A DNA stretch of 63,163 nt from Clostridia bacterium. Lineage in GTDB: Bacteria; Bacillota; Clostridia; Oscillospirales; CAG-272. Numbering within the stretch: position 1 is the stretch's first letter; each line of letters begins with the position of its first letter. Made by a program: the position numbers and the translations under genes. The notes below the pieces were generated by a model. It ran no database searches. It saw only the letters and a list, made by a program, of their open reading frames with translations, and was not told where the DNA came from. The stretch lies in NCBI GenBank assembly GCA_017450945.1, contig JAFSSP010000012.1:1-63163 (forward strand). The letters run 5' to 3'. Of the stretch, positions 1 through 63,163 are shown piece by piece.

Positions 1-8
1 AAACTCTC
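1..8 (-). rRNA. rrs: 16S rRNA, extreme 5' end (partial, runs off left edge)
   Basis: Read on the minus strand the last eight bases are GAGAGTTT, the conserved start of bacterial 16S rRNA. They follow a leader with a typical rRNA antitermination-type motif and a very strong promoter. Only eight bases are present, so the call rests mainly on this context. Confidence 0.7.
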
Positions 9-160
9 GAAATCATGGTATTAAAACCGATCCATAAGAACCGGATTCAATCTCTTATGCTTCGAGTTTCTCTCTTAGCTTTCTTTACTTTTGTTGAGTA
101 GTATTCTCATTACGAATTGTCGAGATCCGTACACAAGTTTTTCGTCCTTGTACTTCTCTC

Positions 161-180
161 TTGTTGTTCAATTTTCAAGG
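161..180 (-). promoter_or_regulatory. rRNA leader motif (antitermination/processing box)
   Basis: On the minus strand this reads CCTTGAAAATTGAACAACAA, matching the CTTTGAAAACTGAACA-like motif that precedes 16S and 23S genes in many Bacillota rRNA operons. It lies about 150 bases before the 16S start and about 30 bases into the predicted transcript. Confidence 0.65.
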
Positions 181-217
181 ATCAGTACTGTCGGCCTTTT
201 TGGGGGACAGCTTAAGT

Positions 218-247
218 AGTATATCACAAAAAGCCGCAAATTGTCAA
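218..247 (-). promoter_or_regulatory. rRNA operon promoter
   Basis: A perfect -35 TTGACA (242-247) and -10 TATACT (218-223) are separated by 18 bases, with TG one base upstream of the -10 (extended -10). The predicted start is near 211, giving a leader of about 200 bases before the 16S gene. Confidence 0.85.
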
Positions 248-284
248 GAGCTTTTTTGAGATTTTTTTCATCTTCTGAAAATTT

Positions 285-330
285 TTTTCAAAAGATAAGC
301 TGGAAGCCGAAGAATCCCGGCTTCCAGCCC
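285..330 (-). terminator. Terminator after glyQS
   Basis: An 11-bp stem (299-309 with 318-328) and eight-base loop lie just beyond the glyQS stop. The T-run on the minus strand is interrupted, so some readthrough toward the rRNA promoter is possible. Confidence 0.65.
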
Positions 331-351
331 TGTCGTTTCAATGACTTTTGA

Positions 352-1773
352 TTAGAAAGCAATCTTTTCTTCGATGTATTTTTTCAGTTCTGCGATCGGA
401 ATACGCACCTGTTCCATGGTATCTCTGTCACGGACGGTCACGCAGTTGTCTGCAGCCTTTTCCTCGTCGCCCACCGTTTCAAAATCGACGGTGATGCAAA
501 GAGGCGTACCGATCTCGTCTTCTCTACGATAACGCTTGCCGATCGATCCGGTCTCATCGTAGTCGACCATAAAGTATTTGGAAAGCTCGTTATAAATCTC
601 GGTAGCCTTGTCTCCAAGCTTTTTAGAAAGCGGAAGTACGGCGGCCTTGAAAGGCGCAAGTGCCGGATGCAGATGCAGAACGGTTCTGACATCGTTCTTT
701 TCAGCATCCACGACCTCTTCGTCATACGCATCGCAAAGAACCGAAAGAACGGTTCTCTCAACGCCGAGCGAAGGCTCGATCACATAAGGCGTATAACGCT
801 CGTTGGTTTCGGGATCAAAATAGGAAAGATCCTTGCCCGAGGTGTTCTGGTGCTGGGTCAGGTCGTAATCGGTACGATCGGCAACGCCCCAGAGCTCGCC
901 CCAGCCGAACGGGAACAAGAACTCGAAGTCGGTGGTCGCTTTGGAATAGAAGCAAAGCTCTTCGGGATCATGGTCACGCAGGCGAAGGTTTTCATCTTTG
1001 AGACCGATCGAAAGAAGCCAGTTGTGGCAGAAGGAACGCCAGTAGGAGAACCATTCGAGGTCGGTTCCGGGTTTGCAGAAGAATTCGAGTTCCATCTGCT
1101 CAAACTCGCGGACACGGAAAATGAAGTTGCCGGGAGTAATCTCGTTGCGGAAGGATTTACCGATCTGTCCGATACCGAAAGGCAGTTTTTTGCGAGTCGT
1201 TCTCTGCACGTTTGCAAAGTTGACGAAAATGCCCTGCGCGGTCTCGGGGCGGAGGTAGACCGTATTCTTCGCATCCTCGGTCACGCCCTGGAAGGTCTTG
1301 AACATCAGGTTAAACTGGCGAATGTCGGTGAAGTTATGCTTGCCGCAAGTCGGGCAAGGAATATTATGGTCTTCAACAAAGGCTTTCATCTCGGTCTGCG
1401 AGAAGGCGTCAATCGGCTTGGGAAGCGTGAAAGAAGTTTCCGCGCAATAGTCCTCGATGAGCTTGTCGGCGCGGAAACGCTCGTGGCACTCTTTGCAATC
1501 CATCAAAGGATCCGAAAAGCCTGCCAAGTGACCGCTTGCCACCCAGGTCTGGGGGTTCATAAGGATTGCGGCGTCAAGACCGACGTTATATTTATTCTCC
1601 TGGACAAACTTTTTCCACCAGGCGCGCTTGATATTGTTTTTCAGCTCGGCGCCGAGAGGACCGTAATCCCAGGTATTGGCAAGACCGCCGTAGATTTCAC
1701 TGCCGGCGTAAATAAAGCCGCGGCCTTTGCAAAGGGCAACGATCTTGTCCATGGTTTTTTCGGTATTCTTCAT
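352..1773 (-). CDS. glyQS: Glycyl-tRNA synthetase, single-chain class II
   Basis: The enzyme charges tRNA-Gly with glycine using ATP. The 473 residues match the alpha2-type single-chain enzyme in length. The N-terminal signature ([12 protein letters not shown], then NTWDYGPLG) is present, as are a CxxC pair (CKEC and CPTC) in the insertion, class II motif 2 ([20 protein letters not shown]) and the motif 3 region ([13 protein letters not shown]). The C-terminal anticodon-binding domain begins near residue 370. The ATG follows AAGGAG at good spacing. The gene has its own promoter and a 57-base upstream gap, too short for a T-box leader. It is transcribed toward the rRNA operon. Confidence 0.96.
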
Positions 1774-1805
1774 AATGATGTATCTCCTTGTGCGATAATG
1801 TACCT

Positions 1806-1834
1806 ATTGTAGCACTGTTTTCCTTCGCTGTCAA
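1806..1834 (-). promoter_or_regulatory. glyQS promoter
   Basis: TTGACA (1829-1834), 17 bases, TACAAT (1806-1811). The -35 box overlaps the folD stop codon, so glyQS can be expressed separately from the upstream folD-lgt-M16 run. Confidence 0.8.
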
Positions 1835-2688
1835 GCAATTCCGGCCGCTTTTTTTGCGGCTTCAAGCGTGTTGGCAAGCAACATGGTGATGGTCATGGGG
1901 CCAACGCCGCCCGGCACCGGGGTGATGGCCGATGCGATCGGTTCGACCGCGGCAAAATCCACGTCTCCGCAGAGCTTGCCCTCTTCGTCTCGGTTCATAC
2001 CGACGTCGATGACAACCGCGCCCGGCTTTACCATATCGGCCGTAACGAATTTTGCTTTTCCGACCGAGGAAACAAGGATATCCGCCTCGCGTGTGACGCT
2101 TGCAAGATCCTGGGTGCGGCTGTGGCAGACCGTGACCGTGCCGTTCTCCTGCAAAAGCAGGATCGCCATCGGCTTGCCGACAATGTTCGAGCGTCCGATC
2201 ACAACGCAACGTTTTCCGGCGATCTCAATGCCGTGACGCTTCAAAAGGACGATAATGCCGGCCGGCGTACAGGGGCAAAAAGAATAGCTACCGATCATAA
2301 GTTTTCCGACGTTGACCGGATGAAAGGCATCCACATCCTTGTCGGGATCGATTCTGAGTAAGATCTCCCCGGCATCCAGATGTTTGGGAAGCGGAAGCTG
2401 GACAAGAATGCCATGCACAGCTGGATCGCGGTTCAGTTTTTCCACAAGCTCGTCAAGCTCTGCTTGCGTCGTCTCGGCGGGAAGCGCGTAAATCGAAGAA
2501 GCAAAGCCGACTTCCTCGCAGGCCTTGTGCTTGTTGCGCACATAAATCTGAGAGGCAGGGTCTTCCCCGACGATCACCACGGCGAGACCGGGACGAACGC
2601 CGGTTTTTGCAAAAAATTCTTCTGTATTTTGTTTGATCTCCTCGCGAACGGCTTTGGAGGTTGCTTTTCCGTCAATCAGGATTGCCAT
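1831..2688 (-). CDS. folD: Bifunctional methylenetetrahydrofolate dehydrogenase/cyclohydrolase
   Basis: FolD interconverts 5,10-methylene-THF, 5,10-methenyl-THF and 10-formyl-THF in cytosolic one-carbon metabolism. The 285 residues are normal for the family. Visible signatures are the YVRNKHK stretch with the catalytic lysine (about residues 50-56), [13 protein letters not shown], and the NADP-binding GRSNIVGKP loop followed by the C-terminal [10 protein letters not shown]. The start overlaps the lgt 3' end by 17 bases, so the two are translationally coupled in one operon. Confidence 0.96.
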
Positions 2689-3763
2689 TTGCTTCTTCCT
2701 CCTTTATCTCGACAGACTCTTCTGCCGCTTCTTGTTTTTCGGCAGGTGCTTCGGTCGTCTCGGCAGAAGCGTTGACATTCTGCTTGGTCTCAACCTTTTT
2801 CCAAAATGGTTTGCCGGAAGTCTTTTTCTCTACCGGAGCGGGCGTGTAAACTTCGAGCGCCGGGACTTTCTTCCCTGCTCTGCGAAGGATGAAAACTACC
2901 AAAAGATAGATCGCGCCGACAAGGAAGCAGAGCGCGCCGACAAACTGGGAAATGCGGATCTGCGTTCCGGGAATATAAAGGCTGTCGCTGCGGAAGCCCT
3001 CGACGAAAACTCTGCCAAGGCCGTACCAGGAAAGATACAGCACGGCGATCTGTCCATCAAACTTTTTATGCTTGTAAAAAACGTTGATGAGAATGAACCC
3101 GACAACGTTCCAGAAAAACTCGTAGAAAAAGGTCGGGTGGAAATAGAGCATAACTCGATCGGAAAAATCGCTCGGGAAAACGCCCATGCGTAAAGCGTGC
3201 AACAAAGATCCCTCTCCGGAAGGCAAATTGATCTTTGCGGTAAAGAAATCAAAAGTTGTCGTGGAACCGATTTCCGAGCCATAGCATTCGCCGTTGAAGA
3301 AGTTGCCCCAACGACCGATCGCCTGCGCGAGCATTACACCGGGGCCGACCGTGTCAAACACCTTTTTCCAGGGGAGCTTTTTGATCTTACAGCCGACGAA
3401 AAGCCCGATGATCCCGCCGATGATGCCGCCGTAGATTCCGAGTCCGCCGTTCCAGATGGCAATGACGTCGAGAAAGCTTTTATACGATCCGGTGTCAAGC
3501 GTGGTCAGAACGTAATAAAGTCTTGCGCCGACGACGCCGCTGAAAACGGTATAGAAAGAGAGGTCGATATAGTGATCGAAAACGATATTCTCGTTCCGTT
3601 TTCCGCGCCAGATCGCGTAGAGAATTGCCAAAACGATCCCGAGCGTGATGAGGATTCCGTACCAGCGAACCTCCAGTTTCCCGAAAAGTGTGAAGGCGAT
3701 GGCGTTGACGTCAAATTCCCCGATCCCGAGTCCCGGGAAGGAGAGCGTTGTGATCGTATTCAT
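2672..3763 (-). CDS. lgt: Prolipoprotein diacylglyceryl transferase with charged C-terminal tail
   Basis: Lgt transfers diacylglycerol from phosphatidylglycerol to the lipobox cysteine of prelipoproteins in the cytoplasmic membrane. The hallmark [13 protein letters not shown] is present, as is HPTFFYE, and several membrane helices fill residues 20-295. At 363 residues it is longer than usual (about 260-290). The excess is a hydrophilic Glu/Lys/Ala-rich tail after residue 300, ending in a strongly acidic stretch. The ATG shares ATGA with the upstream M16 stop and has a clear GAAAGGAG site. The window contains several lipoproteins for it to act on. Confidence 0.95.
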
Positions 3764-5067
3764 AGATTGCTCCTTTCTTCTGTCGGCAAGATCAGCGACA
3801 GCGACAAATCCTTTTCTTGAAAATTTTGGTGCAGCAATTTCTCAATTTCGTCTTTTGATACAGATTGGATCAGCTCTGGATACAAAAAGGGATCCAGATC
3901 GTCCATGGCAAAAGAAAGCATCCTTCCTGCAATTTCCTCGGTAGAGTCGTAACTGCGAATCTCATCGGCGTAAAGGACGCGGCGGCTCCTCTCAAGATCC
4001 GCTCCGGAAATGCCGTTTTTCTTGACAAAATCCAGATAGGAAAGTAAGGATTCCACCACCCGGTCGGCATTCCCCGATTCTCCCGAGATGCAGTTGAAGG
4101 CAAACCCCTCTTCGCAGGAATACCCGGCCGAAAAGCTCGGGGTAAGCAACGATTGTTCAAAAAGACGATTGTAAAAATCCCCCGATCTGGAAAAAAGGAT
4201 CTCGTTGAGGATCAGCATTGCCGCGTCTTTTTTGACGCGCTCAAGGGAGGTTTTTCCGGGAGCGCGGTCTTTGAACCCAATCTGAAAAATCGGCTTTGCC
4301 ACCGGCATCCTCTCTTCAATCCTTACCTGTGCCACTTTGGCCGACGCGCTCGGCAACACCCGTACCGGCGCCGGTTCGAGCGAGTCTGCCGCCGGCAAAA
4401 GGCGGTCTGCAACCGTGAGCACTTCGTCGGTGTCAATCGGCCCCGAGACCGAGAGGATCATATTGGACGGGCGATAAAACAGTCCGTAAAAATCATAGAG
4501 TTTTTTGGGAGTGATTTTGGAAATGCTCTCTTGCGTTCCGCAAATTTCACTTGACAGAGGATGGCGGCCGTAGAGACCGGTAAGCAGATTCTGAAAAGCT
4601 CTGTCCCACGGAAGATCGCGATCCATTTTGATTTCTTCGGCAATGATCCCGCGCTCTTTTTTTACAGTCGCCGCGGTAAAATACGGATGCATCGCAAAGG
4701 TGATTAGTTCTTTCAGGCCTGCTTTTGCGTTTTTCGTCGCGCTGAAATAATAAGCGGTGTGCGTATATGAAGTATAGGCGTTTGCATCCATTCCGAGTGA
4801 AGAAAAGATTGCAAATGTATCCTGCCCGCTCTCATTGTCAAACAGCTTGTGTTCCAGATAATGGGCGATACCGGCGGGAAAACGCCGCAGACTTCCGTCG
4901 GCAAAGCGCACGCTGCGATCAAGCGAGCCGCACTTAGCGGCAAGGATTGCATGCGTAGTCGTCATGCTTTTCGGGAAGACGTAAATCGTCAATCCGCTTT
5001 TGTGAAGGATCTTCGTATAGGATTCCCCAAAAAGCGAAGAGGTATATTCAATCTTCTTCGTTTTCAT
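3760..5067 (-). CDS. yfmH: M16-family zinc protease, YfmH type
   Basis: This 435-residue protein carries the inverted zinc motif HxxEH as HYLEH near residue 70, with the downstream acidic ligand in a KKERGIIAEEIKMDRD segment. The family is an active M16 peptidase paired with an inactive partner, here the overlapping upstream YfmF-like gene. Annotation pipelines link this pair to EF-P modification; the real substrate is unclear. The start is the ATG at 5067, which has AAGGCGG at correct spacing; a 10-codon upstream extension lacks a site. Confidence 0.9.
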   Translation of the reverse strand: MKTKKIEYTSSLFGESYTKILHKSGLTIYVFPKSMTTTHAILAAKCGSLDRSVRFADGSLRRFPAGIAHYLEHKLFDNESGQDTFAIFSSLGMDANAYTSYTHTAYYFSATKNAKAGLKELITFAMHPYFTAATVKKERGIIAEEIKMDRDLPWDRAFQNLLTGLYGRHPLSSEICGTQESISKITPKKLYDFYGLFYRPSNMILSVSGPIDTDEVLTVADRLLPAADSLEPAPVRVLPSASAKVAQVRIEERMPVAKPIFQIGFKDRAPGKTSLERVKKDAAMLILNEILFSRSGDFYNRLFEQSLLTPSFSAGYSCEEGFAFNCISGESGNADRVVESLLSYLDFVKKNGISGADLERSRRVLYADEIRSYDSTEEIAGRMLSFAMDDLDPFLYPELIQSVSKDEIEKLLHQNFQEKDLSLSLILPTEERSNL

Positions 5068-6367
5068 CTGTATCCGCCTTTTCTTTCCCGGTTCCAACCA
5101 GGAAAAACTCGGTATTCCATTTCACCTGTTTTGCGACGCGGATCACATCCTCCCGAGTCACCTCCGAAATAGCCCGGCAGGTCTCCTCGAGAGAAATGTC
5201 AAGTCCCATGATGCTTCGCCCGAAGAAATAGGATTCCATCGCTTCGGGACTGTCCTCGATGGAATGAAACACGGTGAGAAACGCGTTTTTCGCGGCTTCC
5301 AGCTCGAATCCGGAAAAATGCCCCTTTGCAAGCTCGCACATCTGATGTGTGATCTCTTCTTTTGCTTTCTCAGAATTCTCTTTTGAAAGCCCGCACCGGA
5401 TAAAAATGGCTCCTGTGTAGGCTTGATAGGAAGAGACGCAGGAATAGCAGAGGCTCCGCTTTTCCCGCAGCTCCAAAAACAGCTTGGAAACCGGAGAGCT
5501 TCCGAGAAGAATCTCGTTATAGAGCTTTACGGCATAGTAATCGGGATCCCCCAGAATCACGCCGGTGGTAAGCCCGACAACAAGATGGCTTTGGCAGGCG
5601 GGAAATTCTTCGGTAAAGTGTTCCGTCTCCCCATGTCCGACCGTCGAAAAAAATCGGCGGGTGGAATCCGGCAAGCGCGCTTGTTTCAATTCCTTACCGA
5701 CGGTTGCCCGCAAAGCTTCCTCCAATGTATCTTTTTTCAGAGATCCGACAAAAAAGCATTCCGGGCGAAACTTGCACAAAAGCTTTTTCCAATGCGCGGT
5801 CAGGCGCTCTGGTGTGACCGATTCCAGCTCCTCCACACTTCCGTAAATCGGAAGCGCGCAGGGACGGTCTTGGTAAAAAAGAGCCTGACAACGATCCATC
5901 GCATAGCCGGATGGATTGTTTTTGATCGAGCGAATGACGTCCTGCTGGTAGCGTTTTTCATCCTCCACGTAGGAAGCAAGCAAAAGCCCATTTTCGTCAA
6001 GGCGCGGGTGAAAAAGGATCTCTGCGACGACCTCCAGTGCTTCCTTTAGCGGAATCTCCCCGCCCGGTACATACTCGGCTCTCAAAAGGTCGAGCGAAAA
6101 GCCGATTACCTGGTAGTCTCCCCTGTAAAAATTGCGGATGGAAAGCTCGGCGCCATAGAGCGAATCCAGTTTTTGATTGATCGCTTGCAGGGTCGGATAT
6201 TCTTCTGTCCCGCGCCGCAAGACCGAGAGCAAAAGCGAGGTCATTGGGGTCTCCTCCTTTTGGATGGGAAACGCCGATGAAATCGAGAAAAACTCACTTT
6301 TGAACTTTTGCGTTTGCAAAATCGAAAGGCGATAGCCTTCTTCTGTGATATAGGTTTCTGTTACCAT
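5048..6367 (-). CDS. yfmF: M16-family peptidase-like protein, inactive YfmF type
   Basis: The 439 residues have the M16 fold pattern (MTSLLLSVLRRGTEEYP near the N terminus, later REKRSLCYS), but the position of HxxEH is occupied by non-ligand residues, so it should lack zinc-peptidase activity. In the family this subunit pairs with the active YfmH-type protein encoded immediately downstream, which it overlaps by 20 bases. The ATG follows GGAAGGAACT. A promoter lies 75 bases upstream. Confidence 0.88.
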   Translation of the reverse strand: MVTETYITEEGYRLSILQTQKFKSEFFSISSAFPIQKEETPMTSLLLSVLRRGTEEYPTLQAINQKLDSLYGAELSIRNFYRGDYQVIGFSLDLLRAEYVPGGEIPLKEALEVVAEILFHPRLDENGLLLASYVEDEKRYQQDVIRSIKNNPSGYAMDRCQALFYQDRPCALPIYGSVEELESVTPERLTAHWKKLLCKFRPECFFVGSLKKDTLEEALRATVGKELKQARLPDSTRRFFSTVGHGETEHFTEEFPACQSHLVVGLTTGVILGDPDYYAVKLYNEILLGSSPVSKLFLELREKRSLCYSCVSSYQAYTGAIFIRCGLSKENSEKAKEEITHQMCELAKGHFSGFELEAAKNAFLTVFHSIEDSPEAMESYFFGRSIMGLDISLEETCRAISEVTREDVIRVAKQVKWNTEFFLVGTGKEKADTDENEED

Positions 6368-6440
6368 AGTTCCTTCCAGACGTCAGGGTTGATGAAAACC
6401 GGCGATAAACATTCCGGTCAATCTGTAGATCTTCTTTTTT

Positions 6441-6469
6441 ATCATACACCATTTTTGCGCATTTTGCAA
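6441..6469 (-). promoter_or_regulatory. Promoter for yfmF-yfmH-lgt-folD
   Basis: TTGCAA (6464-6469), 17 bases, TATGAT (6441-6446), about 75 bases upstream of the yfmF start. It is the only good promoter seen before folD, implying a four-gene operon. Confidence 0.65.
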
Positions 6470-6477
6470 GATGGAAA

Positions 6478-6515
6478 GAAAAAGTGAACCGAAGAGCCGC
6501 CGCTCTTCGGTTCAC
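6478..6515 (-). terminator. Terminator after lipoprotein gene
   Basis: A perfect 14-bp stem (6483-6496 with 6501-6514) with a four-base loop is followed on the minus strand by TTTTTCTTT. It ends the 6522-7421 transcript. Confidence 0.88.
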
Positions 6516-6521
6516 GCAAGT

Positions 6522-7421
6522 TTACTTTAAGGATTTCGGGATCGCGTTTGCCGGTTTCTTAAAGGTTGTGCTGCCGTAATTCGTAAAGGTAAATTCCTGA
6601 TAGTTGCCGTAGACGTCGGTGGAAAAGTCAAGCGACTCGCCAATCGGGCGTAAGAAGGCAAAGAAAGTCAGTTTTTTCGCTTCAAAGCGAAGGATTGCAT
6701 AGCTGATGTTGTTTCCGGCAATCGTCTCCGGGAACAGTTCGTACTGCTTGTCAATCGGATTGTAAGCATACTTCTCATAATTATCAGGGAAAACCGCGTA
6801 TTGAGCGGCAAACCGAGAAGCATAGTCCACATACTTTGCGGCAAAGCGTTGCTTGGTCATGGACTCGACATACCAGATTCCGTCTTCGCCTTTGGTGTAA
6901 ACATCATAGCCGGAAGCGGTCACCATATCGTATTGCTCGTTTTTGATCTTTCCGTCCTCGTCCTCCTGATACCAGTAAGTCCCATTCTCGGTGAAATAGT
7001 ACACCTTTTTATCTGCAAACTTACCGGAATTGGTTGCGTAGAAGGTCATGGTCACATTCTTGAAGCTTGCCGCTTCAAAGGCACGCTCCATCTGGTCCAC
7101 GCGAACTGTGGTCGTAGGTCCATTGCTCGGATCAAATTCAAAGGTTTCGGCCTTTTCTTTTCCGCAAACACGGCAACGATAGGACATAATTCCCGTCGTT
7201 TCTTCATCGGCTTCCCGCAAAACGACGCCTTCGTCCCATTCATGCGGTGCTTTGTCGATATAAGAATTGCAGTTTCCTTCACAATTGTGCCAGTGATCGT
7301 TGTCGTCAAAAGACCAGAACGAGCTGTAAACATGCTCGTGTGCCTGCTCGCAGGAAGAAAGCCCTGCCACAAGCGGGAAGCACATCAAAGCAGTCAAAAT
7401 CAGTGCAAGAATTCTTTTCAT
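6522..7421 (-). CDS. Putative lipoprotein, function unknown
   Basis: A 299-residue exported protein. It begins with MKRILALILTALMCFPLVAG and a lipobox-like LSSC, so it should be anchored outside the membrane after Lgt/Lsp processing. Just after the anchor is a His/Cys-rich stretch (HEHVYSSF, HWHNCEGNC, then CRVCG), a motif style common in surface proteins of gut Bacillota that could bind metal. The rest is unrecognised and rich in Tyr and Phe, with beta-like segments. The start at 7421 is fixed by GAAAGGAA. It is monocistronic, with its own promoter and terminator. Confidence 0.75.
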   Translation of the reverse strand: MKRILALILTALMCFPLVAGLSSCEQAHEHVYSSFWSFDDNDHWHNCEGNCNSYIDKAPHEWDEGVVLREADEETTGIMSYRCRVCGKEKAETFEFDPSNGPTTTVRVDQMERAFEAASFKNVTMTFYATNSGKFADKKVYYFTENGTYWYQEDEDGKIKNEQYDMVTASGYDVYTKGEDGIWYVESMTKQRFAAKYVDYASRFAAQYAVFPDNYEKYAYNPIDKQYELFPETIAGNNISYAILRFEAKKLTFFAFLRPIGESLDFSTDVYGNYQEFTFTNYGSTTFKKPANAIPKSLK

Positions 7422-7485
7422 ATAAAATTCCTTTCTTTTGAAAAAGGCTTTTGTCAAAAAAGGAACGCGCTGTGCGTTTTGCACC

Positions 7486-7514
7486 ATTATAGCACATGTT
7501 GCAAATTTCGTCAA
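7486..7514 (-). promoter_or_regulatory. Promoter of lipoprotein gene
   Basis: TTGACG (7509-7514), 17 bases, TATAAT (7486-7491), about 65 bases upstream of the start codon. Confidence 0.8.
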
Positions 7515-7517
7515 GGG

Positions 7518-8597
7518 CTATATGATCAACATTGCGTCGCCAAACGAGAAAAACCGATATTTCTCCTCTACGGCGATCCGATAGGCTTCCAGAATTTTTT
7601 CGCGGTCGTAGAAGGCCGAGACGAGCATGAGCAGAGTGCTCTCAGGCAAATGGAAATTGGTGACGAGCGCGTCGACCGCTTTGAATTTATAACCCGGATA
7701 GATGAAAATGCCGGTATCGCCGCACATCGGATGAATGATCCCCTCCCCATCGGCAACGCTCTCGAGCGTGCGGCAAGAGGTGGTACCCACGCAGATGATC
7801 CTTCCGCCTGCGGCCTTGCGGGCGTTGATGACATCGGCCGCTTCTTTTGACACCGAGAAAAATTCGGTGTGCATGACGTGATCGGTAATGTGATCCTCCT
7901 TGACCGGGCGGAAGGTGCCAAGTCCCACATGGAGCATGACCGGAACGATTGCAATGCCCATGCTTCGGATTTTTTCGAGCAGTTCGGGGGTAAAATGCAG
8001 TCCCGCGGTGGGCGCCGCGGCCGAACCCTCTTCCTTTGCGTAAACCGTTTGATAGCGTTCTTTATCTTCCAACCGTTCTGTGATATAGGGCGGCAGAGGC
8101 ATCAGTCCGATCTCGTGCAGAATGGCAAAGAGATTATCGTATTTCTTCTTGTCGTAGGTAAAGCGGATGATGCGGTTCCCTTCCTCGACGAGCGAGAGAA
8201 CTTCGCCCGAGAGAATCCCTTCTCCAAACGAGAGCTTCATGCCGACTCTTGCCCGTTTGCCGGGCTTTACAAGACACTCCCAGGTATCCAGATCGCGCTG
8301 ACGGAGAAGCAAAAGCTCCATCGGCGCGTCTTCCCTGCCCTCGACAGTCCCGTAGATGCGCGCAGGGATCACGCGCGAATCGTTGATGACAAGAACGTCT
8401 TTCGGCGAAAGATAGTCCACGATCTCATAAAAATGCCTGTGCGAAAGCGCGCCGGTCTTGCGATCGATCACAAGCAGACGGGAGGCGTCTCTCGGTTCGA
8501 TCGGATGCTGGGCGATGCGCTCTTCCGGCAGGTCATAATAAAAATCTCGTTTGCAGAGATCTGTTTTCGGTAATTCGTTGACGATCGGATTGGACAT
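7518..8597 (-). CDS. queA: S-adenosylmethionine:tRNA ribosyltransferase-isomerase
   Basis: QueA transfers and isomerises the ribose of SAM to preQ1 in tRNA, giving epoxyqueuosine. The 359-residue protein has the N-terminal [15 protein letters not shown] and [15 protein letters not shown]-like [26 protein letters not shown] and the C-terminal [14 protein letters not shown]. The ATG at 8597 follows AAAGGAG; longer upstream reading has no start signal. Its promoter faces away from dapA. No tgt lies next to it in this window. Confidence 0.95.
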
Positions 8598-8634
8598 ACG
8601 GGACTCCTTTGCATATCCTTCTAACAGATACCCT

Positions 8635-8663
8635 ATTATACAACCATTCTTTTTCCATTGCAA
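8635..8663 (-). promoter_or_regulatory. queA promoter
   Basis: TTGCAA (8658-8663), 17 bases, TATAAT (8635-8640), 38 bases upstream of the queA start in the 97-base gap shared with dapA. No comparable promoter for dapA was found in this gap. Confidence 0.75.
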
Positions 8664-8694
8664 TGGTATTTTGCACTTTTTTTGGAGGGAACCC

Positions 8695-9579
8695 GTGAAA
8701 AAGCTGAATTTTCCTTTGTTTGACGGAGTGGCGACCGCACTTTTGACCCCGTTTTCAGAAGACGGATCAATCGATGAAGATTCCTTTGAGCGCATGGTCC
8801 TGCGCCAGATCGATTCGGGTATATCCGCGCTCGTTGTGGCAGGGACCACAGGAGAAGGAACGACACTTTCCGACAAAGAAAAATGCCGTCTGACTTCTCT
8901 TGCAAAGGATCTTTGCACAGGTAAGATCCCGGTGTACGGTAACTGCGGCGCAAACGATACCGAAAAAGCGGTATCGCTTGCCAAAAAGCTGACGCGCGCG
9001 GGAGCCGACGGACTGCTCTCTGTCACCCCGTACTACAACAAAGCAACGCGACGCGGATTATACCTGCATTACAAGGCGATCGCCTCGGCCACCGACACGC
9101 CGCTCATGGTCTACCACGTTCCGACGCGCACCGGTTGCCGCATGACGATCGAAAATTACGCCGATCTTTCGGAGTTGGATACGCTCGTCGCCGTCAAGGA
9201 AGCCTCGGGAGAATTGCGACTTTTGTCGGATCTTTTAGAAGACTTTGGCGAGCGTTACGCCGTTTATGCTGGGAACGACGAGGACGCCCTGTTTGCAAGA
9301 AGGCTCGGCTCTCCGGGGTGCGTCTCGGTGCTCTCAAATCTTTTGCCGGAAGACTGCGTCAGATTGCAGGCGCTCTGTAGAATCGGAGACTGGTCGGCGG
9401 CAAGAAGTCTCGAAAAAGAACTGCTCCCGAAAATGCAAGCGATGTTCCGGGAGGTCAACCCGGTGCCGGCAAAGTACGTTGCCTCTCGCATAGGCCTATG
9501 CAAGCCTTCCTGGCGTTTGCCCATGTGCGAGCCCTCAAAAGAGACTGCAGCAGAGCTTGATGACCTCTTCAAACTATGA
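8695..9579 (+). CDS. dapA: 4-hydroxy-tetrahydrodipicolinate synthase
   Basis: DapA condenses pyruvate with aspartate semialdehyde in the lysine/meso-DAP pathway. The 294-residue TIM barrel shows the family signatures [43 protein letters not shown], the catalytic Tyr in [11 protein letters not shown], and the Schiff-base Lys in VAVKEASGE. The start is a GTG at 8695 with TTGGAGGGA in front. An aspartate kinase at 38.1 kb serves the same pathway but is not linked. Confidence 0.95.
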
Positions 9580-9610
9580 AAACAGCCCTCCAAAAAGAGG
9601 GCTGTTTCAT
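9578..9610. terminator. Bidirectional terminator between dapA and the MBL lipoprotein gene
   Basis: AAACAGCCCTC (9580-9590) pairs with GAGGGCTGTTT (9597-9607) around a CAAAAA loop, with A and T runs outside. The two convergent genes share it. Confidence 0.85.
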
Positions 9611-9611
9611 T

Positions 9612-11585
9612 TTAATTCTTCGGTTTTTGCTCGTTGTAGAGCTTGTCATAATCGGCATTCCGCGGCCCTGTCGGCGTGTACGGAAGCTCGAGCTTGGTCG
9701 TACCTTCGGCCATGACGATGATCTTCTTGACCCCTTCGGCACTGCGTGCCCAGGCATTCTCTTTGCGATCCAGATACCGCCAGAGGAAAACCGTGCCGTG
9801 GCTATCCGATTCCCAGTTGACAAAGGTCATCGGCCAGAGAATGACGGTGGGATTAACTTTTGCGTAAAACTCGTTGCGGCACTGGTGATCGTAACCGTGG
9901 TGCGCGTACTGCAGAATATCGGCATGGACGACCTCATCATCGAGGTGCATCATGCGGTCGCTCTCACCGTACTCGGCATCGCCGAGGAAGAGGATCGACT
10001 GTCCGCCGGCCTCCACTTTAAAGACAAGCGAGGTATCGTTTCCGCTCTTGAAATGCGTACCGGGTACATCGAGAGGCGCGTCCTCTTTGCGGTTTTCCCA
10101 GGGATAGTTATCCTCGTAAGTGCAAATGATCGTGACCGTGGCACCCGAGAAAGAGAACTGCATTCCGCTGCGGAGTTTGCGGTAGAGGACTGCTCCCGGC
10201 CAGGTGCGCATTTTGTTTTCCCAGTTGCGGCTGTTGTTCGGCCACATATCACCGACGTTCGTATAGAGGAAGTTGTGATAGAAGCCTTCGACCACGACCG
10301 AATTCTGATACAGATCGGTGAAGGTACTGAACGCGCCGACGTGGTCGATATGCATGTGTGTAGAGAACCAGCCTGCAATGATCGGTTTTTCGTGGGTTTT
10401 CGGCTTGTTTGCCATCAGGATCTCATAGATGGCGTCGGCATCCTCTTTTGTCCGGTAGCCGCCGTCGATCACAAGAAACTTGCCGTCGGTGAGCTGCATG
10501 ACGTATCCCATGCCGCCGTTGGATTTTGCCGCCTCGCAGTTGATGTTGATCTGCCAGAGCGCCGGCTTGCAGATGCCCGCGTCGGCTACAGGAGCCTTGG
10601 ACGGATTCGGATCGTCCGAACGGCCCACATAAACGCGAAGCGCCTTTTCATCGTTCAAATAGGAAACGTAGGCGCTGAACTTCTCGTGCGAGAGAAGCGT
10701 ATAGCGGTTATGCCCCATCTCATAGGTCTCTGTAACCTTACAGCCGAGATTTTTCATTTCCTCGACATAGGTGTTATAATCGGCCTTTGTGCAATCCGGA
10801 TAGTAAAAGATCTTCGAAGAGTCAATCATCGAATAGTCGTTGTCGTCATCGCCCATCGAGCAGTTGAAACAGCCAAAAAGCTTCTCCGGCATCGGCAGTT
10901 CATAATTCAGGTTTTCCATAAATCCACATCCCTCTCTTGTACAGTAAACGGTTTCGAGTTTTCCGGCGTCGCTGATCACAATGCCGAAGCGGTGAGGCTC
11001 GGCCTCGCCCAAACAGGTCGTATCGCTATGCTCGCCGCAGGTGCAGGAATAATAATACCGTGCAGATTCGCCGCAAGCCGCCGGCAAGGCGAGAAAACGA
11101 TCGTTTTGAAGTTTCAAATCAAAGTGGTGATAGTGCCAAACGATCGGGCTGTCGTTTTCACCGTAGTACCAGAAGTTGCCCTCCTCGGGCGGCTGCGTTT
11201 TGGCATAGCAGTAAACGCTTGGAAGATCGGCGGGAACCGATACCCCATTCCACTCCTCGGCGCTCCCGGTAAAATAAAGCCGGAACAGGTTTGGACAGTC
11301 GTCGAATGCGCCTTCGCGGATCCCGGTCAGACGGTAGCCTCTGGCCGGTTCGTTTGCAATGGAAAGCGTACTTTCCTTTTGCGCGATCTCGGCAACGCCG
11401 AACACCACAGCTCCGCCGTTCTCATCCAGTCCGTAGTAGACGCCGCGCACGGTTTTGGTATCATAGAACTCGGCCGCCGGATCCTCTTTGGCCGGTTCCG
11501 GCTCGGGGGCAACTATCCCTTCTTTGCAGGCGATAAGACCGGTGACAAGGAGCAGCGAAAGAAATATCAGGAAAAAACGTTTCAC
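9612..11585 (-). CDS. Lipoprotein with LRR fragment and metallo-beta-lactamase-fold domain
   Basis: A 657-residue exported protein. It has a signal peptide with lipobox LIAC near residue 20, a leucine-rich-repeat-like piece (GIREGAFDDCPNLFRLYF) near residues 90-105, a Cys/His patch (HYHHFD, CTCGEHSDTTC) near residues 150-190, and a metallo-beta-lactamase fold from about residue 350 with THMHIDHVG at about 409-417 followed by GDAEYGE and AHHGYDHQ. The domain resembles the ComEC-type hydrolase branch. Substrate is unknown; nuclease or phosphodiesterase activity outside the cell is an inference. The start is a GTG at 11585 following AAGGAGGG. Confidence 0.82.
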   Translation of the reverse strand: MKRFFLIFLSLLLVTGLIACKEGIVAPEPEPAKEDPAAEFYDTKTVRGVYYGLDENGGAVVFGVAEIAQKESTLSIANEPARGYRLTGIREGAFDDCPNLFRLYFTGSAEEWNGVSVPADLPSVYCYAKTQPPEEGNFWYYGENDSPIVWHYHHFDLKLQNDRFLALPAACGESARYYYSCTCGEHSDTTCLGEAEPHRFGIVISDAGKLETVYCTREGCGFMENLNYELPMPEKLFGCFNCSMGDDDNDYSMIDSSKIFYYPDCTKADYNTYVEEMKNLGCKVTETYEMGHNRYTLLSHEKFSAYVSYLNDEKALRVYVGRSDDPNPSKAPVADAGICKPALWQININCEAAKSNGGMGYVMQLTDGKFLVIDGGYRTKEDADAIYEILMANKPKTHEKPIIAGWFSTHMHIDHVGAFSTFTDLYQNSVVVEGFYHNFLYTNVGDMWPNNSRNWENKMRTWPGAVLYRKLRSGMQFSFSGATVTIICTYEDNYPWENRKEDAPLDVPGTHFKSGNDTSLVFKVEAGGQSILFLGDAEYGESDRMMHLDDEVVHADILQYAHHGYDHQCRNEFYAKVNPTVILWPMTFVNWESDSHGTVFLWRYLDRKENAWARSAEGVKKIIVMAEGTTKLELPYTPTGPRNADYDKLYNEQKPKN

Positions 11586-11631
11586 GGAAGTCTTCCCTCC
11601 TTTTTCCCATATTGATTTTTCAAGCACCCTT

Positions 11632-11661
11632 ATTTTATCACACCGGTCATTCTTCTGTCAA
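11632..11661 (-). promoter_or_regulatory. Promoter of MBL lipoprotein gene
   Basis: TTGACA (11656-11661), 18 bases, TAAAAT (11632-11637) with TG one base upstream of the -10, about 45 bases before the start codon. Confidence 0.7.
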
Positions 11662-11705
11662 TGCAGAAAAAGCCCGAAAAATCAAGCGTATTTTTGTGAA
11701 TTTTG

Positions 11706-13049
11706 TCAATCGCCGGCCACGCTGACCAAGGGCAAATACAGATCGGGAGAGCCGAAAGCCGTAAAGCCTGACGGCATACTCCAATAGACGGTGTCGCCCA
11801 GAGCGGCGATCTCCTTGAAAAGTTCAAAAATATTGCCCGAGATGGTAAAGGATTTGATCGGTTCGGCCTGCTTGCCGTCGCGGATCAAAAAGCCGTAACT
11901 CTCCATCGAAAAGTCGCCTGTCACGGCGTTGGCGCCCGCGTGAAATCCCTTGCACCCGGTGACAAAAATGCCGTCTTTTGCAAGGCCGAACAGCGCGTCT
12001 CTCGGATCCTCCCCGGGCAGGATCGAGAACTGGTAGGGCGAGATCGAAACAGGCGCCGAATAGGAAGGCTTTTGTCCGTTGCCGGTCGATTCCACTCCTG
12101 CTTTTTTCGCGGTGGAAAGATCGTAAAGAAGCGTTTTGAGAACACCGTCCTTAACCACTTCCCGTTTCGCGGTCGCAACGCCCTCTCCGTCAAAATTGGT
12201 TTTGGCAAAGGAGCCTTCGCGCATGGGATCGTCGACGATGGTCACAAGGCTTGCGGCAATCGCCTCGCCCTCTTTCCCGGCAAGCCTCGAAAGTCCCTTT
12301 TGCGCGTTCTTTGCCGAAAAGATCGGCGAGAAGGCCGACAAAAAGTCCTTGAACACTTTTCCGTCGATCACCACCGGGTACTTGCCCGAGGGGATCGTAA
12401 CGGCTCCCAGTCGGCTGAGTGCGGTTTTGACCGTCTTTTCCGGCAGTGCAAAACAATCCTCCTTGTTCTGCTCCTCGGCAAAGGCAAAAGCGCTCTCGGC
12501 TTCTTCCCCCTGTCTTACCACGGCGTCGGCATAGCGCAGGCCGCCGCAGACCCGGTTGGACAGATCCAGCCCCTTGGAATTGAAGAGATAGACCTCGTCC
12601 TCGTAGTAGGAGATCCCGCTTTGCGTGCCGTCGCCTACGAGCGGGCTGTTTTCATAAAGCGCCTTTTGCAGTTCAAGGGTGGAACGGCGAAGCTCGGCCG
12701 CCTCCGGGAACTGCGCCCTGACGGCTTCCAGCGGTGCGTAAGAATCCGAGCCCGCAAACAGAATGATCTCATCTTCGCTCTGCGAGACTTTTGCGTTTGC
12801 ACGAGCCTTTTCCACAAGGCCTTCCACGGCCTCTTTGGTCAAAAGCTCGGAGGAAGCGTAACCCTGCTTGCCGTCTATCACACAGCGAAAGCAGATGCCG
12901 CCGTCTGCAGAGGAAGTAAAGGAATTCAGTTCGTCCTTGAGTGCCTCGGCGGAAAGACTGCTCCCCCTTTGGTAATAGATCTCATAGTCGGTGATCCCCG
13001 CCTTTTTTGCGGCGGCAATGAGCGTGGTCTTGAGTTCTTCAAATTTCAT
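11706..13049 (-). CDS. pmbA: TldE/PmbA-type metalloprotease subunit
   Basis: The 447-residue protein belongs to the TldD/PmbA family and lacks the HExxxH motif, as expected for the TldE/PmbA partner. Recognisable parts are the N-terminal ISDYEIYYQRG-like segment (TDYEIYYQRGSSLS), GKYPVVIDGKVF and the C-terminal GDFSMESYGFLIRDGK. TldD and TldE form a heterodimeric protease that cleaves unfolded or modified peptides in the cytosol. It begins two bases from the tldD stop. Confidence 0.92.
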   Translation of the reverse strand: MKFEELKTTLIAAAKKAGITDYEIYYQRGSSLSAEALKDELNSFTSSADGGICFRCVIDGKQGYASSELLTKEAVEGLVEKARANAKVSQSEDEIILFAGSDSYAPLEAVRAQFPEAAELRRSTLELQKALYENSPLVGDGTQSGISYYEDEVYLFNSKGLDLSNRVCGGLRYADAVVRQGEEAESAFAFAEEQNKEDCFALPEKTVKTALSRLGAVTIPSGKYPVVIDGKVFKDFLSAFSPIFSAKNAQKGLSRLAGKEGEAIAASLVTIVDDPMREGSFAKTNFDGEGVATAKREVVKDGVLKTLLYDLSTAKKAGVESTGNGQKPSYSAPVSISPYQFSILPGEDPRDALFGLAKDGIFVTGCKGFHAGANAVTGDFSMESYGFLIRDGKQAEPIKSFTISGNIFELFKEIAALGDTVYWSMPSGFTAFGSPDLYLPLVSVAGD

Positions 13050-13050
13050 A

Positions 13051-14430
13051 TCAGCGACCTCCTACCGTAATTGAGGAAACCCGGATGAGCGGTTGCCCCA
13101 CGTTGGTGGGAATGCTTCCGCTCGCCGCTCCGCACATGCCTTCGGCGCAGGCGAGGTTTTGCCCCACCATGTCGATGTTCTGTAAGATCTCCGCTCCGGT
13201 GCCGATGAGCGTAGCTCCCCGGACGGCTTCGGCGATCTTTCCGTTTTTGACAAGATAGCCTTCGGTGACAGAGAAGTTGAACGCGCCGGTGAGCGGATCG
13301 ACCGAGCCGCCGCCCATCTGCTTGCAGTAAAGGCCGTTTTCGATCGAGGCGATGATATCCTCGTTTTTGTCCGGGCCGTTTTCAATAAAAGTATTTGTCA
13401 TGCGCGAGGTGGCTTCGTAGCGGTAGCTCTGCCGTCTTCCGCTTCCGGTCATGGGGAGCCCCATACGGCGCGAGCCGAGCCGGTCGACAAGATAGCTTTT
13501 CAGCACGCCTTTTTCGATGAGCAGATTTCTCTGCGAAGGCGTTCCCTCGTCGTCGATATTGATCGATCCCCATGCGCCCGGAATGGTGCCGTCGTCCACG
13601 GCGGTCACCTTTTCGTTGGCAATTTTTTGCCCGAGCTTTCCGGCCATCTGAGAGGCGCCGATGGCGACGGCCGACGCCTCGAGCGAGTGCCCGCAGGCCT
13701 CATGGAAGATCACGCCGCCAAAGCCGTTTTCAATGGCGACCGTCATGCGCCCGGCCGGGCAATAGGTGGCGCCGAGATTGACCATGGCCTGACGCGCGGC
13801 CTCTCTTCCCACCGTCTCGGGAGTAACGCGGTCAAAGAATTCCAGCCCGCACCCGGATCCCGGAGCGGCAAGGCCGGATTGCGAATCGTTCTCGTTTGCG
13901 GCAAGCGCCGAGATCCCGATGCGCGTACGGATCTTGCGATCGGTGGCATAGAGGCCTTCGGTATTGGCAACAAGGATTTTATGATCCACACCGAAAATGG
14001 AGCCAGTCACCTGCTTGATCGCAGGATCGTAGGAAAGCGCGGCGTTGCAGGCCGAAAGGAGCAATTCGGCGCGCAACTTTGCGTCGACGTCGGTCGTGAG
14101 TTTTTCGGTCGGATGAAGATTTGGGAACACGCGCTCGCAAAGAAGGACGTTCTGCGGCGTGCTCGGATCCCCCATTGCCGCGGCAACCGCTTTTGCGCAG
14201 GCAAGCATCCCTTCCTCCGAGAGATCCGAGGAGGAAGAAAATACGGTTTTGGTTCCGAGAAATGCGCGGACGCCGATCCCGGAGATCAGCGTATCGTTGG
14301 CGCGCTCGATCGTTGACCCGATTGCAGAGACCGCGTTGCTCTCGGTCACTTCGCAAAAGAGCTCCGCAAAATCGGCTCCCGAAGACATGGCAATGCCGAG
14401 AAGCCGTTCGGCAAACTGTTTTGAAATCAT
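13051..14430 (-). CDS. tldD: TldD-type zinc metalloprotease
   Basis: This is the catalytic partner of the downstream TldE. The zinc motif HEACGH (HExxxH) sits in GVIFHEACGHSLEA in the middle of the 459 residues, followed by GTPSQRNLLIEKG and the C-terminal GMCGAASGSIPTNVGQP. The ATG at 14430 has an AGAGGA site; a 30-codon upstream extension has no support. It lies 16 bases behind a HAD phosphatase gene. No RiPP precursor peptide was seen nearby, so the likely role is general peptide turnover. Confidence 0.93.
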   Translation of the reverse strand: MISKQFAERLLGIAMSSGADFAELFCEVTESNAVSAIGSTIERANDTLISGIGVRAFLGTKTVFSSSSDLSEEGMLACAKAVAAAMGDPSTPQNVLLCERVFPNLHPTEKLTTDVDAKLRAELLLSACNAALSYDPAIKQVTGSIFGVDHKILVANTEGLYATDRKIRTRIGISALAANENDSQSGLAAPGSGCGLEFFDRVTPETVGREAARQAMVNLGATYCPAGRMTVAIENGFGGVIFHEACGHSLEASAVAIGASQMAGKLGQKIANEKVTAVDDGTIPGAWGSINIDDEGTPSQRNLLIEKGVLKSYLVDRLGSRRMGLPMTGSGRRQSYRYEATSRMTNTFIENGPDKNEDIIASIENGLYCKQMGGGSVDPLTGAFNFSVTEGYLVKNGKIAEAVRGATLIGTGAEILQNIDMVGQNLACAEGMCGAASGSIPTNVGQPLIRVSSITVGGR

Positions 14431-14446
14431 GCTTTGATCCTCTTTT

Positions 14447-15109
14447 CTATGAGTTTTGCAAGGATTTGACAAGTTCCGGAAGCTCTGCGAGCGTATCCGC
14501 CTTTTTCCAGACGCAGGCACAGGCCCGGTCGGTCAAATCCATAAGATCTTTGATAAAAACCACGCGCATCCCGGCGGCATATCCCGCCAGCACCCCATTT
14601 TCGGAATCTTCGGCGACGAGGCATTCGTCGGGGGTGACGCCAAGCTTTTCTGCGGCAAGGAGAAAAACATCGGGGGCCGGTTTGCTGTGCGCAACGCATC
14701 CGCCGGTCAAGATCAGGTCAAAATAACCTTTGATCCCGGTGATTGTCAGAAACTTCTCGGCACGCCCGGAATTGGTCGAGCTTGCAAGGGCGCAAAGAAT
14801 TCCCATTTCGTGGAGCCGGTCAAAAACCTCCGGCACGCCGGGCTTGAGGTGAAGTCCTTCTTTTTCGATGATCTCAAAGATCACGTCGGTCTTGTAGCGC
14901 CAGATTGCTTCATAATCGAAGTCGTGTCCGACAGGGCTTTTGAGGTATTCTCCGATCTCGTCGTGATCCCTGCCGGTCACGACGCGCATGGAGCCCTCGT
15001 AATAACCTTCGATCCCGAGTTTTCGGAAGACGGCAAGCCAGGCCTTGCGGTAGATCTTTTCGCTGTCGAAAACCGTGCCGTCCATATCAAAAAGTACTGC
15101 CCTGATCAC
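14447..15109 (-). CDS. HAD-family phosphatase, beta-phosphoglucomutase-like
   Basis: A 220-residue haloacid dehalogenase hydrolase with the nucleophile motif DMDGTVFDSE at residues 8-17, a helical cap, motif II (ALASSTNSG), the motif III Lys near HSKPAPDVF and motif IV (VAEDSENG). This is the subfamily that includes beta-phosphoglucomutases and phosphoglycolate-like phosphatases. The substrate cannot be told from sequence. It is the first gene of the HAD-tldD-pmbA operon. Confidence 0.88.
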   Translation of the reverse strand: MIRAVLFDMDGTVFDSEKIYRKAWLAVFRKLGIEGYYEGSMRVVTGRDHDEIGEYLKSPVGHDFDYEAIWRYKTDVIFEIIEKEGLHLKPGVPEVFDRLHEMGILCALASSTNSGRAEKFLTITGIKGYFDLILTGGCVAHSKPAPDVFLLAAEKLGVTPDECLVAEDSENGVLAGYAAGMRVVFIKDLMDLTDRACACVWKKADTLAELPELVKSLQNS

Positions 15110-15140
15110 ACCGATTCCCCCTTCGTCTTGATTCGTTTTT

Positions 15141-15169
15141 ATTATAATCCCGAATCGAGGATTTGTAAA
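15141..15169 (-). promoter_or_regulatory. Promoter for HAD-tldD-pmbA operon
   Basis: TTTACA (15164-15169), 17 bases, TATAAT (15141-15146), about 30 bases before the HAD start. Confidence 0.75.
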
Positions 15170-15257
15170 GTGATTTTTCCCAAGAGGTCGATTTTCTATC
15201 TTAAGTGGTCGTTCTTGATGATCGCAACAGGAAAGCCGCGAAATACAGCCGTTTTCC

Positions 15258-15286
15258 TTGACAAAAAAGAAAATTCATGCTATACT
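15258..15286 (+). promoter_or_regulatory. Promoter of DUF1015 gene
   Basis: TTGACA (15258-15263), 17 bases, TATACT (15281-15286), about 30 bases before the ATG at 15316. Confidence 0.85.
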
Positions 15287-15315
15287 TTTTTCAAATATTC
15301 AAAGGAGGCAAACCG

Positions 15316-16584
15316 ATGGATCATCCCGCATTTTTTGATAGTTTTGAATTGCTTTTGCCGGATTTTTCAAAAATCGACGGAAGTAAGTGGTCTGTCGTTG
15401 CCTGCGACCAATTCACCAGCGAACCCGCCTACTGGAAAGCGGTCGAAAAGACCGTCGGCAGCGCGCCCTCGACCCTCTCGCTCGTCCTGCCCGAGGTCTA
15501 TCTTTCGGAGCGTGCAAACCGTATTCCGAAGATCCATTCGGCCATGGAAGAGGCGCAAAAAAGCCTTCTTCACCCTATTCCGGACGCCATGATCGCGCTT
15601 GAGAGGACGCAGAGTGACGGCCGCGTCCGGCGCGGCATTGTCGGCTTGATTGATCTCGAAACCTACGAATTCAAAAAAGGCGCGGCCTCGCTCATCCGGG
15701 CGACCGAGGGAACGGTGGAAGAACGCATCCGACCGAGAGTGGAGATCCGCCGTAACGCGCCCTTGGAGCTTCCCCATGTGCTCCTGCTTGTCGACGACCC
15801 CAAAAAGACGGTGATAGAGCCTGCCGTATCTTCTGCAAGCAAAAGAGAGGCGCTTTATGATTTTCCGCTCATGCTGGGCGGCGGTCATGTCAAGGGCTGG
15901 CTGTTGACAAAAGAAGAACAAAAAAAGATCCAACGCGCACTTGCGTTACTTGCCGATCCCGTTCACCAAAAAGAGTTGTACGGTGACGGCATTGCCGCTC
16001 CCCTGCTCTTTGCCGTGGGTGACGGCAACCATTCGCTTGCGACCGCCAAAACCGTTTACGAAGAAATCAAAGCAGGGATCGGAGCCGAGGCGGCAAAGAA
16101 ACACCCGGCAAGATACGCGCTCTGTGAAATAGAAAATTTACACGACGACGCGCTCTCTTTTGAGCCAATCTATCGCGTAGTCTTCGACTGTGACCCGGAG
16201 GCGCTCCTGACCGAGTTCTCGGACTATGCAAACGCGCTTGACGGTAACGCCGCACCGCAAACGCTGACCGCGCTTCAAAAAGGAAAAGCCACCGAACTTG
16301 TGATCTCCCACCCGGTTCATCACCTGACGGTAGGAACTCTGCAGACCTTTCTCGACGTCTATTGCAAACATCATCCAGATGCCAGCGTGGACTACATTCA
16401 CGGAGAGGAGTCGCTCCGGTCTCTCGCCGCAAAAGAAAATGCGATCGGCTTCTTGTTTGACGGCATGAAAAAGGAAGAACTCTTCCAAAGCGTGATTTTT
16501 GACGGCGCTCTTCCAAAAAAGACTTTTTCAATGGGACAGGCGCACGACAAGCGCTATTACCTCGAGTGCAGAAAAATCAAATGA
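15316..16584 (+). CDS. DUF1015-family protein
   Basis: A 422-residue cytosolic protein. The recognisable element is GDGNHSLATAK (about residues 235-245), the DGxH(R/S) motif of DUF1015 proteins, preceded by a ParB/sulfiredoxin-like fold in some predictions. Other conserved-looking parts are SVVACDQFTSEPAYW near the N terminus and the C-terminal YYLECRKIK. The family has no settled function. The ATG at 15316 follows AAAGGAGG directly. The gene is single, divergent from the HAD operon. Confidence 0.82.
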   Translation: MDHPAFFDSFELLLPDFSKIDGSKWSVVACDQFTSEPAYWKAVEKTVGSAPSTLSLVLPEVYLSERANRIPKIHSAMEEAQKSLLHPIPDAMIALERTQSDGRVRRGIVGLIDLETYEFKKGAASLIRATEGTVEERIRPRVEIRRNAPLELPHVLLLVDDPKKTVIEPAVSSASKREALYDFPLMLGGGHVKGWLLTKEEQKKIQRALALLADPVHQKELYGDGIAAPLLFAVGDGNHSLATAKTVYEEIKAGIGAEAAKKHPARYALCEIENLHDDALSFEPIYRVVFDCDPEALLTEFSDYANALDGNAAPQTLTALQKGKATELVISHPVHHLTVGTLQTFLDVYCKHHPDASVDYIHGEESLRSLAAKENAIGFLFDGMKKEELFQSVIFDGALPKKTFSMGQAHDKRYYLECRKIK

Positions 16585-16624
16585 TAAAAATTGCATATTT
16601 TTTCACTTTTTTTGCAAAAAGGAA

Positions 16625-16653
16625 TTGATTTTTTGAAAAAGCCGTGCTAAAAT
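16625..16653 (+). promoter_or_regulatory. Promoter of NSS transporter gene
   Basis: TTGATT (16625-16630), 17 bases, TAAAAT (16648-16653), 32 bases before the start codon. Confidence 0.6.
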
Positions 16654-16685
16654 AAATCCAAATTTTTCATCGGAGGATGATATTT

Positions 16686-18077
16686 ATGCAAAGAGAACGT
16701 CTTGGAAGCAGACTGGGATTCATTCTGCTCAGCGCAGGTTGCGCCATCGGTCTTGGAAATGTCTACCGTTTTCCCATTTGGACCGGAGCCTACGGCGGCG
16801 CGTTTTTCGTTTTGATCTACCTTGCTTTCCTGCTTTTGCTCGGACTGCCGGTCATGGTAGCCGAGTTTGCTGTGGGAAGAGCGAGCCAGAGGAGTATTGC
16901 AACCTCTTTTGAAGCACTTGAGCGCAAAGGGCAAAAATGGCACTGGATGAAATATCTCGGCATCGGCGCCAACTATATGCTCATGATGTTCTATACCACC
17001 ATCACCGGTTGGTTCTGCATCTATTTCATCAAATATCTGAACGGATCGATCCTGTCGGTCCCCGCCTCGGATCTCGGCGCCACCTTCGGAGCCACCGTAA
17101 CCGACCTGCCGCTCAACCTCATCGTCACCGCCGTGGTGCTGCTCCTCGGCTTTGGCGTCTGCGCACTCGGACTCAACAAGGGTGTGGAGCGCGTCACCAA
17201 AGTGATGATGGTCGCGCTTTTCCTGCTTATGATCGGCCTTGCGATCTATTCCTTTACCCTCCCCGGACTTGGAACCGGGCTCAAATTCTACCTTATGCCG
17301 AGCGCCGAACGGCTCACAAGTTCCGGTGTTTGGACAGTGATCTCGGCCGCCATGAGTCAAGCCTTCTTTACCCTCTCTCTCGGCATCGGAAGCATGGCTA
17401 TTTTTGGTAGCTACATCGGCAAAGAACGCAGTCTGCTCGGGGAATCAGTCACCATCATCGGTCTTGACACACTGGTTGCTCTCATGGCGGGTCTTATCAT
17501 CTTCCCGGCCTACTTCACTTTCAATCCGGGTGTCACCGAAGTTGCCGCAAGCGAAGCCGGAGCCGGATTCCTTTTCATCACACTCTCCAATATTTTTGGT
17601 AGCATGGGACCTGTGGTCGGCAGGATCGTTGGAACTCTGTTCTTCCTCTTCATGCTCTTTGCCGCCATGTCGACCGTCATCGCCGTGTTCGAAAACATCA
17701 TGTCCTTCTGGCTTGAAAAAACCAATCTCAAGCGCTGGCAGATCGCGCTCATCAACTTGGGACTCCTCTTTGTCCTCTGCCTGCCCTTCATCTTCTGCAA
17801 CTGCTTCGAGTCCTGGGGCAATTTCAAAGTATTCCTCGGCAAGAATTTCGGAGACTTTGAGGATTTCCTTGTTTCCAATCTCGCACTTCCGATCGGTTCG
17901 CTCGTCTACGTCCTGTTCTGCACCTGGAAGTTCGGTTGGGGCTGGGATAACTTCTACGCCGAGGTCAATGCCGGTAAGGGCGCCAAGGTGCCTGCCTGGA
18001 TCCGTCCTTACATGAAGTTTGTCCTGCCGCTCATCATCCTCGTGGTGCTGGTGGTATCAATCGTAACCGCGCTGTAA
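16686..18077 (+). CDS. Sodium-dependent (NSS/SNF family) transporter
   Basis: A 463-residue membrane protein of the neurotransmitter:sodium symporter family. TM1 carries the signature GCAIGLGNVYRFP with the sodium- and substrate-site residues; GSMAIFGSY and the PAYFTFNPGV segment follow, and about 11-12 hydrophobic helices can be counted. Bacterial relatives take up amino acids with sodium; the substrate here is not predictable. The ATG at 16686 is preferred because GGAGG abuts an earlier in-frame ATG at 16677. Confidence 0.92.
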   Translation: MQRERLGSRLGFILLSAGCAIGLGNVYRFPIWTGAYGGAFFVLIYLAFLLLLGLPVMVAEFAVGRASQRSIATSFEALERKGQKWHWMKYLGIGANYMLMMFYTTITGWFCIYFIKYLNGSILSVPASDLGATFGATVTDLPLNLIVTAVVLLLGFGVCALGLNKGVERVTKVMMVALFLLMIGLAIYSFTLPGLGTGLKFYLMPSAERLTSSGVWTVISAAMSQAFFTLSLGIGSMAIFGSYIGKERSLLGESVTIIGLDTLVALMAGLIIFPAYFTFNPGVTEVAASEAGAGFLFITLSNIFGSMGPVVGRIVGTLFFLFMLFAAMSTVIAVFENIMSFWLEKTNLKRWQIALINLGLLFVLCLPFIFCNCFESWGNFKVFLGKNFGDFEDFLVSNLALPIGSLVYVLFCTWKFGWGWDNFYAEVNAGKGAKVPAWIRPYMKFVLPLIILVVLVVSIVTAL

Positions 18078-18096
18078 AGTTAAGAAAAAAGAGAAT

Positions 18097-18132
18097 GCGG
18101 GGAGAACTTTTTGGAAAAAAAGTTCTCCCCGC
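18097..18132. repeat. Perfect 16-bp palindrome in 3' intergenic region
   Basis: GCGGGGAGAACTTTTT (18097-18112) pairs perfectly with 18117-18132 around GGAA. It sits between the NSS stop and a separate canonical terminator, so a second function is likely. It may be one copy of a dispersed palindromic element; other copies are not in this window. Confidence 0.7.
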
Positions 18133-18157
18133 ACCCTTTTCAAAAACCGAAACAATT

Positions 18158-18190
18158 AGGAGCTGACCAGAGAAAGTCAGCTCCTTTTTT
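18158..18190 (+). terminator. Terminator after NSS transporter gene
   Basis: AGGAGCTGAC (18158-18167) pairs with GTCAGCTCCT (18176-18185), then a six-T run. The stem is perfect. Confidence 0.9.
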
Positions 18191-18193
18191 GTT

Positions 18194-18547
18194 TCATTCG
18201 GTTCCCCAGATTTCGGCTTTGGTATAGGGGCGGCAGGTCACCGTGACATCGTGTACCGGCATGGTAAAGCTGTATCCCCAATAGTCGCTGTCGTAGTGGG
18301 ACTTTGCGATCTCTTCCCCATCGACGTAGACGTGGAGATCGGCGTCACAGAGAACGACTGTCTTGATTTCCACGGTCTCCCCGGCCTTTGCTTTTGCCGG
18401 CAGTTCGATAAAATCCTCCAAAAGATCTCCAAGCTCGTAAGAAATCGTGTAAGAAGTTTGTTCGTCCTTATTATTCACCGAAGAACAGGAAGAAATGAGA
18501 CCTGCCATCAAAAGGACTACAAACAGTAGAATTCCGACTTTTTTCAT
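18194..18547 (-). CDS. Small putative lipoprotein, function unknown
   Basis: A 117-residue exported protein. It has MKKVGILLFVVLLMAG as signal sequence and LISSC as lipobox (Cys near residue 21), then a short beta-rich domain containing KAKAGETVEIKT and a C-terminal MPVHDVTVTCR stretch. The GETV...VTV pattern resembles small Ig-like or InlB B-repeat modules but is too short to assign. The ATG at 18547 follows GGAGGAG. It lies 79 bases after the metal ATPase gene on the same strand; co-transcription is possible but unproven. Confidence 0.72.
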   Translation of the reverse strand: MKKVGILLFVVLLMAGLISSCSSVNNKDEQTSYTISYELGDLLEDFIELPAKAKAGETVEIKTVVLCDADLHVYVDGEEIAKSHYDSDYWGYSFTMPVHDVTVTCRPYTKAEIWGTE

Positions 18548-18626
18548 TGTTTCAAATCTCCTCCTTATTTGGATCCATCCATATAACGAACGAGATCTGT
18601 ATTTTGTCGGGAAATTATAGAATTCT

Positions 18627-20501
18627 TTATTTTTTCGCCTTATAAGCCAAAGTCCGCATGGCGTTGAGGACGGCGATGACGGCAACTCCCACGTCGGCAA
18701 AGGTTGCAACGAAGAGGTTGGAAAAGCCGATCACGCCGAGAAGTAATACCACAAATTTGACAGCCAATGCAAAGGCGATGTTCTGACGGACGATGCGCTT
18801 CGTAAAGCGGGCGATGCGGACGGCAGCAGAGATCTTTTGCGGATCGTCGTCCATGAGCACCACGTCGGCGGCTTCGATTGCCGCATCCGACCCAATGGCT
18901 CCCATGGCAACTCCCACATCGGCGAGCGCCAATACCGGCGCATCGTTGACCCCGTCTCCGGCAAAGAGCAGAGTACCGCGCTTTTCGGACAAAAGCGCCT
19001 CGACGTGACGAACCTTATCAAGCGGCAAGAGTTCCGCGTGATAGTCGTCCACGCCGACGATCTTGGCCACGCGATCGGCAGTCTCAAGGCGGTCGCCGGT
19101 CAGCATGACGATCTTGCGAACGCCCTCACGCCGCAGTTCCGAGAGCGCGAAGACCGCGCTCTCCTTGACCGCGTCTGTGATTACGATACTGCCATAAAAC
19201 ACGCCGTCAAAAGCAATGTAAAGAAGCGTTCCGAATTCTTCCGGCTGAACGACGGCAATCTGGTTTTCCTCCATCAGCCGCCGGTTGCCGACAAGAAGCC
19301 TTTTGCCCTCGCAAGCGGCAGAGATTCCACGGCCGGGCAACTCTTCCAAAGAGTCCGCATCCGGGACAGGCTTGTCGCCAAGCGCTTCAAGAATGGCTCT
19401 TGCCACAGGATGATTCGACTGTTTTTCGGCAGACGCCGCAAGTTCCATCAATTGATCCTCTTCCACGCCGTCTACCGGTCGGATCGCAAACACGCGGAAT
19501 TTTCCCTCGGTCAAAGTCCCGGTCTTGTCAAAGACAGCGGTGTCAAGCTCTGAGAGCGCTTCCAGGTGGTTTGCGCCTTTTACAAGGATCCCCTGGCGCG
19601 AGACCGATCCAAGCCCGCCAAAATAGGCGAGCGGAATCGAGATGAGCAGAGCGCAAGGACAGGACACCACAAGGAATACAAGCGCGGTTCTCAGCCAACG
19701 CAAAACGTCTCCTGTGATGATCGACGGAATGGCAAAAAGGAGCAGTGCCGCGATGACAACGGTAGGCGTGTACCATTTTGCAAACTTGGTAACCGCGCCT
19801 TCGGCCTTGGATTTGGACAGCGCCGAGGACTCGACAAGCTCAAGAATTTTTGCAACAGTGGATTCCTCGTAGGGCTTTGTCACAATAATCTCAAGAACGC
19901 CTCCGCAGTTGATCGCGCCGCTGTAAACACAGTTCCCGGCAGATACGGCCTGCGGCATGGATTCGCCGGTGAGCGAGGAAAGATCGAGCTCGCTCTCGCC
20001 GTCGCGGACCACACCGTCGAGCGGGATCCGCTCGCCTGGACGGACAAGGATCACTTCTTCAACAGAGACTTCCTCGGGGCTTACCGTGACAAGCTCGCCG
20101 CCACGGAACACATGCGCTTCCTCGGCCCGCATGGAAGCAAGACTTGCGATCGAATCCCGGCTCTTCCCTACGGCGATATTCTGGAGAAGCTCGCCGAGCT
20201 GGTAGAAGAGCATGACAAAGACCGCCTCGGGGTATTCCTCAATGCAAAAAGCGCCGATGGTCGCGATCGACATCAGAAAAGTCTCGTCAAAGACCTGCCC
20301 ATGCCGAATGCCCCGGATCGCCTTCCAAAGAACGTCCCAGCCGACGATCCCATAAGGGGTCAAAAAGAGCGGCAGACGAAAATACCAGGCTTCCGGCAAA
20401 ACGCCCGTCCATCCGAGGATCATAAGAGATGCCAGAAGCACCCCCGAAGAAAGGATGCGCAGGAGCGTTTTCTTTTGTTTTTTGGTCAGTTTTTGAATCA
20501 T
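18627..20501 (-). CDS. P1B-2 type Zn/Cd-exporting ATPase lacking an N-terminal HMA domain
   Basis: The 624-residue pump uses ATP to export soft divalent metals. Visible are TGES (residues 178-181), the membrane CPC motif (281-283), DKTGT with the phosphorylated Asp (325-329), the SNHP motif near 372 and GDGVND near 527. The last helices have a Lys in ALAVKF and DVGVAVIAVLNAMR, the K/D pair typical of Zn/Cd/Pb pumps rather than copper pumps. There is no fused N-terminal metal domain; that domain is the separate upstream gene, which overlaps this start by four bases. Confidence 0.93.
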   Translation of the reverse strand: MIQKLTKKQKKTLLRILSSGVLLASLMILGWTGVLPEAWYFRLPLFLTPYGIVGWDVLWKAIRGIRHGQVFDETFLMSIATIGAFCIEEYPEAVFVMLFYQLGELLQNIAVGKSRDSIASLASMRAEEAHVFRGGELVTVSPEEVSVEEVILVRPGERIPLDGVVRDGESELDLSSLTGESMPQAVSAGNCVYSGAINCGGVLEIIVTKPYEESTVAKILELVESSALSKSKAEGAVTKFAKWYTPTVVIAALLLFAIPSIITGDVLRWLRTALVFLVVSCPCALLISIPLAYFGGLGSVSRQGILVKGANHLEALSELDTAVFDKTGTLTEGKFRVFAIRPVDGVEEDQLMELAASAEKQSNHPVARAILEALGDKPVPDADSLEELPGRGISAACEGKRLLVGNRRLMEENQIAVVQPEEFGTLLYIAFDGVFYGSIVITDAVKESAVFALSELRREGVRKIVMLTGDRLETADRVAKIVGVDDYHAELLPLDKVRHVEALLSEKRGTLLFAGDGVNDAPVLALADVGVAMGAIGSDAAIEAADVVLMDDDPQKISAAVRIARFTKRIVRQNIAFALAVKFVVLLLGVIGFSNLFVATFADVGVAVIAVLNAMRTLAYKAKK

Positions 20502-20719
20502 TTTACCAGTAGCGTGCAGTCAGAATCAACCGTTTTGACCGCGTTTGCGGCCTCTTTCAGGATCTCGTCCCACCTTGCTTCGTCGCCCTCAAGCACGAGC
20601 TTTTGAGCAAAGAAGCTGACCGAGGCATTCGTTACGCCCGGAATCTTTTTGATCTTTTCTTCCATTTTTGCCGCGCAGTTGGCGCAGTCGAGATTGTCAA
20701 AATTGTAAACGCGTTTCAT
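20498..20719 (-). CDS. Stand-alone heavy-metal-associated (HMA) domain protein
   Basis: The 73 residues form one HMA ferredoxin-like fold with the metal-binding NLDCANCAAKMEEKI motif (CxxC near residues 12-15) and the GVTNASVSF strand. In many bacteria this domain is fused to the front of the ATPase; here it is encoded separately and overlaps the ATPase start as ATGA. It probably delivers metal to the pump or acts as its removable regulatory domain. A GAGAAAGG-type site precedes the ATG. Confidence 0.93.
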   Translation of the reverse strand: MKRVYNFDNLDCANCAAKMEEKIKKIPGVTNASVSFFAQKLVLEGDEARWDEILKEAANAVKTVDSDCTLLVK

Positions 20720-20731
20720 GGCCTTTCTCCT

Positions 20732-21061
20732 TTATTCCAGAATGTGTTCCATGCCGATGCGAAGGATCGACTCGACGTGATCGTCGGCAAGCGAATAAAA
20801 TACGGTTTTGCCGTCCTTGCGATTTTTGACCAGCTTTGCCTGCTTTAAGATCCGCAATTGGTGGGAAATGGCAGAAAGATTCATCGAAAGCAGTTCCGCA
20901 ATATCGCGGACACAGCGCTCCCCGTCAGCGAGCGCGTAAAGAATTTTGACTCGGGTACTATCGCTGAAAACTTTGAAAAGGTCTGCCAGTTCGAGCATAG
21001 CATCGTCGTCAAGGCATTCCATTCGCTTCTTTCCTCTTCCCTGTTCGGCTGAGTGGTTCAC
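20732..21061 (-). CDS. ArsR/SmtB-family metal-sensing repressor with alpha-5 site
   Basis: A 109-residue winged-helix repressor. The DNA-binding part is DIAELLSMNLSAISHQLRILKQA. The C-terminal helix holds Asp93, His95, His106 and Glu109, matching the spacing of the alpha-5 Zn site of CzrA/SmtB, while the cysteine pair of CadC-type sensors is absent (only ERCVRD). This predicts a Zn/Co sensor. The start is GTG at 21061 with AAGGAGG seven bases away. It is the first gene of the repressor-HMA-ATPase operon, under the operator described next. Confidence 0.93.
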   Translation of the reverse strand: MNHSAEQGRGKKRMECLDDDAMLELADLFKVFSDSTRVKILYALADGERCVRDIAELLSMNLSAISHQLRILKQAKLVKNRKDGKTVFYSLADDHVESILRIGMEHILE

Positions 21062-21087
21062 TTGAATTCCTCCTTCGTTTTAACAGT

Positions 21088-21101
21088 TGAACACTTGTTC
21101 A
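21088..21101 (-). promoter_or_regulatory. ArsR/SmtB-type operator
   Basis: TGAACA, two bases, TGTTCA: an exact match to the 6-2-6 core bound by SmtB/CadC/CzrA-type repressors, flanked by one more complementary pair on each side. It lies between the -10 box and the start codon, so binding should block transcription. Confidence 0.88.
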
Positions 21102-21107
21102 ATTGTT

Positions 21108-21136
21108 AGTATATCAAAAGCGATATCGTTTGTCAA
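21108..21136 (-). promoter_or_regulatory. Promoter for metal efflux operon
   Basis: TTGACA (21131-21136), 17 bases, TATACT (21108-21113). The operator starts six bases downstream of the -10. Confidence 0.88.
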
Positions 21137-21164
21137 TAGGAAAATGAAATTTTTTGATTTTGCA

Positions 21165-21202
21165 ACAAAAAAAGCGGCGTTTGCAGCGCCGCTTTTTTTG
21201 TT
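21165..21202. terminator. Terminator after secG
   Basis: AAAGCGGCG (21171-21179) pairs with CGCCGCTTT (21187-21195), extended by A and T runs of seven on each side. It serves secG on the minus strand; the A/T symmetry makes it potentially bidirectional. Confidence 0.85.
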
Positions 21203-21206
21203 CCAT

Positions 21207-21461
21207 TTATAATGACTTTTTCAAAATGATAACCAGAGCAATCGTGATACCGACAAAAAGGATGGTACCGACAATGGTCAAAGTGGACAGAAGTTTGTCC
21301 TTAGAATCTCCGCCGGCCTTGCCAAAGAAGGTATCGGCGCTGCCGCCGGTGATGGTGCCGGAAAGTCCCTTTTCTTTACCGGTCTGCTTCAGGATGAGCA
21401 CTACCAGAAAAACGGTCAGGGCAAGCAGAATCGAGCCCAGTACATAAACGATCGGTTTCAT
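21207..21461 (-). CDS. secG: Preprotein translocase subunit SecG
   Basis: The 84-residue protein has two membrane helices (residues 4-25 and about 60-80) separated by a Gly-rich loop (LSGTITGGSADTFFG), the normal SecG layout. SecG assists SecYE-mediated export. The ATG at 21461 has GGAGGAAATT upstream; a TTG four codons earlier lies inside that site and is rejected. It is monocistronic. Confidence 0.93.
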   Translation of the reverse strand: MKPIVYVLGSILLALTVFLVVLILKQTGKEKGLSGTITGGSADTFFGKAGGDSKDKLLSTLTIVGTILFVGITIALVIILKKSL

Positions 21462-21516
21462 AATTTCCTCCAACTACTCCGGAAGATTCCCGGAAGATTT
21501 GTCATAATTACGCTGT

Positions 21517-21545
21517 ATTGTACCATACAAAAAGGAATTTTGCAA
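21517..21545 (-). promoter_or_regulatory. secG promoter
   Basis: TTGCAA (21540-21545), 17 bases, TACAAT (21517-21522), about 55 bases before the secG start. Confidence 0.75.
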
Positions 21546-21570
21546 GGGGTTTTGCGAATTTTTTTTGAAA

Positions 21571-22968
21571 TCACCGAAAAAGTTTCAAAAGATCAAAGAT
21601 CTTGTAAAGGTCTCCCGCTCCCATAACAAGGACCAGATCCTCTTCTTGTGCCTCTTGTTCGATGACCTTGGCAAGCGTGGAAAAGCCGGGATATGCGGAG
21701 GCTTTTTTGCCGATCCGCTCGGCAAGAGAGGCCGAGGACACGCCAAATGTATTCTGCTCCCGCGCGGCGTAGATCGGAGCAAAGAGGACGCGGTCGGCAT
21801 TATCAAAGGCGGCCGCAAACTCGTTGAAAAGTCCTGCCGTGCGGCTGTAGGTGTGCGGTTGATAAACGCAGATCACCCGGCTGTATCCCATTTCCTTTGC
21901 GCCCGCGAGCGTGGCGCGGATCTCGTCCGGATGATGCCCATAGTCGTCGTAGACCATAGCGCCCGAGGCAAGTCTTCCCTTTTTCTCCATCCGGCGTCCG
22001 GCGCCAAGGAATTTTTCAAGCCCGGTTTTGACCTCGGTCGTCGCAAGACCGGACAGGATCGCGGCTCCTCCCGAGGCAAGCGCGTTGTAAACATTGTGCC
22101 TTCCCGGCACCCGCAAAGAAACCCGGCAAAGAAGATCTTCCCCTCTGTAAAAGTCAAAAGAATAGCACCCTTTGACGCTCGAAAGATTTTCGGCGCGGAA
22201 CTCTGCATTCGGAGAAAGGCCAAAGGTGTGTCTTTCGTATGGGTAGCCTGCAAGCGCACGTTGGCACTCGGGATCATCGGCGTTGTAAAGCACCCGGTTT
22301 GCTTTTTCTGCAAAGCGCAAAAAAGAGGTTCGCACCTGCTCCATGCTGTGAAAATAATCGACGTGATCCATGCCGATGTTGAGGATCACCGCCGTCGTCG
22401 GCGAAAAATCGAGAAAAGAATCCATGTATTCGCAGGCTTCAAACAAAAAATGTTCCCGCGCTTTTCCGATCACGCAGGAGGTGTTCCCATGCGCGGGAAG
22501 CGGCGCGCCGCAAAGAACCGTCGCATCGGTCGCAGAAAGGAAAATTTCGGCGCACATTGCCGTACAACTGCTCTTTCCGTGCATGCCCGAGACGCCGATC
22601 CGCTCCCGGAACGCCGTCATGAGATATCCCATGTAGTCGGCTCTGGAAATGCAGGGGATCCCCCTGAAAATTGCTTCCCTGTATTCGGGATTGTCTTCGG
22701 AAATGGCGACCGTGTAGATCACCGCGTCAAAGGAGGAGATATTTTCGGCCTTGTGCTCACAAAACACTTTTATTCCAAGTTCTTTCAAATGCTCTACGGT
22801 CGGCCCGCCCGATCGATCCGATCCGCCGACAAGATATCCTTCGGACATGGAAAGCTCGGCCAAGGCCGACATGCTGATCCCGCCGATGCCAATGAAAAAG
22901 AGGCGGCGGCAATCAGCAAGCATCCCGCGGATCAATTCGGGGCCGTATGAAGTATTCTTTACAGACAT
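21571..22968 (-). CDS. murC: UDP-N-acetylmuramate--L-alanine ligase
   Basis: MurC adds L-Ala to UDP-MurNAc in peptidoglycan synthesis. The 465 residues show the N-terminal FIGIGGISMSALAE Rossmann motif, the central ATP-binding domain, the DHVDYF region, DDYGHHPDEI and the C-terminal YQPHTYSRT. The P-loop reads SGMHGKSS where most MurC proteins have GTHGKT(S/T), so two usual positions differ although Gly-Lys is kept. It is divergent from spoVG. The ATG follows TTGGAGGAATC. Confidence 0.93.
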   Translation of the reverse strand: MSVKNTSYGPELIRGMLADCRRLFFIGIGGISMSALAELSMSEGYLVGGSDRSGGPTVEHLKELGIKVFCEHKAENISSFDAVIYTVAISEDNPEYREAIFRGIPCISRADYMGYLMTAFRERIGVSGMHGKSSCTAMCAEIFLSATDATVLCGAPLPAHGNTSCVIGKAREHFLFEACEYMDSFLDFSPTTAVILNIGMDHVDYFHSMEQVRTSFLRFAEKANRVLYNADDPECQRALAGYPYERHTFGLSPNAEFRAENLSSVKGCYSFDFYRGEDLLCRVSLRVPGRHNVYNALASGGAAILSGLATTEVKTGLEKFLGAGRRMEKKGRLASGAMVYDDYGHHPDEIRATLAGAKEMGYSRVICVYQPHTYSRTAGLFNEFAAAFDNADRVLFAPIYAAREQNTFGVSSASLAERIGKKASAYPGFSTLAKVIEQEAQEEDLVLVMGAGDLYKIFDLLKLFR

Positions 22969-23169
22969 TCTGATTCCTCCAAAAATCGGGAAAGTTGGCG
23001 AATAGGCTCGTTTTGTCAGGCTTTTTGCAAAACGGTGAAAGGTGATGTAAACTCCTGTCGGACGTGTTCACAGAAACAACTTGTTTTGTTTGAATAATTT
23101 TCACATTTTGGATTTATACTGAATTTGCAAAAGCAAAAAGACGGAAAACAAAGATCGGAGGAATTGTTT

Positions 23170-23478
23170 ATGCAAATCACAGATATCAAAATTCGGAAAG
23201 TATTTGACGACGGGCCGATGAAGGCGATCGTTTCGGTCACCTTTGACGGACAGCTTGCTGTCCACGACATCAAAGTTATTCACGCAAAAGATAAATTCTT
23301 TATCGTCATGCCCTCAAGAAAGAATCCGGACGACACCTATCGGGATATCGTACATCCCATCAACACGTCGTTTCGGGCCACGCTGGAGTCGGCCGTGATC
23401 TCAGCCTACGAAGCCGCGCTGCACGAGCTTGACGAAGCGCCCGAGTACGAAAAGCAGGATGATCCGCTCGTTTACTGA
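23170..23478 (+). CDS. spoVG: Septation/sporulation regulator SpoVG
   Basis: SpoVG is a small nucleic-acid-binding protein affecting septation, sporulation and surface traits. The 102 residues show the family pattern: MQITDIKIRKV, MKAIVSVTFDG, the highly conserved FIVMPSRKNPDD, DIVHPI, and an acidic C-terminal helix. The ATG at 23170 follows GGAGGAA. Its promoter is not clear: a TATACT at 23115-23120 is present but the nearest -35 (TTGAAT) is 19 bases away. Confidence 0.96.
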   Translation: MQITDIKIRKVFDDGPMKAIVSVTFDGQLAVHDIKVIHAKDKFFIVMPSRKNPDDTYRDIVHPINTSFRATLESAVISAYEAALHELDEAPEYEKQDDPLVY

Positions 23479-23484
23479 TTGAAA

Positions 23485-23507
23485 GAACCCTTCGGGGTTC
23501 TTTTTTT
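23485..23507 (+). terminator. Terminator after spoVG
   Basis: GAACCC (23485-23490), a TTCG tetraloop, GGGTTC (23495-23500), then seven Ts. The T-run touches the stop of the convergent phosphoesterase gene. Confidence 0.88.
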
Positions 23508-24006
23508 AAAGCGCCCCGTGCGAAAAAAGAACCGTGTTCTCTGTCAGCGTCAAAAAGCCGAAGCTCCCGTTTTTCAGACTCCCGGGATTGAAGAGATACA
23601 GCGGCTTTTGTAAAATCGATCCGCAAAGCTTCTCTCCGGCCGGAAAATACTGTTCGAGCGGCTTGTGCGTATGCCCGTAGAGAATAAGATCGGCGCCTCG
23701 CTCGATCCCTGCGCGGACAAGTCCCCCGATCCCGCTCTTTGCACCAAACAGATGGCCGTGCGTCAAAAACAGCGTATGCCCCAAGAGCGCGGTCAGACAC
23801 TCGGTGGGCGGCGCATCCGGGCCCGGATAATCGCAGTTGCCGCGCACCGCATAAACCGGCAGTCCGGGCGGAAGGTCTGCGCGAAAAAGATCCATGGTAC
23901 CGTCACCGAGAAAGAAGATTCCGTCAAGACCGTCGGTCTGGCGGGCGACGGCCTCCTCTATCCCGCGCCGGTTGCCGTGGGTATCCGAAACAATCAAAAA
24001 CCGCAT
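23506..24006 (-). CDS. YfcE/MJ0936-type metallophosphoesterase
   Basis: A 166-residue calcineurin-like phosphodiesterase of the small YfcE class. The metal ligands are all visible: SDTHG (residues 7-11), GDGTMD, GNCD (in VRGNCDYPG), a His in LTHGHLFG, and YGHTHKP. These enzymes hydrolyse model phosphodiesters; the natural substrate is not established. The ATG at 24006 follows AAAGGAGCC; 15 upstream codons are not supported. Confidence 0.9.
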   Translation of the reverse strand: MRFLIVSDTHGNRRGIEEAVARQTDGLDGIFFLGDGTMDLFRADLPPGLPVYAVRGNCDYPGPDAPPTECLTALLGHTLFLTHGHLFGAKSGIGGLVRAGIERGADLILYGHTHKPLEQYFPAGEKLCGSILQKPLYLFNPGSLKNGSFGFLTLTENTVLFSHGAL

Positions 24007-24037
24007 GGAAAGGCTCCTTTTTTCAAAGCTCATATTT

Positions 24038-24066
24038 ATTATAGCAGTCAAAGGAAAATTTGTCTA
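24038..24066 (-). promoter_or_regulatory. Promoter of YfcE-like gene
   Basis: TAGACA (24061-24066), 17 bases, TATAAT (24038-24043), about 32 bases before the start. Confidence 0.65.
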
Positions 24067-24147
24067 CACTCTTCCAAAAATGAGGCACATTTTTTTGCGT
24101 TTTTTCATATCTTGTTTTTGAACGCATCAAAAAGGAGGCCTTCTTCC

Positions 24148-24369
24148 ATGCAACTTGACAAACAAAAGCTTTCTCTCCTTCTCTCCTTGCCCGACGCCGC
24201 CCTGCGCCAGATCCTTTCCGACGTTGCAAAAGAAGCCGGTGTCGATCCGGGCGCACTCGGGCTTGATCTCGGGCAGCTCGACAAGGTAAGAGCGGCGCTT
24301 GCAAGCGCCACCGACGCCGACCTCGCCGCCATTCAAAAGCTGCTGGAAGAGCAGAAAGAGCGGAGGTAA
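24148..24369 (+). CDS. Small helical protein of unknown function (trio gene 1)
   Basis: A 73-residue, Leu/Ala-rich protein with no signal peptide or Cys. It reads as three or four amphipathic helices (KLSLLLSLPDAALRQIL, then DLGQLDKVRAAL, then DLAAIQKLL). AAAGGAGG precedes the ATG. It is the first of three tightly spaced small genes (gaps of 4 and 11 bases). I do not recognise a named family. Confidence 0.7.
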   Translation: MQLDKQKLSLLLSLPDAALRQILSDVAKEAGVDPGALGLDLGQLDKVRAALASATDADLAAIQKLLEEQKERR

Positions 24370-24373
24370 CGGC

Positions 24374-24739
24374 ATGGACGAACCTTTGGAAACGACCCCT
24401 TCTCCAAAGATCTCCCCCGAACAGCTGGAAGAGATCAAAAGCATGGTCTTCGGGCAAGGAAAAGGGCCCGCAAATCCCGGCGGCGATGGCATTTCAGCTC
24501 TATTGAATAATCCCGAGCTTATGTCAAGGCTTCCGCAGATTATGGAAATGGTCAAGCCCATGCTCGGAACGGCTTCGCCTGCCCTGCCGCCGGCCGGGGC
24601 AAAGCCGCTCTCGCGTGAAGAAGAACGGGATCGTCTGCTCCTCTCCTTGCGCCCATTCCTTTCCAAGGAGCGGCAGGATCTGGTAGAGGCAATCCTGAAG
24701 CTCTCCAAGCTGGGCGACGTCCTCAAGCATCTGTCCTGA
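24374..24739 (+). CDS. Small protein of unknown function (trio gene 2)
   Basis: A 121-residue soluble protein with a Pro/Gly-rich middle. An N-terminal helix (SPEQLEEIKSMVFG) is followed by NNPELMSRLPQIMEMVKPML, a disordered PALPPAGAKP linker, and a C-terminal helical domain (LLSLRPFLSKERQDLVEAI, ending LSKLGDVLKHL). The ATG at 24374 follows CGGAGG. The helix-linker-helix form suggests a scaffold or adaptor, but this is inference only. Confidence 0.7.
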   Translation: MDEPLETTPSPKISPEQLEEIKSMVFGQGKGPANPGGDGISALLNNPELMSRLPQIMEMVKPMLGTASPALPPAGAKPLSREEERDRLLLSLRPFLSKERQDLVEAILKLSKLGDVLKHLS

Positions 24740-24750
24740 GAGGTAACGCC

Positions 24751-25044
24751 ATGTACACACGATCCTATGATTCTTCGGAACGCCAATTCCGCCTGCCGCC
24801 GCGCTACGGAGGAAGCGCCTTTTCTCCTCAAAAAGAGCAAGCTGCCCTTCCCCAGCAATCCCCTCCTACGTCCCTGCCGGTAGGCTTACAGTCACTCGCT
24901 GGGCTTTTCGGGCATCCACCGGTCGCGGGGACTCCCGAGTTTGACGAGCTGCTTCTGATGGGACTCATTTTTCTGCTTCTCGGGAGCGAAGGTGGAAAGG
25001 ATCTTATCCCGATCCTCGCGCTGCTTCTTTTTTGCAATCCTTGA
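24751..25044 (+). CDS. Small protein with hydrophobic C terminus (trio gene 3)
   Basis: A 97-residue protein. The first 60 residues are polar and Pro/Gln-rich (PPRYGGSAFSPQ, PQQSPPTSLPVG); the last 35 are strongly hydrophobic, with ELLLMGLIFLLLG, a short acidic/Gly break (SEGGKD), and IPILALLLF. This could be a hairpin membrane anchor. The start has a modest GAGAGG site. It closes the three-gene set, and a promoter for the next gene follows. Confidence 0.68.
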   Translation: MYTRSYDSSERQFRLPPRYGGSAFSPQKEQAALPQQSPPTSLPVGLQSLAGLFGHPPVAGTPEFDELLLMGLIFLLLGSEGGKDLIPILALLLFCNP

Positions 25045-25051
25045 AAAGCGC

Positions 25052-25080
25052 TTGCAATTTTCCGAAAATTATGTTAAGAT
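25052..25080 (+). promoter_or_regulatory. Promoter of VanZ-phosphoesterase gene
   Basis: TTGCAA (25052-25057), 17 bases, TAAGAT (25075-25080), about 28 bases before the ATG. Confidence 0.65.
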
Positions 25081-25108
25081 ATAAGAAATCAATCAACGAG
25101 GACACTAC

Positions 25109-26338
25109 ATGAAAAACCGAGGCTCAATCATTCTGCTCAGATGTCTGCTATTTGCGCTCATCTGTCTACAGCTCTATATGATTTTCGGATTCTCCAAAGA
25201 AGACGCGCAAAAATCGACCGAGTCGAGCGAGCGCGTCACCGAAGAGATCGCAAAAATTGTGATAGAAGATTATGAAAAACTGCCTGTGGAAGAACAAAAG
25301 GCGGCAGTCAAACGCATCGACCCTCCGGTGCGAAAAATCGCGCACGCCACCGAATTCGGGATACTGGGCGGCCTTGCCCTGCTCTTCTTTTTGACCTTCC
25401 GGCGTCTTCCGCTCTGGCTCTCGCCCATTTTGGCCACGCTATCAGCCGCGCTTGCCGGCGCTTTTGACGAACTGCATCAAACCTTTGTTCCCGGCCGCAG
25501 TGGTGAAGTGCGCGACGTCCTCATCGACACAAGCGGCGCGCTTCTTGTGATTCTGGTTGTTTTCTTGATCTTTCTACTCATCCGCGCACAACAAAAAAAG
25601 ATCGTTCTCACCAAAAAAGTGCTCCCCGCTCCGATCTCGGCAAAAATTGCAATCTTAGCCGATTTGCACGGCGAATATCCCAAAGAGATCGAGGCCATCC
25701 TGCAAGAAGAAAAACCCGACCTCATCCTGCTCCCGGGAGACCTGACCGACCGGGAAAATCTCGAAAGCGAAAGCGACCCGGCCTTTGCTTTTTTGCAAAA
25801 CCTCTCGACGCTTGCCCCTACCTACTACTCGCTCGGAAACCACGAGGTCGGTTGCTACAGAAAGGGCTTTTGCAAAAACCGCACACCGATTCCGCTTGCC
25901 GAAAAAGCAAAAGAAAACCTTGCAAAAGCCGGCATATTCTTGTTGGACGACCGTTTTTTTGTTGAAAAAGGCATCTCGATCTGCGGGCTATCCTCAAACG
26001 GAGGAAAAGGCATTCCGCAAAAGCAAGACCTATTGCACCGCTTTTCTGCGGCCCCGGGTTTTAAGATTTTGCTCTGCCACCATCCCGAGCAGTTTGCCCC
26101 GCTCGTCCGCTCGTATCCCGAGATCGATCTGACAATCGCGGGACATGCGCACGGCGGACAATGGAGAATCTTCGGTCATGGTATTTACGCACCCGATCAA
26201 GGACTATTCCCCTCCTACACGAGCGGCTTCTATTTCGATAATCGTCTTCTCGTCAGCCGCGGGCTCGGCGACCACACGATCATTCCAAGATTTTTCAACC
26301 GCCGCGAGCTTGTGATTCTGGAACTGACAAGCGAATAA
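25109..26338 (+). CDS. VanZ-like membrane domain fused to metallophosphoesterase
   Basis: One 409-residue reading frame joins two families. Residues 8-158 form a VanZ-like membrane domain with KIAHATEFGILG (76-87) and DELHQTFVPGRSG (120-132), whose conserved Glu/His/Asp/Arg residues are typical of VanZ. Residues 176-409 are a YkuE-like calcineurin phosphoesterase with DLHG (185-188), GDLTD (210-214), GNHE (243-246), CHHP (323-326) and GHAHGG (345-350), a full ligand set. The phosphoesterase would be membrane-tethered; its side is not certain. Envelope lipid or glycopeptide-related work is inference. Confidence 0.88.
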   Translation: MKNRGSIILLRCLLFALICLQLYMIFGFSKEDAQKSTESSERVTEEIAKIVIEDYEKLPVEEQKAAVKRIDPPVRKIAHATEFGILGGLALLFFLTFRRLPLWLSPILATLSAALAGAFDELHQTFVPGRSGEVRDVLIDTSGALLVILVVFLIFLLIRAQQKKIVLTKKVLPAPISAKIAILADLHGEYPKEIEAILQEEKPDLILLPGDLTDRENLESESDPAFAFLQNLSTLAPTYYSLGNHEVGCYRKGFCKNRTPIPLAEKAKENLAKAGIFLLDDRFFVEKGISICGLSSNGGKGIPQKQDLLHRFSAAPGFKILLCHHPEQFAPLVRSYPEIDLTIAGHAHGGQWRIFGHGIYAPDQGLFPSYTSGFYFDNRLLVSRGLGDHTIIPRFFNRRELVILELTSE

Positions 26339-26375
26339 AAAAGAACCGAACGCTTTTTGCAATCGGTTCTTTTTT
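26337..26375. terminator. Bidirectional terminator
   Basis: AGAACCGA (26342-26349) pairs with TCGGTTCT (26363-26370), with A5-6 and T5-6 runs outside. It separates the convergent VanZ-phosphoesterase and mrp genes. Confidence 0.85.
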
Positions 26376-26382
26376 GTTGTTC

Positions 26383-27222
26383 TTATTTTGCAAGATTCAG
26401 TTTTTCCAAAATGGTCTTGACTGCGCCGTCGAGGACGTCGGTCTCCATCAGTTCGATCATCCCGCGGTCAACGAGCGCCGCAAATCTCGGATCCATCGGG
26501 ATCTTTCCGAGCAGATCGTAACCGAAATTCTTGGCAACCTCTTCAATATGGCTCTCGCCGAACACCTTGATCTCACGTCCGCAATCCGGGCATTTGACAT
26601 AGCTCATGTTCTCCACAAGGCCAAGCACCGGAATATTCATCATCTTTGCCATGTTTGCGCACTTGGAAACGATCATGGAGACGAGTTCCTGCGGGCTGGA
26701 GACGATCACTACGCCGTCAAGCGGCAAGGACTGAAACACCGTCAGCGGCACATCGCCGGTCCCGGGAGGGCAATCGACGAGGAGCACGTCGGCCTGCCAG
26801 ATGGTATCCTTCCAAAACTGCTGGACAGTCCCTGCGATCAGCGATCCGCGCCAGACGACCGGCTTGGTCTCGTCGTCGAGGAGCAGGTTGACCGACATGA
26901 GATCGATCCCGGTCTTGGTCGAAGGCGGGATCATACCGTTGTCATCGCCATAGACCTGCACCTTGCTCATGCCAAAGGCTTTGGGGATCGAAGGGCCGGT
27001 CACGTCGGCGTCAAGGATCCCGACTTTATATCCCTCCCGCTGAAGCAGAACGGCCAGCATCGAGGTCACAAGCGATTTGCCGACACCGCCCTTGCCGCTG
27101 ACCACAGCGATCACTTTTTTGACATCGCTGAGTGCATTGGCGGGGGTTTTCAAGCTCTCCTGTTGCCTCGACGAACAGTTTGCCGAGCAACTGGAACAAT
27201 CATGCGTACATTCTTCTGCCAT
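26383..27222 (-). CDS. Mrp/NBP35-type P-loop ATPase, Fe-S carrier
   Basis: A 279-residue cytosolic ATPase of the Mrp/ApbC/NBP35 class, which binds and transfers Fe-S clusters. The deviant Walker A KGGVGKS is at about residue 45, DADVTGPS follows, and the bridging CxxC is CPDCG near residue 210. A short N-terminal Cys-rich stretch (CTHDCSSCSANC) resembles the NBP35 N-terminal cluster site. The ATG at 27222 has AAAGGATG; a GTG three codons upstream is too close to that site. Confidence 0.92.
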   Translation of the reverse strand: MAEECTHDCSSCSANCSSRQQESLKTPANALSDVKKVIAVVSGKGGVGKSLVTSMLAVLLQREGYKVGILDADVTGPSIPKAFGMSKVQVYGDDNGMIPPSTKTGIDLMSVNLLLDDETKPVVWRGSLIAGTVQQFWKDTIWQADVLLVDCPPGTGDVPLTVFQSLPLDGVVIVSSPQELVSMIVSKCANMAKMMNIPVLGLVENMSYVKCPDCGREIKVFGESHIEEVAKNFGYDLLGKIPMDPRFAALVDRGMIELMETDVLDGAVKTILEKLNLAK

Positions 27223-27248
27223 ATCTTTCACATCCTTTTTTGGATTCT

Positions 27249-27641
27249 TTAATCTTTACGAAGTTTCCCGTCCCAAAGCTCAACGTGGGAGGTGTGGAAG
27301 CGCTCTTGAAAATCGACCTCTTTTGCTGCGTCCACCTCGTTCGGCAAAGGCGCGCCGGGGAGAACGGCGAGTAGCTTGTCCTCCTCATCGTCACTGCGAA
27401 AGACCGCGCCGATCACTTGAACTATACAGGGCAATTTCATCGGCTCGTACACGCCGAGCAGATAGACGTCCAGCTCTTCGCCGTCGCCGCCAAGCACACC
27501 GGGAATGTAGCCGTAATTGATCGGGTAGACCCATGCATTCCCATTCTTTTCGTGACGGGTCCCGACCGGGCGGTCGAATTCGATTTTGACAAGTTTTCCG
27601 TAGTAGCTTTCCACCAAATTGCGGCGTTCTTGTTCGGTCAT
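27249..27641 (-). CDS. Short family I-like inorganic pyrophosphatase
   Basis: At 130 residues this is well below the usual 165-180 of family I soluble pyrophosphatases. It keeps VKIEFDRPVG, WVYPINYGYIPG and GGDGEELDVYLLG, the last matching the DGxxLDV metal-binding strand, but much of the C-terminal active-site half (the later Lys-Tyr region) is missing or changed. Hydrolysis of PPi is likely but not certain. The ATG at 27641 is preferred over 27647 from spacing to GAGGAA. It ends 26 bases before the mrp start. Confidence 0.78.
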   Translation of the reverse strand: MTEQERRNLVESYYGKLVKIEFDRPVGTRHEKNGNAWVYPINYGYIPGVLGGDGEELDVYLLGVYEPMKLPCIVQVIGAVFRSDDEEDKLLAVLPGAPLPNEVDAAKEVDFQERFHTSHVELWDGKLRKD

Positions 27642-27738
27642 TTTCATCACTTCCTCGGATATTCTATCACAGTCTTCCCTCCTTTGCAAGGCTTCGGACG
27701 CTTTTTTTGAAAAATCGGGAAAAAATTCCAAAGAGGGC

Positions 27739-27766
27739 TTGCATTTTGCGTACTTTACGGTATAAT
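27739..27766 (+). promoter_or_regulatory. gpmI promoter
   Basis: TTGCAT (27739-27744), 16 bases, TATAAT (27761-27766), about 38 bases before the start. Confidence 0.65.
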
Positions 27767-27804
27767 TAGATTGTATGATTTTTGCTCTTACAAAGGAGAA
27801 CAAC

Positions 27805-29466
27805 ATGAACAAAATACTGAATCCTTCCAAAAAATTCACCGGCGTAAAAGGCCCGCTTCTGACCATCGTCATGGACGGCGTGGGACTGGCTCCCGAATCG
27901 GTCGGAAACGCAGTGAAAAGCGCCTACACGCCTAACCTTGACCGCCTGATGCAGAACTATCCCATGGTGCCGCTCAAGGCGCACGGAACCGCCGTGGGGC
28001 TTCCCTCGGACGACGACATGGGCAACAGCGAGGTCGGCCACAACGCCCTCGGTGCAGGCCAGGTCTTCGCACAGGGGGCAAAGCTGGTTTCCAACTCGAT
28101 CGAAAGCCGAAAAATGTTTTCGTCAAGCACTTGGTGTGAATTGATCGAAAACGTCAAAAAGAATTCCTCTACCCTGCATTTTCTCGGCCTTTTCTCGGAC
28201 GGCAACGTTCACTCGCACATCGACCACCTGACTGCCATGCTGAAAGAGGCGAAAGCCGAAGGCGTGAAAAAGGTGCGCGTGCATATCCTGCTGGACGGCA
28301 GAGACGTGGGCGAGACCTCCGCGCTCGACTATGTGCGTCCCTTTGAAGCCTTCCTTGGCGAATTGAACGACGGCAACTTTGACGCGGCCATCGCGTCGGG
28401 CGGCGGCAGAATGCAGATCACCATGGACCGCTATGAAGCCAACTGGGCAATGGTGGAAAAAGGCTGGAAAACTCACGTACTCGGCGAAGGCAGACAGTTT
28501 GCCTCGGCCGAGGAAGCCATTACTGCCTATCGGAATGAGTTCCACGTCATCGACCAGGATCTGCCTCCCTTCGTCATCGCAAAGGATGGCAAACCGCTCG
28601 GAACGGTGGAAGACGGCGACAGCGTGATCTTCTACAACTTCCGCGGCGACCGCGCGATCGAGATCTCCAAAACCTTTGATGCGCCCGAGGGTGCGTTTGA
28701 CAAATTCGACCGCGTCCGCGTTCCGAAGGTGCTTTACGCCGGCATGCTCGAATACGACGGAGATTTGCACATTCCGAAGCACTACCTTGTCAACCCGCCC
28801 GAAATCACCAACACGATGGGCGAATATCTTGCCGACACCGGCATCCCGATCCTCGCCATTTCCGAAACGCAGAAGTACGGCCATGTGACCTATTTCTGGA
28901 ACGGCAACCGCTCGGGCAAATTCAACGACAAGCTCGAGACTTACATTGAAGTTCCCTCCGACGTGGTTCCCTTTGAACAGCGCCCCTGGATGAAGTGCGC
29001 CGAGATCACCGACAAGCTCCTTGACGCTCTGCGCTCGGGCAAATACAAATATCTGCGCGTCAACTTCCCGAACGGCGATATGGTCGGTCACACCGGCTCG
29101 CTTGCCGCAACGCGCTGCTCGATGGAGGCGCTTGATCTCCAGCTCGGCAGAATTCTGCCGGTGATCGACGAGCTCGGCGGCGTGGCGATCATCACGGCCG
29201 ACCACGGCAACGCCGACGAAATGTACGAGACCGACAAAAAGACCGGGCTTCCCAAGCCGGATAAAAACGGCTGTTTCAAGGCCAAGACCAGCCACACGCT
29301 CAACCCGGTTCCCTGCATCTTCTACGACAACACCGACGCAAAAGCGCATTACACGGTCAAAAAAGACGGCAAGTTCGGGCTTTCCAACCTCGCCGCCTCG
29401 ACGGTCAATCTGCTCGGCTACGACGCGCCCTCAATGTGGGACGAATCGATCCTTGAACTGAAATAA
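27805..29466 (+). CDS. gpmI: 2,3-bisphosphoglycerate-independent phosphoglycerate mutase
   Basis: GpmI interconverts 3- and 2-phosphoglycerate in glycolysis using two manganese ions. The 553 residues carry the first metal Asp in MDGVGLAPES, the serine nucleophile in GNSEVGHNALGAG, LLDGRDVGETSA, FFNFRGDRAIEIS-like YNFRGDRAIEIS, and the metal site TADHGNADEM near residue 465. It is about 40 residues longer than the typical 510. The ATG at 27805 follows AAAGGAG. Confidence 0.96.
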   Translation: MNKILNPSKKFTGVKGPLLTIVMDGVGLAPESVGNAVKSAYTPNLDRLMQNYPMVPLKAHGTAVGLPSDDDMGNSEVGHNALGAGQVFAQGAKLVSNSIESRKMFSSSTWCELIENVKKNSSTLHFLGLFSDGNVHSHIDHLTAMLKEAKAEGVKKVRVHILLDGRDVGETSALDYVRPFEAFLGELNDGNFDAAIASGGGRMQITMDRYEANWAMVEKGWKTHVLGEGRQFASAEEAITAYRNEFHVIDQDLPPFVIAKDGKPLGTVEDGDSVIFYNFRGDRAIEISKTFDAPEGAFDKFDRVRVPKVLYAGMLEYDGDLHIPKHYLVNPPEITNTMGEYLADTGIPILAISETQKYGHVTYFWNGNRSGKFNDKLETYIEVPSDVVPFEQRPWMKCAEITDKLLDALRSGKYKYLRVNFPNGDMVGHTGSLAATRCSMEALDLQLGRILPVIDELGGVAIITADHGNADEMYETDKKTGLPKPDKNGCFKAKTSHTLNPVPCIFYDNTDAKAHYTVKKDGKFGLSNLAASTVNLLGYDAPSMWDESILELK

Positions 29467-29491
29467 AACCTTTTCAAAAGGAGATCCTGCC

Positions 29492-30058
29492 ATGAAAACG
29501 CTCGACGAACTGAAAGCGCATTGCGAGTCCTGTCAAAATTGCCCTCTGGGCGCCACACGGACCAAGCTTGTGTTCGGCACCGGGAACGAGACGGCGGATC
29601 TCCTTTTTGTTGGAGAAGCGCCCGGCGAGCAGGAGGATCTGACAGGAATCCCCTTTGTGGGACGTGCCGGCCAGCTTCTTGACAAGTTTCTCTTTGCCGT
29701 GGACATTCCCCGCAGTCAGGTCTATATCGCCAATATTCTCAAATGCCGCCCTCCGCAGAACCGCGACCCGCTCCCCGAAGAGGAGGACGCCTGCATCGGC
29801 TACTTAAACGAACAGATTCGCCTCATTCAGCCCAAGATCATCGTTTGTCTCGGGCGCATCTCGGCCATGCGGCTGATCAAAGAGGATTTCAAGATCACAA
29901 AAGAACACGGGCAGTGGTTTTTGCGCGACGGCGTGACCATCACAGCAGTCTTTCACCCGGCGGCGCTTCTGCGCGACCCGCGCAAAAAAGAGGATATGCT
30001 GGAAGATATGAAGGCGATCAAGAAAAAGCTGGATGAACTCGGAGGCGCAAAAGAATGA
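29492..30058 (+). CDS. Family 4 Fe-S uracil-DNA glycosylase
   Basis: A 188-residue DNA repair enzyme that removes uracil from DNA. Motif A is GEAPGEQED, and the C-terminal catalytic motif is HPAALLRDP. The cysteines expected for the 4Fe-4S cluster are present (CESCQNC near residues 11-17, CRPP and VCLG later). The ATG follows AAAGGAG. It overlaps the start of the AEC transporter by four bases, a coupling with no obvious functional link. Confidence 0.92.
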   Translation: MKTLDELKAHCESCQNCPLGATRTKLVFGTGNETADLLFVGEAPGEQEDLTGIPFVGRAGQLLDKFLFAVDIPRSQVYIANILKCRPPQNRDPLPEEEDACIGYLNEQIRLIQPKIIVCLGRISAMRLIKEDFKITKEHGQWFLRDGVTITAVFHPAALLRDPRKKEDMLEDMKAIKKKLDELGGAKE

Positions 30059-31014
30059 ACTTCTTCCCCGCTCTCCTTACCATCATGCTGACGCTGTTTG
30101 CGCTCATCGTCTGCGGCTTTATTTGCCGGAAGACGAAGGTCATCGACACGCCGGCATCCAAGGCGCTCTCGCGCCTGATCCTTGCCGTGGGACAACCCAT
30201 GCTCGTGATCTCCGCGCTGAGCCGCGCCGAGTATTCGAGAGAGAACCTGACCATCGCATGGCAGGTCACGCTCATCGGCTTTTCTGTTCACGCGCTTCTG
30301 GCGCTCCTCTCCTACTTCATCTGCAAAACGCTCAAAAAAGACTTTGACGAGGCAAAAATTTTTGAATTTTCGCTCGTCTTTGCCAACGCGGGCTTTATCG
30401 GTTTTCCGGTACTTGACGCGATCTTCGGCTCGGGCATAGGCAGTTTCATGGGAGCATTTTACACGATCAGCTTTCATCTTTTCCTCTGGACTTGGGGCAT
30501 TCTCATTTTCGGCCGCAAACGAGAGGATATCAAGCTGACTCCGAAAAAGATCTTTCTCAACTTCGGCACGGTTCCCTGCGCGATCGGCCTTGTTCTCTAT
30601 CTCTGCAAAGGAATTCCGGGCTTTGCGATTCCCGACTTTGCCGACAAGTTCTTCGGATATTTGGCCGGGCTTTGCACGCCGATCTCGGTTTTGGTCACCG
30701 GCGCGCTGCTTGCGACGATTTCGCTGAAAGAAATGCTCAAGACTCCGAAGCTCTATCTGCACTCGGCGATCAAGCTGATTCTCTACCCGCTCTTTTTCTG
30801 CGTTCTGGCAAAGCTGTTGGGGCTTCCCGACAATTACGTGCTTCTCGTCACGGCGCTGACCGGCGTTCCGAGTGCGGCGACCGTTTCCATGCTTGCCGAG
30901 GTCTATGATATCAAGCCCGGCTTTGCCTCGCAGACGGTGGGACTGACCTCGGTCCTCTCGGTGGCGACCCTCCCCTTGGTCATGCTCTTTGCAAACTGGA
31001 TCATCACGCTTTAA
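30055..31014 (+). CDS. AEC-family (auxin efflux carrier-like) transporter
   Basis: A 319-residue membrane protein with about ten helices in two five-helix repeats. Recognisable are the N-terminal CGFICRKTKVID segment, FANAGFIGFPVLDAIFG in the middle and the C-terminal GVPSAATVSMLAE. Bacterial AEC proteins move dicarboxylates and other organic anions; the substrate cannot be assigned here. The start shares ATGA with the glycosylase stop. Confidence 0.9.
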   Translation: MNFFPALLTIMLTLFALIVCGFICRKTKVIDTPASKALSRLILAVGQPMLVISALSRAEYSRENLTIAWQVTLIGFSVHALLALLSYFICKTLKKDFDEAKIFEFSLVFANAGFIGFPVLDAIFGSGIGSFMGAFYTISFHLFLWTWGILIFGRKREDIKLTPKKIFLNFGTVPCAIGLVLYLCKGIPGFAIPDFADKFFGYLAGLCTPISVLVTGALLATISLKEMLKTPKLYLHSAIKLILYPLFFCVLAKLLGLPDNYVLLVTALTGVPSAATVSMLAEVYDIKPGFASQTVGLTSVLSVATLPLVMLFANWIITL

Positions 31015-31026
31015 GAAAGGCTTTTT

Positions 31027-31896
31027 ATGATTTACACGCTCAAAAACGATAGACTTACGGTTGAGATTTCGGATCTCGGCGGTGAAGTGCAATCGGTCAA
31101 AAAAGACGGATGTGAATACATCTGGCAGGGCGATTCGACTTATTGGACGAGCCGCGCCCCGCTCCTCTTCCCGATCTGCGGCCGCTTCTTTGAAGCGAAA
31201 TACACTTACGACGGCAAAACCTACGAAATGGGCACGCACGGTTTTTTGCGGCATTCGCTCATGAAACTTGAAAAGCATACCGATACTGAGTTGGGTTTCT
31301 CGCTTACCGCAAACGAAAAGACCAAAGAGCAATACCCCTTTGACTTTGCTCTCACTCTGACTTATACCCTTACGAAAAACAGATTGACGACCGCGATCTC
31401 GGTCAAAAACACAGGCAAGAAAGTTCTCCCCTTTGCCTTTGGCGGGCATCCCGGTTTTATGGTGCCGCTTGACCGGGGCGACTTTTCCGACTGGTATCTC
31501 GAATTTTCCGAGGACTGTTCTCCCGATGAGCTTGTTTTCTCGGACACCTGCTTTGCCACCGGCAAAAAGCGCCCCTACCCGCTGGTCGATTCAAGAAAAC
31601 TGCCGCTGTCGCATCACCTCTTTGACATCGACGGCGTATTCCTCTCGCGCACGTCCGGGAAAGCGACCCTCAAAAGCGACCTCTCGGGTCGCTCGGTCAC
31701 ACTCGTCTATCCCGAGTTTCCCTATCTCGGTCTTTGGCACAAGCCGAGAAGCGACGCTCCTTACGTCTGCATCGAGCCCTGGTGCGGACTCCCCTCTCCG
31801 GATGGAAAGATCGAAGCCTTAGAAGACAAGACCGATGTTTTTCGCCTTGCCCCAAAAAAAGAAAAAAGCCTTGCGTTTTCCATAGAATTCACCTGA
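31027..31896 (+). CDS. Aldose 1-epimerase family protein, LacX-like
   Basis: A 289-residue galactose-mutarotase-fold protein. LFPICGRFFE, THGFLRHS with a catalytic-type His, FGGHPGFMVPL with the second His, and the C-terminal CIEPWCGLPS (Glu) give the expected catalytic set. Sugar-phosphate or free sugar epimerisation is likely. It is 12 bases behind the AEC gene and 33 bases ahead of the unknown membrane pair, so all may share a transcript. Confidence 0.88.
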   Translation: MIYTLKNDRLTVEISDLGGEVQSVKKDGCEYIWQGDSTYWTSRAPLLFPICGRFFEAKYTYDGKTYEMGTHGFLRHSLMKLEKHTDTELGFSLTANEKTKEQYPFDFALTLTYTLTKNRLTTAISVKNTGKKVLPFAFGGHPGFMVPLDRGDFSDWYLEFSEDCSPDELVFSDTCFATGKKRPYPLVDSRKLPLSHHLFDIDGVFLSRTSGKATLKSDLSGRSVTLVYPEFPYLGLWHKPRSDAPYVCIEPWCGLPSPDGKIEALEDKTDVFRLAPKKEKSLAFSIEFT

Positions 31897-31929
31897 TCGT
31901 CAATTCTGATCCCAAGAAAGGAGATCCCC

Positions 31930-32865
31930 ATGCCACAAGATCCCATTGCAACTTCCACTGTTTCCGGGAACAATCAAACCCCGGAAGAGAGGAACACTTC
32001 GTCTGAAAGATCCGATGCCAACGACCGCTCGAAAAACAAGTTCTCCGAGATCGTAAGAGGCGAGCTTTCCTCTGCCGCATCGAATCATGCCGGAGAAAGT
32101 CTTGCCGGATCTTTCGGAGCTGCGACCTCTGCGGCAGAAATTCTCGGCCCCATGCGAACGCTTTTTGCGGGCATTGGTTCGATCGGCAAAAATCTCGTCG
32201 GGCTCTTCAAAAACAAGCAGTGGCTCAAATTGATCCTTGCCGTGCTTCTGGCAGTTGCCTGGATCGTATTGATGATTCTGCAATACAACGGCGTCAACGT
32301 AAAAGCCTTGAATATTCTGACCTTTGCCCAGGGCGGTGTTGGAAGAAGCGTTTTCGGCTGGATCGGCGGATTTTTTGGAAAGACTGCCATTGCCGCCATG
32401 CTCATTTCTCTTTTCACGGGAGGTTTCAAAGCGCTCGGCGGCGGGTTCTCTTCGCTTTTCAAAAAGCAGAATTTTCAGCTCTCTTCACTTTCCTGGTTGC
32501 TCCTTGGCGCAGGCTTTGCCCTGATCCTTTACCAGTTCTTTGCAGGGAATGCAACCTATATGGATCTCATGCCTACAGTTTCCTGCGCGCTTCTTTCCAT
32601 CATGGCGCTCGGGCGCATGGGAAGAATCGGAGGGCGGCTCGCCACCTCGCTGACTTCAAGAAAGAACGCCGCTAAAACCCGTACGGCTCAGCCCGAAAAA
32701 GCAGGTGCACTTCTCTCCGGCATGACATTCGGATTTACGATCGGCGCCCTTCTTTGCCTCATCCCATTCGGATACCTGCCGGTGATTCTCGGGGGCGCAG
32801 CCTTTGTTGCGGGGCTTATTCTGGCTCTTGTATTCGGTCATAAAAAGGAGGTTGCGGCAGCATGA
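31930..32865 (+). CDS. Multi-pass membrane protein of unknown function (pair gene 1)
   Basis: A 311-residue protein. The first 95 residues are hydrophilic and Ser/Asn/Glu-rich, then about six hydrophobic segments follow (about 98-118, 150-166, 188-206, 212-228, 262-284, 287-304), with Gly-rich turns (FGWIGGFFG, GGFKALGGGF). There is no signal peptide and no recognised motif. AAAGGAG precedes the ATG. It overlaps the 1212-residue gene as ATGA, so the two are probably made in fixed proportion and work together. Confidence 0.75.
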   Translation: MPQDPIATSTVSGNNQTPEERNTSSERSDANDRSKNKFSEIVRGELSSAASNHAGESLAGSFGAATSAAEILGPMRTLFAGIGSIGKNLVGLFKNKQWLKLILAVLLAVAWIVLMILQYNGVNVKALNILTFAQGGVGRSVFGWIGGFFGKTAIAAMLISLFTGGFKALGGGFSSLFKKQNFQLSSLSWLLLGAGFALILYQFFAGNATYMDLMPTVSCALLSIMALGRMGRIGGRLATSLTSRKNAAKTRTAQPEKAGALLSGMTFGFTIGALLCLIPFGYLPVILGGAAFVAGLILALVFGHKKEVAAA

Positions 32866-35800
32866 AAAAGAATCTCATTCGCCTGCTCTGCGTTTTGATC
32901 CTTAGCGTCTGGATCGCTTCTTTACTCTCCCTTTCGGCCTTTGCCACCGAGTTTCTTGACTACAAAAAATACAAAGCCGATCCCGCTTACGATGTTGAAT
33001 GCATCATCGAGAAAAAAACGACCTATTATGAGCGCAGCCAGCTGAATTGGTCAACCGAGCACCTCCAGAACGGCGGCGAGATCAACGGCACCTATAGACT
33101 GATCCAGCTCGGTTCAAGCTATTATTACAACAAGACAGTCTATTCCCAGCCTGTCACCTTCCGCTTTGAAATTCCGCGCCTTTACACCGAATATTACACC
33201 GAAGGACGCACCTATGAAAAAGTGGACGATGAATGGTATGGCGCCGACTACGAAAACCGCGGACAGGCGCACAAATACTCCTCAGTTCAAAAAGAAGGGC
33301 GCGATACCTATATGTGGTATCGGAATGCACAATATGAGGGCGACCAGCCCGGCACGCCCGGCAACTACATTCAAAGCTATCTGAGCGCGTCGCTCACTTG
33401 CGGTCCCAGGAGCGTCGGCGTGTTCACCGACGCCGATCTCAAACGCTGGGGCAAAACCTGGGAGGAATACCTGGAGGAACAAAGGATCACTTATTCCACC
33501 AATAACGACGCGCTTCCGCATGAAAAGGATCGGTTTACATTCAAAGAAACCAAGCTGAATAACGGCGTCATGTTTGAAACCTACCAATACGATTGGATCG
33601 AACGCCCGAACGCCAACGGAACCGGGACCTTCAAGGGAAACGGCGACGTCATCGTCAACCGAATCGAGGCGCTGGGAAACGAGCAGGAGACATGGCAAAC
33701 CGTCATCTTTTTCAAATCCGATGCCTATCCGGGATTCTATTTTGTCGCCGGTTGCACGGTCGGCACCTATCTTTGGTACGACAACGGAACGGTCGCGGAC
33801 GATAAGACCACCACAGCCCTGTACAACGAATTCCTTGAGCGGAAGAATTACACCGTCAACACGATCTACCCTGCCCTGCAATCGGCTCTTGCACCGAAAG
33901 TGACTGTCGGGGAAGGAAGCGGAACGATCGTCCCCGCAACCGTAAACTATGAAGCGATCGTTAGTGCCGAAGCAAAGTCGGAATCCGGTGAAGACGGCGG
34001 CACGACCATCCCTGCGATCATCATTCTTGGCACGCTCGGAGTCGGTGCGGCTCTTGCGGGAGCCGCCGCTGCGGTTGCCGCGGCAGAGGACGGCAAAAAG
34101 GAAGACGATAAAAAGCGTTCCTCTTTCAAAATGTATATCAATAAGGATTTCGGTGATACGCTCAAGAAAGGGCTCAACCCGCAGGCTGTTTACGCGCGCA
34201 TCACAGAAATCAAGCCGACCGGTGAAGAGATCGACCGACCGGATCTGACAAAAACGATCCTGGTTGGTTCTTCGGACGATTCGCTCACCGTGACCGACGG
34301 CGGCATGACGGCAAACGGCTACCGCTGTGCTATGGTTTCGGTTCCGGATACCGCCGAGCCGCGTCCTGAGGGCATTGTCACCTTCCGCTTTGAAGGCGAA
34401 GGCGGCTCCTATACGCAAAACGTCATTTTCAAAATCCTTGGCGACTGTAGCATCACCTTCCCGGACAAAAAGCCGGAAGATGCCGTCTTTGTCAAAAAAG
34501 GACTGCTTGGCGACAGCAAAGAATATCTTGTGGAGTTCGTTCCCGAAAACTTTGCAAACCCGCCAGAGAGTTTCAAGCTCACCTCGCAGAGCGACAAAAT
34601 CGAAGTGGTCTACAAGCCTTCCCGCCTCGGCAAACACTACGCCGCCATCAAGAATAAAACGGTCGCGCCCGAAGTGACAAGAACGCACTATGACGCAACC
34701 GCGGATTACGGCGAACATAATGTTCTTTCCTCCAGCGCTTTTGCAAAATCCGAGGAAGCCGAAATCCATATCCTCGCCGAAAACAAGGAAGAAAAAACCG
34801 AGGTCGACTTTAAGATCGAATTTTACCCTGAAGGCATTTCGGTCAAGCTCATCAAAGGAGAGGTCAGAGACAACAAACTCATCATCGACACCCAGGATGA
34901 AAACGGCGTTTTCAAGCCGGTTGAACTTGAATTCATCCGCACCTCCAAACTCCCGAGCGGCAACGTTCAAGTGGACAACGACGTGGATGTGGAAGAGTGC
35001 CTTACTTTGATCGAAGGCAAGGACGACTCGGAGAGCGTAAACGTCATCTACGGCTTCAAACACAAGGTAGAGGCCTTTACCCACGAAGGCAAAAAGGCTT
35101 ACCGCCTGATGCCGGAAGTTGCCATTCCGGACAACGGGCACGACTGCTACACCTTTAAGTGGTCTGCGATCTCCGCCGGCAGTGGGCAGGCATTCCGGCT
35201 GGATCTGCCGGTGCGTCTGACCGGTGAAAAGCTTGATCTTGCGCCGGTTGAAGAGCGCAACAAGGAGATCGCGCTGCTCAAGCGCGCCATCGAGCGTTAC
35301 GGGCTTCACAACGACGCACAGGCAACCTCGCTCGTCGACAATCTCGAAGAGCTCCCTGCCAGCGTCATCAAGCAAATGCGCGCGCAGGTGCTCCGATGCG
35401 CCATCGAGTACTACAGTGAAGAAGCAAGGAAAGAGGCAAACTTCGCCAATTACATGAGCGTTGGAATGTACTCCTGTATGTTCTTCGATTGGCTCGGTCA
35501 GCAGGCCTTCTCCTATATTCTGAAGGTCTATGTCGGAGACGTTGGCGAAATGCTCATTACGCCGCTCAAAAACGCAATCGTGGGCGCGGCGGCCGACAAC
35601 CTGCACTCCTTTATTTGGGGAGAACCTTATCAAGATCATTTTACCTATGAAAAGGTGGTCGGCATTTTTGAGGAGATGGCGGAAAATTTCTTAATCGATG
35701 CCCTCTTCGGCAATATCGATTGGTCGGATCTTTCCAACGCCGGTAGAGAAGGTGCAAAGCTGCTCAAGAATTTCAGTTTGAACAACGCAAAGAGCGCTTT

Positions 35801-36500
35801 GCTCAAGGTGTTCGGCGCCGATTACAGCGACAAACTCAAAAAAGGCGCCTGCTTCTGCGCCGCGTTCTGTTCGCTCAATTTTGCAAAGCACTACTATCTG
35901 GATGAAGAAACCAAAGGCGACTTCGGAAAAGCCATTGTGGCAACCTTCAACGATTGCTCCATGAACACCTTAAAGCAGGTCTTCTCCAAGTTCGTAACGA
36001 ATTGGCTCAAGAAAAAATACGGGCTTTCCGAAATCAGCCGCAATTCCGAAGGTGGAATGACGGTGGATACCTACACAGTAGCTCCGCTCGAAAAGTACAT
36101 CAAGTCAAAGCTGACCGTTGGCGATATCCAGCTCTTCGGCAAGCAGTTGACCGGAACCGAGTTTTTGGCGTTCGGTAAGAAATATGATTTCTTCAAAACA
36201 ACCGGCGACAACACCGGAACGCTTGTCGGCGTCGGCGTGGACGCTTTGACCGGCGCCATTGTCGACGCGGCGCCCGACGTTCTTTCCGGAATCTGGAAAG
36301 CCTTCTGGGATTCTTCGATCGGCGGATTCATCATCTGCGCAGGCGGCAAGCTCTATGCGCTGACCATCAAGGGTTTTGTGGAAGCCTGCTTCAAGCAGAT
36401 CACCGAGTATTACGAAGCGGCAAAATTCACTCTATCCAAAACGATCCCGATTCCCTCTTTCATTCCAAGTTCGGATTCCCCGAAAGAAAAAGAAGCATAA
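32862..36500 (+). CDS. Very large exported membrane-anchored protein, function unknown (pair gene 2)
   Basis: A 1212-residue protein, the largest in the window. Residues 1-28 are a signal peptide ending SAFA. Residues 29-375 are Tyr/Trp/Thr-rich and beta-like. One Ala/Gly-rich membrane helix lies at 384-408, followed by the charged EDGKKEDDKKRSS. Residues 421-790 look like several beta-sandwich modules (MYINKDFGDTLKKG, ARITEIKPTG, VTFRFEGEGG). Residues 795-1200 are helical, with a few hydrophobic stretches. If the single helix is used, the first part is outside and about 800 residues are inside. I do not recognise a domain. A strong terminator follows. Confidence 0.78.
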   Translation: MKKNLIRLLCVLILSVWIASLLSLSAFATEFLDYKKYKADPAYDVECIIEKKTTYYERSQLNWSTEHLQNGGEINGTYRLIQLGSSYYYNKTVYSQPVTFRFEIPRLYTEYYTEGRTYEKVDDEWYGADYENRGQAHKYSSVQKEGRDTYMWYRNAQYEGDQPGTPGNYIQSYLSASLTCGPRSVGVFTDADLKRWGKTWEEYLEEQRITYSTNNDALPHEKDRFTFKETKLNNGVMFETYQYDWIERPNANGTGTFKGNGDVIVNRIEALGNEQETWQTVIFFKSDAYPGFYFVAGCTVGTYLWYDNGTVADDKTTTALYNEFLERKNYTVNTIYPALQSALAPKVTVGEGSGTIVPATVNYEAIVSAEAKSESGEDGGTTIPAIIILGTLGVGAALAGAAAAVAAAEDGKKEDDKKRSSFKMYINKDFGDTLKKGLNPQAVYARITEIKPTGEEIDRPDLTKTILVGSSDDSLTVTDGGMTANGYRCAMVSVPDTAEPRPEGIVTFRFEGEGGSYTQNVIFKILGDCSITFPDKKPEDAVFVKKGLLGDSKEYLVEFVPENFANPPESFKLTSQSDKIEVVYKPSRLGKHYAAIKNKTVAPEVTRTHYDATADYGEHNVLSSSAFAKSEEAEIHILAENKEEKTEVDFKIEFYPEGISVKLIKGEVRDNKLIIDTQDENGVFKPVELEFIRTSKLPSGNVQVDNDVDVEECLTLIEGKDDSESVNVIYGFKHKVEAFTHEGKKAYRLMPEVAIPDNGHDCYTFKWSAISAGSGQAFRLDLPVRLTGEKLDLAPVEERNKEIALLKRAIERYGLHNDAQATSLVDNLEELPASVIKQMRAQVLRCAIEYYSEEARKEANFANYMSVGMYSCMFFDWLGQQAFSYILKVYVGDVGEMLITPLKNAIVGAAADNLHSFIWGEPYQDHFTYEKVVGIFEEMAENFLIDALFGNIDWSDLSNAGREGAKLLKNFSLNNAKSALLKVFGADYSDKLKKGACFCAAFCSLNFAKHYYLDEETKGDFGKAIVATFNDCSMNTLKQVFSKFVTNWLKKKYGLSEISRNSEGGMTVDTYTVAPLEKYIKSKLTVGDIQLFGKQLTGTEFLAFGKKYDFFKTTGDNTGTLVGVGVDALTGAIVDAAPDVLSGIWKAFWDSSIGGFIICAGGKLYALTIKGFVEACFKQITEYYEAAKFTLSKTIPIPSFIPSSDSPKEKEA

Positions 36501-36504
36501 AACA

Positions 36505-36541
36505 CCGGAAGCTCCGGCCATGAGCCGGAGCTTCCTTTTTT
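36505..36541 (+). terminator. Terminator after the 1212-residue gene
   Basis: A perfect 12-bp stem (36507-36518 with 36524-36535), five-base loop, then six Ts. It also lies between convergent genes. Confidence 0.92.
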
Positions 36542-36545
36542 CTGT

Positions 36546-37979
36546 TTATTTTCTTCCGTACAGATCGTTCCACTCGGAAAACTTGGACAGGGGGATCGAG
36601 AGCGCCTGCTCTTTGGTCAAGCGGAAGCTCCAGTTGCCGTCCTTCTCTCCGGGGGTGTTGAGCCGCGTATCGCGGCCGTAGAGAAGCAGATCCTGCACCG
36701 GGAGAATGAGCAGTCCCGCATGGCTCTCGAACATGGTGCGCAGGATCTCGTTGTACCCGGCGTTCCAATCGTCGCCGCTAAAACCGCAGTAGCGAAGCAA
36801 ACGGGCTCGTGTGTTGGGATCGATCTCCCAGACGTACCCGAGCAGCGTGTTGTTATCATGCGTGCCGGTATAGGCAACGCAATCGTTGTCATAGTTGTGC
36901 GGCAGGTGCGGAGAGTTTTTGTCTCCGAGAAAGGCGAACTGCAGTACGCGCATGCCGGGGTATCCGCTCTTTTTGACCAGCTCCAAAACCTCTTTGGTAA
37001 TGTTTCCAAGATCCTCGGCGATCATGAGTTTTCCTTTCGTCAAAGGAGAAAGGGCTTTGAGAAGGTCCATGCCGGGGCCTTTGATCCATTTGCCGTTCTT
37101 TGCCGTCGTCTCGCTTGACGGGACGCTATAATAGGATTCGAGTCCCCGGAAATGGTCGATCCGAACTCCGTCAAACAGCTCAAGCTGGAAGGAAAGGCGA
37201 TCTTTCCAGAAGGTGTAGCCGGTCTTTTTTTGCGCTTCCCAGTCATAGAGCGGATTTCCCCAGAGCTGTCCGTCCTCCGAGAAATAATCCGGAGGAACAC
37301 CGGCAACCGAAGTCGGTCGATCTCGCTCGTCAAGTTGAAAATCCTGCTTGTGGAAATAAACGTCGGCGCTGTCGTACGCAACATAGATCGGCAGATCCCC
37401 AATGATCGAGATCCCGCATCGGTTGGCATAGGCCTTGACCTCCATCCACTCGGTGTAGGCCTCATACTGGGTAAATTGCCAAGCAAGAAGAACGTCATTA
37501 TCGTAAGAATCGGTTGTCCATTCCGTCCATGCAAGCCCGGAGTTGGCTTCCTTTTTTGCCATGAACAGACAAAACTCTGCCACTTTGGGATGAAGCTTGA
37601 GAAAAGCCTCGATCGCCGATCGATCCCGTAGCCGCCCGGATGCCTTTTGCAAAAGTGCAAAGCGTTCTTTGGAAAGCCGTTCAAACTCGCAGGCATAGGG
37701 AGTCTTTTCCTTTGCCGCGTCCAGTTCTTCTCGGGTCAGAAGACCTTTTCTGTAGAGGTTCGGTAGATCGATGAAATTGGGATTGATGCTAAATGCTCCG
37801 GCCGATTTATAGGGCGAATTGCAATCGTCGGTCAGGCAAAAAGGAAGAACCTGCCAAACCGAAAAGCCTCCGGCGGCGATCAGATCGCAAAACTCCTTTG
37901 CCGGCGTACCGAAAGATCCTTCCGAATATCCTCCCCAGAGTGAGGAGACGTGCATGAGCACTCCGCTTTGACGTTTCAT
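36546..37979 (-). CDS. malQ: 4-alpha-glucanotransferase (amylomaltase)
   Basis: MalQ (GH77) disproportionates alpha-1,4-glucans in glycogen or maltodextrin use. The 477 residues show RQSGVLMHVSSL at the start, WQVLPFCLTDDCNSPY, GDLPIYVAYDSADV, the nucleophile Asp in GVRIDHFRGLESYYSVP, the acid/base Glu in IAEDLGNIT, and GTHDNNTLLGYV. The ATG at 37979 follows AAGGAG; a longer upstream reading is not supported. It is a single gene. Confidence 0.95.
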   Translation of the reverse strand: MKRQSGVLMHVSSLWGGYSEGSFGTPAKEFCDLIAAGGFSVWQVLPFCLTDDCNSPYKSAGAFSINPNFIDLPNLYRKGLLTREELDAAKEKTPYACEFERLSKERFALLQKASGRLRDRSAIEAFLKLHPKVAEFCLFMAKKEANSGLAWTEWTTDSYDNDVLLAWQFTQYEAYTEWMEVKAYANRCGISIIGDLPIYVAYDSADVYFHKQDFQLDERDRPTSVAGVPPDYFSEDGQLWGNPLYDWEAQKKTGYTFWKDRLSFQLELFDGVRIDHFRGLESYYSVPSSETTAKNGKWIKGPGMDLLKALSPLTKGKLMIAEDLGNITKEVLELVKKSGYPGMRVLQFAFLGDKNSPHLPHNYDNDCVAYTGTHDNNTLLGYVWEIDPNTRARLLRYCGFSGDDWNAGYNEILRTMFESHAGLLILPVQDLLLYGRDTRLNTPGEKDGNWSFRLTKEQALSIPLSKFSEWNDLYGRK

Positions 37980-38008
37980 GGAAACTCCTTGTAAATAGAA
38001 TCGAATAT

Positions 38009-38037
38009 AGTGTAACAGATTTTCGCCGATTCTGCAA
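38009..38037 (-). promoter_or_regulatory. malQ promoter
   Basis: TTGCAG (38032-38037), 17 bases, TACACT (38009-38014), 30 bases upstream of the malQ start. Confidence 0.65.
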
Positions 38038-38075
38038 CCGATTTCAGGCAAAAAAACGAAAAAATCCGCTTTCCC

Positions 38076-38104
38076 TTGACAAAACCGGACAAATCTCATA
38101 TAAT
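38076..38104 (+). promoter_or_regulatory. Aspartate kinase promoter
   Basis: TTGACA (38076-38081), 17 bases, TATAAT (38099-38104). The leader before the ATG is only about 38 bases, so no lysine riboswitch fits. Confidence 0.88.
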
Positions 38105-38148
38105 GGAATATCATAAAATAGTGTTATCATATCCCGAAAGGAATTTAC

Positions 38149-39468
38149 ATGGAAATGAAAGTCGTTAAATTCGGCGGCTCCTCGCTCGCAGACGCCGCAC
38201 ACTTCCGTCAGGTCGCAAGCATTGTAAAAGCCGACCCTGCCCGCCGCTGTGTGGTGGCCTCGGCTCCCGGCAAGCGGTTTTCGGGCGACGAAAAGGTCAC
38301 CGATATGCTCTACCGTTGCTACGAGATGGTTCGCACACACGAAGATATTAGCGAGTTTTATGCAAAGATCGCCGCGCGTTACACCTCGATCATCGAGGAG
38401 CTGGGACTCGATTTTGACATTTCCGGCGAGCTCGATTATATCAAAAACGCGATCCTCCACCATTCGGGACGCGATTTTGCCGCCAGCCGCGGAGAATATC
38501 TCAATTCGCTGATTTTAGCCAAATACCTCGGCTATGGCTTTGTCGATGCCGAATCGGTCGTGTTCTTCAAGGAGGACGGCTCTTACGACGAAGAAAAGAC
38601 CAATTTTGAAATGGGCAAAGCGCTCTCCTCGATGAAAAACGCCGTGATCCCCGGCTTTTACGGCATCATGCCGAACGGCACCATCAAAACCTTCAGCCGC
38701 GGCGGTTCCGACGTGACCGGCTCAATCGTTGCAAAAGCGGTTGAGGCCGATCTCTACGAGAACTGGACCGACGTCTCCGGGTGTCTCATGGCTGACCCGC
38801 GCATCGTCAAAGATCCGCTCCCCATCAAGTCGGTCACTTACAGAGAACTGCGTGAGCTCTCCTACATGGGCGCCTCCGTCCTTCACGAAGAGGCGATCTT
38901 CCCGGTGCGCAACGCAGGGATCCCGATCAACATCAGAAACACCAACGACCCCTCCGCTCCCGGTACCATGATCGTTGCCAATGCCACCGAATACGACGCA
39001 AAGCATATCATCACCGGCGTGGCGGGCAAAAAGGGCTTTTCGGTCATCACCATCGAAAAGGATATGATGAACTCTGAGATCGGTTTTGGCCGCAAGGTCT
39101 TAGAAGCGCTCGAAGACAACGATATTTCTTTTGAGCACCTGCCCTCCGGCATTGACACCATGAGCATTGTGATTGCCACGAGCGAGCTCGAAGGCAGATG
39201 CGAAAAGATCCTCTCCAACATGAACCGCAGAGTCCATGCGGACAGCATCGTCATTGACGACGGGCTTGCCCTGCTTGCCGTAGTCGGACGCGGTATGGTC
39301 AAGGCAAAAGGAACCGCCGCACGCGTCTTTGATGCAATCTCGGGTCAGGGCATCAACATCCGCATGATCGACCAAGGCTCGAGCGAGCTGAGCATCATCA
39401 TTGGTGTGGAAGAGGGCGACCTTGAGCGCGCAATGGAAGCGATCTACAAGGAATTCGTAAAAGACTGA
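38149..39468 (+). CDS. lysC: Aspartate kinase
   Basis: Aspartate kinase makes aspartyl phosphate, the first step to lysine, threonine, methionine and DAP. The 439 residues start with the signature KVVKFGGSSLAD, then GFYGIMPNGTIKTFSRGGSDVTGSIVA-type catalytic segments (FSRGGSDVTGS), and two C-terminal ACT domains (about residues 300-370 and 375-439, with VVGRGMVKAKGTAARVF). The ACT domains predict end-product control. Single gene, with AAAGGAA before the ATG. Confidence 0.94.
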   Translation: MEMKVVKFGGSSLADAAHFRQVASIVKADPARRCVVASAPGKRFSGDEKVTDMLYRCYEMVRTHEDISEFYAKIAARYTSIIEELGLDFDISGELDYIKNAILHHSGRDFAASRGEYLNSLILAKYLGYGFVDAESVVFFKEDGSYDEEKTNFEMGKALSSMKNAVIPGFYGIMPNGTIKTFSRGGSDVTGSIVAKAVEADLYENWTDVSGCLMADPRIVKDPLPIKSVTYRELRELSYMGASVLHEEAIFPVRNAGIPINIRNTNDPSAPGTMIVANATEYDAKHIITGVAGKKGFSVITIEKDMMNSEIGFGRKVLEALEDNDISFEHLPSGIDTMSIVIATSELEGRCEKILSNMNRRVHADSIVIDDGLALLAVVGRGMVKAKGTAARVFDAISGQGINIRMIDQGSSELSIIIGVEEGDLERAMEAIYKEFVKD

Positions 39469-39486
39469 CAGAGAAAAGCCGGCATT

Positions 39487-39519
39487 AAAAAAGATCCATC
39501 ATGCGATGGATCTTTTTTG
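39487..39519. terminator. Bidirectional terminator
   Basis: AAAAAAGATCCATC pairs with GATGGATCTTTTTT around ATGC. It lies between the convergent lysC and PAP2 genes and ends the long minus-strand operon. Confidence 0.88.
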
Positions 39520-39522
39520 TTT

Positions 39523-40215
39523 TTACTCGACTTCGTTTGCTTCAAGCGCTTCCATGGTGCGCTCATCGAGCGATCGCAAAAAGCCGAAATAAGCGAGCAG
39601 GAGCGAAGAGCCGAGCAAAATACCGCCGATGATATCGGTCAGCCAATGCACACCCGAGAAAAACCTTCCCACGACCGTAAAGAGCATGAGCGCCCAGCAG
39701 AGTACCGAGACCGCAATGGCCGACGAACGGCTCGGAAGATAGCGTGGCAGAGTCAATGCGGCGCCGCCGAACAGAACAATGGCAAGCATACTGTGCGAGG
39801 ACGGGAACGAGGGCTCCGGCAGCGTTTCCCCTGCCAAAAGCACCGGACGCACATTGATAACAAACACTTCAAAAAGAAAGTAGAACGCAATTGCCGCAAC
39901 ATAAAGACCGGCCAGTAAAAAGAGCTCCTTATCGACGCGTAAAAGGCTTTTGCGCTTGACCCATTGTGCAAGACCAAAGCAAGCAAAAATCGCCGCGGAC
40001 AGAATGCCGATATACCCTGACCATTTGGTCAGCGAATAAAGCGAGGATTTGAAGCCGCCTATACTTTCTTGAACTTCCTGATTGATCGTTGAAAAGCCGA
40101 CCTTTCCTTCCAAGGGAGCAATATTGCCCACGTCAACAACAAAAAGCAGGATCAGCAAAACAAGGAAGAGCCCGGCTAAGATACCGGAGAGAATAAATGG
40201 AATTTTTCGTTGCAT
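39523..40215 (-). CDS. PAP2-family membrane phosphatase
   Basis: A 230-residue membrane protein with about six helices. The PAP2 motifs are spread as KxxxxxxRP-like NVRPVLLAG, PSFPSSHSM (with the catalytic His) and RFFSGVHWLTDIIGG. It probably dephosphorylates a lipid phosphate such as undecaprenyl diphosphate or phosphatidic acid. The ATG at 40215 has GAAAGGAAAA; an ATG seven codons earlier lacks a site. It is the last gene of the long minus-strand run. Confidence 0.9.
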   Translation of the reverse strand: MQRKIPFILSGILAGLFLVLLILLFVVDVGNIAPLEGKVGFSTINQEVQESIGGFKSSLYSLTKWSGYIGILSAAIFACFGLAQWVKRKSLLRVDKELFLLAGLYVAAIAFYFLFEVFVINVRPVLLAGETLPEPSFPSSHSMLAIVLFGGAALTLPRYLPSRSSAIAVSVLCWALMLFTVVGRFFSGVHWLTDIIGGILLGSSLLLAYFGFLRSLDERTMEALEANEVE

Positions 40216-40236
40216 CGTCGTTTTCCTTTCGGTCAT

Positions 40237-41217
40237 TTATTTTTTCATTTCAAGGTAAGGCAATTCGGTAAAGCCGCAAGAGGTGTAAAGCCTTTTTGCA
40301 GGCCGGTTTTCTTCTTCGAGTTCCAGGCGAAAGAGCGTGTCCGGATATTCTTTTTCCAGGAAGGCAAAAAAGGCTTTGCCAAGGCCACGCCCGCGGTATT
40401 CTTCTTTGAAATAAATATCTTCGATCCAAAGACATGGGCGGCCGAACTCGGTGGAAAAGCTCTTTGCCACCATGCCGTATCCCGCAATGGAATCGTCAAC
40501 AAGGATCAGATATCCGAACAGGTTCGGGTTCTCTCCCACGCAGGCGTCAAAGTCGGCACGAAAGATCTCATAAGAGCCGTTTGTGGAAACGGCAGGCGAC
40601 GCGTAAAAGGTCTTCATCATCGAGAGCACCTCCCCACGGTCGCCCTCGTTCATCGGACGGATAAAAAGCCCGCGGAGCTCTCTTCTCTTTTTCCAATCAT
40701 CCTTTGTCAAAAGATTCACGTGACCGCGCCGGACTTCGCCGAGTTGCGGGACAGGGACGTCGTCGCTTGTCCACTGGTGAACGAAGCCAAGCTTTTGTTG
40801 CACCCGCTTGGATTTTTCGTTGCCGTCATAATAGCCGCACCAAACCTTTTCAAATCCAAGGTCAAAGAAAGCGTGATCAAGTAAGAGCGTCGCCGCCTCG
40901 GGAGCAATTTCCCTCCCCCAAAAAGGCCTTGCGACCCAGTAGCCAAGCTCGGGCTCGCCCTCTCTTGCAAGATCGCTTTTGAAGTGCAGTCCGATGCTAC
41001 CGACCGGCTCGCCGGTTCCCTTCCAGACGATCGCATAGGTCTCTGGAACTGCAAGAACGTTTTGAATGATCTCGCGACTGTTTTCCACGCTCTCATGAGG
41101 CTTCCAGCCGGCGGCCGGCCCCACAAGAGGGTCTTTTGCGTAGTTGTAAAGCGCTTTCGCGTCCGACTCCACCCATGGGCGAAGCAGAATGCGTTCGGTT
41201 TCAAAAGTTTGTTTCAT
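40237..41217 (-). CDS. Tandem GNAT acetyltransferase (two domains)
   Basis: A 326-residue protein with two GNAT domains. Residues 1-175 are RimJ/RimL-like (TERILLRPWVESDAKALYNYA, then ELGYWVARPFWGREIAPEA). Residues about 185-326 form a second, different GNAT fold with the acetyl-CoA loop EEYRGRGLGKAF and the C-terminal NRPAKRLYTSCGF. Acetyl transfer to an amine of a protein or small molecule is expected. The ATG at 41217 is 10 bases after the previous stop. Confidence 0.88.
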   Translation of the reverse strand: MKQTFETERILLRPWVESDAKALYNYAKDPLVGPAAGWKPHESVENSREIIQNVLAVPETYAIVWKGTGEPVGSIGLHFKSDLAREGEPELGYWVARPFWGREIAPEAATLLLDHAFFDLGFEKVWCGYYDGNEKSKRVQQKLGFVHQWTSDDVPVPQLGEVRRGHVNLLTKDDWKKRRELRGLFIRPMNEGDRGEVLSMMKTFYASPAVSTNGSYEIFRADFDACVGENPNLFGYLILVDDSIAGYGMVAKSFSTEFGRPCLWIEDIYFKEEYRGRGLGKAFFAFLEKEYPDTLFRLELEEENRPAKRLYTSCGFTELPYLEMKK

Positions 41218-41227
41218 GGCCTTACTC

Positions 41228-42457
41228 CTATCCAAATAGCTGTCCGGGCAGTTTTCGTTTTTCTTTTTTGGGAAAAGCCTTGTCAAATTCTTCGGCTTCG
41301 GTTTCGTCCACGTAGTACCCTCTCGGCGTTTGGTAGACCCCTGTCACACCGCCAAGATACCCTTTTTGCAATTCAACGCAGAGAAAGAAAGAATCGTCCG
41401 CGCCTTCTGGGAGATCGTGGTAACGGATGCCGAAGTCCCTTGCGTAGGTAAATCCGCTCTTGCCGTAAAAAAGGATATTGCCTTCAAACAAAACCGCTCC
41501 AAAACCCATTTCTTTGGCCTTTTGCAAGGAAAAGTCGAGGAGCTTTTTGCCGTAGCCCTTGCGTTTTAATTCGTTTGCAATGCAGATCGGCCCCATGGTC
41601 AGCACCGGGATCTCTCGCCCGTCGTCGGCGTCGATCTTGGTTTTCATAAACATGTTTTGACCGATGAGTTTACCATCCTGTTCCATGACAAAATCCAACT
41701 CTTTGACAAAGGAGGGATCTTTACGCAAAACGTGCATCACGTAATGCTCGAGGCAACCGGGACGATAGACGTTCCAAAAGGACTCGCGGATGAGATTTTC
41801 CACCTCTCGCTCCTCTTCTTTTCTCTCGGAACGGATGATGTAGTCTTGTTCGTACATCACGCGCTCTCCGGCTTTGATCCACTCGTCCAAAAAGCGTAGC
41901 TGCTCCTCGGTGTGGAACCAGTGCTCGCCGTCCGGCATGACGGTAAGAAAAGCGGAATGTTTTTTTGCAAAACTTGAGATGGTCGCATAGGAGGTAAAAG
42001 TATCCTTTGCGGCGTAAAGGATCGAGGTTTTTGTCCGCCAGACGATCGGGTTTTTGCGAACGTAGGAAAGATACTCCCACGACAAATCGGCTCCGGAGGC
42101 GGTATGGATCACACCCCGCATGTTCAGTTCTTCCTCGGTCACCTTGGAAAAAGACATTTGATCCAGAATCAAACGCTCCATATCGACGATCGGAGAGATG
42201 AAATAGGCCTTCTCGATGAAACGATCCACCCCGGCGCACATCGAAAAATACGCGCCGATGCTGTTGGCCACAAGGATCACGCCCTCGCTCGTTTTGGAAA
42301 GCTCTTGAAAATACGGAAAGAACTCTTCCTTTGCTTCCCACGGCGTGCCGGCCGTGTAATCAAAGCCAACGACCTGCACGCCCGGAAAAAGCGCCTGATA
42401 GTATCCTGCTTCGGCGGCAGAACCGCCCATGCCGTGAATGTAAACGACTGTTTTCAT
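41228..42457 (-). CDS. Alpha/beta hydrolase fused to GNAT acetyltransferase
   Basis: A 409-residue fusion. Residues 1-200 are a small alpha/beta hydrolase: oxyanion-loop IHGMGGSAAEAGYY, nucleophile Ser66 in VANSIGAY (Gly of the usual GxSxG replaced by Asn), Asp152 in AAKDTF, His179 in GEHWF, so the triad looks complete. Residues 205-409 are a YhbS-like GNAT with NELKRKGYGKKLLDF and EGNILFYGKSGF. Two chemistries on one substrate, or hydrolysis of an acyl group followed by acetylation, is inference. Confidence 0.88.
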   Translation of the reverse strand: MKTVVYIHGMGGSAAEAGYYQALFPGVQVVGFDYTAGTPWEAKEEFFPYFQELSKTSEGVILVANSIGAYFSMCAGVDRFIEKAYFISPIVDMERLILDQMSFSKVTEEELNMRGVIHTASGADLSWEYLSYVRKNPIVWRTKTSILYAAKDTFTSYATISSFAKKHSAFLTVMPDGEHWFHTEEQLRFLDEWIKAGERVMYEQDYIIRSERKEEEREVENLIRESFWNVYRPGCLEHYVMHVLRKDPSFVKELDFVMEQDGKLIGQNMFMKTKIDADDGREIPVLTMGPICIANELKRKGYGKKLLDFSLQKAKEMGFGAVLFEGNILFYGKSGFTYARDFGIRYHDLPEGADDSFFLCVELQKGYLGGVTGVYQTPRGYYVDETEAEEFDKAFPKKEKRKLPGQLFG

Positions 42458-42475
42458 AAAAATGCATCCAATCTT

Positions 42476-43081
42476 TTAGAGTTTGTCCCGGCTTTTGAAA
42501 ATCAAAAGGCCTTTGATCAATAGGATCACGAAATAGAGGATCCCGGCATAGGGCTGTCTGGTCATCAGAAAGACAGCAGAGCCGAGGATCGAAAGCGCAA
42601 GTCCCGTGGCGATCCTGTGCTTGTTCCAGAGCGCTTTTTCAAAGTAGCTGACGATCACACCCGCAAGTCCGTTGAGCGCCGAAAGCCCGATCAAACCGAT
42701 GAAAACGATCTTGATCCAAATTTCGATCCCGCTCAGTGAAAAAAGCGTTGTCGACAAGCCTTTCCCATCTCCAAAGATCGGAAGAAAGAAAAGCGTCGCA
42801 AGCAAAAGATCAATGGCCCCGCAGATGAGGGCAAGATATTTTTCGATCGCGCTTTTCTTCTCATCCTCTGCGGCTGTGAGCATTTCCTCCGATCCGATGA
42901 GTTCGTCGAGCGTCACAGAAAAGTATCGGGAAAGTGCTCTGAGCGAATCGATATTCGGGTATCCTCTGCCCGACTCCCATTTGGAGACGGCGGTTCTGGA
43001 AACAAAGAGGGCCGCGGCGAGTTCCTCCTGCGTGATCCCTTTTTGTTTCCTCAGTTCCTGCAATTTTTCATGAAATTCCAT
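42476..43081 (-). CDS. XRE-family regulator with C-terminal membrane domain
   Basis: A 201-residue protein. Residues 7-62 are a helix-turn-helix of the Cro/C1 class (GITQEELAAALFVSRTAVSKWESGRGYPN-type, key parts TQEELA and AVSKWE). After a charged linker, four hydrophobic segments fill residues 80-195. Membrane-bound XRE proteins of this shape are common in Clostridia and may sense envelope state. It has its own weak promoter. Confidence 0.88.
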   Translation of the reverse strand: MEFHEKLQELRKQKGITQEELAAALFVSRTAVSKWESGRGYPNIDSLRALSRYFSVTLDELIGSEEMLTAAEDEKKSAIEKYLALICGAIDLLLATLFFLPIFGDGKGLSTTLFSLSGIEIWIKIVFIGLIGLSALNGLAGVIVSYFEKALWNKHRIATGLALSILGSAVFLMTRQPYAGILYFVILLIKGLLIFKSRDKL

Positions 43082-43114
43082 AAATGAGCCTCGCTACCGA
43101 TTTGCTTTGTATCA

Positions 43115-43143
43115 AGGATAGCACAACCGGGTAAAAAAAGCAA
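43115..43143 (-). promoter_or_regulatory. Candidate promoter of XRE regulator gene
   Basis: TTGCTT (43138-43143), 17 bases, TATCCT (43115-43120), in the only sizeable gap (96 bases) of the accessory run. A GACACGA/TCGTGTC palindrome lies 22 bases upstream. Confidence 0.45.
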
Positions 43144-43177
43144 GAAACGATTGGTAGAATGAAAGACACGATTCGTG

Positions 43178-43660
43178 TCAGCGCTTAGTATTATAGAAAA
43201 CAAGCCCCTCTTCGTCTTTTGCGGCGGCCTTTGCGTCTTTGCAGGAAATGAGAATATGTGCAGGGACAAAAATCACGGACGAAATGAGGAGCAGGATCGA
43301 ACGGCACATCACGCCACTGAACAAAAGGAGCACCGACGGGATGATCGACAGCGTCAGGGCTTTTGCCAGGTTGTGCGATTTCCAAAAAACGCCCCAAAGA
43401 ATGCAGTAGGTAAGAGAAAGCACAAAGTTTACACAAAGATAGATGGCAAAAGCAGTATCCGACTGCCATCCAAAGACTGTCCCGGGAATGTTGACCGTCA
43501 TAAATGCGATGCACCCGATGCGGCCGATTTGCTCAATTGGCTCAAGGATCTTGTGCTTTTCGGTTTTGGGAAGCCTTCCCCTGTTCAAGAATGCGTAAAG
43601 CGCGTTCGGGATCAGAATGATGAGCATAAACAAAAGTCCGAATAAATTAAACTGTTCCAT
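43178..43660 (-). CDS. Integral membrane protein, function unknown
   Basis: A 160-residue protein with about five hydrophobic helices (residues 7-25, 46-62, 68-90, 100-116, 120-138) and a polar C-terminal tail ending in NTKR. No motif is recognised. The ribosome site is poor (GGGAA about 15 bases away), so translation may depend on coupling to upstream genes. It is followed by the XRE regulator. Confidence 0.7.
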   Translation of the reverse strand: MEQFNLFGLLFMLIILIPNALYAFLNRGRLPKTEKHKILEPIEQIGRIGCIAFMTVNIPGTVFGWQSDTAFAIYLCVNFVLSLTYCILWGVFWKSHNLAKALTLSIIPSVLLLFSGVMCRSILLLISSVIFVPAHILISCKDAKAAAKDEEGLVFYNTKR

Positions 43661-43684
43661 GAAAATTTCTGTCGTTCCCTTCCA

Positions 43685-44155
43685 TCATTTTTTTCGTATA
43701 AAGCGCGGGCCTTCTTCCCCAACTTCTCCGGTTGGCAGAAATCCGCAGGCGGCAAGCAACTTTTGCGAATCAATATTTTGGGGTTCGGTCTCGGCTTCGA
43801 GAGCCGTTACGCCGGGTTGCAAAAATGCCCACTCGATGATCGCTCGCAAAGCCTCACGCATATAACCTTTTTTGCAAAAGCCTTCGCGCAGGCCATAGCC
43901 GATCTCGACGCGCCCTTCTTTCGGCGCACCTTTAAAGCAAAGGTCGCCGACGATCACACCCGGCTCCTCCCGCAACTCCAAAAACCACGCCGCAAACCAG
44001 ACGCGGCCAAACGGCTCACGCAGACAGCCGTCGAGCATTTCGGAATAGGCTTTTTTCAGTTCGGGATCGTCTTCTTTTGTGATCAATGCTTGCATTTGCC
44101 GATCGCTTGCAGGGTATAAAACGAGACGATCGGTTTTGATCTTACAATCCATCAT
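43685..44155 (-). CDS. GNAT acetyltransferase, RimJ/RimL-like
   Basis: A 156-residue single-domain acetyltransferase. It begins with TDRLVLYPASDRQM, has GRVEIGYGLREGFCKKGYMREAL-type acetyl-CoA binding (key part FCKKGYMREAL) and the C-terminal NIDSQKLLAACGF. The RimJ/RimL group acetylates protein N termini or small amines. Its start overlaps the upstream methyltransferase stop; an ATG one codon later (44152) is equally possible. Confidence 0.86.
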   Translation of the reverse strand: MMDCKIKTDRLVLYPASDRQMQALITKEDDPELKKAYSEMLDGCLREPFGRVWFAAWFLELREEPGVIVGDLCFKGAPKEGRVEIGYGLREGFCKKGYMREALRAIIEWAFLQPGVTALEAETEPQNIDSQKLLAACGFLPTGEVGEEGPRFIRKK

Positions 44156-45003
44156 TTCACCCCACGGACAATGAGATTCAACGAGAGAGCCGTATCCCAC
44201 TGCTTCTCCCCCGCCTTGTAAAGGCGAATCCGCTCGTCGTACTTTTTGTTGACCGCTTTGATTACCGCATCGGTATCTTTTGCGTGCATTGATTCAATCG
44301 CTTCAAGATCGCCGGCGCGTTCGGCCTCGATCATGGCGAGCGCCATTGTTTCGGGATATTTCGGATCGTCCGGTGTCAAATCGATTGCGGCATAGCTTGT
44401 AGTGATGCCCGAAAATCCGTTTTTTGCAAGGGTTGCGGGAAGCTCGGCTTCGGAGGTCGCATACTTCCCCACGCCGTAGGTTTCAAGTTCATTCTCATCG
44501 GTGGAAACAGCCTCCCAAAAGGCCTTTTCTTGTGGAGTTGTCGCAAGGCAGGAGGCAGGACAACGTAGTCCCTTACGCGCCGAGAGGCAAAGGCAGACGC
44601 CGCCCGGTTTCAGAACGCGGAACTGTTCTCCGAAAAAGGCGGTCGGCTCGATGTGTTCCGAGACGGTATAGGAGATCGTCACGTCAAAAGACTCGTCCGC
44701 AAAGGGGAGCTTTGTCGCGTCGGCTTCAAGAAACTCGACGCCGGAAACATTTTCCTTTGCAAAAGCGATAAAATTGTGATCCCGGTCAATGCCGGTGATC
44801 TCGGCATTCGGGTACCATCTGCGAAGCGCTTCGCAGAGTGCGCCGGGCCCGCAACCGATCTCCAAAATTTTCAGGGGCGCGTTCCGATCAAGCCCGAAGG
44901 CTTTTTCGTATTGCCCGAAAAAGCAATCGTCAAAGCGGAGGCGGCGGCTCAGATAAAGCGTCTTGACTCCTTGAATATTCTCCGACCAAATCGTGTTCAT
45001 CAT
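44152..45003 (-). CDS. Class I SAM-dependent methyltransferase
   Basis: A 283-residue methyltransferase. Motif I is ILEIGCGPGALCEAL near residue 46, the acidic end of strand 2 is TGIDRD, motif II region is FDVTISYTVSEHIE, and motif III LKPGGVCLCLS follows. Helical extra sequence after residue 160 probably forms a substrate cap. Target unknown; a small molecule is favoured by the gene neighbourhood. The ATG at 45003 follows GGAGAAA. Confidence 0.85.
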   Translation of the reverse strand: MMNTIWSENIQGVKTLYLSRRLRFDDCFFGQYEKAFGLDRNAPLKILEIGCGPGALCEALRRWYPNAEITGIDRDHNFIAFAKENVSGVEFLEADATKLPFADESFDVTISYTVSEHIEPTAFFGEQFRVLKPGGVCLCLSARKGLRCPASCLATTPQEKAFWEAVSTDENELETYGVGKYATSEAELPATLAKNGFSGITTSYAAIDLTPDDPKYPETMALAMIEAERAGDLEAIESMHAKDTDAVIKAVNKKYDERIRLYKAGEKQWDTALSLNLIVRGVK

Positions 45004-45019
45004 TGGTTTCTCCATTGTC

Positions 45020-45769
45020 TCATTCTTTTACAGAGCGCATGGCAAGGAAGGTAGGAATGCAAAGCTCGTGCAAATACCCTTCCCCATTGGTATCTTCGTA
45101 GAGATCGGTCAGGCGGAAGCCGGCTTCAAGCTGGCCGCCGATCAACTCTTCGAGCGAGTGAGAAAACTGCACGCCGAAATCGCCGTTCATGAGTTCTTTC
45201 ATCTGCTCGGGATTCTTGAGCGGGTTAAAGGGCAGTTTGTTGACGATATGCGTCTCGTCCTCGCCGACGATGTGATTGAGATAGTGATCGACTCCGCAAA
45301 TGAACAGCCCGCCGCGCTTTAAGATGCGGTAGCACTCGCGAAAGATCGGTTTGACCTCTTCCACATAGCAGTCCGAGACCGGGTTAAAAATGACGTCAAA
45401 TTTTTCGTCTTCAAATGGCAAGGGCTTTGTCATATCAGCCCGGATCGCACGGATTTGATAGCCTTCGCGCTCTGCGACAAAGCGATCGCTCTCGATCTGC
45501 TTTTGCGAGTAGTCAAGCACCGTGCAGTCGGCTCCGAGCGCGGCAAAAATCGGCATTTGCTGTCCGCCGCCCGAGGCAAGCCCCAAGAGCTTTTTGCCGC
45601 AAAGGTCTCCAAACCATTCGTGCGGCACGGGCTTTGTCGGGGTCAAAAAAATGTCCCATTCGCCCTGTTGTGCTTTGACAAAGGTCTCGTGCGGGATCGG
45701 TTTGCCCCACTCCCAGCCCTCGTCGATCCAACGGTCGATGGTCTTTGCATTGATGTCTTGATACTTCAT
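45020..45769 (-). CDS. Class I SAM-dependent methyltransferase
   Basis: A 249-residue methyltransferase, different from the next one downstream. Motif I is LLGLASGGGQQMPIFA (Gly-rich but with SGGGQ instead of the common GxGxG), followed by CTVLDYSQKQIE, FDVIFNPVSDCYVE and LKRGGLFICG. An N-terminal Trp-rich stretch (RWIDEGWEWG) is notable. The substrate is unknown. It lies two bases behind the methyltransferase-fRMsr gene. Confidence 0.85.
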   Translation of the reverse strand: MKYQDINAKTIDRWIDEGWEWGKPIPHETFVKAQQGEWDIFLTPTKPVPHEWFGDLCGKKLLGLASGGGQQMPIFAALGADCTVLDYSQKQIESDRFVAEREGYQIRAIRADMTKPLPFEDEKFDVIFNPVSDCYVEEVKPIFRECYRILKRGGLFICGVDHYLNHIVGEDETHIVNKLPFNPLKNPEQMKELMNGDFGVQFSHSLEELIGGQLEAGFRLTDLYEDTNGEGYLHELCIPTFLAMRSVKE

Positions 45770-45771
45770 TT

Positions 45772-47037
45772 TTATCCCTCAAACCTATCGTTCGCAAAAC
45801 TCTTTTCCAACAGCTCTACAAGACCTAAGAGACCGACTTGATCCCGCTCGTCAAAGCGTGCAAGCAAAGGGCTGTCGATATCTAACACCGCGACCACCTC
45901 GTTTGCCCGATGGATCGGCAAAACGATCTCGGAGCGCGAGGCGCTGTCGCAGGCAATATGTCCCGGGAAAGCGTGAACATCCGACACAAGCTGTACTTCG
46001 TCTTTTGCCCAAGCAGTCCCGCAGACGCCTTTTCCCTTTTCGATCTTCACGCAAGCGACCTTGCCCTGAAACGGTCCCAACAGGAGCGCACCGTTTTTGA
46101 CCAGATAAAAGCCTGCCCAGTTGATTTCTTTCAGTTCCTGGAACAAAAGCGCCGAGAGATTTGCCATGAGCGAGATCGGGTCTTGCGAAGCTTCTGCAAG
46201 TGCTTTTGCCTGCTCGAGCAACAAAGGATAATTTGTCCCCGGTCGATCGACACGTTTTTTCAGAATATCCAACGTGTGATGCGAAGCGCCGATGAGATCT
46301 TTTCGCTCGCAGGTGGCAAAATGGAACTCCAACCACTTGGCAAAGGTCTTATCGTCCATTTCATCGACGCAATCCTTCATGTAGTTGGTTGCGCCGTCGG
46401 TGGCAACGAGCTTCAAACGCTCGACCGCAAAAGCCGCGTCCAGGTCTGCAATGTCCTCGGTCCGTGCCAGCTCAAACACCTCTTTCGGCTCGCTGATACA
46501 ATGCCAGTCGGGTGTGAGTAAACCATCGTCAAGCACATGCTCAAGGTTTTTCGATCCGGCTTTGAATACATACTGGATGATCGTCGGCTCGTTCATGCAA
46601 TAGGCGACCAGAATATGCCCGCCGGGTTTGGTCACGCGGATCGCTTCGGAGAGCGCGCGCAGCTTGTCCTCCTTGGTGTAGAGGTGGTACATCGGGCCGA
46701 GCACAAGCGTCAGATCAAATGAATCGTTTGACAGAACCGAAAGATCGAGCGCGTTGCCCTGCATGGTCTTGATCCGCTCTGTGCCGTCGAGCTTTGCCCG
46801 AAGCAATTCGAGGTTGTGCTCGACAAGCTCGATTGCCGTGACCGAGTAGCCCTCTTTGGCGAGCGTGACGCTGTAACGCCCTGTCCCGGCGCCGACTTCT
46901 AAGATCGAAGGATCGAAAAGCCCGGCAAGGCATTCTTTGATGTATTTTCGCGTGGTCAGGTACTCGACCTGCCCATGCCGCGAGATAAGACGTGCATCTT
47001 CGTCATACTGGCTGTAAAAATCATCGAGGTAGCTCAT
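45772..47037 (-). CDS. Methyltransferase fused to GAF-type free methionine-R-sulfoxide reductase
   Basis: A 421-residue fusion. Residues 1-250 are a class I SAM methyltransferase (ILEVGAGTGRYS at 45-56, FDLTLVLGPMYHLY, TKPGGHILVAYC). Residues 271-418 match the GAF-fold free Met-(R)-sulfoxide reductase fRMsr: INWAGFYLVKNGALLLGPFQG, then Cys329, Cys339 and Cys363 (in HIACDSAS) with the 10 and 24 residue spacing of the family's three redox cysteines. Both active sites look complete. The frame is continuous. Known fRMsr proteins are about 160 residues and normally stand alone. Confidence 0.9.
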   Translation of the reverse strand: MSYLDDFYSQYDEDARLISRHGQVEYLTTRKYIKECLAGLFDPSILEVGAGTGRYSVTLAKEGYSVTAIELVEHNLELLRAKLDGTERIKTMQGNALDLSVLSNDSFDLTLVLGPMYHLYTKEDKLRALSEAIRVTKPGGHILVAYCMNEPTIIQYVFKAGSKNLEHVLDDGLLTPDWHCISEPKEVFELARTEDIADLDAAFAVERLKLVATDGATNYMKDCVDEMDDKTFAKWLEFHFATCERKDLIGASHHTLDILKKRVDRPGTNYPLLLEQAKALAEASQDPISLMANLSALLFQELKEINWAGFYLVKNGALLLGPFQGKVACVKIEKGKGVCGTAWAKDEVQLVSDVHAFPGHIACDSASRSEIVLPIHRANEVVAVLDIDSPLLARFDERDQVGLLGLVELLEKSFANDRFEG

Positions 47038-47049
47038 TGGTGTCCTCCG

Positions 47050-47601
47050 TTATTGGTCAAGTTCCAACCGCATCAGCAGATTCTCCTGCCAGACGCCTCT
47101 GCGCGAGAAGAAGGCTTTCGGGTTTCTGCCGTATTCGACAAACCCCACACTGCGATAAAGCGATATTGCAGCCTTGTTTTCCGAAACGACTTCAAGCTCT
47201 ATCTGCTTGTATCCGGCGGCCTTGGCACACTCGATGCAGGCCTCGGTCAAAGCCCTGCCGATGCCAAGCCCCCAGTAGTCTTTTAAGACGCTCACGCCGA
47301 AGGTTGCACGGTGTCTGATCTTGTATTTTTTGCCGATCGCCGTAATTCCTGCGCTCCCGACGGCTTTTCCGTCCATAAAGGCAATTAGCTCAATCTCGTT
47401 CTCGCTTTCCGCCTTGGCCGCAAGGAACTGTCTTTCGCCCTCTTCGGTCAGCGTCGTTTCGTCTGCATAGGAGGTAAGATAATCGGTCTCCCCATGCGCA
47501 CGGCAAAAGAGCTCGAGAACTTCCTTTGTGTCGCTTCCATCGGCGTGTCTTAAGAGTGCTTCCCTGCCGTCTTTCAGTCGAATCGTTTTTTGATAGTGCA
47601 T
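47050..47601 (-). CDS. GNAT acetyltransferase, RimI/PhnO-like
   Basis: A 183-residue acetyltransferase with VSVLKDYWGLGIGRALTEA as the acetyl-CoA loop and a C-terminal VVSENKAAISLYRSVGF motif. It resembles the group annotated as L-amino acid or phosphinothricin-type N-acetyltransferases, but the acceptor is unknown. The ATG at 47601 sits at better spacing to GGAG than the ATG two codons before. Confidence 0.87.
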   Translation of the reverse strand: MHYQKTIRLKDGREALLRHADGSDTKEVLELFCRAHGETDYLTSYADETTLTEEGERQFLAAKAESENEIELIAFMDGKAVGSAGITAIGKKYKIRHRATFGVSVLKDYWGLGIGRALTEACIECAKAAGYKQIELEVVSENKAAISLYRSVGFVEYGRNPKAFFSRRGVWQENLLMRLELDQ

Positions 47602-47619
47602 CTTCATTCTCCAAACATC

Positions 47620-48117
47620 TTACAGTTTTAATACCGCAACGATCTCGTCGCCGTCCATCTCGCCGTTCTCGACAAACCCGAACGAGTGATAGAGCTTTGC
47701 CGCGACCTCGTTTTCCGGCTCATAGGATAACGAGCAATACTCTGCCTTCCCGCAGGGATAGGTTCTGACAAAGTCCAAAGCAAGCCTCATCGCCTCGCGC
47801 CCGTATCCCCGCCTCTGGTAGCGTTTGTCGATCATAAACCGCCAAATGCTGTAATTGCCCCGAAGGATCTCGGGAGACTTCACGTCGCCGTAAAAATCGT
47901 ACATGGCCGCCTCGTTGTAGCCGATCATCAAAAACCCGACCGGGCGCTTCTCGGTGCAAATGGCAAACGGGAAAGCTCTGCAGGCCGTCCCCGCCGTTGT
48001 GTAGGCTTCGATGATGCTGACATCATTCGAAGCGACAAAATTCTTTTGCGTCTTTGCAACCTTCAGATCCAGCACGTCCCAGACGTTGTGTGCGTCAATT
48101 TTTTCTAAATGAAGCAT
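47620..48117 (-). CDS. GNAT acetyltransferase, spermidine acetyltransferase-like
   Basis: A 165-residue protein similar in layout to BltD/PaiA-type diamine acetyltransferases: RPVGFLMIGYNE, then SIWRFMIDKRYQRRGYGREAM as the acetyl-CoA loop, and SLSYEPENEVAAKLYHSFGF at the end. Polyamine acetylation is a reasonable but unproven guess. AGGAGG precedes the ATG. Confidence 0.86.
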   Translation of the reverse strand: MLHLEKIDAHNVWDVLDLKVAKTQKNFVASNDVSIIEAYTTAGTACRAFPFAICTEKRPVGFLMIGYNEAAMYDFYGDVKSPEILRGNYSIWRFMIDKRYQRRGYGREAMRLALDFVRTYPCGKAEYCSLSYEPENEVAAKLYHSFGFVENGEMDGDEIVAVLKL

Positions 48118-48145
48118 AGGAACCTCCTGTGTCCATCTTAACTTG

Positions 48146-48676
48146 TTATTTCATTCTTTTCTCAAACCGGAACATCCCATCCGGAAACTGCTCGTCCATT
48201 TCCCGTCCGGTATCCGGATCGTTTGGATCGGGATGGTGTTCGTTGTAAAACTCCACAATATGGAATCCGCAACGGTTGACGTAAAAGTGAATATTCCGTT
48301 TTTCAAAATAGGGTGTGACGGTCTCCCAGACCTTCACTTCGGGATGCAGTTTTTCCACTGCACACCACGCCGCATATCCGATTCCTTTACTGTGCGCTTT
48401 GGGCGAGACGAACAGAAGATCAAGATCCCCGCGTTCCCCTTCGGCTTTGATAACCACGCCGCCAACTTTTTCGCCATCGCAAAGAATCCGATAGGCCTCG
48501 CCACCGTCGATCGACTGCTCGATGGTCGCACGAGAGATGATCTCGCCGTCTTCTTCAAAGTGATCATCTCTCCGACCGAACTCCTCAAGCGCGCCATAGT
48601 TGAACGCCTCTTGATTGTCAAGAATAAACTGCTCCCGGTCATTTTGCGTAAGAGGAGCAAGCGATATGTTGTTCAT
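48146..48676 (-). CDS. GNAT acetyltransferase
   Basis: A 176-residue acetyltransferase. Loop LLFVSPKAHSKGIGYAAW replaces the more usual RxxGxG/A, and the C-terminal part reads ETVTPYFEKRNIHFYVNRCGF. An acidic tail with HHPDPNDPDTG follows. Substrate unknown. It is one of three consecutive GNAT genes. Confidence 0.84.
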   Translation of the reverse strand: MNNISLAPLTQNDREQFILDNQEAFNYGALEEFGRRDDHFEEDGEIISRATIEQSIDGGEAYRILCDGEKVGGVVIKAEGERGDLDLLFVSPKAHSKGIGYAAWCAVEKLHPEVKVWETVTPYFEKRNIHFYVNRCGFHIVEFYNEHHPDPNDPDTGREMDEQFPDGMFRFEKRMK

Positions 48677-48694
48677 TTTGATTTTCTCCGCAAA

Positions 48695-49069
48695 TTATTC
48701 TATGTCGTACATCTTCATGGTCTCGCGATTGCGATACTCATGCTTCTCATAATATCCGATCAACTCACCCGCATCATTCCGAAGTGCGACCATATAGACG
48801 TCCTTGTTTTCCTTCTCGTTATAGAAGGTATACACCAGATTGTTCTCTCCCGATTGCTTGAACCAATCCAGCACTTTGAAGATCATTTCCCGAGATTTTT
48901 CGTTATGGCAATCCAAGAGGCTTTTCCCGAGAAGGTCTTTTCCACCCCATCTTTGATAGCGATTGATTGCCGCAGGATTCATATAGATAATTCTGTGTTC
49001 AAGATCGCAGATGACAACTGCGGCTCTGTCCGCCTCAAGTACGCTTTTATAGATTTCGTTAAGAATCAT
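48695..49069 (-). CDS. Single PAS-domain protein
   Basis: A 124-residue protein that is one PAS fold: [23 protein letters not shown], then [14 protein letters not shown] and a beta-rich end ([17 protein letters not shown]). There is no output domain, so it may work by binding a ligand or another protein. The ATG at 49069 overlaps the upstream acetyltransferase stop as ATGA and follows GGAGGAAAG. Confidence 0.83.
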
Positions 49070-49746
49070 AGCACTTTCCTCCGCAAATTCGCTTTTTGAT
49101 CCAACCAGTTCCGAATCACGCTTTTGACGTCTCCCACTTCGTTGGAAGACAGGATCGGGATCATTTTTTTGATCTCTTCGATCGGCCTGTCCCACCATTT
49201 CAGTTGAAGCAAAAGGTCAACGGTTTCTTCATCGAACCGATACTTTTTGACCTTTGCCGGATTTCCTGCAACCACTGAATAAGGCGGCACGTCCTTGGAC
49301 ACGACCGCATTGGCTCCGACGATTGCGCCGTCGCCGATTTTTACACCCGGTAAGATCGTTGCGTTTTGCCCGATCCAGACGTCGTTGCCAACCACCGTGT
49401 CTCCCCGATTGCCGCGCATGGCAAATGGCCTTGACAAGCCTTGGAATTCGTCGATGATTTCAAATGGATAGGCCGTCAAGCAATCCAGCATATGATTTGC
49501 GCCGTTCATCACGAATTCAACACCTTTTGCAATCGAGCAAAATCTGCCGATGATGAGCTTGTCCCCGATAAAATCGTAATGGTGCGTCACGTGCTTTTCA
49601 AAAGATTCGGGGCCATCCTCCGAATCGTCATAGTAGGAATAGTCGCCGACGATGATATTCGGATTTGTCACAACGCTGTTGATATAGCAAAAGGACTTGA
49701 ATTTTGCATTCGGATAGATCGGCTTTTTCGTGTCGTTATTTGGCAT
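49066..49746 (-). CDS. Vat/CatB-like hexapeptide O-acetyltransferase (XAT family)
   Basis: A 226-residue left-handed beta-helix acetyltransferase. The conserved MNGANHMLD (with the catalytic His), [21 protein letters not shown]-type hexapeptide repeats ([21 protein letters not shown]), [12 protein letters not shown] and the C-terminal [11 protein letters not shown] match xenobiotic acetyltransferases that inactivate streptogramin A or chloramphenicol. Whether this one confers resistance is not known. A clear AAGGAG precedes the ATG. Confidence 0.9.
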
Positions 49747-50239
49747 TGGGTGCTCCTTTTTTTGTTCTGATCAGGTGTCCTTCCTGTATCGCCGCGAATG
49801 TCGCCACAGCGCTGACAAACGCTCCACTGTATTTCAAATCAAGAAACGTCAAGGTCAACGGAAGTACAAAAAGCAACATTCCCGTCACCTTATTCATGAC
49901 TGTATGTAAAGTGACCAGTTCCTTTCGCATGACAAATCCGGAAATCAAGTTGATCGCCTTGATCACTGCAATCACGATGATCCAGACCAAAAGCCAGATC
50001 GGCACGTGAATGACCGGGATCAGTTTGATCAGGCACACAACAACAAAAACAAAATCCGCTAATGTGTCGAACTTCGATCCAAACTCGCTGACAGTGCCCA
50101 TCTTCCGTGCAACCGCCCCATCAATCGTGTCACTGACTCCGGCAATGATATACAAGGCATAAAACGCCGGGGAAAACGCGGGACAGAACAGCAAGGCGAT
50201 ACTGCAAATAATCCGGATACCGGTTAGGATATTCGCCAT
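49736..50239 (-). CDS. CDP-alcohol phosphatidyltransferase
   Basis: A 167-residue membrane enzyme. The catalytic signature is intact as [26 protein letters not shown]-type spacing: the key residues Asp-Gly, Ala-Arg, Gly and two further Asp are all present near residues 37-61. About five helices follow. Such enzymes move a phosphatidyl group from CDP-diacylglycerol to an alcohol. It is shorter than standard PgsA, so the acceptor is open. The ATG is next to the VOC stop and has a weak ribosome site. Confidence 0.86.
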
Positions 50240-50240
50240 A

Positions 50241-50603
50241 TTAAACCGGCGTTCCCACTTCAATGAGATTCCCGTCCGGATCGTAGAAGCGAATCACTTT
50301 TTGTCCCCAGCTGTGCGTCATGAGCCGATTGACGTATTTTACTTCCGGGTAATACTTCTCAAGTTTTTTGATGAATCCTTCAAGATCGGATTCCTCAAAA
50401 TACAACTCGCAGGAATTGTTTTCCGGAATGATTTCTTTCTCGATAAATTCTTTCCAGTATTTCTCTTCTTGAAGGACGAGTCCTTCGCCGAGGATCATAT
50501 TTCCATCGTTGTCAAGGATCATTTCAAGGCCGAACAGATCATGATAGAACCTTCTCGATCTTTCAATATCTTTCACAACGATCAATACATTTTTTAACTT
50601 CAT
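50241..50603 (-). CDS. VOC-family (glyoxalase/bleomycin resistance) protein
   Basis: A 120-residue protein with two beta-alpha-beta-beta-beta modules: KNVLIVVKDIERSRRFYHDLFGLE at the start and FYDPDGNLIEVG at the end. The Glu in LIEVG and a His in MTHSWGQ could bind metal, though the first-module His is absent, so it may act as a binding or resistance protein rather than an enzyme. It is rich in Lys, Ile and Glu, matching AT-rich DNA. Confidence 0.86.
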   Translation of the reverse strand: MKLKNVLIVVKDIERSRRFYHDLFGLEMILDNDGNMILGEGLVLQEEKYWKEFIEKEIIPENNSCELYFEESDLEGFIKKLEKYYPEVKYVNRLMTHSWGQKVIRFYDPDGNLIEVGTPV

Positions 50604-50609
50604 CTGAAA

Positions 50610-52004
50610 CTATCCTTCCTGAGAATCCTTCAAGTCGTTTCGAGACAGCAAGACGACCGATTCGACGTGACCCGTCCTCGGAAACAAGTCCACCGGCGTT
50701 ACTTTCCCGATTTGATATCCTAAATCGCTCAAAATTCTGCAATCTCTCGCCAGCGTATCGGGATTGCAGGAAACGTAAACGATTCTTTGAAAGTCCCGCT
50801 TTGCAAGATAATGCAGTAATTTCTCGGCACAACCTTTTCTGGGCGGGTCGAGAATGACGGTAGCCCCCGAAAGGTCGCCGAGTTCTCTTTCGGCGTTTTG
50901 CAGGAGTGCTTCGGCCTTGCCTGCGTCCCCGCAGAAGAAGTGCGCGTTGGCAATACCGTTTGCTTTGGCGTTCTCTTTGGCGCAGTCGATCGCCTCGAGA
51001 ACGATCTCAATACCGACCACACGACGAGCGTCTTTTGCCATCGAAAGACCGATGGTGCCGATGCCGCAATAGAGATCGAGGATCGTCTCGCCGCCGTGAA
51101 GATCGGCTTTTTCTTTTGCGATTCCATACAGCAGTTCGCAAGCGTCGTGGTTGACCTGATAGAACGAGCCTGCCGAGATGCGAAAGCGCAGTCCGCAGAG
51201 AATATCTTCGATATAGTCCCTGCCGGCAATTACGCGGAAGGTGTCGCCCAGCACCACGTTGGTGTTCTGCTCGTTGACCGAGATCTGCACGCTTTTGACC
51301 GCCGGAAATCTCTCGACGAGCTCTTTTGCAAAGGCTGCCTCTTTTGGTAGTTTTTTGCCGTTTAACACAAGGCAGACGAGAATCTCTCCGGTCGCTTTGC
51401 CCATGCGCAGAAAGATATGCCGCAAAAGGCCTTTGCCGCTGACTTCGTCGTAGGCAGAAATGCCGTTTTGGTTGCAAAAAATGGTGGTAAAGGCGACAAT
51501 CTCGCCGAACACCTTTGGTTGCAGGCGGCAATCGTCACAGGGGACAACCCGATGCGTATAGGCCGCAAAGAAGCCTGCCTCAAGCCCATGCTTCCCTGCC
51601 TGCACCGGGTATTGCGCCTTGTTGCGATATCCCTCGGTCACGCCGGTCGTGCGAACGGTTTCGACCTCGACCGATAGCCCGGCCTTTTGGAACGCGCCCG
51701 CAACATAGGCACGCTTTTCTGTCAGTTCCGCTTCATAGGAAAGGCTCCGATAGATGCACCCGCCGCAGCCCTTGGACGAACAGTCGTTTTCCACGCGATC
51801 GGGCGAGGGCTGTAAAATGGTTTCGACGCGGGCGACCAGATAGCTCTTGTTGGTCTTAATGATCTTTGCTTTGACCGTATCTCCCGGAACGGCGTTCTGC
51901 ACGAAAACGACACAGCCGTCCTCTGCGTGCGCGATCCCCGCACCGAGATTGGAAAGTCCCTCAATCGAGAGCTCCAAGAGGTCGTTTTTGAAATACTCAG
52001 ACAT
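50610..52004 (-). CDS. RlmD/TrmA-family RNA uracil-C5 methyltransferase
   Basis: A 464-residue SAM-dependent enzyme that methylates C5 of uracil in rRNA or tRNA. It has an N-terminal TRAM domain (IEGLSNLGAGIAH), a 4Fe-4S cysteine set (CSSKGCGGC plus CDDC), LDLYCGIGTIGLSMA, DPPRKGC with the downstream Cys nucleophile in YVSCNPDTLARD. In Bacillota, RlmCD-type enzymes cover 23S positions 747 and 1939; the exact target is not fixed here. The ATG at 52004 overlaps the phosphoesterase stop by eight bases. Confidence 0.92.
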   Translation of the reverse strand: MSEYFKNDLLELSIEGLSNLGAGIAHAEDGCVVFVQNAVPGDTVKAKIIKTNKSYLVARVETILQPSPDRVENDCSSKGCGGCIYRSLSYEAELTEKRAYVAGAFQKAGLSVEVETVRTTGVTEGYRNKAQYPVQAGKHGLEAGFFAAYTHRVVPCDDCRLQPKVFGEIVAFTTIFCNQNGISAYDEVSGKGLLRHIFLRMGKATGEILVCLVLNGKKLPKEAAFAKELVERFPAVKSVQISVNEQNTNVVLGDTFRVIAGRDYIEDILCGLRFRISAGSFYQVNHDACELLYGIAKEKADLHGGETILDLYCGIGTIGLSMAKDARRVVGIEIVLEAIDCAKENAKANGIANAHFFCGDAGKAEALLQNAERELGDLSGATVILDPPRKGCAEKLLHYLAKRDFQRIVYVSCNPDTLARDCRILSDLGYQIGKVTPVDLFPRTGHVESVVLLSRNDLKDSQEG

Positions 52005-52668
52005 AAGTTTCTTCCATCGTTTCAAGGCAAAGGCAACCGAGTTTGCCGCCGTCCTTGACGCCGCAGTCAAGGAAGATGCAATTCTTGCCGTACTCGATTT
52101 TGCCGCTCTCGGTGGGCTTGTGCCCCACGGCAACCGTGATTCCACCTTGCGGCAGGCCCGCTTTGGTCAAGGGTGTTGAGAAAATGTCCTCGGGCGCAAG
52201 ATCGTAAAGGTCTTCCCCGGCCCTCTCTTTGGCAAGCCCCATGTGAAGGAGCAAATAGTCCTTGTCGCCGACCGACACTTCTTCAAAGAGCGGCAAATCA
52301 AAAAGGTATTCGAGCACGCCCTCCCTGCGGTCTTTGTCGAGTGTGCGGTAAGCGTCAAGCGTCGTCTGCCCGCCGTCGGAGACCCACTCCTGCATCTCGC
52401 GAATGAAGGTCACGTCCGGGTTTTCTCCGCTCGAGAGCATTTTGTCAAAGCCCGAGAGCATCCGGGCGGCTTTGTAATCGTGCTCGCCGGCCACCGGGTA
52501 AACGTTCAGGCGCAGCGAGAGGTCTTCGACAAGCTCGATCGAAGCGTCACCATAGTCGACGAGGTCGCCGAGAAGATAGAGCGAATCGGCGTCAGAAAAG
52601 GAAATTGCCGAAAGCAATTCCTTGAATTTTTCATAGTTTCCGCAAAGATCCGAGACAAGATAGGTCAT
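51997..52668 (-). CDS. PPP-like metallophosphoesterase with altered metal motifs
   Basis: A 223-residue calcineurin-like protein. GDLVDYG and VGHKPTES are normal, but the first motif reads SDLCGN (Cys where the family has a metal-binding His) and the third reads GEHD (Glu where Asn is usual). An LLLHMGL stretch holds a further His. Activity may be altered or lost, or a different metal may be used. It lies between nif3 and rlmD in the operon. Confidence 0.82.
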   Translation of the reverse strand: MTYLVSDLCGNYEKFKELLSAISFSDADSLYLLGDLVDYGDASIELVEDLSLRLNVYPVAGEHDYKAARMLSGFDKMLSSGENPDVTFIREMQEWVSDGGQTTLDAYRTLDKDRREGVLEYLFDLPLFEEVSVGDKDYLLLHMGLAKERAGEDLYDLAPEDIFSTPLTKAGLPQGGITVAVGHKPTESGKIEYGKNCIFLDCGVKDGGKLGCLCLETMEETYV

Positions 52669-52686
52669 ATTCTTTCTCTCTTTCTA

Positions 52687-53451
52687 TCAAACTTCCAAAA
52701 CCGGGCATTCGTAAAAGGTGTCGACGACAAGTCCCGGGGCAGCTTCCAAGGCGAGCGATTTCAATTTTTCGCAGATGTGCGCCTCGGTGTAATAGTGCCC
52801 GGCGGCAAGGAGGTTCATGCCGCACTCGGGCGCGTCGACAAGCTGGTGGTATTTGAGTTCTCCGGTCAGATAGGTATCGGCGCCGGCCTCTTTTGCGGCC
52901 TCCACGTCGTCGGCTCCGCCGCCTCCGAGAACGGCGACCGTCTCCACACGCCGATTTCCCGCATAGGCAACCGAGGGTGCATGCAGTTTTTCTTTGACGG
53001 TTTTGGCAAACTCGTCCAGCGTGGTCGGCTTTGGAATCTTCCCAATGCGGCCGATCGTCTCGCCATTCTGCCCGAACGGACGAATATCGGTAAGTCCCAA
53101 AATCCCGGCCAAACGATCGTTGACGCCGTCCTCGAGTGCATCGAGCCGGGTATGGAAACTCATGACCGACACACCGCCCGCGAGCAGGTCAATCACCTTT
53201 TTGGCGACCGGATCGCCGGGTTCCACACAGGACAGTGGATGGAAGATGATCGGATGATGCGAGAGGATGAGATCATACTCCTCGGCAAGCGCTTTCCTTA
53301 CGACTCTCTCGGTCACGTCGAGCGAGACGAGGACTTTCCCCACTTCTTTTTCGGGGTTCGGGCAGACGAGCAGTCCGTCGTTGTCCCATTCGCAGGAGAG
53401 CGAGGATGGGATCTTTTCTTCCAGAAATGCGTACAAATCACGAATGTTCAT
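52687..53451 (-). CDS. Nif3-like dinuclear metal protein
   Basis: A 254-residue Nif3/YqfO family protein, likely hexameric. Metal ligands are visible in LILSHHPIIFHP and SFHTRLDA, with the C-terminal GHYYTEAHICEKL. It lacks the PII-like insert of the long Bacillus form. It is widely found next to trmK, as here, with a 14-base overlap. Function may involve GTP cyclohydrolase-like chemistry or a metal chaperone role. The ATG at 53451 follows GGAGAAG. Confidence 0.92.
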   Translation of the reverse strand: MNIRDLYAFLEEKIPSSLSCEWDNDGLLVCPNPEKEVGKVLVSLDVTERVVRKALAEEYDLILSHHPIIFHPLSCVEPGDPVAKKVIDLLAGGVSVMSFHTRLDALEDGVNDRLAGILGLTDIRPFGQNGETIGRIGKIPKPTTLDEFAKTVKEKLHAPSVAYAGNRRVETVAVLGGGGADDVEAAKEAGADTYLTGELKYHQLVDAPECGMNLLAAGHYYTEAHICEKLKSLALEAAPGLVVDTFYECPVLEV

Positions 53452-54136
53452 TGATCTTCTCCAATTCGGTTTTGAGTTGTTGCAACAGGGTTTTCTCATA
53501 TTTGACATCCTCGCCGACAGACTGTTTTTTGCCGTCAAGAATCTTTTCCAAAATGGCGATATTGCGTTCAATCAAAGGCACAAGATAAGGCGAATTGCCG
53601 GAGAGGTTCTGCCTGCCGACAAGTAACTCCGTTTCGGTGTAAGGGGCGGCTTTCTCTGTTGCGCCATACCTTGCATAGATGGTCTGGTAGATGCGGTCGT
53701 CAAAAGAAAGGCTCTCGCCCATGATTGCAAAGCCGTTCTCCAAGAGATAGGCTCTGAGCAATTCCGGGTGGCTCATCGGTTGCAGGACAAGCCCGATGCT
53801 CCCGTTTTTGACCCACGGAGCTTTCTCTAAAATCGAGACGATCAGTTCCCCGCCCATGCCAAAGATCAAAATATCGTCGGGATGGTAGGACTCGATTTTG
53901 GAAAGTCCGTCGCAAAGGACAAGTTCGATCTTTTCTTCCAGCCCCGCCCCTTTGACATTTTCTTTGGCGCGCGCCAGCGGGCCGGCTCTCAGATCCGAGG
54001 CCACGGCAAAAGAGGAGATGCCGTTTTCTACAAGATAGATCGGCAGATAGGCATGATCGGTTCCCACGTCGGCAACTCTGCCGCCATGTTTCAGATATGG
54101 GAGCGCGCTCGCAAGTCTTGGATTCAGTTTTGACAA
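53438..54136 (-). CDS. trmK: tRNA (adenine(22)-N1)-methyltransferase
   Basis: TrmK methylates A22 of tRNA in Gram-positive bacteria. The 232 residues carry the typical VADVGTDHAYLPIYL, ASDLRAGPLARAKENV and IFGMGGELI segments and a C-terminal coiled region. The start is a TTG at 54136 eight bases after GGGAGG; upstream codons fall inside this site. It heads the long minus-strand run, 74 bases after the DUF1858 gene and its terminator. Confidence 0.92.
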   Translation of the reverse strand: MSKLNPRLASALPYLKHGGRVADVGTDHAYLPIYLVENGISSFAVASDLRAGPLARAKENVKGAGLEEKIELVLCDGLSKIESYHPDDILIFGMGGELIVSILEKAPWVKNGSIGLVLQPMSHPELLRAYLLENGFAIMGESLSFDDRIYQTIYARYGATEKAAPYTETELLVGRQNLSGNSPYLVPLIERNIAILEKILDGKKQSVGEDVKYEKTLLQQLKTELEKINEHS

Positions 54137-54171
54137 AGTCGGCACCTCCCTCAAAAGTTTCTCAAACAGAA

Positions 54172-54205
54172 CAAAACGGGCAGACTTCCCGCCTGCCCGC
54201 CTTTT
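54172..54205 (-). terminator. Terminator after DUF1858 gene
   Basis: CGGGCAG (54177-54183) pairs with CTGCCCG (54193-54199); on the minus strand TTTTGTT follows. It separates the DUF1858 gene from trmK. Confidence 0.7.
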
Positions 54206-54210
54206 TTCTA

Positions 54211-54411
54211 TTACTTGGACGCAAGGAACTTGTTGATCTCCTCAACGAGCGCGTCCGCGTCGGTTCCGTGAACGGCGCAAGCGTCCTCGATCGATTCGCC
54301 TCTGGACGCAGGGCATCCAAGGCAATGCATGCCGATCGCAAAAAAGAACTGCGCGGTATCCGGAGCGGCATCCAGCACGTCACCGATGATCGACTGTTTT
54401 GTTACAACCAT
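54211..54411 (-). CDS. DUF1858 small redox-disulfide protein
   Basis: A 66-residue protein of the DUF1858 group, often called hybrid-cluster-protein-associated redox domain. The core is GMHCLGCPASRGES with a CxxC and a third Cys in IEDACAVHG. It probably binds a ligand or takes part in thiol chemistry in the cytosol. AAAGGAT lies upstream of the ATG. It has a consensus promoter and its own terminator. Confidence 0.92.
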   Translation of the reverse strand: MVVTKQSIIGDVLDAAPDTAQFFFAIGMHCLGCPASRGESIEDACAVHGTDADALVEEINKFLASK

Positions 54412-54452
54412 AATTTGAAAATCCTTTCTTAGAGTATTCTAACTATATAGAT

Positions 54453-54481
54453 ATTATAGACCACTTTTTGTCGTCTGTCAA
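54453..54481 (-). promoter_or_regulatory. Promoter of DUF1858 gene
   Basis: TTGACA (54476-54481), 17 bases, TATAAT (54453-54458). It is also the only strong promoter found ahead of trmK and the long minus-strand run. Confidence 0.88.
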
Positions 54482-54533
54482 TCGTTAGAGGAAAATTCCT
54501 TCCGCTTTTTTATCTAAAGAGCTCTGCTTCTTC

Positions 54534-54562
54534 TTGACAATGCGAAAAGAAACTGTTATAAT
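54534..54562 (+). promoter_or_regulatory. holB promoter
   Basis: TTGACA (54534-54539), 17 bases, TATAAT (54557-54562), 36 bases before the holB ATG. Confidence 0.88.
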
Positions 54563-54598
54563 TAGTTTGGAGTAGCATGACAGAGAGGAGGCGTTCGC

Positions 54599-55630
54599 AT
54601 GAAAACCGCTTTTCCGGAGCTTGTCGGAAACAGCATGCTGAAGGAACGCTTTCGCGATGAAATCCTTGGCGGAACGCTTGCACACGCCTACATTCTGGAA
54701 GGACAGGACGGCAGCGGCAAGCATCTCTTCTCCCGCCTGTTTGCGGCCGCGCTCTCCTGCGAGAACAAAGAAAACGACGATTTTCCCCTGCCCTGCGGCG
54801 TCTGTCCGACCTGCAAAAAGATCCTTTCTGGAAACAGCCCGGATCTCATCTATATCGGGCGGAAAGACAAGGCCACCATCGGCGTGGACCCGATCCGCGA
54901 GCTCAGGCTTGACACCGCCGTGGCGCCCAATGATCTCGACGTGAAACTCTACGTCATTGAAGAAGCGCAACTCATGACCATTCAGGCGCAGAACGCACTG
55001 TTGCTTACCCTGGAAGAACCGCCCGAATACGTGCGTTTTCTCTTGCTTTGCGAAAGTGCCTCTCCGCTTCTGGAGACGATCAAAAGCCGCGCGCCGCTCC
55101 TCCGCATGGAACCGCTTTCGGGCGGGCTGATCTCCGAGGAGCTCAAAAAGCGTTCCCCCGAGGCCGCCTCGCTTGCAAAAAACGATCCCGCCGCCTTCTC
55201 GGAACTTGTTGCGGCGTCGGACGGAAGCCTTGGCCGCGCGCTTTCCTATCTGGACGCCGGAACGCAAAAGGCTTTGATTGCAAAAAGAACGCTCGCAAAA
55301 GATTTCATTCGCCTTGCGGGAAGCGAAAAGCGTGCCGCCGAAACGGTGGATCTGCTTTCCAGATTTCCGCAAAAGCGCGAAGAGCTTACCGAAACCTGTA
55401 GCATGATTCTCACAGCACTCCGAGACCTTGCCGCAATCAAGCGGGTTGACGAGCCGACGCTTTACTTCTTTTCGGAGCTCTCTCTTGCCGAGGAACTGGC
55501 ATATCCCCTCTCGCTGCCCAAAATACTCGGGCTTGAGCAATCGGTCGCCGCGCTCTCGGAATCCATCAATCGAAATGCAAATATTCGCCTTGCGCTGACG
55601 GCTTTTGCCTCGGACGCAGGACTCCTGTAA
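54599..55630 (+). CDS. holB: DNA polymerase III delta' subunit
   Basis: A 343-residue clamp-loader subunit. It has Walker A GQDGSGKH, a zinc site beginning CGVCPTC, VIEEAQLMTIQAQNALLLTLEEPPEY (the conserved helix around TLEEPP) and RAPLLRM. The sensor and lid regions are present, while the C terminus is helical. It precedes ricT, the conserved order in Bacillota (holB-ricT-yabA-trmN6), though yabA is absent here. GAGAGGAGG precedes the ATG. Confidence 0.92.
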   Translation: MKTAFPELVGNSMLKERFRDEILGGTLAHAYILEGQDGSGKHLFSRLFAAALSCENKENDDFPLPCGVCPTCKKILSGNSPDLIYIGRKDKATIGVDPIRELRLDTAVAPNDLDVKLYVIEEAQLMTIQAQNALLLTLEEPPEYVRFLLLCESASPLLETIKSRAPLLRMEPLSGGLISEELKKRSPEAASLAKNDPAAFSELVAASDGSLGRALSYLDAGTQKALIAKRTLAKDFIRLAGSEKRAAETVDLLSRFPQKREELTETCSMILTALRDLAAIKRVDEPTLYFFSELSLAEELAYPLSLPKILGLEQSVAALSESINRNANIRLALTAFASDAGLL

Positions 55631-55651
55631 AACAGGAGAAAGGACCTTTTT

Positions 55652-56968
55652 ATGGAAGAAAACAAAAACCAGGCACCCGTTGCCGGGAAAGACGGCTCTC
55701 AGAACGCAAAACGCCGTCACAGACCCCGTCATCATCACGGAAAAGGCGGCGATAAAAATCAGAATCCCGTCGTTTCCGGCGCGCCGAAAGAACGCGCGAC
55801 GGAAGGTCAAAAACAAAATAATGGACGCCCGTCCGGATCTGGTGGCAGGCATAACCGTCGCCACGGACGCGGGCGTGAAGAAAGTCGGCTTTATAGCCCT
55901 TACGAGCTTTCCAAAAGCGAGCAGGAGTTGAAGGATCTGCGCGCGCAGATCGTGGTACAGCCCGCAAAAGAAAACGAGGCGACCATTCCCCTTGTCGAGG
56001 AACCTGCTCCGGTTTTGTCTCTTGATACCGAGCCCGACACGACCCTTCTCGACGAATTTGAACGCCGCGAAGCCGAAAAAGAAACGGTAGAGGAAACGGT
56101 GGAGGTCATTGGCGTCCGCTTCCGTTCGGTCGGAAAGGTCTATTACTTTGATCCGGGCGACAAAAAGATCCCGGCCGGTCAGTTTGCCATTGTGGAAACC
56201 GCGAGAGGCCCGGAATTTGGCGAAGTGGTGCTTGGCAACGCAAAGGTTGCAAAGAGCCGGATCGTCTCGCCGTTGCGTCCGCTCTTGCGGGTTGCAACCA
56301 AAGAGGATATCGCGCACAACGAGGAAAATGCGAAAAAAGAGGCCGAGGCGCTGGAGATCTGCCGCGCGAAAATCGCCAAGCATGAGCTTGAAATGAAGCT
56401 CATCGACGTGCAGTACGCCTTTGACAACTCCAAGCTGCTCTTTTACTTCTCTTCCGAAGGGCGCGTGGATTTCAGAGAACTGGTCAAGGATCTCGCCTCC
56501 ACCTTCCACACAAGGATCGAACTGCGGCAGATCGGGATCCGTGACGAAGCAAAGCTCCTCGGAGGCATCGGCGCCTGCGGACGTCTGCTTTGCTGTTCCA
56601 CCTTTTTGCCTGACTTTGCGCAGGTCTCCATCAAAATGGCAAAAGAGCAGAATCTCTCGCTCAATTCCACCAAAATTTCCGGCGTTTGCGGAAGACTCAT
56701 GTGCTGTCTGCGCTATGAATCGGATACCTATGCCGAGGAGATCCGCAAAACGCCTCCGGTAGACGCCACGGTCGAAACACCGGACGGTGTCGGTCGCGTC
56801 GTCTCTTCCGCTCCGCTTTCCGGCAAGCTCAAAGTGCTTCTGTCCGGCTCGGAAGACGCGCCGCCCAAGGACTATCACAGGGATCAGGTGACCGTTCTGT
56901 CCACCGACAAACGGAAAGGCCGTGAACAAAAGCCCGCGGAAGAAAAGGAAAACGCGCAGGGCGAATAA
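55652..56968 (+). CDS. ricT: RicT (YaaT/PSP1 domain) with long basic N-terminal extension
   Basis: A 438-residue protein whose core (about residues 150-400) is the PSP1/RicT domain: RSVGKVYYFDPGD, FGEVVLGN, then GGIGACGRLLCCSTF and GVCGRLMCCL, the cysteines that help bind Fe-S in the RicAFT complex controlling RNase Y. The first 150 residues are an unusual extension: a His/Arg/Gly/Asn-rich, RNA-binding-like part (RRHRPRHHHGKGG), then an acidic linker. Standard RicT is about 275 residues. Confidence 0.92.
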   Translation: MEENKNQAPVAGKDGSQNAKRRHRPRHHHGKGGDKNQNPVVSGAPKERATEGQKQNNGRPSGSGGRHNRRHGRGREESRLYSPYELSKSEQELKDLRAQIVVQPAKENEATIPLVEEPAPVLSLDTEPDTTLLDEFERREAEKETVEETVEVIGVRFRSVGKVYYFDPGDKKIPAGQFAIVETARGPEFGEVVLGNAKVAKSRIVSPLRPLLRVATKEDIAHNEENAKKEAEALEICRAKIAKHELEMKLIDVQYAFDNSKLLFYFSSEGRVDFRELVKDLASTFHTRIELRQIGIRDEAKLLGGIGACGRLLCCSTFLPDFAQVSIKMAKEQNLSLNSTKISGVCGRLMCCLRYESDTYAEEIRKTPPVDATVETPDGVGRVVSSAPLSGKLKVLLSGSEDAPPKDYHRDQVTVLSTDKRKGREQKPAEEKENAQGE

Positions 56969-57006
56969 GTTTTTTCTCCCCTTTTGTAAAAAATTTTCAA
57001 AAACCG

Positions 57007-57034
57007 TTGCAAATTGAAAAAAATGTGTTACAAT
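57007..57034 (+). promoter_or_regulatory. Ferredoxin promoter
   Basis: TTGCAA (57007-57012), 16 bases, TACAAT (57029-57034), 31 bases before the ferredoxin ATG. Confidence 0.7.
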
Positions 57035-57065
57035 AGAATCACCCAATATTATGGAGGTATGAAAA

Positions 57066-57236
57066 ATGGCTTACAAAATTTCTGACGATTGCGTAGCTTG
57101 CGGCGCTTGCGCTGACGGTTGCCCCGTGGAAGCAATTTCCGAAGGCGACGGCAAGTATGTGATTGATCCCGAAAAGTGCATTGATTGCGGCGCTTGTGCT
57201 GACACTTGCCCCGTCGGTGCTCCCAAGCAGGACTGA
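57066..57236 (+). CDS. 2[4Fe-4S] ferredoxin
   Basis: A 56-residue clostridial-type ferredoxin. It has two CxxCxxCxxxCP clusters, CVACGACADGCP (residues 9-20) and CIDCGACADTCP (38-49), which bind two 4Fe-4S centres for low-potential electron transfer in an anaerobe. GGAGG is eight bases before the ATG. It has its own promoter and a probable terminator, so it is likely highly expressed and monocistronic. Confidence 0.97.
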   Translation: MAYKISDDCVACGACADGCPVEAISEGDGKYVIDPEKCIDCGACADTCPVGAPKQD

Positions 57237-57265
57237 TTACATCTTTTCACGAACAGCTTGACCGC

Positions 57266-57310
57266 AAAAGGGCGGAGCGAGTGGGGTTTTCCGCCGGCTC
57301 CGCCCCTTTC
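57266..57310 (+). terminator. Probable terminator after ferredoxin gene
   Basis: GGGCGGAGC (57270-57278) pairs with GCTCCGCCC (57297-57305), loop of 18 bases with a possible inner pairing, then a short CTTT. The T-run is weak. Confidence 0.55.
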
Positions 57311-57335
57311 ATATTTCTCTTTTGAAAGGAACGCC

Positions 57336-58121
57336 ATGGAAGCGCCGAACATTCCGGTAAAAGAAGACGAACGGCTTGACCGCGTCAATGAAAGCATCCT
57401 GCTCTTGCAGAAAAAAGACGGATTGACCTTTGGAACCGACGCATTTCTTCTTGCCTCCTACGTCCGACCGGAGCCTGCTTCCTGCGGGGTCGATCTCGGA
57501 AGCGGGACCGGAATCCTTCCGCTTTTGCTTCTGGCACGCAAAAAAGCCGCCTTTTTGACAGCGGTGGAGGTACAGCCCTCTTTTGCGGAATTGATCGAAA
57601 AGAACGCAACGATCAACGGCCGCCAAGAATCCATCCGGGTTCTGCCTGCCGATTTGCGGGAACTTTCGGCAAAGGATCTCGGAAAAGAAGTTGATTTTGT
57701 AATTTCCAACCCGCCCTATCTCAAGGCAAACGTCGGCAAAATGAACCGCTCGGACGAAAAAGGGATCGCCCGGCACGAGCTTTCCGGCGATATCTTTGAT
57801 TTTTGCGCGGCCGCCGACCGGCTTCTCAAGTACGGCGGCAGGTTTTACACGGTCTACCACCCCGAGCGACTTGCGGATCTTATGGCCGCGCTGAGAGAAA
57901 ACCATCTGGAACCAAAACGCATGACGCTTGTTTATCCGGATGAAATAAGCAAGCCTTGTCTGGTACTGACCGAAGCGCAAAAGGGCGCAAAATCATCGCT
58001 TTTTATCACAAGACCGCTCTTTCTTTACACACTTGAGTCCCGTGCGGGCAAAGCGAGAAAGTTAACGAAGGACGCCGAGGCAATTTACGACACCGCCTCT
58101 TTTGCCTCTTTTGAAAAATAA
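57336..58121 (+). CDS. TrmN6-like tRNA (adenine(37)-N6)-methyltransferase family protein
   Basis: A 261-residue class I methyltransferase. VDLGSGTGILPLLLLA is motif I, and DFVISNPPYLKAN gives the NPPY motif of N6-adenine methyltransferases. This is the YabB/TrmN6 family that sits near holB-ricT in many Bacillota, so the neighbourhood supports tRNA modification. GAAAGGAACGCC precedes the ATG at 57336. Confidence 0.9.
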   Translation: MEAPNIPVKEDERLDRVNESILLLQKKDGLTFGTDAFLLASYVRPEPASCGVDLGSGTGILPLLLLARKKAAFLTAVEVQPSFAELIEKNATINGRQESIRVLPADLRELSAKDLGKEVDFVISNPPYLKANVGKMNRSDEKGIARHELSGDIFDFCAAADRLLKYGGRFYTVYHPERLADLMAALRENHLEPKRMTLVYPDEISKPCLVLTEAQKGAKSSLFITRPLFLYTLESRAGKARKLTKDAEAIYDTASFASFEK

Positions 58122-58142
58122 TTGAAAACAGGAGGATCCACC

Positions 58143-58301
58143 ATGAAAAAATCGGATGTCAAATGGGTCGTCATCGGAACGGTTGCGGCAGGTCTTGTCG
58201 CCTTTTCCGCCGGCATGGCCTATGCGCTCAACAAGCTCAAAAAAATCAACGCCGAAGATCTTTCTCCCGAAGACGGCGAGGATGCCGAATCCGAAGCTTA
58301 A
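58143..58301 (+). CDS. Small single-pass membrane protein
   Basis: A 52-residue protein. It has one hydrophobic helix (residues 8-28, VVIGTVAAGLVAFSAGMAYAL), then KLKK and an acidic tail (EDLSPEDGEDAESE). The ribosome site GGAGG is well placed. It fits an N-out/C-in or signal-anchor protein; the role is unknown. It is 21 bases after trmN6. Confidence 0.75.
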   Translation: MKKSDVKWVVIGTVAAGLVAFSAGMAYALNKLKKINAEDLSPEDGEDAESEA

Positions 58302-58318
58302 AATTTGACAGAAAGTAA

Positions 58319-58348
58319 AAAGAGAGAACCCTCGGAGGTTCTCTCTTC
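58319..58348 (+). terminator. Hairpin before TtcA-like gene (terminator or translation control)
   Basis: AGAGAGAACC (58321-58330) pairs with GGTTCTCTCT (58337-58346). The following bases are TCTCC, not a real T-run. A GGAGG (58334-58338) lies in the loop and 3' arm, 20 bases before the next ATG. Confidence 0.5.
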
Positions 58349-58358
58349 TCCTATCGCT

Positions 58359-59141
58359 ATGGAACACATCAAACGAATTCTCAGTTTTACCCGCCGCGCT
58401 CTGGACGACTACGGAATGATCTCGCCCGGCGACAAAATCGCCGTGGGCGTTTCAGCCGGCAAGGATTCCCTGACCCTGCTCTGCGCGCTCGCCGAATTGC
58501 GCCGCTTTTATCCGGTGCCTTTTGAAGTATGCGCCATTACCATTGACATGGGCTTTGAAGGCACGGATTTTTCAAAAATTGCCGCCTTTTGCAAAGATCT
58601 TGACGTTCCTTTTCATCTTGTAAAGACCGAGATTTCCAAAATTGTCTTTGATATCCGCAAGGAAAAGAACCCCTGTTCGCTCTGCGCAAAGCTCCGTCGA
58701 GGCGCTCTGCATTCGGCGGCAAAAGAGCTGGGTTGCAATACCGTCGCCCTCGGTCACCACTTTGACGACGCAGTGGAAACCTTTGTGATGAACCTCTTTT
58801 TTGAAGGCAGAGTCGGTTGCTTTTCGCCGGTCACTTATCTATCGAGAAAAGAGATCAAGCTTATCCGACCGCTCCTGTATCTGCCCGAAAAGGACGTGCG
58901 CTATTTTGCCGCAAAGGTCGATCTGCCGGTGATCAAATCCCCCTGCCCCGCCGACGGAAATACCGAGCGCGAGGAAATCAAAAAACTGCTTGCAACGCTC
59001 GACCGCAAATACGACGGTCTGCGCTATCGTCTCTTCGGCGCGCTCCAGCGCGGAGAGGTGGACGGATTCAAAGTCGCGCCCTCAATGAAGGGAAAGAAGG
59101 ACTATCGGGAAGACGAGGAGGAACCGGATGAAAACGCATGA
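58359..59141 (+). CDS. TtcA-family ATP-dependent tRNA thiolation protein
   Basis: A 260-residue PP-loop ATPase. The motif is [12 protein letters not shown] (SAGKDS in place of SGGKDS), then [11 protein letters not shown], the CxxC that binds Fe-S in Ttc[11 protein letters not shown] and [14 protein letters not shown]. The family adds sulfur to tRNA C32, though clade members vary. No good ribosome site lies at normal spacing from the ATG at 58359; GGAGG is 20 bases away in a hairpin. It overlaps the YgiQ gene by 14 bases. Confidence 0.87.
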
Positions 59142-61050
59142 ATCCGGCTTTTTGCCGATCAATCGCACCGAAATGGAAGCGCGCGGCTGGGATCGCCCCG
59201 ATTTTGTTTACGTCTCGGGCGACGCTTACGTCGATCACCCCTCCTTTGGCGTGGCAATCATCTCGCGCGTACTGGAGGACGCAGGTTTTCGCGTAGCCAT
59301 CCTCCCCCAGCCAGACTATAAGAGCGCCGATGCCTTCCGGGAATTCGGAAAACCGCGGCTCGGCTTTCTTGTCGCCTCTGGCAACATTGACAGCATGGTG
59401 GCGCATTATACCGTTGCAAAGAAGAAACGCAACTTTGATTACTATACCCCCGGCGGCAAGATCGGAAAACGCCCGGATCGCGCCGTCATCGTCTATTGCA
59501 ACCGCATCCGCGAAGCGTATGGCGACGTGCCGATCATTCTCGGCGGCCTGGAAGCCTCGCTCCGCCGGTTTGCTCATTACGACTACTGGGACGACAAGGT
59601 TCGCCGTTCGATCTTAGTTGACAGCCGCGCCGATATTCTGACCTACGGCATGGGTGAAAAGATTCTTGTTCGTCTTGCAAACTTGCTTGACAAGGGGATC
59701 CCGATCAAAAAGATCCGCGACGTCAGAGGAACCGTCTATCTTGCAAAGCCGGAGGACCCGGTCTTTTTCCCGGTAGCCGCCACCTTTGACTATGACATTC
59801 TCAAAACCGATAAAGAGGCCTACGCAAAGGCTTTCGGCATTCAGTACCGCAACCAGGACGCCATCAACGGACAGGCCATTTGCGAGAGATACGACAACAA
59901 ACTGCTCGTCCAGAATCCACCGATGCCGCCGCTCGAACAGGCCGAACTCGACCGGGTCTATGCGCTTCCCTATGAGCGGACCTATCATCCTTCCTACGAA
60001 GCCGAGGGCGGCGTTCCCGGCATCTCCGAGGTCAAGTTCTCGATCACGCACAACCGCGGATGCTTTGGCGGCTGTAACTTTTGCGCCCTCGCCTTTCATC
60101 AAGGGAGAACAGTCCGCTCGCGCAGTATCAAAAGCGTGGTCGAAGAGGCCAAAAAGATCACGCTTCTGCCGGATTTCAAGGGCTACATTCACGACGTCGG
60201 AGGCCCTACCGCAAACTTCCGCGCCCCGGCCTGCGAAAAACAACTGACCGACGGCGTTTGTTCGACCCGCAAGTGCCTTGCGCCCACGCCCTGCAAAAAC
60301 CTTGTGGCCGACCATTCGGAGTATGTAAAGCTCCTTAGCGAAGTCGAAGCCGTTCCGGGCGTCAAAAAGGTCTTTATCCGGAGCGGCATCCGGTTTGATT
60401 ACCTGCTTGCCGACCCGAACGACGCCTTTTTCCGCAAGCTGGTAAAGGATCACGTCAGCGGACAGCTCAAGGTCGCGCCCGAGCACTGCTCGGAAAACGT
60501 GCTTGCCTGCATGGGAAAGCCCTCGTTCGACGTTTACGAAAAATTCCGCAAGCGTTATTTTGAACTCTCAAAAGAGATTGGCAAGGAACAGTATCTCGTT
60601 CCCTACCTCATGTCAAGCCACCCTGGCTCGACACTCAAAGACGCCGTGGAGCTTGCCCTCTATCTCAAAAAGAATCACTATGCACCGGAACAGGTGCAGG
60701 ACTTCTACCCCACTCCCGGCACCGCCTCGACCGTCATGTACTATACCGGCATCAACCCGCTTTCCGGAAAACCGATCTACGTCGCCACCGACTACCACGA
60801 AAAGCAGCTCCAGCGCGCCCTGCTCCAGTATTCGGTTCCAAAAAATGCCCCGCTTGTCCGCGAGGCACTTATCAAGGCAGGCCGCGCCGATCTCATCGGC
60901 AACGGCCTGGAGTGTCTGGTACGTCCCGAAGTGAAGCAAAAAAAGCCAAGTCCCGCAGCGCCGCAAGAAAGCACTTCAAAGAACGCTCAAAAGCGGAAAG
61001 CGCCCTCTCACCATGCAAAGCAAAAAAACGCGCCAAAGCGAAAAAAATAG
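59128..61050 (+). CDS. YgiQ-family radical SAM protein
   Basis: A 640-residue radical SAM protein of the UPF0313 group. It begins with [33 protein letters not shown]; the cluster motif is [13 protein letters not shown] (CxxxCxxC) near residue 310, with [11 protein letters not shown] and [18 protein letters not shown] later. The last 40 residues are a Lys/Ala/Gln-rich basic tail. The reaction is unknown. Translation is coupled to the TtcA-like gene. Confidence 0.93.
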
Positions 61051-61090
61051 CGTTTGCCACGCGTTTTCGCGCAAAACCATCACGAACACA

Positions 61091-61121
61091 CAAAAAAGCA
61101 CCTCGATTGGGGTGCTTTTTC
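61091..61121 (+). terminator. Terminator after YgiQ
   Basis: AAAAAAGCACCTC and GGGGTGCTTTTT flank GATT with one mismatch; a T-run of five ends it. The stem sequence resembles the tRNA terminator at 61261-61296. Confidence 0.8.
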
Positions 61122-61248
61122 ATATCATACGGGATGTTCGCCTCCAGCGAATATCTTTGCTCCTCGCAGGCGTCTCTCAAGCGGACACCGTGCTTACGTC
61201 GCAAGATGCGAACCCGTAGTTTGCTTCGCAAACCGGCATCTCCCTTGG

Positions 61249-61308
61249 GTATCTCACCCCATACGAAAAGCACCCCGCTTGGGGTGCTTTTCGTATGGGG
61301 TGAGATAC
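61249..61308. repeat. Perfect 28-bp inverted repeat including tRNA-His 3' end
   Basis: Bases 61249-61276 are the exact reverse complement of 61281-61308, with GCTT between. The right arm contains the last 13 bases of the tRNA-His gene (CCA and acceptor strand). The inner 16 bp also form the operon terminator. Confidence 0.9.
61261..61296 (-). terminator. tRNA operon terminator
   Basis: On the minus strand GCACCCC, AAGC, GGGGTGC is followed by TTTTCGTAT directly after tRNA-His. The stem extends outward perfectly. Confidence 0.75.
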
Positions 61309-61372
61309 GGGATTCGAACCCGTGACCTTCAGGGCCACAACCTGACGCGCTAACCAACTGTGCTAATCCCAC
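61296..61372 (-). tRNA. tRNA-His (GTG)
   Basis: A 77-base cloverleaf on the minus strand with anticodon GTG (61336-61338), T-loop GGTTCGAATCC, D-loop AGTTGG, and encoded CCA. An extra G at 61373 pairs with the discriminator C, the His-specific G-1. Third gene in the operon. Confidence 0.95.
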
Positions 61373-61380
61373 CATATATT

Positions 61381-61457
61381 TGGCGTGCCTTGAGGGATTC
61401 GAACCCCCGACCTACTGCTTAGAAGGCAGTTGCTCTATCCTGCTGAGCTAAAGGCAC
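61381..61457 (-). tRNA. tRNA-Arg (TCT)
   Basis: A 77-base cloverleaf on the minus strand. Anticodon TCT (61421-61423) reads AGA/AGG; acceptor GTGCCTT pairs with AAGGCAC, and GCCA ends the molecule. The T-loop is GGTTCGAATCC. Confidence 0.95.
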
Positions 61458-61472
61458 AACTGTTACAGAGAA

Positions 61473-61499
61473 TTTTGCTTCCCAATTTGGGAAGCAAAA
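61473..61499. repeat. Palindrome between tRNA-Arg and tRNA-Gly
   Basis: TTTTGCTTCCC pairs perfectly with GGGAAGCAAAA around AATTT. No T-run follows the stem on the minus strand, so a processing element is likelier than a terminator. Confidence 0.65.
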
Positions 61500-61507
61500 C
61501 CTCTTTA

Positions 61508-61581
<74 letters not shown>

Positions 61582-61592
61582 GCAACGTGGTT

Positions 61593-61621
61593 ATTATAAC
61601 ACACCGATTTTGCTTTGTCAA
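61593..61621 (-). promoter_or_regulatory. tRNA operon promoter
   Basis: TTGACA (61616-61621), 17 bases, TATAAT (61593-61598): perfect consensus, directly ahead of tRNA-Gly. Confidence 0.92.
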
Positions 61622-61644
61622 GAGCAATTCGGATATTTTTTTAC

Positions 61645-61682
61645 CCTGTTCGGGAGAGCCTTTTGCCCTCCCGAACAGGGGT
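61645..61682 (-). terminator. Hairpin after CobW/TIGR03943-like gene
   Basis: CCCTGTTCGGGAG pairs with CTCCCGAACAGGG around an 11-base loop. On the minus strand the stem is followed by GTAAAAAAA, so it has no T-run and may be a weak terminator or 3' end protector. Confidence 0.5.
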
Positions 61683-61692
61683 TTTGCAAGGT

Positions 61693-62637
61693 TTAATAAA
61701 AGGTTGCCACTTCCTGCACCGGTTTGACGGCGAAGGAGGAGGACTTGACGTAAATGACCGGTCCTTCGCCGCGGTAGAGCTTATGTTTTTCGAGTTTGAC
61801 CTCGCCGGTGACGGTGATCCAGTCGCCGGTTTTGGCCGAAAATTCCTCTTTGCAAATGCAAACCAGCGGGTGGAAGGCGATGTCGGCCTCGCAACAGGTC
61901 ATAACGTGCCGACCGGCCAAAAATCCGTTTTTGCCGAGCAGATTATCGCGCGCAACGAGCCCCTTGAAGCGGATGGTCTTGCCGGCGTATTTTTGCATAT
62001 CCTCGGAAAGATCGCGGTAAAAGACGGCATAATCGGCGTCGGCGATCTCCACCACGGGGGCATCGAGATCAAACGGAAGCGGGTCTTCAATGTCGTCGTA
62101 TTCAACGTGGCCATCCGGGTAGTCGTAGGTGATGGTGATACGGCGCGAGATGCCGCGCACAACCTTGTGGACTTCCTCTTTGTCAATATTTGCCGGCGTG
62201 CGGTTGAGGACGATCATCTCGGCATTGAGCAGTTTGTCCACCATGAGCTGGCGCATATTGGTGTTATAGGAAAGAAAGGTGTTTGCGTCGGCAAAAAGCA
62301 TTTCCTGATAGAGCGTCCAATCGTCCGGCATGTTGACATAGAGGTTGTTGAGATTCCACATGCCGTTGTACTCGATGATCACACGGTCGAGCTTATGCTG
62401 TTTGGAAAGTCTTGTCAGATTCTCTTTGTTGATGTCGCTCTCGTTCTCAATTTTTTCGAGATAGACATTCTTTCCCCAAAAGCGGGAGGGATCGTACTCC
62501 TCTTCCCCATCCTCGCACTGCAGAAGCAGAGTCTTTTCACCGGAATTGAAGCGCTCGTCCTCCATGGATTCCTGGATGATGTGCGTTTTGCCGCCGTCCA
62601 GAAAGCCTGTAAACAGGTAAACAGGTAGTTTTGCCAT
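61693..62637 (-). CDS. CobW-like GTPase domain fused to TIGR03943-like domain
   Basis: A 314-residue protein. Residues 1-185 look like a reduced CobW/G3E GTPase: P-loop GFLDGGKT (11-18), IIEYNGMWN where CobW proteins have their IExxG motif, and NRTP (144-147) in place of the NKxD guanine motif. Residues about 195-314 resemble the TIGR03943/YcgQ domain: RFKGLVARDN, FLAGRHVMTCCEADIAFHPLVCICKE (key CC and C residues), GDWITVTGEV. Both families are linked to zinc supply in Bacillota. A 9-base gap joins it to the upstream CobW gene; AAGGAG precedes the ATG. Confidence 0.82.
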   Translation of the reverse strand: MAKLPVYLFTGFLDGGKTHIIQESMEDERFNSGEKTLLLQCEDGEEEYDPSRFWGKNVYLEKIENESDINKENLTRLSKQHKLDRVIIEYNGMWNLNNLYVNMPDDWTLYQEMLFADANTFLSYNTNMRQLMVDKLLNAEMIVLNRTPANIDKEEVHKVVRGISRRITITYDYPDGHVEYDDIEDPLPFDLDAPVVEIADADYAVFYRDLSEDMQKYAGKTIRFKGLVARDNLLGKNGFLAGRHVMTCCEADIAFHPLVCICKEEFSAKTGDWITVTGEVKLEKHKLYRGEGPVIYVKSSSFAVKPVQEVATFY

Positions 62638-62646
62638 AGTTGCTCC

Positions 62647-63163
62647 TTAAATGTCGAAGAGTTTTTCAAGCGCTTCTTCGTCGAGTTTTGAGCCGATCAC
62701 GCAGAGGCGGCCGATAATGCCGGCACTGCCCGAGCGGATATCCGGCTCGCCGGGAACATAGTCAAAGTGGATCCAGGATCCGTCGGTCGATTCCACAATG
62801 CCCTTGGCGCGCAGAACCGCGCCGTAGGTGTGCTCGTCGAGCAGAGCCTCGAGGATGCCCTCCAGCTCCTCTTTGGAGAACTTTTTGGTGGTTTCCCTGC
62901 CCCAGCTGACAAACACTTCGTCGGCGTGGTGGTGATGATGGTGATGGTGAGGGTGATGCTCATGCTCGTCCTCATCGTCATCGTGGTCATCGTGATGATG
63001 GTGGCAGGCGCAGTTCGGGTCGTCGCACTCGTCGTCATCGTCATCATCGTCGTCGTGATCGTGATGATGATGGTGATGATGGTGTTCATGCTCATCCTCA
63101 TCGTCGTGGTGGTGATGGCATTCGCAGTCTGGATCGTCGCACTCGTCGTCATCGTGGTCTTCG
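62647..63163 (-). CDS. CobW-family metallochaperone, 3' part with His/Asp/Cys-rich tandem repeat (partial)
   Basis: The frame is open from the stop at 62647 to the right edge, so the N-terminal GTPase domain is outside the window. The last 90 residues are the CobW C-terminal domain (ADEVFVSWGRET, AVLRAKGIVE, HFDYVPGEP, GRLCVIGSKLDEEALEKLF). Before it are about 82 residues holding 31 His, 28 Asp, 11 Glu and 6 Cys. They form two copies of a unit with ECDDPxCxC, HHHH, an acidic block and a run of five to eight His. This fits a zinc-binding insertion of a ZNG1-like chaperone. Confidence 0.88.
   Translation of the reverse strand, partial: EDHDDDECDDPDCECHHHHDDEDEHEHHHHHHHHDHDDDDDDDDECDDPNCACHHHHDDHDDDEDEHEHHPHHHHHHHHADEVFVSWGRETTKKFSKEELEGILEALLDEHTYGAVLRAKGIVESTDGSWIHFDYVPGEPDIRSGSAGIIGRLCVIGSKLDEEALEKLFDI

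Follow-up and report, generated by a model that had tools for sequence, protein, structure and literature searches.

What might two overlapping genes encode when neither resembles a named family, one specifying a small membrane protein and the other a protein of 1212 residues? This question is raised by a gene pair in the window (the whole stretch of DNA analysed here, 63,163 nucleotides, contig 3 of a genome of 1.47 Mb that is 84% complete). An earlier note had described the pair as a six-helix membrane protein (P0001, hereafter the partner) and a giant protein (P0002) whose genes overlap at ATGA and end at a strong terminator. Overlap and terminator were both found. The features of the pair are:

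31930..32865, plus strand, P0001, partner gene, ORF of 311 aa
32077..32097, plus strand, the partner's A-x4-G-E motif, A50-S-N-H-A-G-E56 of P0001, in the predicted cytoplasmic N-tail
32862..32865, plus strand, ATGA stop/start overlap of P0001 and P0002, 4 nt common to both ORFs
32862..36500, plus strand, P0002, giant gene, ORF of 1212 aa
32862..32945, plus strand, predicted signal peptide, residues 1-28 (A-F-A before T29), from hydropathy, with the cleavage site read from the sequence
32946..33947, plus strand, predicted ectodomain, residues 29-362, the family's most variable part, AlphaFold (AF2) confidence low
33948..33992, plus strand, strand and A-x4-G-E motif, residues 363-377 (strand 363-370, motif A371-E377), pLDDT 96 over 365-384
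34008..34085, plus strand, Ala/Gly-rich hydrophobic segment, residues 383-408, from hydropathy, pLDDT about 40 at 395-414
34122..34442, plus strand, constant core Ig-like module, residues 421-527, KMYxxKDFG...VYAR...RxDLT...GEGG, pLDDT 90-97 over 425-524
34443..35231, plus strand, further beta modules, residues 528-790, block pLDDT 41-90, low near 600-629
35232..36497, plus strand, helical C-terminal region, residues 791-1212, from AF2 at low confidence
36507..36545, plus strand, intrinsic terminator, 12-pair stem and T run (stem with T run at 36507-36535)

Upstream of the pair and on the same strand lie an AEC-type transporter (Mem_trans) and an aldose 1-epimerase (Aldose_epim), as had been reported before; downstream, on the opposite strand, lies a 4-alpha-glucanotransferase (malQ). 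The gap between P0002 and malQ is 45 bp, contains the terminator and is too short for any gene, so that no immunity gene follows the giant of the window. Within the genus, malQ was near the epimerase in one of 19 other epimerase loci (G011; epimerase 69% and malQ 84% identical), and there a histidine-phosphatase gene occupied the interval between them. Elsewhere in the window (25109-26338), a single 409-aa protein combines a VanZ-like domain with a calcineurin-like phosphoesterase (Pfam).

Neither protein matched a Pfam or NCBIfam model at E<=1. No PADLOC defence model was matched at E<=1 by P0001, by P0002 or by either of two relatives, and PHROGs returned chance-level scores only (for P0002 an E of 0.029 at best, and nothing for P0001). 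Weak family matches occurred each in only 1 of 22 relatives. The genes are thus as unrecognised as they had first appeared, with no match to a characterised family in Pfam, NCBIfam or PADLOC or through their relatives. They are not chance reading frames, since seven families have the pair, its junction and the core, and the segments of the giant are under purifying selection (dN/dS 0.01-0.27 in the four giant pairs with estimable dS; dS could not be estimated for two ectodomain comparisons). What we describe is therefore a two-gene family, present in at least seven bacterial families, for which none of Pfam, NCBIfam, PADLOC and PHROGs gave a significant match.

The distribution of the giant is sparse. 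P0002 as a query found matches in four of 98 relatives, its own genome included. A profile of the core matched 6/398 genomes of a phylum draw, 6/295 of an order draw, 3/63 in the class of G158, 3/20 in the family of G503 and 1/8 in the family of G363; these draws overlap. The giant-bearing genomes of our G series belong to seven families (f1, f10, f20, f47, f53, f59 and f87). Relatives with a name comprise Butyrivibrio sp. XPD2006, which has two of the pairs, and two assemblies of Lachnospiraceae, one of which comes from sheep rumen according to its title. No giant was found in viral contigs, plasmids or phages.

Partner and giant occur together, and the core and the membrane parts diverge in step. 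The earlier note had considered that the two genes might usually be separate elsewhere; instead, a partner was present in 17 of the 18 giant-bearing genomes. Genome G158 holds a giant without any partner, and this giant still has the A-x4-G-E motif; in G014 the two genes are on separate contigs, close to the contig ends. Copy numbers of giant and partner were equal in multi-copy genomes (3:3 in G785 and G786, 2:2 in G787 and G054), with two giants and one partner in G503, and two cut giants and one partner in G663. A profile of the partner matched 8/295 genomes of the order draw, six of them with a giant, and 8/398 of the phylum draw, five of them with a giant; of the other three, G256 was a strong match without a giant and G272 and G324 were marginal. 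In G582 and G620 the partner adjoins a signal-peptide protein that lacks the core. The 4-nt overlap was found in 18 of the 22 junctions that have a partner directly upstream, including one with an RHS-repeat protein discussed below; loci L095 and L096 (order reversed in both), L097 and L098 stand outside these 22. L029 and L035 lack a partner next to the giant, the giant of L039 is cut, and the ectodomain of L013 is cut by the contig end. Distances between cores and between partners were correlated at r=0.904 over 19 pairs, a value reached in none of 5000 permutations, part of which linkage of adjacent genes alone can account for. The core-less signal-peptide proteins beside partner homologues in L096 (10332-12230) and L097 (minus strand, below 1565) share the hydrophobic segment; the one in L096 has a Gly/Ala-rich end, and the RHS-repeat protein of L126 has a similar hydrophobic segment as judged by eye.

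P0001 consists of an N-tail of about 95 residues and six predicted transmembrane helices, whose hydropathy peaks begin at residues 99, 141, 187, 210, 269 and 285. The six helices claimed at the outset are likely, not certain, since the peaks at 141 (1.58) and 210 (1.40; Kyte-Doolittle, 19-residue window) fall under the usual cut-off of 1.6 for a helix. Going by the K/R-rich loops, as read from the sequence, and the positive-inside rule, both termini would be inside. A zinc-ribbon pattern is present in the N-tail of 21 of the 23 partners compared, the exceptions being P0001 and the partner of L033. In L095, the partner showed five hydropathy peaks as against six, and its C-terminus is a domain that stands as a separate lipoprotein in L009 (58% identity over 180 residues). 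This fusion (L095, 3641-5335; the separate lipoprotein at L009, 3951-4712) fits an N-in/C-out arrangement of five helices. Overall, the topology of the partner is better founded than that of the giant.

For P0002, hydropathy and AF2 gave the layout that had been anticipated, a signal peptide, an ectodomain, one Ala/Gly-rich segment, beta modules and a helical region, except that the ectodomain measures about 330 and not 350 residues. The hydrophobic segment (residues 385-403) has a Kyte-Doolittle value of 2.07 and a Wimley-White octanol value of −2.4, compared with −11.6 for the signal, and a linker rich in K/R and D/E follows directly. In some relatives other C-termini replace the helical C-terminal region. 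The AlphaFold model of residues 30-1212 (22 rows) reached a mean pLDDT of 54 and a pTM of 0.38, with the beta modules from about 420 to 790 confident; residues 345-637 alone (23 rows) reached 78.7 and 0.66. Fold searches returned generic Ig, cadherin and S-layer modules, with matches covering model residues 347-761, and the core itself appeared as a generic Ig-like fold. The predicted Ig-like stack is shared with S-layer and adhesin proteins, but so common a fold shows no function.

The giants are built as mosaics. In a comparison of 23 giants (253 pairs, blastp E<=1e-4; L032 was left out for a masked run, and the close pairs L007/L008 and L034/L036 were counted as separate rows), the first Ig module was detectably related in 253 of 253 pairs, a figure that is partly so by construction because giants were gathered mainly with the core profile. 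For the next beta modules the number of related pairs fell to 117, for the C-terminal parts to 101 and for the ectodomains to 12. L092b and L093 are alike in the core (98%) and the C-terminus (84%) and have no match in the ectodomain; nor have L007 and L037, whose C-termini are alike (70%). Conversely, L034 and L093 (59%) and L009 and L012 (45%) are alike in the ectodomain and have no match in the C-terminus. Ectodomain and C-terminal region are thus swapped between relatives independently of each other. Synonymous divergence also differed several-fold along one gene, with dS for L007/L008 of 0.72 in the ectodomain, 0.10 in the core, 0.14 in the next modules and 0.31 in the C-terminus, and for L034/L036 of 0.10, 0.30, 1.00 and 0.50, respectively, which fits segmental recombination. 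Locus L092 (7211-16068) carries two whole pairs in tandem, whose cores are 88% identical; their ectodomains do not match, and the C-termini are 24% identical over 181 residues. L092a and L093 have partners of 94% identity despite unlike giant ends (C-termini only 23% over 229 residues, ectodomains matching over 66 residues), and the partner therefore does not follow the ends. No toxin, enzyme or signalling family was matched by any C-terminus tested. The giants' C-termini appear less diverse than those of polymorphic toxins, which counts against an effector role.

A short element is common to the two proteins. Of 23 partners, 20 have the A-x4-G-E motif in the N-tail, against 2.74 expected from shuffled N-terminal parts, and its G55 and E56 are invariant among 13 aligned partners. 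It also occurred in 23 of 24 giants (22 of 23 without L032), against 3.0 expected from shuffles, placed from 0 to about 60 residues ahead of the hydrophobic segment. Beside a core-bearing giant, the partner has the motif in 20 of 21 cases; beside a core-less protein (L096, L097 and L126) it has it in none of three (Fisher p=0.002, relatedness ignored). In L012 the canonical motif is absent from both genes, so that the deviation is joint. We infer that the same element is offered to the Ig core by both chains. It does not follow that the partner's copy binds there, since in the AlphaFold model the giant's own motif folds onto it in cis and the lone giant of G158 has the motif without a partner. 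In either case, a motif coupled between the two proteins offers a point at which their meeting can be probed.

Which role would such a pair play? Our tentative preference goes to a constant membrane chassis with exchangeable ends, one for recognition and one for payload or output, in a recognition or conflict system akin to polymorphic effectors. P0001 and P0002 would form one membrane complex serving as this chassis. Six helices and a cytoplasmic N-tail would let the partner hold the giant in the membrane, and its A-x4-G-E tail, lying as an added beta strand on the Ig core, may be part of the hold. The variable ectodomain would recognise something outside, and the C-terminal region would be the payload or output. 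A hint comes from G256 (L126), where a partner homologue (5925-6845) is followed, with an ATGA overlap, by an RHS-repeat protein of 1339 aa (6842-10861), whose RHS repeats (PF05593, E 6.4e-86) come with a signal peptide and a hydrophobic segment. Because a homologous partner here pairs with an RHS protein of the same signal-peptide and hydrophobic-segment build, an effector-like role for the giant suggests itself; this pairing is one case. Taken together with the mosaic ends, a build typical of recognition and conflict systems, and with the tandem copies bearing unlike ends, it favours a recognition/effector system. We hold our confidence down, with a receptor as close rival, because no known toxin domain and no immunity gene were found. 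Downstream of the RHS protein, L126 holds an apparent RHS fragment (by eye) and a zinc-ribbon gene.

A possible, if somewhat doubtful, alternative is a modular transmembrane receptor, in which the ectodomain senses a ligand, the helix, packed on P0001, relays the signal, and the parts acting inside are the Ig modules and the helical C-terminus. This turns on the topology of the giant. With equal flanks of 20 residues, 20 of 23 giants had more K/R behind the hydrophobic segment than ahead of it (exceptions with fewer: L007, L008 and L033) and 21 of 23 had a higher net charge behind it; with 15-residue flanks the counts were 16 and 22 of 23 (all counts without L032 for its masked run). A composition score for export was 0.83 for ectodomains, 0.38 for Ig parts and 0.43 for C-terminal parts, the last two intermediate between training sets at 0.20 (88 ORFs) and 0.73 (20 ORFs); cysteine content did not discriminate. 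Together with the signal peptide, the hydrophobic segment and a presumably inside partner tail that bears zinc ribbons and the core-tied motif, these values make possible a bitopic giant with about 800 C-terminal residues in the cytoplasm. That the ectodomain is the most variable part, and that possible regulators stand near some pairs, would suit a receptor as well. On the other side, the AlphaFold model folds both flanks of the supposed transmembrane helix onto one Ig-like domain with a pLDDT of 96, a result at odds with P0002 being simply bitopic. The low Wimley-White value, the surface-like Ig stack and the motif in the lone giant of G158 likewise argue against it. No signalling domain was found in P0002 or its relatives (Pfam, NCBIfam), and in G256 an RHS protein takes the giant's place. 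The receptor-like layout proposed in the earlier note is favoured by the variable ectodomain, the constant core and the charge bias, whereas the missing signalling domain, the RHS neighbour and the in-cis fold speak against it; for a channel-coupled layout, proposed as well, we found no particular support.

Another, unlikely, explanation is an adhesin or S-layer-like protein wholly outside the cell, with the hydrophobic segment as a membrane-dipping anchor and P0001 as its membrane seat. The zinc ribbons (21/23) and, in most partners, the core-coupled motif in a tail that is presumably inside make a core on the outside hard to place, and the K/R after the hydrophobic segment and the exchanged C-terminus do not suit a surface protein either.

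Could the core be on both sides in turn? In chaperone-usher pili, a short strand from another chain completes an Ig-like domain (donor-strand complementation), and by analogy a strand from P0001 could complete or extend the core of the giant. We consider it quite improbable, though worth stating, that P0001 is a membrane-embedded strand-donor chaperone for this core. Its cytoplasmic A-x4-G-E tail would complete the core while the latter is inside. At a later stage, the weakly hydrophobic Ala/Gly segment would allow the core to cross together with the C-terminal payload, and the partner's strand would give way to the A-x4-G-E strand of the giant itself, which the AlphaFold model already places on the core. 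This exchange would drive the display of a swappable payload at the surface or lock it there. Such a strand exchange would explain why the motif is on both chains, on opposite membrane sides. Two points set this scheme apart from the pili: a polytopic membrane protein would act as donor, and the giant has a strand of its own as well; to our knowledge, no sequence relation exists between P0001 or P0002 and chaperone-usher pili. If true, it would constitute a new way of moving or presenting large proteins at the membrane and, for the cytoplasmic membrane, a counterpart to the donor-strand exchange of pili. Finally, small multi-pass proteins next to large modular proteins can be immunity proteins, but it is very improbable that P0001 protects against a toxic giant, as the partner tracks the core (r=0.904) and not the ends (L092a/L093).

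To return to the preferred chassis with exchangeable ends, its closest relatives in kind would be the polymorphic toxin systems, in particular their RHS branch; RHS arrays belong to polymorphic toxins (PMC3482391). These systems resemble our family in the signal peptide, the large modular build, the exchanged ends, the sparse spread and the tandem copies with different ends, the last seen at L092 (PMC3482391). The homologous partner that pairs with a true RHS protein (PF05593) adds a link to this branch. They differ in that the giant of the window has no RHS/YD repeats (Pfam), no recognisable C-terminal toxin domain (Pfam, NCBIfam, E<=1), no recognised processing domain and no adjacent immunity gene, and in that here the ectodomain, not the C-terminus, varies most. 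The VARTIG modules of Thermococcales are the nearest published analogue that we met of a recombining Ig-protein module, with a large Ig-domain protein, recombining segments and membrane-linked neighbours (PMC8416519). This likeness is one of description: VARTIG modules are archaeal, their C-terminal Ig domain is variable, the large gene comes first and the neighbours change, whereas here the Ig core is constant and one partner gene is fixed (PMC8416519 for VARTIG).

Some minor observations concern alternative ends and neighbouring genes. L007 (10152-11411), L009 (10128-11216) and L037 (10150-11409) end in a different, long C-terminus in which an AT-x-N ... G ... D pattern is conserved; it is maybe nucleotidyltransferase-like and has no family match. 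Near the pair, 4 of 25 clustered loci hold a LuxR-type regulator that has a membrane N-part (Pfam for one member), and three loci an HTH protein of about 615 aa (L009, 12274-14130; L092, 5159-7006; L093, 10571-12418; Pfam for two members). A small protein with hydrophobic segments was found near the pair or the partner in seven loci, the copy of L097 without a Pfam match:

L030, 4890-5423, small hydrophobic-segment protein
L031, 5809-6375, the same
L032, 5772-6242, the same
L048, 10777-11388, the same
L096, 12261-12782, the same
L097, 2555-3118, the same
L098, 4908-5477, the same
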